Positions 1 to 37,017 of a stretch of DNA of 37,017 nucleotides are shown in pieces. Made by a program: the position numbers and the translations under genes. Positions within the stretch are counted from its first letter, which is position 1; every line of letters begins with the position of its first letter. The notes under the pieces are model-generated. The model ran no database searches and was not told the origin of the DNA. It saw only the letters and a list, made by a program, of their open reading frames with translations. The stretch is from Nitriliruptoraceae bacterium (GTDB lineage: Bacteria > Actinomycetota > Nitriliruptoria > Nitriliruptorales > Nitriliruptoraceae): NCBI GenBank assembly GCA_007134165.1, contig SLLJ01000360.1:1-37017 (forward strand), in the 5' to 3' direction.

Positions 1-1277
1 CGACCCCGGGCTTTGGCCCGGTACATCGCCGCGTCGGCGAGTTGGAGGGCGGACTCGGCGTCCTCGGCGTCCTGCAGGTCGACCATCCCGATGCTCGCAC
101 CGACCTCGATCGGGCTGCCCTGCAGGTCGTAGGGCTGCTCGAGGGCGGCGTGCAGCCGGCGCGCCACCCCGGCCATGACCTCCGGGTCGTGGATCGCCTC
201 GAGCAGCACCGCGAACTCGTCGCCACCGAGTCGTGCGGCCGTGTCGCCCGGACGGACGGCATCGCGCAAACGGTCGGCGACGGCACCCAGCAACGCATCC
301 CCGCGGGCGTGCCCGAAGCGGTCGTTGACTGCCTTGAACCCGTCGAGGTCGATGAACAGCAGGGTTCCGGCTCGGTCCTCGGGCTCGCGCTGACGCAGCC
401 GGTGCGCGACGCGATCGATGAACAGCTCACGGTTGGCCAGCCCGGTCAGCGAGTCGTGGAAGGCCTGGTACTCGAGTCGCGCCTCGAGTTCCTTCTCGCG
501 GGTGATGTCGGTCCACACGCCCCTCAGCAGCGGGGGTCCCGACCTGTCGACCTCGAAGACCGTGTCGTCGCGCACCCAGATCGCGCGACCGTCGCGTCGG
601 AGGAGTCGGTACTGGCGGCTGAGGGTTGCCGGGCGCCCCTCATGCATGAGGTCGCGCACCCCGGCGAGGACACGATCCCGGTCGTCGGGGTGGAGTCGCT
701 GGTGGAACAGGTCGGGGCTGGCGAGCCACTGCTCGGGGGAGTCACCGAGCAGCCGGCCGATCTGGGGGCTGACGTACTCCCACGGGCCGAGCCGATCGGC
801 GCGCGCGCAGTACACGACGGCGGGGACCTGTTCGACGAGTTGACGGTAGGTTTCCTCGGCCGCGGCGAGCCGGGTCTGCAACCGAACTCGCTCCGTGATG
901 TCCTCGAGCATCCCGATGGCGAGCAGACCCGTGGGCTCCTCGCGGATGAGTGACACCGTCAGGCGGCCCCAGACCAGCGAGCCGTCCTTTGCGTAGAACC
1001 GCTTCTCGAACTCGAAGGACTCGCGTTCGCCGGCGATGAGTTCAGCGAAGAGCTCAGCATTTCGGGCGACGTCATCCGGGTGGGTGTAGGCGTCGAAGTG
1101 CAGCTCGGCGAACTCCTCCGGGCTGTAGCCGAGCAGACGCCGGAGGGCGTCGTTGGTGTGGATCGTGCGCCCATCGGCGTCGACGATCCCGATGCCGATG
1201 GACGCACGCCGGAAGATCTCCCCGAGCCTCCGGGCGTTCGGCAGGTCACCGCCCGACCCCCGTTCAGGTTTCCGCAC
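1..1277 (-). CDS. PAS-PAS-GGDEF diguanylate cyclase (3' end cut by window edge)
   Basis: Not in the ORF track because its stop lies outside the window. Reverse-strand reading from GTG 1277 gives VRKPERGSGGDLPNARRLGEIFRRASIGIGIVDADGRTIHTND..., two PAS segments, then FHDSLTGLANRELFIDRVAHR...LLFIDLDGFKAVNDRFGHARGDALLGAVADRLR...RLGGDEFAVLLE...ADAAMYRAKARG (GGDEF motif). Confidence 0.9.
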   Translation of the reverse strand, partial: MRKPERGSGGDLPNARRLGEIFRRASIGIGIVDADGRTIHTNDALRRLLGYSPEEFAELHFDAYTHPDDVARNAELFAELIAGERESFEFEKRFYAKDGSLVWGRLTVSLIREEPTGLLAIGMLEDITERVRLQTRLAAAEETYRQLVEQVPAVVYCARADRLGPWEYVSPQIGRLLGDSPEQWLASPDLFHQRLHPDDRDRVLAGVRDLMHEGRPATLSRQYRLLRRDGRAIWVRDDTVFEVDRSGPPLLRGVWTDITREKELEARLEYQAFHDSLTGLANRELFIDRVAHRLRQREPEDRAGTLLFIDLDGFKAVNDRFGHARGDALLGAVADRLRDAVRPGDTAARLGGDEFAVLLEAIHDPEVMAGVARRLHAALEQPYDLQGSPIEVGASIGMVDLQDAEDAESALQLADAAMYRAKARG

Positions 1278-1312
1278 GATCGGTCCTGCCCTCCCGCCGA
1301 CTTCTCGGGACT

Positions 1313-1740
1313 CTAGTCGGAACAGCTCACGACCCCTGCCCGAGCAGACGCATCAACGCCGAGCGCCCAACGGGTCCGGGCGCGCGAACAGGGGCGCCGC
1401 ACGGCGCCGAGCGCGGCGCCGAGCGCGGCCCCGGACGCGTAACCGGTCCCGAAGTCCCCGATGACGATCCCGGAGGCGCGGTCACGCAGGTGCCGGATCC
1501 CCGCGCGAACCGACCCGGGCCTCCAGCGACCGGAACTCGCCGGTGTCCAGACACAGCACCGGTTGCAGCAGCAGCCGAACCTCGTCGCGCTCGAGCGGTC
1601 ACGAGAGCGGCGCGTTGGTCCGACGGATGGTTCCGTCGAGGTCGAGCACCGCGACACCAACCGGCACGCTGTCGAGGACCTCCGCGTCCACATCCACGTC
1701 GTGTCCTTGCAAGGATCGGCCGGCGCCCCCGAAGGCGACC
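1313..1740 (-). pseudogene. Degraded PAS-EAL (c-di-GMP phosphodiesterase-like) remnant
   Basis: Reverse strand reads VDVDAEVLDSVPVGVAVLDLDGTIRRTNAPLS* (PAS-like), then in the same frame LERDEVRLLLQPVLCLDTGEFRSLEARV (start of an EAL domain), a stop, and in another frame RDRASGIVIGDFGTGYASG (EAL DFGTGY motif). In-frame stops, a frame change and a missing central EAL core. Confidence 0.55.
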
Positions 1741-1783
1741 ACCGAGCACGATCGCCGCGGTCGACACGGCCTTCCGAAGGTCC

Positions 1784-2692
1784 CTACGACCGCGGTTTGC
1801 CGACCTGGACGTCACCTGCTTCCGGAGACCGGCTGGACCTCGCCCTGCCTCGTCTGCCGGCCGACGGTTGCCGCGAGGCACGGCGCAGCGCGTGCAGTGC
1901 GATTGCACCGGCCGTCGCGACGTTCAGCGAGTCGACCCCGTCGGCGAGCCGGATGCGCACCCGACGGTCAGCCGCGGCCTGCGCCGCCACGCTCAGACCG
2001 GGGCCCTCGGCTCCGAGCAGCAGGGCCATCCGGTCGGTGGCCTCGAGCGTGTCGAGGTCCTCGGCGTCGGGGGCCGGTGTCAACGCGACCACCTCGATGT
2101 CGGCGGCACGCAGCTCGCCGAGCGTGGCCGCCAGATCTGGGCAGCGGGCGAAGGGCACGTGCAGCACGTGTCCCATCGAGACCCGCACCGATCGGCGGTA
2201 GAGCGGATCGGCGCAGTCGGGCGCGAGAAGTACCCCGTCCACGCCCAGTGCCCGCGCGCTGCGGAACAGCGCGCCGAGGTTCTCGTGGTCTCCGAGGCCC
2301 TCGAGCACCAGCAACCTGCGGGCCGCGGCCAGGACCTGCTCCGGGGCGAGTGGGGGCCGCCGAGCGCCGCAGGCGATGACGCCCTGATGCAGCCGGTAAC
2401 GCACCAGTTGCACCAGCAGCTCACGGGTCACGACGTACACCGGCGGCGGATCGGCTCGACGCGCCAGTTCGGCGATCAGGTCGGCCTGTTCGGCGACGCG
2501 TTCCTCGGCCAGCAGCAGCGAGCGCACGGGGTAGGGCGAACTCAGCAGCCGCCGCACGGGGTTGGGACCCTCCGCGATGAGCACCCCCTGCCGGTGCTCG
2601 TAGCGCTTGCGCAGGGTGGCGTCGGTGAGCGAGGCATAGTCCGCGAGCCGCGGGTCCGCGGGGTCGGTGATGCGTACGGGCGCCTCAGGCAT
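1784..2692 (-). CDS. TrmH/SpoU-family RNA 2'-O-ribose methyltransferase
   Basis: MPEAPVRITDPADPRLADYASLTDATLRKRYEHRQGVLIAEG...LLVLEGLGDHENLGALFRSARALGVDGVLLAPDCADPLYRRSVRVSMGHVLHVPFA...LLLGAEGPGLS; typical SpoU motifs. ATG 2692 overlaps the end of the upstream plsC-like gene. Confidence 0.9.
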   Translation of the reverse strand: MPEAPVRITDPADPRLADYASLTDATLRKRYEHRQGVLIAEGPNPVRRLLSSPYPVRSLLLAEERVAEQADLIAELARRADPPPVYVVTRELLVQLVRYRLHQGVIACGARRPPLAPEQVLAAARRLLVLEGLGDHENLGALFRSARALGVDGVLLAPDCADPLYRRSVRVSMGHVLHVPFARCPDLAATLGELRAADIEVVALTPAPDAEDLDTLEATDRMALLLGAEGPGLSVAAQAAADRRVRIRLADGVDSLNVATAGAIALHALRRASRQPSAGRRGRARSSRSPEAGDVQVGKPRS

Positions 2693-3443
2693 CGCGGCGA
2701 CGGCGGGCCTCACGATCGCTGCGTGCTCGCTCCTCGGCCTCCTCGGGCGTGGGGGCGGTGCCGCCGAGGTGTGCCGGCTGCCACCAGGCGTCGTCGGGGC
2801 CGGCAGGCTGTTGGGGATAGCGGCGCTGCAGGGCGTCGACCTGGGTGCGGATCGAGGCCATCAGCCGCTCGTGGACATCCAGGGGATCCTCGTCGGGTGC
2901 GTAGTCGATCGGCGGGCCGAAGCTGATCAACACCGCGGCGCCATAGGCCGGACGCAGCTTGCGGCCCTTGGTGAAGATGCGTTGCGAGCCCCACACGGCT
3001 CCGGGCACCAGCGGCACGCCGGACTCGACAGCCATCCGGGCCGCGCCGGGCCGACCGGTGAGCGGGACGAAGGACCGGCTGATGGTGCCCTCCGGGAACA
3101 TCCCGACCAGGTCGCCGCCCGCCAGCGCGTCGGCAACCTCGGACATCGCGATACTGGTGTCGCCGCCCCGATCGACCCGGATGTGGCCCATCGCTCGCAT
3201 CAGCGGCCCAGCCACGGGGTTGTCGAACACCTCGCGCTTGGCCACGAAGCGCACCAGCCGGCCGGTCCCCCGCCTGACGCCGTAACCGGCGAACACGAAG
3301 TCGAGGTAGCCCACGTGGTTGGTCGCGATGACCGCCGGCCCGTGAACCGGCACGTGGTGCTGGCCGAAGGCACGCACCTTCCATCCGCAGACCTGGAAGG
3401 ACGTCAGTGACGCCCCGACGGCCGCGCTGTAGACCGGATTCAT
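2685..3443 (-). CDS. 1-acyl-sn-glycerol-3-phosphate acyltransferase (PlsC family)
   Basis: AVIATNHVGYLDFVFAGYG (NHxxxxD motif), FPEGTISRSF (FPEG motif). Confidence 0.9.
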   Translation of the reverse strand: MNPVYSAAVGASLTSFQVCGWKVRAFGQHHVPVHGPAVIATNHVGYLDFVFAGYGVRRGTGRLVRFVAKREVFDNPVAGPLMRAMGHIRVDRGGDTSIAMSEVADALAGGDLVGMFPEGTISRSFVPLTGRPGAARMAVESGVPLVPGAVWGSQRIFTKGRKLRPAYGAAVLISFGPPIDYAPDEDPLDVHERLMASIRTQVDALQRRYPQQPAGPDDAWWQPAHLGGTAPTPEEAEERARSDREARRRRDA

Positions 3444-3456
3444 CGCTCGGCTCCCT

Positions 3457-3480
3457 GGGCCTCAGCGGGCCGCTGGGCCC
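3457..3480 (-). promoter_or_regulatory. Strong leader hairpin just upstream of the plsC-like gene
   Basis: gggcc(t)cagcgg-g-ccgctgggccc: 11 bp of stem with a single bulge and 1-nt loop, ending 14 nt before the start codon. Confidence 0.35.
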
Positions 3481-3583
3481 TCCGTACAGATCGCTGGCGC
3501 GCGGAGCCTACCCTGGAGTCGGGGCCGCACCGCCATGATCGTTCCGCGCCACCCCCGACGTCTCCCCGACCCCTGGAGCACCC

Positions 3584-4540
3584 GTGCCCTGGACCGCCAA
3601 CGACCTCCCCGACCTCACCGGCCGCACGGTGCTGGTGACCGGTGCCACCTCGGGCCTCGGCGAGGCCAGCGCCATCGCGCTGGCCACCCGTAACGCGCAC
3701 GTCGTGCTGGCGACCCGCGACGCGGCCCGCACCGGTGCGCTCATGGACCGCATCCGGGTGCGCAACCCGGCCGCATCGATGGAGCACCTGCCGATCGACC
3801 TGGCGGACCTGGCCACCGTGCGGGAGGCGGCCGGCCGGTTCGCCGAGCGTCACGAGCGTCTCGACGTGCTGCTGGCCAATGCCGGGGTGATGGCCACGCC
3901 CGAGCGCCGCACCACCGAGGGCTTCGAGTTGCAGCTGGGGGTCAACCACCTCAGCCACCATGCCCTGGCGGGCCTGCTGCTGCCCCAGCTGCTCGCGGCG
4001 GGCGCCGGCCGGGTGGTGGCGGTGTCCTCCACGGCACACCGCATGGCCCGCCTCGACCTGGACGACCTCAACTGGGAGCGCCGCCGCTACGAGCGCTGGG
4101 CCGCCTACGGCGCCTCGAAGCTGGCCAACCTGCTGTTCGTCCGCGAGCTCGACCGACGGCTGCGGGCCGCCGGTGCCACCGCGATCGCGGTCGGGGCCCA
4201 CCCGGGCTACGCGGACACCGCACTGCAGTCCGCCGGGCCACGGATGCAGGGCGGGCTGCGCGGCCGGGTCACGGGGGTGGGGACCCGCATCACCAATGCT
4301 CTGCTCGCTCAGCCCGCCGCCCGAGGTGCCCTGCCCCAGCTGTACGCGTCGGTCGCCCCGGACGTCGAGGGCGGCTCGTACTGGGGCCCCGACGGGATCG
4401 CTGAGGCGCGCGGCCACCCCGCCCCGGCCAGCCGGTCCGCGGCCGCCCGTGACGACGGGCTCGCCGCCGAGTTGACCATCCGGTCCGAGGAGCTGACCGG
4501 AGTGTCCCTCGACCCCGCGACCGCCATCGCCGACCACTGA
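3584..4540 (+). CDS. Short-chain dehydrogenase/reductase
   Basis: GRTVLVTGATSGLGEASAIALA (TGxxxGxG), NAGVM, YGASKLAN (YxxxK). Confidence 0.92.
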   Translation: MPWTANDLPDLTGRTVLVTGATSGLGEASAIALATRNAHVVLATRDAARTGALMDRIRVRNPAASMEHLPIDLADLATVREAAGRFAERHERLDVLLANAGVMATPERRTTEGFELQLGVNHLSHHALAGLLLPQLLAAGAGRVVAVSSTAHRMARLDLDDLNWERRRYERWAAYGASKLANLLFVRELDRRLRAAGATAIAVGAHPGYADTALQSAGPRMQGGLRGRVTGVGTRITNALLAQPAARGALPQLYASVAPDVEGGSYWGPDGIAEARGHPAPASRSAAARDDGLAAELTIRSEELTGVSLDPATAIADH

Positions 4541-5499
4541 TGGACGACACTCGGCGCTGCGACCTCGTGCTCGGGGGCGGGGGCATCAAGGGGCTGGCCC
4601 ACCTCGGCGTGCTCGCCGCGCTCGACGAACGCGGGTACCAGGTGATGCGGGTCGCCGGCGCCTCGGCCGGCGCGCTCGCCGGCGCGCTGGCGGTCGCCGG
4701 CGTCGGACCGGAGCGGGCCCGGCAGTTGTCGGAGGAGCTCGACTACACCGGTTTCGCGATCGCCGACCTCGTCGAGCGCTTCGGCAGTTCCCGGGCGATC
4801 GCGGCGCTGCTGCGACGCTGGACGGTCGAGCCGACCGATCCCAACGCCTGGATCGGTGAGGTCCTCGCCGAGCACGGCATCGAGACCTTCGCCGATCTGC
4901 GGATCGACGACGATGAGAGAGCCACCGGCGAGGAGTCCGGCTACCGGCTGGTGGTGCGCTGTGTCGATGTGCTCCACCGCCGGGTGGTGCGCCTGCCTTG
5001 GGACTACCCGCGCTACGGCCTCGATCCCGACGAGCAGTCGGTCGCCGAAGCGGTGCGGGCGTCGATGTCGGTCCCGTTCGTCTTCGACCCGGTGGTCATC
5101 GGTGATGAGCAGGGCACGCAGGGGCTGCTGATCGACGGGGGGCTCACCTCGGGCTTCGCGGCGGCGGTGCTCGACCGCCACGACGGCGCCCCACCGCGGT
5201 GGCCGACGTTCGCCGTGCGGCTGCTGCCCCGGCCTCGGAGTCAACCTCACCTGCCCGACAGCGACCGCGAGTACGCCCACATGGTCGCCGCCGCGCTGCT
5301 CGACACCGGCGACCTGCTCGAGCCGACCAGTGCCTGCGACGAGCGCCGCACGGTGCGCGTCGACGTCAGCGACGTGCGGGCGCTGGACGTCAACGGCATC
5401 GAGGACCACGACCTCCTCGGAGAGGGAGCGCAGGCCATGCACGCCTTCCTCGACGACTGGGACCTCGACACCTACCGGCGCGCATGCCGGGGCGCATAG
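4540..5499 (+). CDS. Patatin-like phospholipase
   Basis: LVLGGGGIKGLAHLGVLAAL oxyanion motif, GASAG (GxSxG), LIDGGLTSG (DGG dyad). Start overlaps SDR stop (TGATG). Confidence 0.92.
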   Translation: MDDTRRCDLVLGGGGIKGLAHLGVLAALDERGYQVMRVAGASAGALAGALAVAGVGPERARQLSEELDYTGFAIADLVERFGSSRAIAALLRRWTVEPTDPNAWIGEVLAEHGIETFADLRIDDDERATGEESGYRLVVRCVDVLHRRVVRLPWDYPRYGLDPDEQSVAEAVRASMSVPFVFDPVVIGDEQGTQGLLIDGGLTSGFAAAVLDRHDGAPPRWPTFAVRLLPRPRSQPHLPDSDREYAHMVAAALLDTGDLLEPTSACDERRTVRVDVSDVRALDVNGIEDHDLLGEGAQAMHAFLDDWDLDTYRRACRGA

Positions 5500-5510
5500 G
5501 AGGCGGGCCG

Positions 5511-6563
5511 ATGCGCGGACTGGTGCTGGCAGGGGTTGGGCGTGTCGCGTTGCGCACCGACCTGCCCGAACCCCGCCTGGAGGCCCCCACCGACGCGCTG
5601 GTGGCGGTGCACGCCGCCGGGCTGTGCGGCTCCGACCTGCACCCCTACGAGGGACGGGAGCCGGCCGGGTTCGGGGTCGTGCAGGGCCATGAGGTGGTCG
5701 GCGAGGTCGTGGCCTGCGGTACCGCGGTGACCGGCATCGAGGTCGGGCAGCGGGTGCTGGCGGCGTTCAGCACCTCGTGTGGGACCTGTCCGCCATGCCG
5801 CCGCGGGCTGACCGCCCGGTGCGTGCACAGCCGGCTGCTGGGCTGGGGACCCCCCGATCCCGCGGCGGGAGCGGCACTGCACGGCGCGCAGGCCGAACGG
5901 GTACGGATCCCGCACGCGCAGGGAACCCTGGTGCCGGTTCCCGACGAACTCGACGACGCCACCGCACTGCTGTGCACCGACAACCTGCCCACGGCCTGGG
6001 AGGCCGTCGCCCGCGCCGAGATGGTGCCCGGCGAACCGCTGGTGGTCGTCGGGCTCGGTGCGGTCGGCCTGTGCGCGACCGCGGTTGCCCGGGCGCTGGG
6101 TGCCGATCCGGTGATCGGCGTGGACCCGGTCGCCGACCGCCGCGCCCGAGCCGCGTCTCTGGGAGCCGCGACGACCCTGGACCCCGTGCAGGCGGTGGCC
6201 CACGCGGCCGAACTGGCCTCCCCCGCCGTCGTCGAGGCGTCGGGCAGCGTGGCCGGCCAGCGTCTGGCGGTGGACCTGGTGCGCCCCGGCGGGGTGTGCT
6301 CGATCATCGCGGTGCAGACCGCACCATCCTTCGCGCTCAGCCCTATCGAGGCCTACGACCGCAACCTGACCCTGCGGCTGGGCCGGGCCTCGGCCCGCGC
6401 CACCCTCGAACACCTGCTGCCGCGGGTGGTCGCCGGGACGCTGCCAGCCCCGACGGCGGCCTGCGTCACCCACCGCGGCGTGCCCCTGGAGCAGGGTCCG
6501 TCGCTCTACGCCCGCTTCGCCGCCCGGGAGCCGGGACTTCTCAAGGCGGGGTTCACCCCCTGA
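5511..6563 (+). CDS. Zinc-dependent alcohol dehydrogenase family protein
   Basis: LCGSDLHPYEGREP, GHEVVGEVVACG, CGTCPPCRRGLTARC zinc ligands, VVGLGAVGLCATAVARALGA Rossmann motif; AGGAGG upstream of ATG 5511. Confidence 0.92.
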   Translation: MRGLVLAGVGRVALRTDLPEPRLEAPTDALVAVHAAGLCGSDLHPYEGREPAGFGVVQGHEVVGEVVACGTAVTGIEVGQRVLAAFSTSCGTCPPCRRGLTARCVHSRLLGWGPPDPAAGAALHGAQAERVRIPHAQGTLVPVPDELDDATALLCTDNLPTAWEAVARAEMVPGEPLVVVGLGAVGLCATAVARALGADPVIGVDPVADRRARAASLGAATTLDPVQAVAHAAELASPAVVEASGSVAGQRLAVDLVRPGGVCSIIAVQTAPSFALSPIEAYDRNLTLRLGRASARATLEHLLPRVVAGTLPAPTAACVTHRGVPLEQGPSLYARFAAREPGLLKAGFTP

Positions 6564-6620
6564 GCCCCGGGTAGGCTCCATCGGCTGACCCGTCCCCTTC
6601 CTGCTGTCCGGAGCCCTTTC

Positions 6621-8480
6621 ATGGCGCGACGCACCGAACTGCGCAACGTGGCGATCATCGCGCACGTCGACCACGGCAAGACGACCCTGGTCGACGCCAT
6701 GCTGTGGCAGTCCGGCGCCTTCCGGGCCCACCAGGACATCGCCGAGCGGGTGATGGACTCCGGCGACCTCGAGCGCGAGCGCGGCATCACCATCCTGGCC
6801 AAGAACACGGCCATCGAGCTGCCGGCAGCGGACGGAGGCCGGGTCACGGTCAACGTCGTGGACACGCCGGGCCACGCCGACTTCGGCGGCGAGGTCGAGC
6901 GGGCCCTGGCGATGGTCGACGGGGCGCTGCTGCTGGTCGACGCCTCGGAGGGTCCGCTGCCGCAGACCCGCTTCGTGCTGCGCAAGGCGCTGGAGCGCCG
7001 GCTGCCGGTGCTGATCGTGGTCAACAAGGTCGACCGGCCCGACGCCCGGATCGCCGAGGTCCTCGACACGACCTTCGATCTGCTCATCGACCTCGGTGCC
7101 GACGACGCCCAGGTCGACCTGCCCGTGCTCTACACCAACGCCAAGGCGGGGACGGCCACCCTCGATCCCGACCAGCCCGGCACCGACCTCGGCCCGCTGT
7201 TCCAGACCCTGCTGGACCACGTCCCACCCCCTGAGCACGATCCCGACCACCCCTTCCAGGCGCTGGTCACCAACCTCGATGCCTCCCCCTACCTCGGCCG
7301 GCTGGCCCTGTGCCGCGTGCAGCACGGCCACGTTCGCCGCGGAGAGACCGTCACCTGGTGCCGCCGCGACGGCAGCACCGAGTCGGTCAAGCTCAGTGAG
7401 CTGTTCCTCACCGAGGCGCTGGAGCGCGTGCCCGCCGAGCAGGCCGGACCCGGCGACCTGATCGCGGTCGCCGGCATCGAAGAGGTCACCATCGGCGAGA
7501 CGCTCGCGGACGCCACCGACCCCCGGCCGCTGCCGCTGTTGATCGTCGACGAGCCGAGCCTGGGCATGACGGTCGGGGTCAACACCTCCCCGCTGGCCGG
7601 ACGTGAGGGGACCAAGCTCACCGCCCGGTTGATCGAGGCCCGGCTGCGGCAGGAGCTCGTCGGCAACGTCAGCCTGCGGGTGCTGCCAACCGAGCGTCCC
7701 GACACCTGGGAGGTCCAAGGGCGGGGCGAGTTGCAACTCGCGGTGCTGGTCGAGACCCTCCGCCGTGAGGGATTCGAGCTGACCGTCGGCAAGCCGAGGG
7801 TGGTGACCCGGGAGATCGACGGTGCCGTGCACGAGCCCTTCGAGCGGCTCTCCATCGACGTCCCAGAGGAGTACCTCGGCGTCGTGTCGCAGCTGCTCGG
7901 CTTGCGCAAGGGCCGGCTCGAGCAGATGGTCAACCACGGCACCGGCTGGGTCCGGCTCGAGTACCGCGTGCCGGCCCGGGGCCTGATCGGGTTCCGGACC
8001 GAGTTCCTCACCGAGACCCGCGGCACCGGCATCCTGCACCACCTGTTCGACGGCTACGAGCCGTGGCAGGGCGAGCTTCGCACCCGCCCCAACGGCTCCC
8101 TGGTCGCTGACCGCAGCGGCACGGCCAGCCAGTTCGCGTTGCTCAACCTGCAGGACCGCGGCCAGCTGTTCATCGGCCCCGGCACCGCGGTCTACGAGGG
8201 CATGATCGTCGGCGAGAACGCCCGCAGCGAGGACATGGACGTCAATCCGGCCAAGGAGAAGAAGCTCTCCAACGTGCGCTCCTCGACGGCCGACGAACTG
8301 GTACGCCTCACCCCGGCCCGCCAGCTGTCGCTGGATCAGGCCCTGGAGTTCATCCGCGAGGACGAGGCCGTGGAGGTCACCCCTCGGCATGCCCGGCTGC
8401 GCAAGCTGGACCTTTCGGCGACCGAGCGCGCCCGTGGCGCCAAGCGGGCCAAGCGCGACCACGCGTCCGCCCCCGGGTGA
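6621..8480 (+). CDS. typA: Translational GTPase TypA/BipA
   Basis: [35 protein letters not shown]...[15 protein letters not shown]...[17 protein letters not shown]...[11 protein letters not shown]; characteristic TypA C-terminus. Confidence 0.97.
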
Positions 8481-8565
8481 GCGCGCCCGGCGAGTTCGGC
8501 GCCGAACCAGACGGCCGACCACTACGCTGCGCCTCGACCCACGGCCCTCGACGCAGGGAGGCCTG

Positions 8566-11500
8566 GTGCCCGCCAACCCTGGCGCGTACGTCCCGACCAC
8601 CCGGCTGCTGCCTCCGAGCCTGCCCGACCCGCACGTAGCCCGTCCCCGCATCGCGACGCTGCTCGACGAGGCGAGTCGCCACCCGCTGACCCTGGTGGTG
8701 GCCGGCGTCGGGTATGGCAAGTCCACGGCGCTTGCGGCCTGGGCCGCGGACCGACGTCTGTCGTGGTACGCCTGCACGACTCAGGACACCCGGCTCGTCA
8801 ACCTGCTCCAGGGGCTGGCCGCCGCCCTGCGTACCCGAGTCGTGCGCCTGCCTCCGGAGCTCGACTCGGCTGTCCGGGGGATCGCCGGACCCGACAGTGA
8901 CGATGCTGAACGGGCGGATGCGCTGGCCACCCTGCTGGCCGAGGCGATCGACGCGGCCGGCGGCGACCCGCTGCACCTGGTCGTCGACGACCTCGGACTG
9001 CTGCCCGAGGACAGCGGCGGCTCCCGGCTGGTGCAGGCGCTGGTCCGCCAGGCCCCCGCCCGGCTGCGCCTCGTTCTCGCCAGCGACGGCCGGCTGCCTG
9101 CGCTGCTGAGCCGAGGTCGTGGGACCCGGGAGCTTTCGGGCCGCGACCTGGCCTTCACCACCGAGGAGATCACCCAGCTGCTGCAGGCCACCGGCCCGGT
9201 CGGTCCCGAACTCGCCGAGCAGGTCCGCGAGGCGACCGCCGGATGGCCAGCAGCCGTCCGGCTGGTCGCCGAGGCGCTGCGCGACCGCAGCAGCGGGGAC
9301 GCCAGCGACATCCTCGCGCGCGTGCACCGTCGCACGGGCCGGTCCTTCGACCTGCTCGTCGACGAGGTGTTGCGCCGGATGCCCGTGGCCCACCGCGAGG
9401 TGCTGGCACGGTTGGTGCCGCTGCCCCAGATCACCGACCGGATGTGCCGCGACCTCGGGCTGAGCGAGGATCCCGAGGTTCTCAACGAGCTCGAACGGCG
9501 CGGGCTGCTGGTCGAACTCGACGATGCCGACGGCGCCCGGAGCCTGGCCCCGATGGTACGCGAGACGCTACGCCACGCCGCCCCGCTGGATCCCGACGAG
9601 CAGCAGCGGCTCGCGGTGCGGGCCGCCGGCTGGTACGAACGTGAGGGTCGGCTCGAAGACTCGCTGCAGCTGCTGGCCGAGTTCGGGACCGGCGACGAGA
9701 TCGCCCGGCTGCTGCGGGAGCAGGGGGCCCGGCTGGTCGCCACCGGGGCCTGCGCCACGGTCGTGCGGGCCATCGAGTGGCTCCCCGAGGCTCACCGCAC
9801 CACCGACATCCGGCTGGTGGAGAGCCATGCCCGCCAGGTGCTCGGCGACTGGGAGGGAGCGCTGGCCGCGTTCGAACAGCTGGGTGGGTCCGAGGATCCT
9901 CTGCCGGCGGCCACGGCCTGGCGCATGGGGCTGATCCACCACCTGCGGGGGGACCTGCGCGGGGCGCTGGCGACCTACGAACGGGGCATGGCCGATCCCA
10001 CCGCGGTCCCCCGGGCGCACCTGTTGGCGTGGTCGGCGACCGCCCGGTGGCTGCTCGGGGACACCGAAACCTGCCGAACCCAGGCCGAGGAGGCCTTCGC
10101 GCTCGCCCAGGACGCCGGCGACCCGGCCGCGCTGGCGATCTGCCACACGACCCTGGCTCTGATCGCCGCCGGGGACGGGGATCGCCGGGCCAACGACCAC
10201 CACTACCTGCGCGCCCTGGCCGCTGCCGAGGAAGCGGGCGACGTGTTGCAGCTGCTGCGCATCCGCTGCAATCGCGGTTCGCGGTCGCTGGAGGAGGGCG
10301 CCTACCACGACGCGCTCACCGAGCTCGAACTCGCGCTGCGGCTCGGAGAGGCCTCCGGGTACGCCGCCCTGCATGCCCTGTCGCTCTGCAACCGCGGCGA
10401 GACCCGGCTCAAGCTCGGTCGGCTCGAGGAGGCGATCGCCGACCACGAGATCGCCCGAGCGCTGTACCAGCGGATCGACTCGAGCATGGTGGCCTACGCC
10501 CTGCTCGGCCTCGGTGACGTGCACCGCACCCGGGGTGACCTCACCCTGGCACGGGCCGCCTACGAGGAAGCCGTCACCATCGCCCGAGACAGCGGGGACG
10601 CGCAGGGACTCAGCCCGTCGTTGGCCGGGCTGGCCCGCGTCGTCGCCGCCACCGACCTGCCGCTGGCCCGGGCCCTGGCCGAGGAGGCGGTGGACCGCAA
10701 CATCGGGCTCACGGCGGTCGGCGCCCACCTCGCAGCCGGGTTCGTGGCGCTGGCCAGCGACGATCACGCCACCGCGGTCACCCATGCCGAGCAGGCGCAG
10801 CGCGCCGCCCGGCAGCGCCGGGACCGTGCCGGGCTGGCCGAGTCACTGGAGTTGGCCGCCGTCCTCGCCGAGGATGCGCACCACGCAGTGACCCTGCTCG
10901 ACGAAGCGGTCTCGATCTGGCGCGACCTCGGCGACCCGATCGGGCAGGCCCGCGCCGAACTGGCCAGCGCCCGACTCGACCCCGACGGCGTGCGGCACAC
11001 CGCGGCGGCGCTGGCGGTACGGCGGCTCAACGCCGTGGGCGTACGGCTGCGCGCCACCGAGGCGGCGGGCACCCTGGCGGCGGTGGCCGAGCACCGCGCC
11101 CGGAACGTGGAGATCCGAACGCTGGGCGGCTTCACCGTGTGGCGCGACGGCGCTGCCGTGCCCCACGGCGCCTGGCAGTCACGCAAGGCACGGGACCTGA
11201 TCAAGATCCTCATCGCCCGGCACGGCCGCCCCACCTCCCGGGAGCAGTTGGCCGCCCTGCTGTGGCCTGACGAACCGCACGAGCAGGTCTCCAGCCGACT
11301 GTCGGGGCTGCTGTCGGTGGCCCGTAGCGTGCTCGACCCGGACAAGCGGCACGATGCCAACGCCTTCCTGGTCGCCGACCGGCACACCATCGGCCTGGAC
11401 CTGCGGCGGGTCAGCGTCGACGTCGAAACGTTCCTGGCCACCGCTACCGAAGGGCTGGCGCTGCGTACATCCGACCCGGAACGGGCGGCTGAGCTACTCG

Positions 11501-11844
11501 AAGAGGCCGAGGCCGCCTACACCGGCGACGCGCTCGAGGAGGACCCCTACGAGGAGTGGGCCATCCCGCTACGCGAGGAAGCCCGCGCTACCTACGTGTC
11601 CGTGGCACGCTCCCTGGCCCACGGGGCACTCGGAGCCAGGGACGCCGACCGGGCCGTGCGCTATCTGCTGCGCGTGCTCGAGCAGGACGCGTTCGACGAA
11701 CGAGCGCACCACGAGTTGATCCGCGCCCTGGCCACCGACGGCCGGCACGGCGAGGCCCGCCGCCGCTACCGGGTCTACACCACCCGGATGGCCGAACTCG
11801 GCGTCGCTGCCACCCCGCTCGCCGACCTCGTCGAACCCCGCTGA
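8566..11844 (+). CDS. Large STAND/LAL (MalT-like) regulator with TPR region and C-terminal winged-helix + BTAD (SARP-type) domain
   Basis: N-term RPRIATLLDEASRHPLTLVVAGVGYGKSTALAAWAADRRLSWYAC (P-loop), central TPR-like region, C-term VEIRTLGGFTVWRDGAAVPHGAWQSRKARDLIKILIARHGRPTSREQLAALLWPDEP...DRAVRYLLRVLEQDAFDERAHHELIRALATDGRHGEARRRYRVY (BTAD). GTG 8566 preceded by a GGGAGG-type RBS. Confidence 0.85.
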   Translation: MPANPGAYVPTTRLLPPSLPDPHVARPRIATLLDEASRHPLTLVVAGVGYGKSTALAAWAADRRLSWYACTTQDTRLVNLLQGLAAALRTRVVRLPPELDSAVRGIAGPDSDDAERADALATLLAEAIDAAGGDPLHLVVDDLGLLPEDSGGSRLVQALVRQAPARLRLVLASDGRLPALLSRGRGTRELSGRDLAFTTEEITQLLQATGPVGPELAEQVREATAGWPAAVRLVAEALRDRSSGDASDILARVHRRTGRSFDLLVDEVLRRMPVAHREVLARLVPLPQITDRMCRDLGLSEDPEVLNELERRGLLVELDDADGARSLAPMVRETLRHAAPLDPDEQQRLAVRAAGWYEREGRLEDSLQLLAEFGTGDEIARLLREQGARLVATGACATVVRAIEWLPEAHRTTDIRLVESHARQVLGDWEGALAAFEQLGGSEDPLPAATAWRMGLIHHLRGDLRGALATYERGMADPTAVPRAHLLAWSATARWLLGDTETCRTQAEEAFALAQDAGDPAALAICHTTLALIAAGDGDRRANDHHYLRALAAAEEAGDVLQLLRIRCNRGSRSLEEGAYHDALTELELALRLGEASGYAALHALSLCNRGETRLKLGRLEEAIADHEIARALYQRIDSSMVAYALLGLGDVHRTRGDLTLARAAYEEAVTIARDSGDAQGLSPSLAGLARVVAATDLPLARALAEEAVDRNIGLTAVGAHLAAGFVALASDDHATAVTHAEQAQRAARQRRDRAGLAESLELAAVLAEDAHHAVTLLDEAVSIWRDLGDPIGQARAELASARLDPDGVRHTAAALAVRRLNAVGVRLRATEAAGTLAAVAEHRARNVEIRTLGGFTVWRDGAAVPHGAWQSRKARDLIKILIARHGRPTSREQLAALLWPDEPHEQVSSRLSGLLSVARSVLDPDKRHDANAFLVADRHTIGLDLRRVSVDVETFLATATEGLALRTSDPERAAELLEEAEAAYTGDALEEDPYEEWAIPLREEARATYVSVARSLAHGALGARDADRAVRYLLRVLEQDAFDERAHHELIRALATDGRHGEARRRYRVYTTRMAELGVAATPLADLVEPR

Positions 11845-11926
11845 GCTCCCGTCCGGCTGCTCGTCCTGGCGCAGCCGGAAGCTCACCCGAAGCCGACCCG
11901 AAGGGTGGGCTGGCAACCTGTCGGGC

Positions 11927-12133
11927 ATGGACAGCTACCTCGTACGGATCTGGCGGCCCGCCGGGGCGACCACGGACGACGACCTACGCGGCGTCGTGAC
12001 CGACCTGGCGACCCGCACCACCACCACCTTCCCCGACCAGTCGGCACTGCTGCGTGTGCTGCAGACCCCGCACGTCGGGTCCCACGGCGAGCGCACCGAC
12101 CCACCCGAGCCGGTCACGGAGGTCGGTCCGTGA
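11927..12133 (+). CDS. Small conserved-looking protein (68 aa), translationally coupled to the downstream SARP regulator
   Basis: MDSYLVRIWRPAGATTDDDLRGVVTDLATRTTTTFPDQSALLRVLQTPH...; stop overlaps GTG 12130 of the next gene (GTGA). Confidence 0.6.
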   Translation: MDSYLVRIWRPAGATTDDDLRGVVTDLATRTTTTFPDQSALLRVLQTPHVGSHGERTDPPEPVTEVGP

Positions 12134-15030
12134 CACTGGTCGCGCTGCCGACACCGCCGGACACCGACCCGGATACCGGCCCGGTGACGCTGACGGTGCT
12201 CGGCAGCCTCGAGCTCCGCGTCGAAGGACGGGACCGCACACCCGCGGCCGCCAAACCACGGCAGCTGCTGACCACCCTCGGACTGCACCACAGAACGCCG
12301 CTGTGTGTGGACGTGCTCATCGACGAGCTCTGGGAGCGCCCACCGCGAACGGCGCGCAACGTCGTGCAGTCCTATGTCTCCCGGCTGCGTGCGGTGCTGC
12401 GCGACACCAGTGCGCACGTCATCGGCGGACCCGACGGCTACCTGCTCGACCTTCCGGCGCAAGCGATCGACGCCGCACACTTCGTCGCCGGCGCGCGGGC
12501 CGCCATGGACGCCGGGGAGCCAACCACCCGCAGCCGCCTGCTCGACGAGGCGCTGCGGCGGTGGCCAGACCAGCCACCGACCAAACTCCCGCTCGGTCCG
12601 CGGGCCCAGCGCGCCCTGGACACGCTGCTCGAGCAGCGCACCGACCTCGAAGAGGAGCGTGCCTGGGTGGCCGCTCGACTCGGTGACCACCAGCGGGCGG
12701 TGGTGCTGCTGCAGCGGCTGGTCGATACCGATCCGTTGCGCGAGCAGGCCTGGTGCCGGCTGATCGAAGCGCTCCAGCACAGCGGCCGCGACGCCGAGGC
12801 GCTGCGAGCCTACGAGCAGCTGCGCTGCGTGCTGCGCGACGAACTCGGCGTGTCCCCCGGCGATCGGGCGCAGGCGCTGCACGCACGCCTGCTACAGCGC
12901 GATCGCCACACCGGCTCCGCACTCGACCCGCCGAGCGGCTCGCCGCCGGCGATCAGGACCCGGCCGGCCATCCCCCTGGTTGGTCGGGACACCGAGCGAG
13001 CACAGCTGCGTGGCCTGCTGCGCAGCACCCCGCTCGTCACGCTGACCGGGCCGACGGGGGTGGGAAAGAGCTCGCTCGCCCTCGACCTGGTCGCGGACGC
13101 CGTGCCGGGGGTGGTCGGGGTGGCCGAGCTGTCCGACTGCCGCACGCACGAGCAGGTGGTGTCCGCGATCCGGGCAGCGATCGTGCCCGGGCTGCCGGTG
13201 GACGCCCGGCTCGACGACCTGGTGCGCGCCCTGACTGATCTCACCGGACTGCTGGTGATCGACGGCTGCGAGGTTGCGCTCGACGCCGTCGCCGCCGTGG
13301 TCGACCGGCTGATCCAGACCCCGGCCGGACCGCGGGTGCTGGCCACGAGCCTCGAGCCCCTGTGGCTCCGGGGCGAGCACCGGGTCGCACTTGGACCCCT
13401 GGCCGTCCCGCCAGCTGCGGCTGGCACCGACGCGATCCTCGCCACGCCATCGGTACGTCTGCTCGTCGACCGAGCCCGGGCTGCCGGCTTCACCGCCCCG
13501 ATCGACCATGGCGTGGCCACGGAGTTGGCCACCATCGCCCGAGCACTCGACGGACATCCGCTCTGCCTGGAGCTCGCCGCCGGGCGACTGGCCGCCCTGC
13601 CGCCCCACCGCGTCGCCACGAGGCTGCGCGATCCGCTTGCCCTGCTCGACCGCGGGAGCCGGGGCGGCCCGGACCGTCACCGGACGCTACAGGCGGCGAT
13701 CGCGGCCAACCTCCGACTGCTGCACCGATCCGAACAGCGGCTGCTGTCCCGGCTCGCCGTGTTCTGCTCGCCGGCCTCCGCCGAGGACCTCCACGCAGTC
13801 GCCGCACTGCCCGGCCTGGACCTCGAGGCCACCGAGGATGCCCTGGACCGGTTGGTCGCGACCTCGCTGGTGCAGCCCCACGAGGGCCGGTTCACGATGC
13901 TCAGCTCGGTGCGAGGCGCTGCCCGCCGAGGACTGGACGAGGACCCGGACCGCGACCAGGTGCTCGCCGCGCACACCTGCTGGGTGCTCGGACAGGTACG
14001 TGGCGCGGAGCCGGGACTGCGTGGCCACGCACGCCGGCGGTGGTGGCAGCGGCTGACCGATCGCAGCTCCGACGTTCACGCCGCCATCGACCGGGCGATC
14101 GAGGCCGGCGAGGTCCCCGCCGCGGTCCAGCTGGCGCAATCCATGTGGTGGTTCTGGTACCTGCGCGGCGAACTGCGTGACGGCCACGACCGGCTCCGTC
14201 GGATCCTCGCGCTCCCGGCTGCGTCGGAGCATCCGACCGTCGGTCGAATCCGGGTCTACGCCGCCTGCTTCCGGGTGCTGCTCGGGGACCGTACGACCGG
14301 CGGCGCCGAAGCCGCCCACGCCGGTGCCCGACAGCGTGCCGTCGGGGATGTCCGCACCGCCGGCGAGGCGAGCAGCGTGGTCGCGCTGGCTGCCCTGCAG
14401 GAAGGTGATCTGCCTATGGCGCGGCGCTTCGCCGATGAGGCGCTCACGCTCCACCGCGCCGACGACGACCCCTGGTGTGTGGCCGCAGCCGGGCTACTGG
14501 CCGCCACGCTCCGGCTCATCGCCGGGGACGCCGCCGGCGCAGCCCCGTTGGCCGCCGAGAGCCTGCAAGGGTTCGCGCGGCTCGGCGACCTGCATGGCGT
14601 CGCCGATGCCGCCCAACTGCGCGCCGATCTGGCGCGGCGGGGCGGCGCACTCACCGAAGCCGCCGGCTGGTTGGCCACCGCCTTCGATGCTGCACGCGAG
14701 GCCGACCATGCCGCGGGCGTGGCCGCCACGACCCTCCGACTGGCGCGCCTGCGCCTGCATCTGGGCGATTCCGACGAGGCGGTGCGCACCCTGGGAGCCG
14801 CCCGGCTCCTCCAGCGACGCAGCGCCACCACCGACCTCGGACTGCTGGCCGAGGCGGATGCCGCCATCATCGCCGCCACCGAGGCCGAACTCGGTCCGGC
14901 CTGCGTCGAGCGTCTGCTCGGGCAGGGAGCGGGCCGGGATCCGACCGAACTGTTCGCGCCACTGGCACGGGCCATGACGGTCCACGGGCAACCGACCCGG
15001 CAACGGCATCGCGATCCCGTGGCCAACTGA
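12130..15030 (+). CDS. SARP/AfsR-family regulator: N-terminal winged helix + BTAD, central STAND ATPase, C-terminal TPR-like
   Basis: VTLTVLGSLELRVEGRDRTPAAAKPRQLLTTLGLHHRTPLCVDVLIDELWERPPRTARNVVQSYVSRLRAVLRD (SARP winged helix), GRDAEALRAYEQLRCVLRDELGVSPGDRAQALHARLL (BTAD), LVTLTGPTGVGKSSLALDLVADAV (P-loop). Confidence 0.88.
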   Translation: MTLVALPTPPDTDPDTGPVTLTVLGSLELRVEGRDRTPAAAKPRQLLTTLGLHHRTPLCVDVLIDELWERPPRTARNVVQSYVSRLRAVLRDTSAHVIGGPDGYLLDLPAQAIDAAHFVAGARAAMDAGEPTTRSRLLDEALRRWPDQPPTKLPLGPRAQRALDTLLEQRTDLEEERAWVAARLGDHQRAVVLLQRLVDTDPLREQAWCRLIEALQHSGRDAEALRAYEQLRCVLRDELGVSPGDRAQALHARLLQRDRHTGSALDPPSGSPPAIRTRPAIPLVGRDTERAQLRGLLRSTPLVTLTGPTGVGKSSLALDLVADAVPGVVGVAELSDCRTHEQVVSAIRAAIVPGLPVDARLDDLVRALTDLTGLLVIDGCEVALDAVAAVVDRLIQTPAGPRVLATSLEPLWLRGEHRVALGPLAVPPAAAGTDAILATPSVRLLVDRARAAGFTAPIDHGVATELATIARALDGHPLCLELAAGRLAALPPHRVATRLRDPLALLDRGSRGGPDRHRTLQAAIAANLRLLHRSEQRLLSRLAVFCSPASAEDLHAVAALPGLDLEATEDALDRLVATSLVQPHEGRFTMLSSVRGAARRGLDEDPDRDQVLAAHTCWVLGQVRGAEPGLRGHARRRWWQRLTDRSSDVHAAIDRAIEAGEVPAAVQLAQSMWWFWYLRGELRDGHDRLRRILALPAASEHPTVGRIRVYAACFRVLLGDRTTGGAEAAHAGARQRAVGDVRTAGEASSVVALAALQEGDLPMARRFADEALTLHRADDDPWCVAAAGLLAATLRLIAGDAAGAAPLAAESLQGFARLGDLHGVADAAQLRADLARRGGALTEAAGWLATAFDAAREADHAAGVAATTLRLARLRLHLGDSDEAVRTLGAARLLQRRSATTDLGLLAEADAAIIAATEAELGPACVERLLGQGAGRDPTELFAPLARAMTVHGQPTRQRHRDPVAN

Positions 15031-15061
15031 CCTCCAGCGCGCGGCTGCCCGCGGGCGCCTG

Positions 15062-15097
15062 CGGTCCTCGCGGTCCTTTCGGTCCTCGCGGTCCTCG
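15062..15097. repeat. Four tandem 9-bp repeats cggtcctcg (one degenerate)
   Basis: cggtcctcg cggtccttt cggtcctcg cggtcctcg read directly. Confidence 0.9.
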
Positions 15098-15155
15098 CGG
15101 CGACGCCGGGCGGCTCCAGCGGCCCGCAGCCGGGTCCCGACACGCGTCGGTCGGA

Positions 15156-15205
15156 GTTGTGTCCTGCATTTCGAGGCCCCGGGGCCTCGAAATGCAGGAC
15201 ACAAC
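15156..15205. terminator. Perfect 50-bp palindrome (25-bp arms, no loop) at a convergent gene junction; candidate bidirectional terminator or repetitive palindromic element
   Basis: gttgtgtcctgcatttcgaggcccc|ggggcctcgaaatgcaggacacaac; arms are exact reverse complements. Confidence 0.75.
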
Positions 15206-15230
15206 GGGTCGGCGGCGAGCACCGGACGAG

Positions 15231-17168
15231 CTACTCGACGAAGCCTCCCAGATCATCGAGGTCGGACCCGATCGTCGGGTCGATCCCGTCCTCGTCGTCG
15301 TCGACTCCCAGGGCGTCGTGGCCGCCGCCGGCGCCGTCCAGCGCCGTGAGCTGACCCTCGATCGAAGCCGCCAGCTCCGGGGCAGCCGACCCCGGACCGC
15401 CGATGTCGGGTCCGGGCCCACCGACGGGGGCGTCCTCGTCCTCGTCGCTGCCGGGTGCTCCGGTGCCGAACCCGCCCGGGGGCGGTGCGGCCCCTCCCCC
15501 GGCGGCCTGCAGCGCCACGTTGTCCAGGCTGTGCTCGTCGGGGACGGCGATCGCCTCGTCATCGAGCGCCGGCGTGGTCTGACCTCCGGGTCCCTGGTTC
15601 TCGACCGCCATGCGCATCAGCCGCAGTGTTTCCGCGCCCATCGGGGAGAGCAGGAACTCGTGGAGCGCCTGCTCGCTTCCGAGGTCCACCTCGATCAGTC
15701 CACCACCGATCTGCTGCTCGAGTCCCCGGATCATCACCTCGCGCTCGGCGGCGAAGGCCGGGTTGGTCAGCAGGGCCTCGACGGCCTGCTCGTGGTCCAC
15801 GTGGTGGTCCGCTGGGGAGGGCATGCCCTCGTCCCCGGCTTCGCCCTCGTCCCCCGCGGCGGAGTCGGCGGCGTCAGGCACCTCGTCCTCGGCCTCGGGG
15901 TCCTCGTCACCGCCCCCGTCGTCGTCATCGTCGTCGTCATCGTCTTCGCCGTCGTCGCTGCCGTCGGACGACGACGATCCCGAGGTGCGGTGATCCTCGG
16001 ACGGCGTCGACGAGCTCTGGGTGTCCTGGACCTCTCCCTGCTGGTACGTCTTGGTCGAGCCGTCCGTGAAGGTGACGATGACCGAGTCACCGGTGACCTC
16101 GACGGACTCGATGTCGGCGAGATGGTGGGAGGGATCGTTGATGAGGTCGCGGGCGATCTCCTTGGCGACCTCCGTGGGCAGCGCGTCGTGGGCGAGCCCG
16201 AGTGCCGCGTTGGCCGTCGCCTGGTTGGCGTCCACGTCGGTCCCGGCAGGGACCGTGCTCAGGGCCTCCCCCTTCTCGGATCCGAAGGTGGCCTTGTGGA
16301 AGGTGAGGTTGCCCTGGGCGTCCTCGGTGACGGTTCCCCCCATCATCTCGTAGTCGTCGGCGGCCTGCTGCGCGGAGCGCGAGGGCATGGTGTCGACGTG
16401 GTCGTAGCCACCGAGCTCGGCCCGAGTTGCCTGCTCGACCGCGCCGACAAGCTGCTGGTCGTTCATGCCGGCGGTGTCGATGCCGAACCCGTTGGCGTAG
16501 TCGTGCAGCCACTGTCGGATCTCGCCGTCGCTCATGCCTGCGGCCAGCTGGTCCTTGACGCCGCCGGGGACGGCCTCACCGAGCGTCAGACCGTGGTCGA
16601 CCAGCGAGTCGGCGTCGAAGTCGTCCGGGTCGAAGCTGGTCGGTGGCCCGCGGGCGGCGTCGACCGCGGTCACGTCGTGCGAGGACGCAAGCCGCGGGTG
16701 GTCGTCGGCCGAGTCGGACTGCCGGTCGCCCGCATCCAGGTCGGCCGCGTCGGCCTGCCGGTGGTCCGCCCCCTCGTCGGTCGTCCGTTCGAAGCTCCCG
16801 GTCTCCTCCTCGACCTTCTCCCACCTCGCGGCGCCGTCGTCCTCGTCCGCGCCCACGACGATGAGCCCGTGGTCCGCGTCCTCGACGTCGACGACGGCTG
16901 CCTCCTCGGGTTCCTCGACGACTCGGACGGCTGCCCCCTCGGGCTCCTCGATGAAGCGGGCAGGTGCTACCTCGGAGTCCTCGCCCCCAAGCTCGGAATC
17001 GACGCGTGCGGTGGGCTCCGACGACTCGTCGGATGCATCCTCGGCCTCGACGTCGGTCTCCTCCTCGCGTGTGGTACGCACCGGCGACTCGTCGGACGCG
17101 TCGGCGTCCTCCCGCCGGTCACGGTCCTCGCGCTCGGCGGCGGTGTCTCTCGGGTCACGGTCGGTCAC
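15231..17168 (-). CDS. Highly acidic, low-complexity orphan protein (645 aa) encoded downstream of the Hsp70-like gene
   Basis: GTG start, G-rich RBS-like stretch, 60 bp gap to the Hsp70 gene. D/E-rich N- and C-terminal parts and a DGEDDDDDDDDDGGGDED tract. Two ordered-looking segments: MSDGEIRQWLHDYANGFGIDTAGMNDQQLVGAVEQATRAELGG...VEVTGDSVIVTFTDGSTKTYQQGEV and EQAVEALLTNPAFAAEREVMIRGLEQQIGGGLIEVDLGSEQALHEFLLSPMGAETLRLMRMAVENQ. Confidence 0.7.
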   Translation of the reverse strand: MTDRDPRDTAAEREDRDRREDADASDESPVRTTREEETDVEAEDASDESSEPTARVDSELGGEDSEVAPARFIEEPEGAAVRVVEEPEEAAVVDVEDADHGLIVVGADEDDGAARWEKVEEETGSFERTTDEGADHRQADAADLDAGDRQSDSADDHPRLASSHDVTAVDAARGPPTSFDPDDFDADSLVDHGLTLGEAVPGGVKDQLAAGMSDGEIRQWLHDYANGFGIDTAGMNDQQLVGAVEQATRAELGGYDHVDTMPSRSAQQAADDYEMMGGTVTEDAQGNLTFHKATFGSEKGEALSTVPAGTDVDANQATANAALGLAHDALPTEVAKEIARDLINDPSHHLADIESVEVTGDSVIVTFTDGSTKTYQQGEVQDTQSSSTPSEDHRTSGSSSSDGSDDGEDDDDDDDDDGGGDEDPEAEDEVPDAADSAAGDEGEAGDEGMPSPADHHVDHEQAVEALLTNPAFAAEREVMIRGLEQQIGGGLIEVDLGSEQALHEFLLSPMGAETLRLMRMAVENQGPGGQTTPALDDEAIAVPDEHSLDNVALQAAGGGAAPPPGGFGTGAPGSDEDEDAPVGGPGPDIGGPGSAAPELAASIEGQLTALDGAGGGHDALGVDDDEDGIDPTIGSDLDDLGGFVE

Positions 17169-17228
17169 GTCGTACCCCCCTGTTCCGAGGCGGTCAACGG
17201 TTCGTTCGACGTCGTCGGGGAACCGACC

Positions 17229-19208
17229 TCAGGGCAGGTCCCAGCAGGTGCCGGACTCGGCGATGACGGAGTGGTCGGGGTTGGCCACCAGCACGCACAG
17301 CTGCTCGGCTCCGGCGGGGCGGTCCCCCACTCCGTACCCGGTGAACGGACTGCCCTCCCCGTACACGAACCAGGGCCCCGATCCCGGCACACCGGCCTGT
17401 TCGGCGGGGATGGTGTCGAAGAAGAAGTGCACGTGCATTCCCGGCAGGGCGGGGTCGAACTCGTAGGTGGTGAAGTCGACCACGTAGGTATCGCCATCCA
17501 GCGCGATCTGGTCGATGGTCGCGAAGTCCACACCGGGTGGTACGACGAACTCCGGTTCCGGCTCGGGCTCGGGTTCCGGCTCGGGCTCGGGTTCCGGCTC
17601 GGGCTCGGGTTCCGGCTCGGGCTCGGGTTCCGGCTCGGGTTCCGGCTCGGGCTCGGGTTCCGGCTCGGGCTCCACCGACTGCTCGATCGCCGCGACGGGC
17701 TCGGCCGAATCTTCGTCGCCACCTCCGCCGAACACCAGCCAGCCACCACCGAGCAGCACCACGGCTGCGGCGATCCCTCCAGCCACCGGCACCCATCGCG
17801 GGCGCCCTGAGGCCGGTTCGGGTTGCGAGGGCGGGTCACCCGGGCCACCGGCCCCAGCGCCCTGCCGGTCCCACGGCGCGGTTGCCTCCAGGGCGGGGGG
17901 GGAAGCGGGCGACGCCGCATCGGTCGGTGTGGGCGTAGCCGGAAGCATGGCATCGGAGCCGGTCGCAACCGGGCCGGCGGGGACCGGCGGAAGGTCGGGC
18001 TCCGATCTCCGTGGCGGCACGGGGGCGACCACCACCGGCGGAGCCGTCGGCGAGGGAGAGGACGACTCCGGCGCGGCCGCCGGCGCCGCCACCGCGACCG
18101 GTACCTCCTCGGGGGAGGTCTCGGCCGTTCGTGTGGCCTGCAGCGCGGCTGCGTGCCCCGCCCCGAGCGCGATCGCGTGTTTGGGGTGCGCATCGACCGC
18201 GATTGGCCGGCCGAAGGCATCCGACACAAGCTCGGCGACCAGGGGGATGCGAGAGGAGCCGCCTACCAGCAGCACCGCGGAGATTTCGTCGGGACCGACC
18301 TTCGCGGTACCCAGGGCCCGGCGCATCGCCGCGACCGTCTCGGTGAGGGGCGGCCGGATGAGCTGCTCGAACTCGCCGCGAGTCAGACGGACCTCCGTCT
18401 GCACGGACGGTAGCAGCACCGGAATGGAGGCCTCGGTGTCGGTGGACAGCGCCTCCTTGGTCTCCACGCACTCCTGACGCAACCGCGCGAGCGAGCTGAT
18501 CGTGGTCGGGTCGTCGAGATCGAGCCCGTCCAGCGCGCCGGCCAGTGCTCGGCGCACGTGGGCGAGGACCGCCTCGTCGAGGTCGATGCCCCCGAGCCGT
18601 TCGATGCCCTCGGGTTCGCCGAGGATGTCGAAACCGTCGACGGTCTTGCGCAGCACCGCCGCGTCGAAGGTTCCACCCCCCAGGTCGTAGACCGCGATCA
18701 ACGCCCCGACCTCCACCCGCTCGTTGGCGGCATACGAGATCGCCGCCGCCTGCGGCTCGGTGAGCGTGACCGCCGCCGGCAGGTCTGCCATCCGGATCGC
18801 CTGACGGAGCAGGTCCTGCTTGTAGGGACCCCAGTTCGCCGGGTGGGTCACCGCGATCTGGCCGGCTGGGCCGCCCTCGAGCTCGGCGACCTTGTCAACG
18901 ACCCACCGCAGCAGCTTGGAGGTGAGCGCCTCGGCGGAGTACGGCGAACCACCGAGCAGTAGTGGCGTAGGATCGCCCACCCGCCGCTTGAACTCACGGG
19001 CGATGCGTCCGGGCTCGGTCGCCGCGCGGCGCTGTGCGGTCTCCCCCGTCAGGATGGTCTCGTCTGGCCGCAGGTAGATCACCGACGGGATCGCTGCGGA
19101 GCGATTGCCCAGCCCGACGACCTCCACACGGTCGCCGCGGGCGATGGCTGCTGCCGTGTAGGTGGTGCCCAGGTCGATGCCGAGGTGGTAGGCGCCGTTG
19201 CTGGTCAT
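17229..19208 (-). CDS. Membrane-anchored Hsp70/DnaK-like protein: Hsp70 nucleotide-binding domain, Pro/Ala-rich linker, single TM, (EP)n spacer, extracytoplasmic C-terminal domain
   Basis: [16 protein letters not shown] (phosphate 1), [16 protein letters not shown] (phosphate 2), [18 protein letters not shown] (adenosine). Then [27 protein letters not shown] (TM), (EP)~20, and [107 protein letters not shown]. Start 19208 preceded by GAGGA; 19220 is an alternative. Confidence 0.92.
17551..17673 (-). repeat. 18-bp-type tandem repeat encoding the (Glu-Pro)n spacer of the Hsp70-like protein
   Basis: Repeated ggctcgggctcgggttcc units on the + strand, encoding EPEPEP on the coding strand. Confidence 0.95.
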
Positions 19209-19231
19209 TTGAGTCCTCATCCTGGAATCGT

Positions 19232-19255
19232 GGGACGCGAGACGGGTCGCGTCCC
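19232..19255. promoter_or_regulatory. Inverted repeat (9-bp arms, 6-nt loop) in the Hsp70-like gene leader / divergent promoter region
   Basis: gggacgcga-gacggg-tcgcgtccc. Confidence 0.45.
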
Positions 19256-19360
19256 GTGCTCAGCGGACAGCCTGTCGCATGCCCCGTCTCACCGCCTCCC
19301 CGACCCGGACGCACCAGCCCCCTATCCGTCCCCTATGCCTCCCCCGACGCCTCCCCCCTG

Positions 19361-19389
19361 CCGATCCCCGGGATCGGGGGGGAATCCCC
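19361..19389. promoter_or_regulatory. Two adjacent short palindromes in the divergent Hsp70/iniB-like promoter region (operator candidates)
   Basis: ccgatccc-c-gggatcgg (19361-19377) followed by gggga-a-tcccc (19379-19389). Confidence 0.4.
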
Positions 19390-19395
19390 GACGCG

Positions 19396-19420
19396 GGAAC
19401 CGCCGGCCGTTCGTAGCGTG
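19396..19420 (+). promoter_or_regulatory. Candidate ECF-sigma-type promoter for the iniB-like gene
   Basis: GGAAC (19396-19400), 16-nt spacer, CGTG (19417-19420); resembles GGAAC-N16/17-CGT(T) ECF promoters; about 45 bp upstream of ATG 19464. Confidence 0.3.
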
Positions 19421-19463
19421 ACCTCCATCGATGACCGACCACCTCGCACCAGGAGCGCGAACG

Positions 19464-21053
19464 ATGGCCAACCAGATGCTCATGACTCTCCACGAGTTGC
19501 TGCTGAAGCTGTTCACCGACCCCTCGTACCAGGCGGAGCACGAGGACGTCGAGCAACTGCTCGTCGACCACGGCCACGGTGACGTCTCGCCGGGCGAACT
19601 CAAGCAGGCCATGGCCCTCGTCGCCGACGACCTGCCCCCGGTACAGGCCCAGCAGCTCACCAGCTACCTGCAGTCGAGCTCGGGCGCGACCGGTACGAGC
19701 ACCTTCAACATCAACCAGGGCGGCGGCGCTGCCGGCACCGCGACCGCTGCAACCGGCGGCATGAACACCCCACCTTCGACGGCCGGCGGCAGCACAACCG
19801 GGGACGGCGGTAGCGGCGGCGCAGGCAGCTCCGCCACGGGGAGCGGGTCCGGCGCCAGTGCCGGCGCCAGTGCCGGCGCCAGTGCCGGCGGCGGTAGCGC
19901 GGCTACCGGGGCTGTTGCCGCGACGCCACCCCCACCACCGCCCGCCGTTGCGAACGAAGCGCCCATCGAGACGGTCGTTCGCGAGATCAACCACATCACC
20001 AACAACATCACCAATATCTCTGAGACCAACGTCACGAACATCGACGACCGTGACACCATTCTCGACAACTCCGTGAGCCAGTCCATCGTGGCCGGCGGCA
20101 ACGTCGACCTCGATCAGGACATCACCAACAACACCGCCTCCGGTGACGGGGCCGTCGCCGGCGCCGAGGGCAACGTCAACACCGGGGAGAACAGCGGCAT
20201 CGTCGGCGATGCGTCCGGTGCGCGGGTGACCAACCTCGACGGCGACGGCAACACGGTCATCAGTGACGTCGGCGAGGAGGCCAACGTCGTCACCGGCGAG
20301 GTCGGGCAGTTCGTCGGCGGCAGCGTCAGCGACTCGAACCTCATCGGCGGCGACAACCAGGGCGTTGCCATCGCCGATCCGGGCAACGTCGAGGGCGTGA
20401 TCGTCGGCGACGGCAACACCTCGATCGGCGACGTTGGAGGCAACGTCAACCTCGGAGGTGAGCAGGTCAACGTCCAGGACAGCGAGGGCGTGAACCTCGG
20501 CGGCGAGCAGGTCAACATCCGGGACACCGGCGACGTCGCGCTCGGCGACGGCAACGTCCAGGGCAGCGAGGGCACGATCATCGGCGACGGCAACGTCCAG
20601 GACAGCGAGGCGGTGAACTTCGGTGACGGCGAGCAGAACATCGCCGCCGACGGAGTCATCAACACCGGCTCGGGCGACGTCATCCAGGCCCAGGATGCGG
20701 CGGTCAACACCGGTGCGTTCGGTGAGGCCGCTAACGCCAGCCTTGGCGGGTTCGGCGAAGGCGCCGCAGACGGCGACGGCGCGAGCATCGCCCAGGTCAA
20801 CGTCGGTAGCGGCTCGGCTGACGCAGCGATCGATCAGTCGACCAGCATCGACCAGCAGGCCACCGTCAACCAGACCCAGAACGTGGCGGTCGACGGGGGC
20901 GGCGGCGGGGACGCGTTCGGCGAGGCCGACCAGGGCGTCGGCTTGGACATGGACGGTGGCGGCGACCATTCCTCGATCGGGATCGAGTCCGACCAGGTGG
21001 CCTCGGCGGAGCAAGAGGCGCCCGACCCGGTCGATGACATGGTCATGGACTGA
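19464..21053 (+). CDS. IniB N-terminal-domain-type protein with long Gly/Asn/Asp-rich repeat region
   Basis: MANQMLMTLHELLLKLFTDPSYQAEHEDVEQLLVDHGHGDVSPGELKQAMALVADDL..., followed by low-complexity G/A/S region and NNITNISETNVTNIDDRDTILDNSVSQSIVAGGNVDLDQDITNNTASGDGAVAGAEGNVNTGENSGIVGDASG... AGGAGCG RBS. Directly upstream of two dynamin-like genes, as in iniBAC. Confidence 0.8.
   Translation: MANQMLMTLHELLLKLFTDPSYQAEHEDVEQLLVDHGHGDVSPGELKQAMALVADDLPPVQAQQLTSYLQSSSGATGTSTFNINQGGGAAGTATAATGGMNTPPSTAGGSTTGDGGSGGAGSSATGSGSGASAGASAGASAGGGSAATGAVAATPPPPPPAVANEAPIETVVREINHITNNITNISETNVTNIDDRDTILDNSVSQSIVAGGNVDLDQDITNNTASGDGAVAGAEGNVNTGENSGIVGDASGARVTNLDGDGNTVISDVGEEANVVTGEVGQFVGGSVSDSNLIGGDNQGVAIADPGNVEGVIVGDGNTSIGDVGGNVNLGGEQVNVQDSEGVNLGGEQVNIRDTGDVALGDGNVQGSEGTIIGDGNVQDSEAVNFGDGEQNIAADGVINTGSGDVIQAQDAAVNTGAFGEAANASLGGFGEGAADGDGASIAQVNVGSGSADAAIDQSTSIDQQATVNQTQNVAVDGGGGGDAFGEADQGVGLDMDGGGDHSSIGIESDQVASAEQEAPDPVDDMVMD
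19849..19884 (+). repeat. Three perfect 12-bp tandem repeats ccggcgccagtg (encode a SAGA-type low-complexity tract)
   Basis: Read directly. Confidence 0.95.
20449..20640 (+). repeat. Imperfect in-frame repeats in the iniB-like gene (45-nt and 39-nt periods)
   Basis: NLGGEQVNVQDSEGV / NLGGEQVNIRDTGDV (15 aa period); LGDGNVQGSEGTI / IGDGNVQDSEAVN (13 aa period), with matching DNA repeats. Confidence 0.85.
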
Positions 21054-21124
21054 GACGGGCCCGGTCCGGCGGCGGCCACCGTCGCCGTCGTCGGACCCTC
21101 GGCCATGAGCAGGAGGAAGGACCC

Positions 21125-22990
21125 GTGGGCGCAACGACCACGCCGAGCATCGCCGCGGCAACGCGACCGGGCGGTTCGGTCGAACGCGCAGCCCTCGACA
21201 CGTTGAGCCTTGCGATCCAGGCGAGTGACGCCTACGGGCGCAATGACCTCACCCAGCGCCTGCGGCAGGTCGAACAGCGGCTGACCGATCCGCACGTGCG
21301 GGTCCTGGTCGTCGGGGAGTTCAAGCAGGGCAAGAGTTCGCTGGTCAACGGTCTGGTCAACGCCCGGGTCTGCCCGGTCGACGACGACGTGGCCACCTCG
21401 GTGCCCACGGCGGTGGGCTACGCAGAGCAGCCCACCGCCGTGGCCGTCCGTGCCCCCCAGCAGCCCGACGAGTCGCCGGTGCGCGAGCAGGTCGACATCG
21501 ACGACATCGCCGAGCACGTTTCCGAGCTCGGTAACCCCGGCAACGAGCAGCGCCTGTGGGCTTTCGAGGTCGGCATCCCTCGCGACCTGCTGCGAGGTGG
21601 GCTGGTCCTGGTCGACACGCCCGGGGTGGGAGGCCTCGGCTCGGCGCACAGCGCCACCACCATCGGCGCGCTGCCCTCGGCAGACGCGGTCGTCCTGGTA
21701 AGCGACGCCTCGCAGGAGTTCACGGAGCCCGAACTCGCCTTTCTCGATCTCGCCCGCGAGCTCACCCCGACCGTGGTCTGTGTGCTCACCAAGACCGACT
21801 TCTACCCGCAGTGGCGAACGATCGTCGATCTCGACCGGGGGCATCTCGCGTCCCGGGGGATCGACGCGCCGGTGCTGCCGAGCTCCGCGACCTTGCGTCG
21901 ACTGGCGCTGGACCGCGGTGACCGAGAGCTCAACCGCGAGTCGGGCTACCCCGCACTGGTCGCCACACTGCGCGACGGAGTGCTCGCCGACGTCGCCCGC
22001 CTCGCCCGCAGCAGCGTCGCCCACAACGTCGCCGCGGTGACCGAGCAACTCGTCCAGCCGTTCGAAGCCGCCCGACGCCTGTACGCCGATCCCTCCCAGG
22101 CCGCCGAGTTGCTCGCCGAACTCGAAGCCGCCCGCGACCGAGCCAACGCGCTGCGCAACCAGGCCGCCCGCTGGCAGCAGACGCTTGGAGACGGCTTCTC
22201 CGACCTCGCCGCCGACGCCGACCACGAGCTGCGGTCGCGTACCCGCCGGCTGGCCAAGCAGGCCGAGGACGGGATCGCGGAGGTCGACCCCGGGGAGGTG
22301 TGGGAGCAGATCGAGCAGTGGCTGTACCGGGCGGTGACCGAGGAGATCGCCGCGCACTACGCGATGGTCACCTCCCGGGCCCGCGAGCTCTCCGCCGAGG
22401 TCGCCACCCACTTCGCCGATCAGCAGGGGACGAACGCAGCCGTCGACCTGACCGCCCCCATCGAGGTCCTGCGTCAGATCGATCCGGCCGCCCGGGTCGA
22501 GGCCGACGACACGGGAACGGGCGGCAAGGCACTGACCGCGATGCGCGGCTCCTACGGTGGGGTGATGATGGTCGGGATGCTCGGAGGCGTGGTTGGGTTG
22601 GGCATGATCAACCCGATCTCGCTGGGGTTCGGGGCCATGCTCGGGCGCAAGGCACTGAAAGACGAGCGGGAGCGCGCCCTGAACCAGCGTCGTGCGCAGG
22701 CCCGGCAGGCCTGCCGCGGGTACATCGACGAGGTCAGCTTCGTGGTCGGCAAGGACGCCCGCGACACGCTGCGCCGCCTGCAACGCACGCTGCGCGACAC
22801 CTTCACCACCCGGGCCGAGGAACTGCAGCGCTCCACGGCCGGTGCGGTCGAGGCCGCCCAGCAGGCGCTGCGCTCCCACGAGTCCGAGCATCAGGCCAAG
22901 CTGCGGGATATCGACGCCGAACTCGCCCGCCTGCGCGACCTCGCAGCCCGTGCTCAGCGGCTGACCGCGAGCGCGGGAGCCGCACGATGA
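21125..22990 (+). CDS. Dynamin-like GTPase (IniA-like) with internal hydrophobic paddle-like segment
   Basis: VLVVGEFKQGKSSLVNGLVNARVCPVDDDVATSVPTAV (P-loop/switch), LVLVDTPGVGGLGS (G3), CVLTKTDF (G4), GGVMMVGMLGGVVGLGMINPISLGFGAMLGRKALKDERERAL. GTG 21125 with AGGAGG. Confidence 0.92.
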   Translation: MGATTTPSIAAATRPGGSVERAALDTLSLAIQASDAYGRNDLTQRLRQVEQRLTDPHVRVLVVGEFKQGKSSLVNGLVNARVCPVDDDVATSVPTAVGYAEQPTAVAVRAPQQPDESPVREQVDIDDIAEHVSELGNPGNEQRLWAFEVGIPRDLLRGGLVLVDTPGVGGLGSAHSATTIGALPSADAVVLVSDASQEFTEPELAFLDLARELTPTVVCVLTKTDFYPQWRTIVDLDRGHLASRGIDAPVLPSSATLRRLALDRGDRELNRESGYPALVATLRDGVLADVARLARSSVAHNVAAVTEQLVQPFEAARRLYADPSQAAELLAELEAARDRANALRNQAARWQQTLGDGFSDLAADADHELRSRTRRLAKQAEDGIAEVDPGEVWEQIEQWLYRAVTEEIAAHYAMVTSRARELSAEVATHFADQQGTNAAVDLTAPIEVLRQIDPAARVEADDTGTGGKALTAMRGSYGGVMMVGMLGGVVGLGMINPISLGFGAMLGRKALKDERERALNQRRAQARQACRGYIDEVSFVVGKDARDTLRRLQRTLRDTFTTRAEELQRSTAGAVEAAQQALRSHESEHQAKLRDIDAELARLRDLAARAQRLTASAGAAR

Positions 22991-24510
22991 GCGCAGCCTC
23001 AGGGGCCCGGACGGGCAGCGGCGTGCACACCCAGGTGGCGGCCCTGCTGGACCGGGCCGCGGAACGCTACCGCGACACCACCGCCGGCGAACACCTGACC
23101 GACGTTCGTGCGCGGTTGTCCGCGCCGCTTCGGGTAGCGATCGCCGGCAAGGTCAAGGCCGGCAAGTCGACCCTGCTCAATGCCCTGGTCGGCGAGCAAC
23201 TCGCCCCGACCGACGCCGGCGAGTGCACTCGCATCGTCACCTGGTACCAGGACGGACTGACCTACCGGGTCACCGTGCAGCCGCACGACGGTCCGTCAGC
23301 ACAGGTCCCCTTCCGCCGTGAGGACGGCCACCTCGACATCCGGCTCGGGGAGCACCGACCCGAGGACCTCGAGCGGATGGTCGTGGAGTGGCCGTCGGCC
23401 ACGCTGCGGGCGATGACGCTGATCGACACCCCGGGGATCGCCTCACTGTCGAGCGACGTCTCGGCCCGGACCACCGCGTTCCTCGCACCAGAGGACCGAC
23501 CGGCCGAGGCCGACGCGGTCTGTTACCTCATGCGCCATCTGCACGCCACCGACGTGCGTTTCCTCGAGGGTTTCCACGACGACGAGGCGGCCTCGGCCAC
23601 GCCCATGAACGCAATCGCGGTGCTGTCGCGGGCCGACGAGATCGGCGTCGGTCGGATCGACGCCATGCAGACGGTGCAGCGCATCGCCGCCCGGTACCGT
23701 CGTGACCGCCAGGTACGCAGCCTGTGCCAGACGGTGCTGCCGGTCGCCGGGCTGCTGGCCGAAGCCGGCACGACCCTCCGGCAGGACGAACACGAGGCAA
23801 TCACCCGGCTGGCGGCCCTCGATCGTCAGCGATCCAACGACTTGCTGCTCTCCGCCGACCGCTTCGTCGCTCCAGGTGATGACCTTGGTCTGGATGAGGG
23901 GGTCCGCCGGGAACTGCTCGACCGACTCGGTTTGTTCGGAGTGCGGCTGGGCATCGCTCTGGTGCGCGCCGGCAGCGTGCGCAGTGCAACCGAGCTGGCA
24001 GGCGCCTACGTCCAGCACTCCGGGATCAGCGAGCTGCGTGCGGCGCTGACCACGCAGTTCCGAGACCGTGCTGAACTCCTCAAGGCCCGCACCGGTCTGA
24101 CCGCCCTCGAACAGGTCCTCCGGCAGCACCCGACCTCCGCCGCCGAGGACCTCGCCGCCGAGGCCGAACGCATCCGCGCCAGCACGCACGAGTTCGTCGA
24201 GGCCCGGCTGCTCAACGCTCTGCGGGCTGGCAACCTGCCGCTCCCCGACACCGATGTCGAAGAGGCCGAGCGGCTGCTGGGGGGACAGGGCAGTGCCCCC
24301 GCAGCCCGGCTCGACCTCCCGGCCGGCAGTCCCGCCGAGCAGTTCGTGCAGGCCGCCTCCGCGGCGGTGCAGCGCTGGCAGCGTCGGGCCGAACACCCGC
24401 TCAGCAGTCCGGACGCCACCGAGGCCGCCCGCCAGGTGGTGCGTAGCTGCGAGGGGATCCTGGCCGACCTGACTCAGGCACCCTCGGGCTCGCCACCCAC
24501 GGGTCGGTGA
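22987..24510 (+). CDS. Second dynamin-like GTPase (IniC-like)
   Basis: VAIAGKVKAGKSTLLNALVGEQLAPTDAGECTRIVTWY, MTLIDTPGIASLSS, AVLSRADE. ATGA overlap with the preceding GTPase. Confidence 0.92.
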   Translation: MSAASGARTGSGVHTQVAALLDRAAERYRDTTAGEHLTDVRARLSAPLRVAIAGKVKAGKSTLLNALVGEQLAPTDAGECTRIVTWYQDGLTYRVTVQPHDGPSAQVPFRREDGHLDIRLGEHRPEDLERMVVEWPSATLRAMTLIDTPGIASLSSDVSARTTAFLAPEDRPAEADAVCYLMRHLHATDVRFLEGFHDDEAASATPMNAIAVLSRADEIGVGRIDAMQTVQRIAARYRRDRQVRSLCQTVLPVAGLLAEAGTTLRQDEHEAITRLAALDRQRSNDLLLSADRFVAPGDDLGLDEGVRRELLDRLGLFGVRLGIALVRAGSVRSATELAGAYVQHSGISELRAALTTQFRDRAELLKARTGLTALEQVLRQHPTSAAEDLAAEAERIRASTHEFVEARLLNALRAGNLPLPDTDVEEAERLLGGQGSAPAARLDLPAGSPAEQFVQAASAAVQRWQRRAEHPLSSPDATEAARQVVRSCEGILADLTQAPSGSPPTGR

Positions 24511-26900
24511 CGACGCAGGGCCAGGAGCAGCTCCTCGCGGGTCGACACCCCGAGCTTGCGTCGGATCCGCGCCACATGGTGCTCGACGGTCTTGGGCGCG
24601 ATGAACAGTTGCTGGCCGATCTGCCGATAGGTCAGCCCGGCAAGCAGGTGGGTGGCCACCTCCTGCTCCCGCCCGGACAGTTCCCCGACCGGATCGACCA
24701 GCGACGGCGAGGACGGAGCCGGCAGGCTGCGCGCCAGATGCAGCAGCGAACGCATCGCCTCGGCGTCGCGGCAGCGGATCGCGGCGGTCCCCGCCAGCCG
24801 GGCGGCCTCCCAGCTCATGCCCGCATCCGCCAGTGCTTCCGCCGCCTGGCGGACCCTGCCCGGATCCACCTCGCCGCCGAGGGCGTCGGTCCAGACCGGC
24901 GCCGCCAGGTGGAGGGGCGCGACCCGGGGTCCAGGGACCGGCAGCGCCTGGATACGCTCAGCCGCCCGACGTGCCGCCACGAGATCGTCGCGGGCGATCG
25001 CGGCATGGAGCTGGTCCCAACGGCAGGGCAGGGCCCACAGCGGGGGGTGTCCCGCCCGATCGAGCAGTGCGTCGATGCGCAGCTCCACGCTCTCCACGGT
25101 GCGGTGATCTCCGAGCCGGGACCCGGCGATCAGCAGCTCCGTGATCGCCGGCAGCTGCAGCAGGTCGGGCGGGAGACGCAGCAGCCCCGTGCGTGCCCGG
25201 CGCCACCCGGCCAGCATCGCCTCCAGGTCGCCGGTCCGACGCGCGACCGCGCAGCGCACCGCGTCGGCGAGCGACTGGTCGCGCGGATCCGCCTGCCGCC
25301 AGGCCCGACCGGCCTCGAGCGCAGCCACGACCTCGTCGGCACCGACCCAGTCGCCCCGCCGCATCGCAATCCAGGCGCTGGTCAGCTGCTGGCGCCGACG
25401 CCGCCACGTACCGGTCCGACGCGGCGGGCGACGGAGGGTCTCGGCGGCTAGATCGAGTTCGCCGAGCAGAGCGGCCACCTGGGCCGCGATCACGGCGGTC
25501 GGCTCCGGCAGCTCGACGAGATCCGGAGCGAGGTCCTCGAGCCGGGCGGCCTCCAGCAACCGCAGCATGCCCGGCAGCGGATCGTCCGCGACGGTACCCA
25601 GCAGCCCGTCGAGCCTGGCACGGACCACCCCGGCCCGCAGCCCTTCGGGTCCGGGGGGGTGTACGCCGGCGACGGTCCGCAGGGCGTCGAGGTCTCCGGC
25701 CGCGAGGAACCCGAGCGCGGCGAGGTCGGCGGTGTGTGGGTCACCGGCGGCCAGCCGGGCCGCGCGCTCCCAGCCGCCGCGGGCTGCGAGCACGCCGGTC
25801 GCTGCCCGCACCGCATCAGCCCGAACCGGCCCGTCATCGGCCGTGAGCACGACATCCAGACCGGCCAGGCACTCCTCGGTCCGTCCGGCATGGAAGGCGA
25901 CCACGGTCGTGCCGCAGGCCAGATCGGCGCGGGCCGCGCCCGCCCGCTGTGCGGCCGCCAGCAGCGCCTCGGCCCGGTCGGGGTCCGCAGCCGCGAGCCG
26001 GTGGGCGGCGGTGATCAGGCACCGGCCGATCGCCGGCCCGGTGGCGCCCACCGCGACCAACCGTTCGGCCACCGACGACGGGTCGTCGACGGCCAGTTCG
26101 CAGGTCGCCGCCCGCTCGGCGATCTCGGCGACGGCAGCCACCGGGCTGCTGCGTCGAAGGGCATCCGCGACCACGGGGACCAGCCGCGGCGTGGCATCCA
26201 TCGCCAGTCCGGCCGTCACCAGCTCGTCGACGCCAGACTCCAACTCGTGGCCGTCGAGCCCGGCCGCCGCCGCCAGCATCGCGCGGTCGATCCCGGCGAG
26301 CAGGGCGGTGGCCAGCAGCAGACGCGCGGCCGGATCCGACAGCCGCCGGCCTTCGGCCCGCACCGCCTCCTCGACGGCTGGCGTGCACCAAGCACGGGAG
26401 ACCGGACCGTCCAGTGCCACGGCTTCCAGCCACCTCGGCAACCCGCCGCTCCCGGTCAGCAGTTCGTCCGTCACGACCGGGGAGGGTCGCTCGCCCCAGC
26501 GGGCGGCGAGCAGCTCACGCGACTCGTCGTGCCCCAGAGGACCGAGCACGGCCGGGGTCCGGTCGAGTCGGTCGAGCAGACGGGCAGCCGTGCCTCCAAC
26601 CGGCCGGTGGGCGAGCACCACGGCACGGTGTCCGCCGACCAGCTCGATCAGGGTCGCCTCGTCGGCAAGCTCAGCGTCGTCGACGAGGAGCACGCCGTCG
26701 GGATCCTCGGACGGCGGTGGGCCAAGCCCCACCGACCACCGTGCCGCACCGACGATCTCGTCGCCGAGCGCAGCCAGCAGCCAGGACTTGCCCACCCCTC
26801 CTGGCCCGGTCACCCGACGGCAGCCCCCGGCCTGCACCGAGGTGAGCAGGTCCGCCAGGGTGCGCCGACGGCCCGCGAGGTACGTATCGAGCGTGAGCAT
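24474..26900 (-). CDS. Large LuxR/MalT-type ATP-dependent regulator (IniR-like candidate)
   Basis: N-term GGCRRVTGPGGVGKSWLLAALGDEIVG (P-loop), VLLVDDAEL (Walker B), C-term LSGREQEVATHLLAGLTYRQIGQQLFIAPKTVEHHVARIRRKLGVSTREELLLAL (LuxR HTH); 808 aa. Confidence 0.9.
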   Translation of the reverse strand: MLTLDTYLAGRRRTLADLLTSVQAGGCRRVTGPGGVGKSWLLAALGDEIVGAARWSVGLGPPPSEDPDGVLLVDDAELADEATLIELVGGHRAVVLAHRPVGGTAARLLDRLDRTPAVLGPLGHDESRELLAARWGERPSPVVTDELLTGSGGLPRWLEAVALDGPVSRAWCTPAVEEAVRAEGRRLSDPAARLLLATALLAGIDRAMLAAAAGLDGHELESGVDELVTAGLAMDATPRLVPVVADALRRSSPVAAVAEIAERAATCELAVDDPSSVAERLVAVGATGPAIGRCLITAAHRLAAADPDRAEALLAAAQRAGAARADLACGTTVVAFHAGRTEECLAGLDVVLTADDGPVRADAVRAATGVLAARGGWERAARLAAGDPHTADLAALGFLAAGDLDALRTVAGVHPPGPEGLRAGVVRARLDGLLGTVADDPLPGMLRLLEAARLEDLAPDLVELPEPTAVIAAQVAALLGELDLAAETLRRPPRRTGTWRRRRQQLTSAWIAMRRGDWVGADEVVAALEAGRAWRQADPRDQSLADAVRCAVARRTGDLEAMLAGWRRARTGLLRLPPDLLQLPAITELLIAGSRLGDHRTVESVELRIDALLDRAGHPPLWALPCRWDQLHAAIARDDLVAARRAAERIQALPVPGPRVAPLHLAAPVWTDALGGEVDPGRVRQAAEALADAGMSWEAARLAGTAAIRCRDAEAMRSLLHLARSLPAPSSPSLVDPVGELSGREQEVATHLLAGLTYRQIGQQLFIAPKTVEHHVARIRRKLGVSTREELLLALRRHRPVGGEPEGA

Positions 26901-27029
26901 GTGCCTCCCGATCGCTGGGCGGGGCCAGGGTCGCGCGTCAGACGTGCAGGCCGCTGCAGCACGGCTGGAGCGCCGCTGGAGCGACCCCGATCCGAACCAC
27001 CGGGATCACGGGACCGCTGGCCCGCAACC

Positions 27030-27047
27030 CCGGGCCCTGTGGCCCGG
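27030..27047. promoter_or_regulatory. Hairpin ccgggcc-ctgt-ggcccgg in the divergent intergenic region
   Basis: 7-bp perfect arms, 4-nt loop. Confidence 0.4.
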
Positions 27048-27116
27048 TTGTCGCCCCCGTGAACGGCCGATGATCAGGTGGAAGGGTCGGATGCTGCGCA
27101 CCACCGGAGGCTTGCC

Positions 27117-28106
27117 ATGTCCTCGCCACCCTGGGTCACGCAACCGCAGCCGGGTCCGGCTCCACCCGATCCCGGCCCAGGCCCGGACCGACGCGGTCCG
27201 AGCCCCGCCGTGGCGGTCGGCGCGATCGTCGGGGCGATCGTGCTGCTCGCCCTCGGAGTGGTGATCGTGCTCCTGCTCCGAGGTGACGGGGCGGCATCGA
27301 CCCAACCGGCACTCGAGATCCTGCCCGAGGTCGTGCCCTCGACGCCGGACCCCGAGCCCGACCCGGAACCGGACCCCACGCCGGTCGCGGACGCCGACCT
27401 CGAGATCATCCTCAACTGGTCCTCGCACGCCGATCTCGACCTCACCGTGATCGACCCGCAGGACGACGAGGTCGGCCGTGGGGCGCTGCCGCCGGCCAGC
27501 GGAGGCACGCGGGACACCACCGCCAACGACGGCTGCTCCCAGACGCGTGCACCCGCCCAGGAACGGGCCCGCTGGGAGCACGGTGAGGCCCGACCGGGAA
27601 GCTACGAGGTCCGCGTCCGGTACGCCGCAGAGTGCGATCAAGGCACCGGACCGCAGGACTTCGAGGTGCGCGTGGTACTGCCCGGGGTCGGGGTGGCGAG
27701 CTTCACCGACACCCTCGCTCCGGGCGAGCAGGTGGTCCTGCTCGATGTACGGTTCCCGACCGGTGAGGTGTTCGACCTGCGCACCGCCGCCCCCTCCGGA
27801 CCACCCGACGACCCCGGCCCCGCCGCGCCGCCCGCGCCGGCCCCACCACCCGACCCAGAGCCCGCGCCGATCCCGCGTGGCAACGTCGAGGCCCTGCCCT
27901 CCGGCCTCTTCTGCCGAGACCTGCGCAGTGCCGGCTACCCCTACTGGGATGCCGTGCGCTACTGGGAACGCGAGGGCCGCCCGGCACGTATGGACGCCAC
28001 CGGCGACGGTATTCCGTGCACAACGGTGTACGCGTGGAACGACGTTCGCGACTACTGGGGGCAACTCGTCGATCCCGACTTCCAGGAGGGCGGCGACGTC
28101 TCGTAG
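27117..28106 (+). CDS. Membrane-anchored extracytoplasmic protein: TM, (P-x-P-E) linker, DUF2135-like beta domain, C-terminal excalibur-like GDGxxC segment
   Basis: AVAVGAIVGAIVLLALGVVIVLLLRG (TM), PDPEPDPEPDP, DLEIILNWSSHADLDLTVIDPQDDEVGRG..., GLFCRDLRSAGYPYWDAVRYWEREGRPARMDATGDGIPCTTVY; GGAGG upstream of ATG 27117. Confidence 0.85.
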   Translation: MSSPPWVTQPQPGPAPPDPGPGPDRRGPSPAVAVGAIVGAIVLLALGVVIVLLLRGDGAASTQPALEILPEVVPSTPDPEPDPEPDPTPVADADLEIILNWSSHADLDLTVIDPQDDEVGRGALPPASGGTRDTTANDGCSQTRAPAQERARWEHGEARPGSYEVRVRYAAECDQGTGPQDFEVRVVLPGVGVASFTDTLAPGEQVVLLDVRFPTGEVFDLRTAAPSGPPDDPGPAAPPAPAPPPDPEPAPIPRGNVEALPSGLFCRDLRSAGYPYWDAVRYWEREGRPARMDATGDGIPCTTVYAWNDVRDYWGQLVDPDFQEGGDVS

Positions 28107-28183
28107 CGCGGACTGCATCGACCTCTACACTGCGCGCCCAGGGTGCAGCCGAGTGCGCGCCGTGCCGCCCCGAGGGAGTGCGT

Positions 28184-28693
28184 ATGCGTGGCGTGGGCTC
28201 GACGGCACTGGTGCTGCTGGTGGCCTGCACGGCGCCGCCGGCCGACCTGCGTCCCGCCGCGAATGAGGACCCTGGCTCACCGCCGGCCGAGACCACGGCT
28301 GACCCGCCGGCCGCCGTCGACGACCCGGTCGCTGCCTGGCTGGCGGAGGCCGAGGAGGCGCTCGGCCGTCCAGAAGTCGACGCCCCCACGTTTTTCTACC
28401 TGTCGATGCACCCGGATGCCCGACCGGCCTTCCGCAGCTGCGACACGTCCTGGATCGCCGAGGCCGAGCTCCGCTGGCAGGCGCACTACCGCGTCGAGGC
28501 TGACCCGACCGCCAGCGTGTCGGCACCCTGGGTGGGACGCAGCGGGCCGCTCGCCGAGCGCAGCTTCCCTCGCGCGCGTGAACTGCGGCTGCGGCTGACC
28601 GACCCCCAGGGGGAACTGTCGGCCGCCGTCGTGCCCTACGTGGTCGAGGACGGCCAGCTGTGGTGGTTGGCCGACTGCCCCGAGACGGGCTGA
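28184..28693 (+). CDS. Putative lipoprotein of unknown function
   Basis: MRGVGSTALVLLVACTAPPADLR (lipobox-like LVAC); GAGGGAG RBS upstream of ATG 28184. Confidence 0.75.
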   Translation: MRGVGSTALVLLVACTAPPADLRPAANEDPGSPPAETTADPPAAVDDPVAAWLAEAEEALGRPEVDAPTFFYLSMHPDARPAFRSCDTSWIAEAELRWQAHYRVEADPTASVSAPWVGRSGPLAERSFPRARELRLRLTDPQGELSAAVVPYVVEDGQLWWLADCPETG

Positions 28694-28706
28694 TCGAGCG
28701 GCGCGG

Positions 28707-31700
28707 TCAGCCGGGCGGCGCGGTCCGACAGGGCTGGCCCCGCACGCTGGTGAAGCCTCCGCCGTCCGGTCCGTCGCTGGGCGCGCAGGCCGGCGGACCC
28801 GGCGGCACCTCGAGGTCGACGTCGAGCACCGGCAGCACCACCCGGGAAGGGGCGGCCACGTGGTGGGCGATACGGTTGGTCACCTGCAGGCCGCCGGGAA
28901 CGGCCTCGGCGAACGCCCAGAGCGGGCGGTTGCCGCCCGGGGCCTCCACGCTCAGCCGCAGCCGGGAGCCGGCGCGCAGCACGTCGGCGAACGGAAAGGT
29001 CTCGACCGCCAGACGGTTGAACCCCTGCTCCAGCGGCGCGGCGTCGGCGGCGAGCAGCGAGGGCGTGGGGCGCAGCGGGGTGGCGGCGGGGTGTAGCGCC
29101 CGGCGCGAACCCCTGAGCCAGCCGGTGGTCAGGTAGCGCTCGGTCCCGTCGGGCCGGAGCTCGCTGAGCACCACCTCGACGTCGGTGTCACGCAGCGGAT
29201 GGTCGGTCGCCAGCCACAGCTCCACCCCGGCGGAACCGGCCAGCACCAGGTCCTCGTCGAGTGGCGACGTGGCGAAGGCGGCGTGGCGGCCCTCGGGGGG
29301 CTGCCGCCAGCGGTAGTCGGGCTGCAGGCGCCACACCTCGCTGGTCGAGGGTCGGGCGGCGAAGCTTGACACCGGGGAGGCGGCCGGGTCGTACACATAG
29401 GGGGTCTGGGCCGCAGCCGTGCCGTCGTCGGCACCGACGGGAGGCTCCCGGGTCAGCTCACCGCCAGCGCCGAGGTACCAGGCGGCCGCCTCGGCGTCGA
29501 AGCCCGGGTCGAGGTTGGGCAGCTGGGCGAAGTCGACGCGGTGGGAGAAGCGCGGGAAGGGGAACCCATCGGGGCCCTCCCCCGCGCCCGACTCGAACAG
29601 CAGGTGGGCCGGCGGCTCGGCGCGGTAGGCGGCCAGGGACTGCTCGTAGGACATCCCGGCGAAGCGGTCCGCGGGGATCATGTCCCTGGTGATGGGCACC
29701 AGCTCGCCGAGTAGCTGGGCGTACACCGCCGGCAGCACCAGCAGCCGGAGCAGGTCGAAGTCGTCCCGTTCCGTCAGCTGCGGGGTGCGTTCGGCCACCA
29801 GCAGCTCGAGGAACTCGATGAGCTCGACCAGCGCGACCGGCCCCAGCGCCTCGACGTGGGTGCCGTTGGTACCGAGGAAGCGGACCAGGCGGTCGTCCCG
29901 CTCGAGGTCCAGCGCGTCGAGCAGGGCCGCGGCGCGCCCGCCGGTCTGCTCGTCCTGCCAGGCGTTGACCAGCAGCAGGTCGGTCGTGATCCGCTCGGCG
30001 AGGTCAGCGGGGGTGCGCGACTCCCACAGTGCGGTGCGGTCGGGGTTCGCCACGATCCGTTCGAGCAACGGCAGGTTCTGGCCCCGCAGCCGAACGTTGT
30101 CCCGGCAGGTTGCGGCGCCCGGAGCGTCGCTGGCGACCAGCTGGTCGACCCACGCCTGGCCGTCGGGGAAGCGAGTGTCGCGCGCACGCTCGCGCGCCCA
30201 GTCCACCGCGAACCCGGTGTTGAAGATGCCGCCGGGGTACACGGTGTCCAGGGCATGGTCGCTGACGACCGCGATCGGCGCGGCGGCGGCCAGGCTCGGC
30301 GGCTGGGTGGCAGCCAGGAACAGCTGGGTGATCCCCGGGTAGGACACGCCAGTGGTGCCCACCTTGGCGGACCAGGGCTGGGCGGCGACGACCTCGACGG
30401 CGTCGTAGCCGTCGAGGGCCTGTGCGGGCTCGAGGTGGTCGAACGCGCCGCCCGAGCAGCCGGTGCCGCGCAGGTTGACAGCCACCGTGGCGTAGTCGAG
30501 CAGTTGGCCGATCGCCAGGGTCGGTGCCTGCAGGCTGACCGGCAACCCGCCCACGGCCGGTGGGGCGGACACGTCGTAGCCGGAGTACTCGATCAGCGTC
30601 GGGTACGGGCCGTCCTCGGGCGGGCCGGGCAGGGTCACGTACGCGCTGAGTTGGGTGCCGTCGCGGGTCGTGAGGTAGGTCAGCCCCTCGTCGAGTTGCT
30701 GGTCGGCGTAGAACTCCGGTGGCGGAGGCGGCCCGTCGGCGGCGAGCACCGTGATCGGCTCGGACCTGTGGGTCACGCCCTGCTCGACGTAGCGCACCGT
30801 GTAACCCTCCCCCGGCGCCACACCCGAGTAGGCCAGACGCCCATCCAGGGCGCCACGGATCACGATCGATCCTTCAGCGTCGGTGAGCTCCCCACCGGCG
30901 TGGCGCGCCGCACCGTCGAGTTCCCAGTCGAGCGCGTCGCTGACCACGGGTTCGCCGTCGGGGTCGAGCAGCGTCACCGGTGTGGCCGGATCGGCGCCGA
31001 TCACCGCGACCTGCTCGATCGAGCCTCGGACGACGACCCGGGCAGGAGCCATCGGAGTGTCGGGGGCGGGAACCGGGGCGGGCAGCGACCCGGTGGGTTC
31101 GCGCAGCACCCCGGCAGCGGCCAACAGGTCGAGGTGGCGGACGAGCAGGGACGCGACCTGCCCGCGGGTGACCGGCAGGCCGGGTCCGAAGCTGCCGTCG
31201 GGGAACCCGGCGACGACGCCGGCGGCCGTGAGCCGGGCGACCTCGGGGCCGTGGACGTCGTGGAGGTCGAGGTCGGACATGCCGGTCGTGGTGGCCGCGG
31301 GCAGCACCGGCACCGCCGGCAGCTGGGTGACGAGTTCATCATGGGTGCGCACCAGCAGGCTGGCCAGCTGAGCCCGGGTCACCGCCTCCGCCGGCGCAAA
31401 ACGTCCGTCGGGGTGTCCCGCGACGATCGGCGGGTCGAAGGCGGCGAGCGCGTCCACCGCGGCGGCAAACGGGCCTTCGACCAGGTCGGGGAACCGGGCC
31501 GGTGCGACCGGCGGGAAGGCGAACCGGGGAACCTGGGTGAGCAGGCGCGCCACCAGCAGCGCGGTCTGCTGACGGGTGACCGGCTCGCCGGTGCCGAAGG
31601 TCGTGGGCGTGGTGCCCCGAGTGATGCCGAAGGCGACGAGGCAGTCGATCGCCGACGCATGGGTCTGCCCCCGGTCGGTGAAGCCGGCGTCGGGCAGATC

Positions 31701-31901
31701 GTCGGGGCAGGCGCTCGCCCGCGCGGGGCCGATCTCGCCGACCACGACCGTGGGGCCGTCGGGGCGCCCGAAAGACTCCTCGGCCGGCACGGTGGTGCGC
31801 GGCGCGGCGGCGGCCACGGCCGGCAGCAGCGCCAGCAGCAGCGCGGCCGTGAGCAGCGCGGCCGTGGGGCGCCGGTTCGTGGCCGTGTCCAGATGGTGCA
31901 T
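28707..31901 (-). CDS. Secreted SLH-domain CocE/NonD-family (X-Pro dipeptidyl-peptidase-like) hydrolase
   Basis: Signal peptide MHHLDTATNRRPTAALLTAALLLALLPAVAAAA. SLH-like repeats (FTDRGQTHASAIDCLVAFGITRGTTPTTFGTGEPVTRQQTALLVARLL; FPDLVEGPFAAAVDALAA...GHPDGRFAPAEAVTRAQLASLLVR; MSDLDLHDVHGPEVARLTAAGVVAGFPDGSFGPGLPVTRGQVASLLVR). Hydrolase part: YPTLIEYSGYDVS, LRGTGCSGGAFD, VGTTGVSYPGITQLFLAA. GGGAGG before ATG 31901. Confidence 0.9.
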   Translation of the reverse strand: MHHLDTATNRRPTAALLTAALLLALLPAVAAAAPRTTVPAEESFGRPDGPTVVVGEIGPARASACPDDLPDAGFTDRGQTHASAIDCLVAFGITRGTTPTTFGTGEPVTRQQTALLVARLLTQVPRFAFPPVAPARFPDLVEGPFAAAVDALAAFDPPIVAGHPDGRFAPAEAVTRAQLASLLVRTHDELVTQLPAVPVLPAATTTGMSDLDLHDVHGPEVARLTAAGVVAGFPDGSFGPGLPVTRGQVASLLVRHLDLLAAAGVLREPTGSLPAPVPAPDTPMAPARVVVRGSIEQVAVIGADPATPVTLLDPDGEPVVSDALDWELDGAARHAGGELTDAEGSIVIRGALDGRLAYSGVAPGEGYTVRYVEQGVTHRSEPITVLAADGPPPPPEFYADQQLDEGLTYLTTRDGTQLSAYVTLPGPPEDGPYPTLIEYSGYDVSAPPAVGGLPVSLQAPTLAIGQLLDYATVAVNLRGTGCSGGAFDHLEPAQALDGYDAVEVVAAQPWSAKVGTTGVSYPGITQLFLAATQPPSLAAAAPIAVVSDHALDTVYPGGIFNTGFAVDWARERARDTRFPDGQAWVDQLVASDAPGAATCRDNVRLRGQNLPLLERIVANPDRTALWESRTPADLAERITTDLLLVNAWQDEQTGGRAAALLDALDLERDDRLVRFLGTNGTHVEALGPVALVELIEFLELLVAERTPQLTERDDFDLLRLLVLPAVYAQLLGELVPITRDMIPADRFAGMSYEQSLAAYRAEPPAHLLFESGAGEGPDGFPFPRFSHRVDFAQLPNLDPGFDAEAAAWYLGAGGELTREPPVGADDGTAAAQTPYVYDPAASPVSSFAARPSTSEVWRLQPDYRWRQPPEGRHAAFATSPLDEDLVLAGSAGVELWLATDHPLRDTDVEVVLSELRPDGTERYLTTGWLRGSRRALHPAATPLRPTPSLLAADAAPLEQGFNRLAVETFPFADVLRAGSRLRLSVEAPGGNRPLWAFAEAVPGGLQVTNRIAHHVAAPSRVVLPVLDVDLEVPPGPPACAPSDGPDGGGFTSVRGQPCRTAPPG

Positions 31902-31981
31902 GTCTGCCTCCCGACCGGAGCGATCGTCGCGTCGCCGGCGGATCGGGACGCTACCGCCCCCCGGTGCGCTGCGGTCGGGGC

Positions 31982-33640
31982 TCATCGCACCGCGTAGAAG
32001 AAGCCGTCCCGCGATCCGACGTAGATGCTGCCGCGCCAAACCGCCGGCGTGGATTCGATGCAGCCGGCCATCGGCAGGGTCCAGACCTCGCGGGGCGCGG
32101 TCGGATCGGCGAGGTCGTAGGCGCGCAACCCGGGCTGGTTGCACCGACCCACCAACAGCCAGGGGTGCCCGTCGTCGTCCTCCACCACCGCCGGAGAGGA
32201 CCACTCGTGGAAGCCGAGCTGCTCGCGCCAGACCACCTCGCCGTCGTGGCGGTCGACCACCAGCAGCTCGCCGGGGTGGGTCGGCAGGTACAGGTGGTCG
32301 CCGTACAACGCCGGGGTGGCCCAGGCGCCACCGTCGCTACCGGGTGCCAGCGGCGGGATCCCCACCCCCCACACCCTCGGGTCGTCTGCTCGGCGCGGGT
32401 CGAGCTTGACGAGCTGTCCGACCTCCTCGGCACGGGGCAGGAAACGCTGGAGTTCCACGGTGACGTAGAGGAACCCCTCGACGTCGACGACGATGCTGGC
32501 ATCCGCGTCGTCGCCGACCCAGTAGTCGAGCACGATCTCGACCTCGCCGGCCTCGACCGCCGCGCGGTCCAGACCCACGACCCGCCCGCCCGAGTTGACC
32601 CAGTACACCGCATCATCGGTCACCGCCGGGCTCGACTCGATCGAGACGTTGCCGTCACCGATGGCCGCGATCAGCTCGTCGGTCCAGGCCGGGACCTCCA
32701 CGAGGATCTCGGGGTCGACCTGCACGCGGCCCTGGTCGTCGTAGCCGCGGTTGACGCGGACCGCGCGGTACCAGGAGTCCTCCCCACCGACGTGCAGCAC
32801 GTCGTCGACCATCGAGGGGTTGGCGTCCCAGTCGTTGTTCCAGCGTCCCTGCGGGTGACGCCCGAGCCGCCACAGCTCGGTGGGCTCGTCACGGTCGAGG
32901 GCGACGATGCGCAGGAAGCCATCGCGCGAACCGACGTACAGCAGCGGGTAGCCGTCGGGGTCGAGCGTCTCGGTGCCCTTCACCATGAACCCGGTGCGCA
33001 GCGGCGGTCGGGTGGGTTGCCCGGTTGCGGCGTCCAGGAAGTGCACCGCACCGTCGTACGCCCCGAAGATCACCTCGGTCACACCGTCGTCGCGCTCCCA
33101 CACCAGCGGCTGGCCGGTCCAGCCGGTGCCGCACCAGCTGCGCTGCTGCTCGCCGCTGCCTTCGGTGGAGCACATCGGCCGCTCAGGGAAGCGCCAGGCG
33201 ACCTCAGGGTCGGTTGGCAGGGGTCCGAGTCCGTAGAAGGTCCGGGTCGGGTTGCCGCGGAACTGCAGCAGCCCGGTGACCTGATCACCTCCGACCGAGG
33301 CCCCGTGCAGGCCGTCAGGCGACGGCTGAGCACCGCCGTCGTCGGGTCCGGCGGGGACCGGATCCCTCTCCGGATCGGCGTCGCGGTCCGGCACGGTCTC
33401 CGGGGTGGGCCACGCGGCGATATCGTCGCTGGCTGGTGGCGGCGCATCGGCGTACGTGCGGGTGGGTACCTCCCGGAGGGACGTGCGCGCGGAACGGCCG
33501 GGAACCGTAGTGGGCTGCTCACGCGCCGCCGCGATCAACTGGCCGACCGGTCCCGGCGCCGGTGCGGCCAACTCGATGGCAGCCACGAACGCCCCGGTCG
33601 CAGCCAGGACCAGACCTGCCGACAGTATCCGCGCACGCAT
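31982..33640 (-). CDS. Exported PQQ-like beta-propeller repeat protein
   Basis: N-term MRARILSAGLVLAATGAFVAAIELAAP. Repeats such as EVIFGAYDGAVHFLDAATGQ, LLYVGSRDGFLRIVALDRDEPTELWRL, VYWVNSGGRVVGLD, LYLPTHPGELLVVDRHDGEVVWREQLG, SIYVGSRDGFFYAVR. Confidence 0.85.
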   Translation of the reverse strand: MRARILSAGLVLAATGAFVAAIELAAPAPGPVGQLIAAAREQPTTVPGRSARTSLREVPTRTYADAPPPASDDIAAWPTPETVPDRDADPERDPVPAGPDDGGAQPSPDGLHGASVGGDQVTGLLQFRGNPTRTFYGLGPLPTDPEVAWRFPERPMCSTEGSGEQQRSWCGTGWTGQPLVWERDDGVTEVIFGAYDGAVHFLDAATGQPTRPPLRTGFMVKGTETLDPDGYPLLYVGSRDGFLRIVALDRDEPTELWRLGRHPQGRWNNDWDANPSMVDDVLHVGGEDSWYRAVRVNRGYDDQGRVQVDPEILVEVPAWTDELIAAIGDGNVSIESSPAVTDDAVYWVNSGGRVVGLDRAAVEAGEVEIVLDYWVGDDADASIVVDVEGFLYVTVELQRFLPRAEEVGQLVKLDPRRADDPRVWGVGIPPLAPGSDGGAWATPALYGDHLYLPTHPGELLVVDRHDGEVVWREQLGFHEWSSPAVVEDDDGHPWLLVGRCNQPGLRAYDLADPTAPREVWTLPMAGCIESTPAVWRGSIYVGSRDGFFYAVR

Positions 33641-33758
33641 GCGGCCACCGTAGCGCTGACGACGTGCGGATCCGGGCACCCGGTGTCGGCGGGAATCCGG
33701 ACCCCATCACCCCGACGGTGGGATGCTGACCGGGAGGACAGGCCGTACCTTGGGTCCG

Positions 33759-35846
33759 ATGAACCTCTCTGCGCTGCGCACTCATCCCTGGACACGTCCG
33801 ACCCTGCTCACGCTCGGCGTCATGGCGGGTCTGCACCTGCTCGCCCTGCTGCTGCTCGGTGGGCTGCGGCTGGCCACCGGCGACCTCGTGCTGGCCGGCA
33901 CCACCGTCGACGGCGTCGAGGTCTCCGGCCTGGACCGCGCGCAACTCGAGGCGGCGGTCGAAGACCACGCCGAGGACCGGCTGGCCATCGAAGTCGAGGT
34001 GCTGGCCGACGACGACGTGGCGCGCAGCACCCGCGCCGAGATCGGGCTGCGTGCCGAGGTCGACCCCATGGTCGAGGACGCCTGGTCGCGGGGTCGGCGC
34101 GGGTTCTACACCGCGCTGGTTCAGCAGGTCGGCGCTCGCTTCGGCGCCGAGCACGACGTCGACTTCGCCACCCGCCTCGACGAGTCGGACTACGAGATCT
34201 GGGTCGGCGACACCGTCCGCGAGCTGTCGGTCGACCCGGTACCCGCCCTGGTCGACCTCGCGCTCGACGCCAACGGCGCCCCCGCTCCGGAGGTCACCGA
34301 CGCCACCGGGGGCTCGCGCGTGGATGCCGACGAGGTTCGCGACGTGGTACGCGGGGTGCTCGACGATCGCGAGGAGCGCGCCGTGCGGGTCGCGGTCGAG
34401 CCCCTGCCGGAGCCGACCGGCGCCGCGGACCTCGACACCGTGCTCGCCGACGTGTTCGTCGCGCTCGGCGACGACGTGTCACTCGACAATCCCTCGGCTA
34501 GCGCCGACGTCGTCCTTGCCCCCGAGGACCTGACCGAGGTGCTCGAAGTCGTCTTCGACGAGACCGCCGCGCCGGGCGCGCGGCTGGTGGTGACCAGTAC
34601 CGCCGACCGGCTCACCGGCCACCTCGGCGACGACGGCACCGAAGCGCTGTCCGCCGGGCCCGTCGACGCCGAGCTCGACCTGTCCGAAGGCGAGGCCCGG
34701 GTGATCGGCGGCACCCCCGGGATCGACCCCGACCTGCCGGCCACGGCCCGGCGTGTCGCCGAGCTGAGCCTGCGCGACACCGACCGGCGCGACCTGCTGC
34801 CCGGCGCAACCGAGGCGCCCGAGCTGCCGGCCGACCAAGCCGAGGCCGCGCTCGCGGCCTCGGGCTTCTCGCTGGAGGAGATCACGCTGGCCAACCCCAG
34901 CGACGGGGTGGACGTCGTGTTCGACGCCGACGCGCTGGCACGCCTCATCTCCGCCGAGTTCGCGCGAGAAGACGACGAGGTGGTGCTGCGCCTGCACACC
35001 GACGCCGAGCTCCTGCTCGACGAACTCGGCGACGAACTCGAAGCGGTCGAAGCCGAGCCCATCGAAGCGAGCGTGTCCCTGGCCGGCGGCGAAGTCCAGC
35101 GCTCGGGCGGCACCTCGGGACTGGAACTGGACGCCGAGGCGGCCGCCGAGCAGGTGCTGGTCGTCGCGACCTCGACCGAACGGGTCGGGGAGCTGCCCGG
35201 CGAGGTGATCGAGCCCGAATTCACCGCCGAGCTCGCCGAGAGCATCCAGCAGCGGGTCTCGAGCTTCACCACACGGATGGTGCCCGGCCAGAGCCGCAAC
35301 ACCAACATCCGCCGGGCCGTGGCGATCATCGACGGCGACGTGATCCTGCCCGGTGAGCAGTACTCGCTCAACGAGGGCATCGGCGAGCGCACCGCCGAGC
35401 GCGGGTTCGTCGAGAACGGCGTAATCCTCGAGGGGGAGCTGACCAGTACGCGCGGGGGCGGCATCAGCCAGGTCGCGACCACCTTCGTCAACGCCGCCTG
35501 GTACTCGGGCATCAAGCTGATGCGCTTCCAACCGCACTCGTTCTACTTCTCGCGCTACCCGGAAGGCCGCGAGGCGACCCTGGCCTGGAACCAGATCGAC
35601 GTCGTGGTCGAGAACGACTCACCCCACGCGATCCTCATCGCCACCAGCGCCAGTGACCGTGCGGTGACGATCAGCTTCTGGTCCAGCCCCTACGCCGAGG
35701 TGGAGAGCTTCACCAGCCCCCGCTACAACATCCGGCCCGGCCGGGTGCGCTCGGGCTTCACGGTCGACTTCGGCCGCACCATCACCTACCTCGACGGCAC
35801 CTCCCGCGACGACACCTACTCCCACACCTACCGGCCGGAGAACTGA
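33759..35846 (+). CDS. VanW-family protein with N-terminal TM and YoaR/PG-binding_4-like repeats
   Basis: N-term TLGVMAGLHLLALLLLGGLRLATGDLVLAGTTVDGVEVSGLDRAQLEAAV; VanW core SSFTTRMVPGQSRNTNIRRAVAIIDGDVILPGEQYSLNEGIGERTAERGFVENGVILEGELTSTRGGGISQVATTFVNAAWYSGIKLMRFQPHSFYFSRYPEGREATL. Confidence 0.93.
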   Translation: MNLSALRTHPWTRPTLLTLGVMAGLHLLALLLLGGLRLATGDLVLAGTTVDGVEVSGLDRAQLEAAVEDHAEDRLAIEVEVLADDDVARSTRAEIGLRAEVDPMVEDAWSRGRRGFYTALVQQVGARFGAEHDVDFATRLDESDYEIWVGDTVRELSVDPVPALVDLALDANGAPAPEVTDATGGSRVDADEVRDVVRGVLDDREERAVRVAVEPLPEPTGAADLDTVLADVFVALGDDVSLDNPSASADVVLAPEDLTEVLEVVFDETAAPGARLVVTSTADRLTGHLGDDGTEALSAGPVDAELDLSEGEARVIGGTPGIDPDLPATARRVAELSLRDTDRRDLLPGATEAPELPADQAEAALAASGFSLEEITLANPSDGVDVVFDADALARLISAEFAREDDEVVLRLHTDAELLLDELGDELEAVEAEPIEASVSLAGGEVQRSGGTSGLELDAEAAAEQVLVVATSTERVGELPGEVIEPEFTAELAESIQQRVSSFTTRMVPGQSRNTNIRRAVAIIDGDVILPGEQYSLNEGIGERTAERGFVENGVILEGELTSTRGGGISQVATTFVNAAWYSGIKLMRFQPHSFYFSRYPEGREATLAWNQIDVVVENDSPHAILIATSASDRAVTISFWSSPYAEVESFTSPRYNIRPGRVRSGFTVDFGRTITYLDGTSRDDTYSHTYRPEN

Positions 35847-35876
35847 GCGTCTCCGGCGGGTCGGCGGGGCTCGTTA

Positions 35877-36614
35877 CTACCGACGCACGGGCGCCAGCGA
35901 CGGGGCCGGCACGCTGCCGTGAGGCCACACACCGCGCAGCAGGTGGACCGGCACGCTGCCGTCGGTGTCGAGCAGCGCCTGGGCCGCGAGCTCGATCCGA
36001 GCGGCCCACTTCGCGGTGGCGCCCGTGCGGGCGGCGCGCGACGCGCGGCTGAGGGCCAGCGCACGCCGCGCCTGCTCGAGCAGCTGAGGGTCACCGCCAG
36101 CGCCCACAGCTGCACGCGCGGCGAACAGGGCGCTCAGCGCGGTGGCGGCGCCGCGCTCACGCAGCACGGTGAGCTGACCCTCGCGGGACAGGTCGGGACC
36201 GGTCGCCGAGCCCTGCCCCGCCTCGATGGCGGCGTGGACGACCGTCCCCACCGCCTCGGCGACCAACGTCACCTGGGGCAGCCAGGGCAGCATCCGACGC
36301 AGCCCGTCCACCAGCCCGACGCAGCCCTGCAGGTCGTCGAGCCCGCGGTCGAACGCCTCGCGCAGCTCGTCGCGCTCGGTGGGGGTGAGCCCGTCGCAGC
36401 CACCGGACACGAAGCCGGTGGTCGCCCGGTCGGCCAGCGCCCACAGCGCACCGAGGTCGTCGGCCATCGGCGAGGGCTCGGGGAGGCTGGGGGCGGAGGT
36501 GCGCTCGGCGTGACGGGCACTCCAGCGCTGCGAGTGGCGACGCTCGTCGCGCCAGCGTGCCCGGCGCCGGGTAGGGGCGGGGGTGGGGGTCGCGTTCTCC
36601 AGCAGCGTGTTCAT
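35877..36614 (-). CDS. Hypothetical alpha-helical protein (245 aa)
   Basis: MNTLLENATPTPAPTRRRARWRDERRHSQRW...; GAGGAG upstream of ATG 36614; no recognised domain. Confidence 0.65.
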   Translation of the reverse strand: MNTLLENATPTPAPTRRRARWRDERRHSQRWSARHAERTSAPSLPEPSPMADDLGALWALADRATTGFVSGGCDGLTPTERDELREAFDRGLDDLQGCVGLVDGLRRMLPWLPQVTLVAEAVGTVVHAAIEAGQGSATGPDLSREGQLTVLRERGAATALSALFAARAAVGAGGDPQLLEQARRALALSRASRAARTGATAKWAARIELAAQALLDTDGSVPVHLLRGVWPHGSVPAPSLAPVRR

Positions 36615-36634
36615 GGGGATACTCCTCGAAGTCG

Positions 36635-36650
36635 GGTCCCACTCGGGACC
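36635..36650 (-). promoter_or_regulatory. Hairpin in the leader of the hypothetical gene, adjacent to its RBS
   Basis: ggtccc-actc-gggacc (+ strand). Confidence 0.4.
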
Positions 36651-36815
36651 GCGCGGGGAGCACCCGTCACCGCGGGCGGTGGTCGTCCCTCGGGAGCCGG
36701 CAGGCCACCGGTCGGTGGCCCGGCACGGGCCGGATGCTCCATGTGTCGTCGTGCTGAGGGCTGCTACTGCCGTCCAGTGCGGCTCACCTCCTCAGTGGTC
36801 GTGGTTCCTTGCGCT

Positions 36816-36854
36816 CGATGCGAAAAGCCTCCCCGCACGGGGAGGCTCGCATCG
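36816..36854 (-). terminator. Rho-independent-terminator-like two-part hairpin on the minus strand
   Basis: + strand cgatgcga-aaa-gcctcccc-gcac-ggggaggc-tcgcatcg. On the minus strand the inner GC stem is followed by TTTT; outer arms of 8 bp also pair. Confidence 0.55.
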
Positions 36855-37017
36855 TCTCGTGTCCGGCCAGCAGTCGGCCCTTGCACCGGGCGTCGTGCGG
36901 CTCCCAACGTCGAGCTTCAGCACTGCACGCCTACACCGAGGTGGCTGGTGGGTCCGCGTTAGGTGGGGCCTTGATCCGACCCGACCTGCTCACCCGTCGG
37001 CGTCTCTCGACGTTGCC

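Follow-up and report, generated by a model that had tools for sequence, protein, structure and literature searches.

A perfect 50-bp palindrome between convergent genes of a soda-lake Nitriliruptoraceae genome as a probable copy of a REP-like dispersed repeat

The window analyzed in this work is the whole stretch of 37,017 nucleotides of contig SLLJ01000360.1 (assembly GCA_007134165.1), which belongs to a draft MAG of the family Nitriliruptoraceae. At positions 15156–15205 it carries an exact, loop-less palindrome of 25+25 bp, located between the gene for an AfsR/SARP-like regulator and an oppositely oriented ORF for an acidic low-complexity protein, whose stops lie 125 and 25 bp from the palindrome, respectively (Table 1). 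The coordinates and the symmetry, which we have recomputed, agree with a preliminary description of this DNA, and the other features which it had reported for the setting are likewise reproduced, viz. the convergent junction (the ORF stops at 15030 and 15231 face the palindrome), a composition richer in AT than the surroundings (60% GC vs. 73–75% in the flanks) and the missing U-tract (no T-run on either side). Such palindromes are expected by chance from base composition at 3.6e-9 per window; the second-best near-perfect inverted repeat of the window has a 15-bp arm and a 9-bp loop, and no other palindromes scoring at least 18 bp per arm were found in the ~1.06 Mb sampled from the other contigs of the genome and from three related genera. 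Directly upstream of the acidic ORF, and on the same strand, lies an ORF (17229–19220, reverse strand) for an HSP70-domain protein whose long linker is made of EPEPEP repeats and whose C-terminal domain lacks an assigned family. The contig end carries an M-box (magnesium) riboswitch (36895–37017 of the window, reverse strand; 51.9 bits, 5' end cut).

Table 1. Features of the palindrome locus and gene contexts of the copies for which both neighbors are readable.
Feature	Position or copy	Strand	Remark
Palindrome left arm, GTTGTGTCCTGCATTTCGAGGCCCC	15156..15180	+	25 bp
Palindrome right arm	15181..15205	-	Exact reverse complement of left arm, no spacer
22-bp family-level core arms	15156-15177 and 15184-15205		Flanking the variable 6-bp tip
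Upstream convergent ORF, AfsR/SARP-like regulator (BTAD, AAA_16, TPR)	11905..15030	+	Predicted start
Opposing convergent ORF, acidic low-complexity protein	15231..17168	-	No Pfam match
Convergent copy	Window		BTAD regulator vs. acidic ORF
Convergent copy	C234		Membrane protein towards methyltransferase-like ORF (read by eye), stop 5 bp away
Convergent copy	C262		HTH protein towards aspartyl-tRNA synthetase
Divergent copy	C383		Phosphatase and flavin monooxygenase
Divergent copy	C421		Zinc-binding-like ORF and GMC oxidoreductase
Divergent copy	C493		MazE-like antitoxin and PurF
Co-directional copies	C238, C328, C432a		

Our analyses have identified 13 intact copies of this element in the draft genome, each a 50-bp unit consisting of GTTGTGTCCTGCAnTTCGAGGC, a 6-bp tip and the mirror of the arm, together with a copy truncated at a contig end and a decayed one located 63 bp from an intact copy. 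A search of the window's own draft genome with the 22-bp arm GTTGTGTCCTGCAnTTCGAGGC, allowing up to 3 mismatches, gave 13 forward and 12 reverse matches, and a control motif with the letters reversed gave none; each arm has its mirror partner at a fixed offset of 28 bp, the exception being the arm cut by the contig end. The intact copies are found on contigs C90 (the window), C234, C238, C262, C328, C365, C383, C421, C432 (two), C492, and C493, and the thirteenth is a third copy at the C432 locus, 42 bp past the contig end, which is visible only in a near-identical contig of the MAG G019. A covariance model of 16 aligned copies recovers intact, cut and decayed copies alike. The aligned copies (n = 16) share identical, sharp 50-bp boundaries, and they are intergenic according to our ORF analysis. 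By eye, the 30-bp flanks have nothing obvious in common, and in 18 printed flank pairs no direct repeat borders the 50 bp, so that the flanking duplications which the preliminary description had suggested looking for were not seen. A search of five contigs (viz. the window, C432, C492, C262, and C493) gave no Rfam match above the gathering score at their palindromes. Because the genomes are incomplete (~85% for the window's own genome and 61% for the sister species considered below) and many copies are found at the ends of contigs or close to them, all copy counts are minima. The element is multi-copy, which excludes the case of a single, isolated palindrome. One palindrome lies at the 5' end of an ORF (L062:5195-5932, reverse strand) that matches only the C-terminal part of an amidase and is a possible gene remnant.

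Among 35 genomes of the family, the motif is present only in the window's own genome (G000), in a sister species of the same genus (G001; 3 intact copies and one arm ending contig C398) and in a single contig, C95, of G019, a MAG placed in a different genus. C95 is the sole motif-bearing contig of G019 and it is 99.65% identical to C432 of G000 over all 5,784 bp of C432; it is therefore misbinned or recently transferred. The stretch shared by C432 (L066) and C95 (L071) carries S-layer-homology proteins, and further along C95 there is a DUF5615 toxin-like gene. When 84,980 species genomes were scanned for the exact arm, two records proved palindromic, and both are MAGs of the Nitriliruptoraceae that belong to sets from the sediments of soda lakes (with CSSed names; cf. 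PMC6146748). The 12 matches outside the Nitriliruptoraceae and one viral match were set aside as chance, as they are lone arms without a mirror arm, and plasmids and phages yielded chance matches only. A weak covariance-model match in G017 (E 0.003) was left uncounted, since the hairpin there is another one, located shortly before a gene start. The element is restricted to one soda-lake actinobacterial genus, apart from the one near-identical contig in the bin of another genus.

The sister species retains the palindrome at orthologous sites in four places (viz. C492a, C492b, C328, and C421, the counterpart of the last sitting at a contig end), and the lack of conservation, which the preliminary description had named among its refuting conditions, is thereby excluded. 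All four of its known copies have counterparts in G000, and most copies are therefore old and vertically inherited. The copies C492a and C391b are both located after the citrate synthase gene and the copies C328 and C510 both upstream of a lipoprotein-like gene, in the same place in the two species, and the arms of these orthologues are identical at 40/44 and 41/44 positions, respectively; the intergenic DNA around C492a hardly aligns between the two species. The differences between orthologues include compensatory ones, viz. A:T vs. G:C at pair 13/38 and T:A vs. C:G at pair 5/46. Only the locus of C234 lacks the palindrome in the sister species (G001:C17), its intergenic region there having diverged and being of another length, and the two genomes offer no case of an insertion matched by a clear empty site. 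A different hairpin (GACCGACCG..CGGTCGG; L105:1679-1750) is found at C17 between the same two genes. The positions shared by the two species are as compatible with a conserved functional site as with an old repeat.

The distribution of substitutions over the 16 copies is strongly graded, from 1.8% at the stem base (12 bp per arm) through 8.8% in the inner stem (6.3% without the free N pair) to 27% in the 6-bp tip. Paired cells make up 96.6% of the 16-copy alignment vs. 33–40% in shifted registers, two-sided changes occur at 4 pairs, and pair 14/37 is seen as G:C, T:A, and C:G and is paired in every copy. The covariation score was reached by none of 500 shuffles, a test of limited weight because the copies are related, and for pairing the comparison of orthologues with the sister species is more telling. 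Between C492b, which is cut by a contig end, and its counterpart C391a in the sister species, the difference is an exact inversion of the 6-bp tip together with one repaired pair. Template switching between the arms of inverted repeats homogenizes the arms and inverts the spacer (PMC8604942), and it can maintain perfect stems (PMC8794818). We have not retained it as the established cause of the tip inversion, because C391a resembles the neighboring copy C492a in its right half and right flank and inter-copy exchange fits equally well. The earlier suggestion that the perfect symmetry reflects selection or gene-conversion homogenization is thus borne out insofar as the arms co-vary, and the paired changes fit selection on the hairpin and/or mutational homogenization alike, the two causes being indistinguishable here.

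Both neighboring genes are readable for nine copies, of which three are convergent, three divergent and three co-directional (Table 1). The calls of gene starts rest on a simple score of third-position GC, and the distances from copies to gene starts are for this reason approximate. The neighboring genes have no function in common. Genes of toxin-antitoxin type are seen near several palindromes, viz. an Xre/RES pair, a MazE-like antitoxin and DUF5615 (L064:2795-3714; L070:866-1102; L071:7278-8023). A 23-bp hairpin is predicted for the RNA of both strands (z about -6.4 and -6.8), and the predicted folding energy of the isolated 50-bp unit is -44.7 kcal/mol either way.

A bidirectional terminator was among the roles first proposed for the palindrome. 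According to this proposal, the copies would form a family of intrinsic terminators whose GC-rich stem halts RNA polymerase both ways without a U-tract, and it is consistent with the strong RNA hairpin predicted in either direction, the placement of the window, C234 and C262 copies between convergent genes, the location of C492a 27 bp past the stop codon of the citrate synthase gene, the presence of another hairpin in place of the palindrome between the same two genes at the C234 locus of the sister species, and the termination by hairpin clusters that is reported in PMC8355165. However, C383, C421, and C493 lie between divergent gene starts and other copies are co-directional, so that with only 3/9 readable copies convergent and 3/9 divergent there is no enrichment at convergent ends, where the preliminary description had suggested looking for them, and a specificity for convergent junctions was rejected. 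Moreover, no T-run accompanies the window copy and no U-tract was found in the 30-bp flanks of the other copies, a conserved stem sequence is not needed for termination, and hairpins elsewhere in the family score only 14–17 bp arms with no common sequence. A dedicated terminator role is not supported and we regard a terminator family as unlikely, while termination or the protection of mRNA ends by the window copy is possible as a by-product of its predicted fold.

Recognition of the two conserved half-sites GTTGTGTCCTGC by a DNA-binding protein specific to the genus, for which the palindrome would be a binding site (an operator or a nucleoid/segregation mark), would account for the strongest conservation being in the outer 12 bp of the arms (1.8% substitutions) and for the retention of orthologous loci, among ~15 intergenic copies per genome, while the flanking intergenic DNA has diverged. 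This proposal is nonetheless doubtful, as a continuous 50-bp palindrome is much longer than the usual dimer sites, the neighboring genes are without common function, and pair 14/37, variable yet always paired, is better explained by a structural or homogenization constraint than by base readout. Comparably doubtful is a putative conserved, genus-specific chromosomal mark, in which protein or RNA-level machinery would recognize the 50-bp palindromes, and for that reason arms and positions would persist at orthologous loci amid diverged intergenic DNA and pairing would be kept by compensatory change. The exact, sharply bounded 25-bp arms, the dispersed copies and the conserved arm base could also be read as those of a MITE formed by two IS terminal inverted repeats placed head to head, but neither genome contains a widely spaced arm pair, and hence a full-length element, every arm having its partner 28 bp on save those cut by contig ends; with no target duplications seen in the inspected flanks and only single chance arms in other genomes, phages and plasmids, we have rejected this very improbable origin. 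The position of several copies at contig ends or close to them might be expected of an assembly fold-back, an artefact which the preliminary description had kept in view. However, the same 50 bp, differently flanked, recurs on many contigs of two separately assembled species, mostly fully spanned and at orthologous positions, and the C432 copies recur in another MAG; because of these independent copies a local fold-back can be ruled out with near certainty.

The most probable interpretation, to which we assign a probability of roughly 0.6, is that the palindrome of the window represents one copy of a dispersed, genus-restricted, intergenic, REP-like 50-bp palindromic repeat. Of the three options first put forward (viz. 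terminator, REP/MITE-like element and protein-binding site), the REP/MITE-like one is the best supported by a family that is dispersed, intergenic and multi-copy and that includes one decayed copy; against a REP-like reading stand the lack of an identified mobilizer and a number of copies (~15) far below that of classical REPs. The family would have spread in the ancestor of the genus through a copying route and would now be mostly inherited vertically, its arms being kept symmetric by hairpin-templated repair or template switching, by inter-copy exchange, by selection on the hairpin, or by a mix of these. For copies in transcribed 3' regions, as may apply to both strands at the window locus, the transcripts would form the 23-bp hairpin, with protection of mRNA ends or help in termination as possible side effects. 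These observations are of interest as the repeat family that they describe is clean and almost perfectly symmetric and belongs to a deep actinobacterial lineage, the Nitriliruptoria, for which our literature searches found no REP-type repeats, and the pairs of orthologous copies in two species provide a natural test of hairpin selection vs. template-switch homogenization. They also caution against taking every conspicuous palindrome between convergent genes for a terminator.

In comparison with known systems, our searches of the literature on Nitriliruptor palindromes and on actinobacterial RAYT repeats found nothing relevant. A Y1_Tnp/RAYT transposase (PF01797) gave no match at E <= 0.001 in the window's own ~85%-complete genome, in a search whose positive controls match in 5/14 genomes, and the unpaired GTAG/CGTC end tag is absent, the ends GTTG...CAAC being fully paired and the flanks without a common tag; a RAYT-mobilized REP was rejected on these grounds. 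Integron attC sites end in RYYYAAC...GTTRRRY, and an assignment to attC was rejected as the palindrome ends in GTT...AAC. Classical REPs are short, intergenic, dispersed, palindromic sequences, often near gene ends, that are species- or genus-specific and give rise to RNA hairpins (PMC3733652). The present family is likewise short, intergenic, dispersed and lineage-specific and can form RNA hairpins, but it differs in its length (50 bp vs. 20–40 bp), in being perfect and loop-less, in its copy number (a minimum of ~15 vs. >100; PMC2817692) and in showing no bias to the 3' ends of genes. The bidirectional intrinsic terminators resemble it at the window locus, where a long GC-rich hairpin lies between convergent genes and is formed on both strands, whereas the family as a whole lacks a U-tract, is conserved in sequence and also occurs between divergent genes. 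With the stem-loop sequence families of bacterial genomes that are catalogued in PMC2267715, it shares the character of repeated intergenic hairpin-forming sequences without a known function, and its nearly perfect symmetry may set it apart from them. The quasi-palindromes homogenized by template switching (PMC8794818; PMC8604942) are similar in their paired arms with two-sided changes, to which one orthologue pair adds an inverted tip, although here the inversion may equally reflect exchange between neighboring copies. On the basis of these comparisons, we have filed the palindromes among the small, dispersed palindromic repeats, as a new family.
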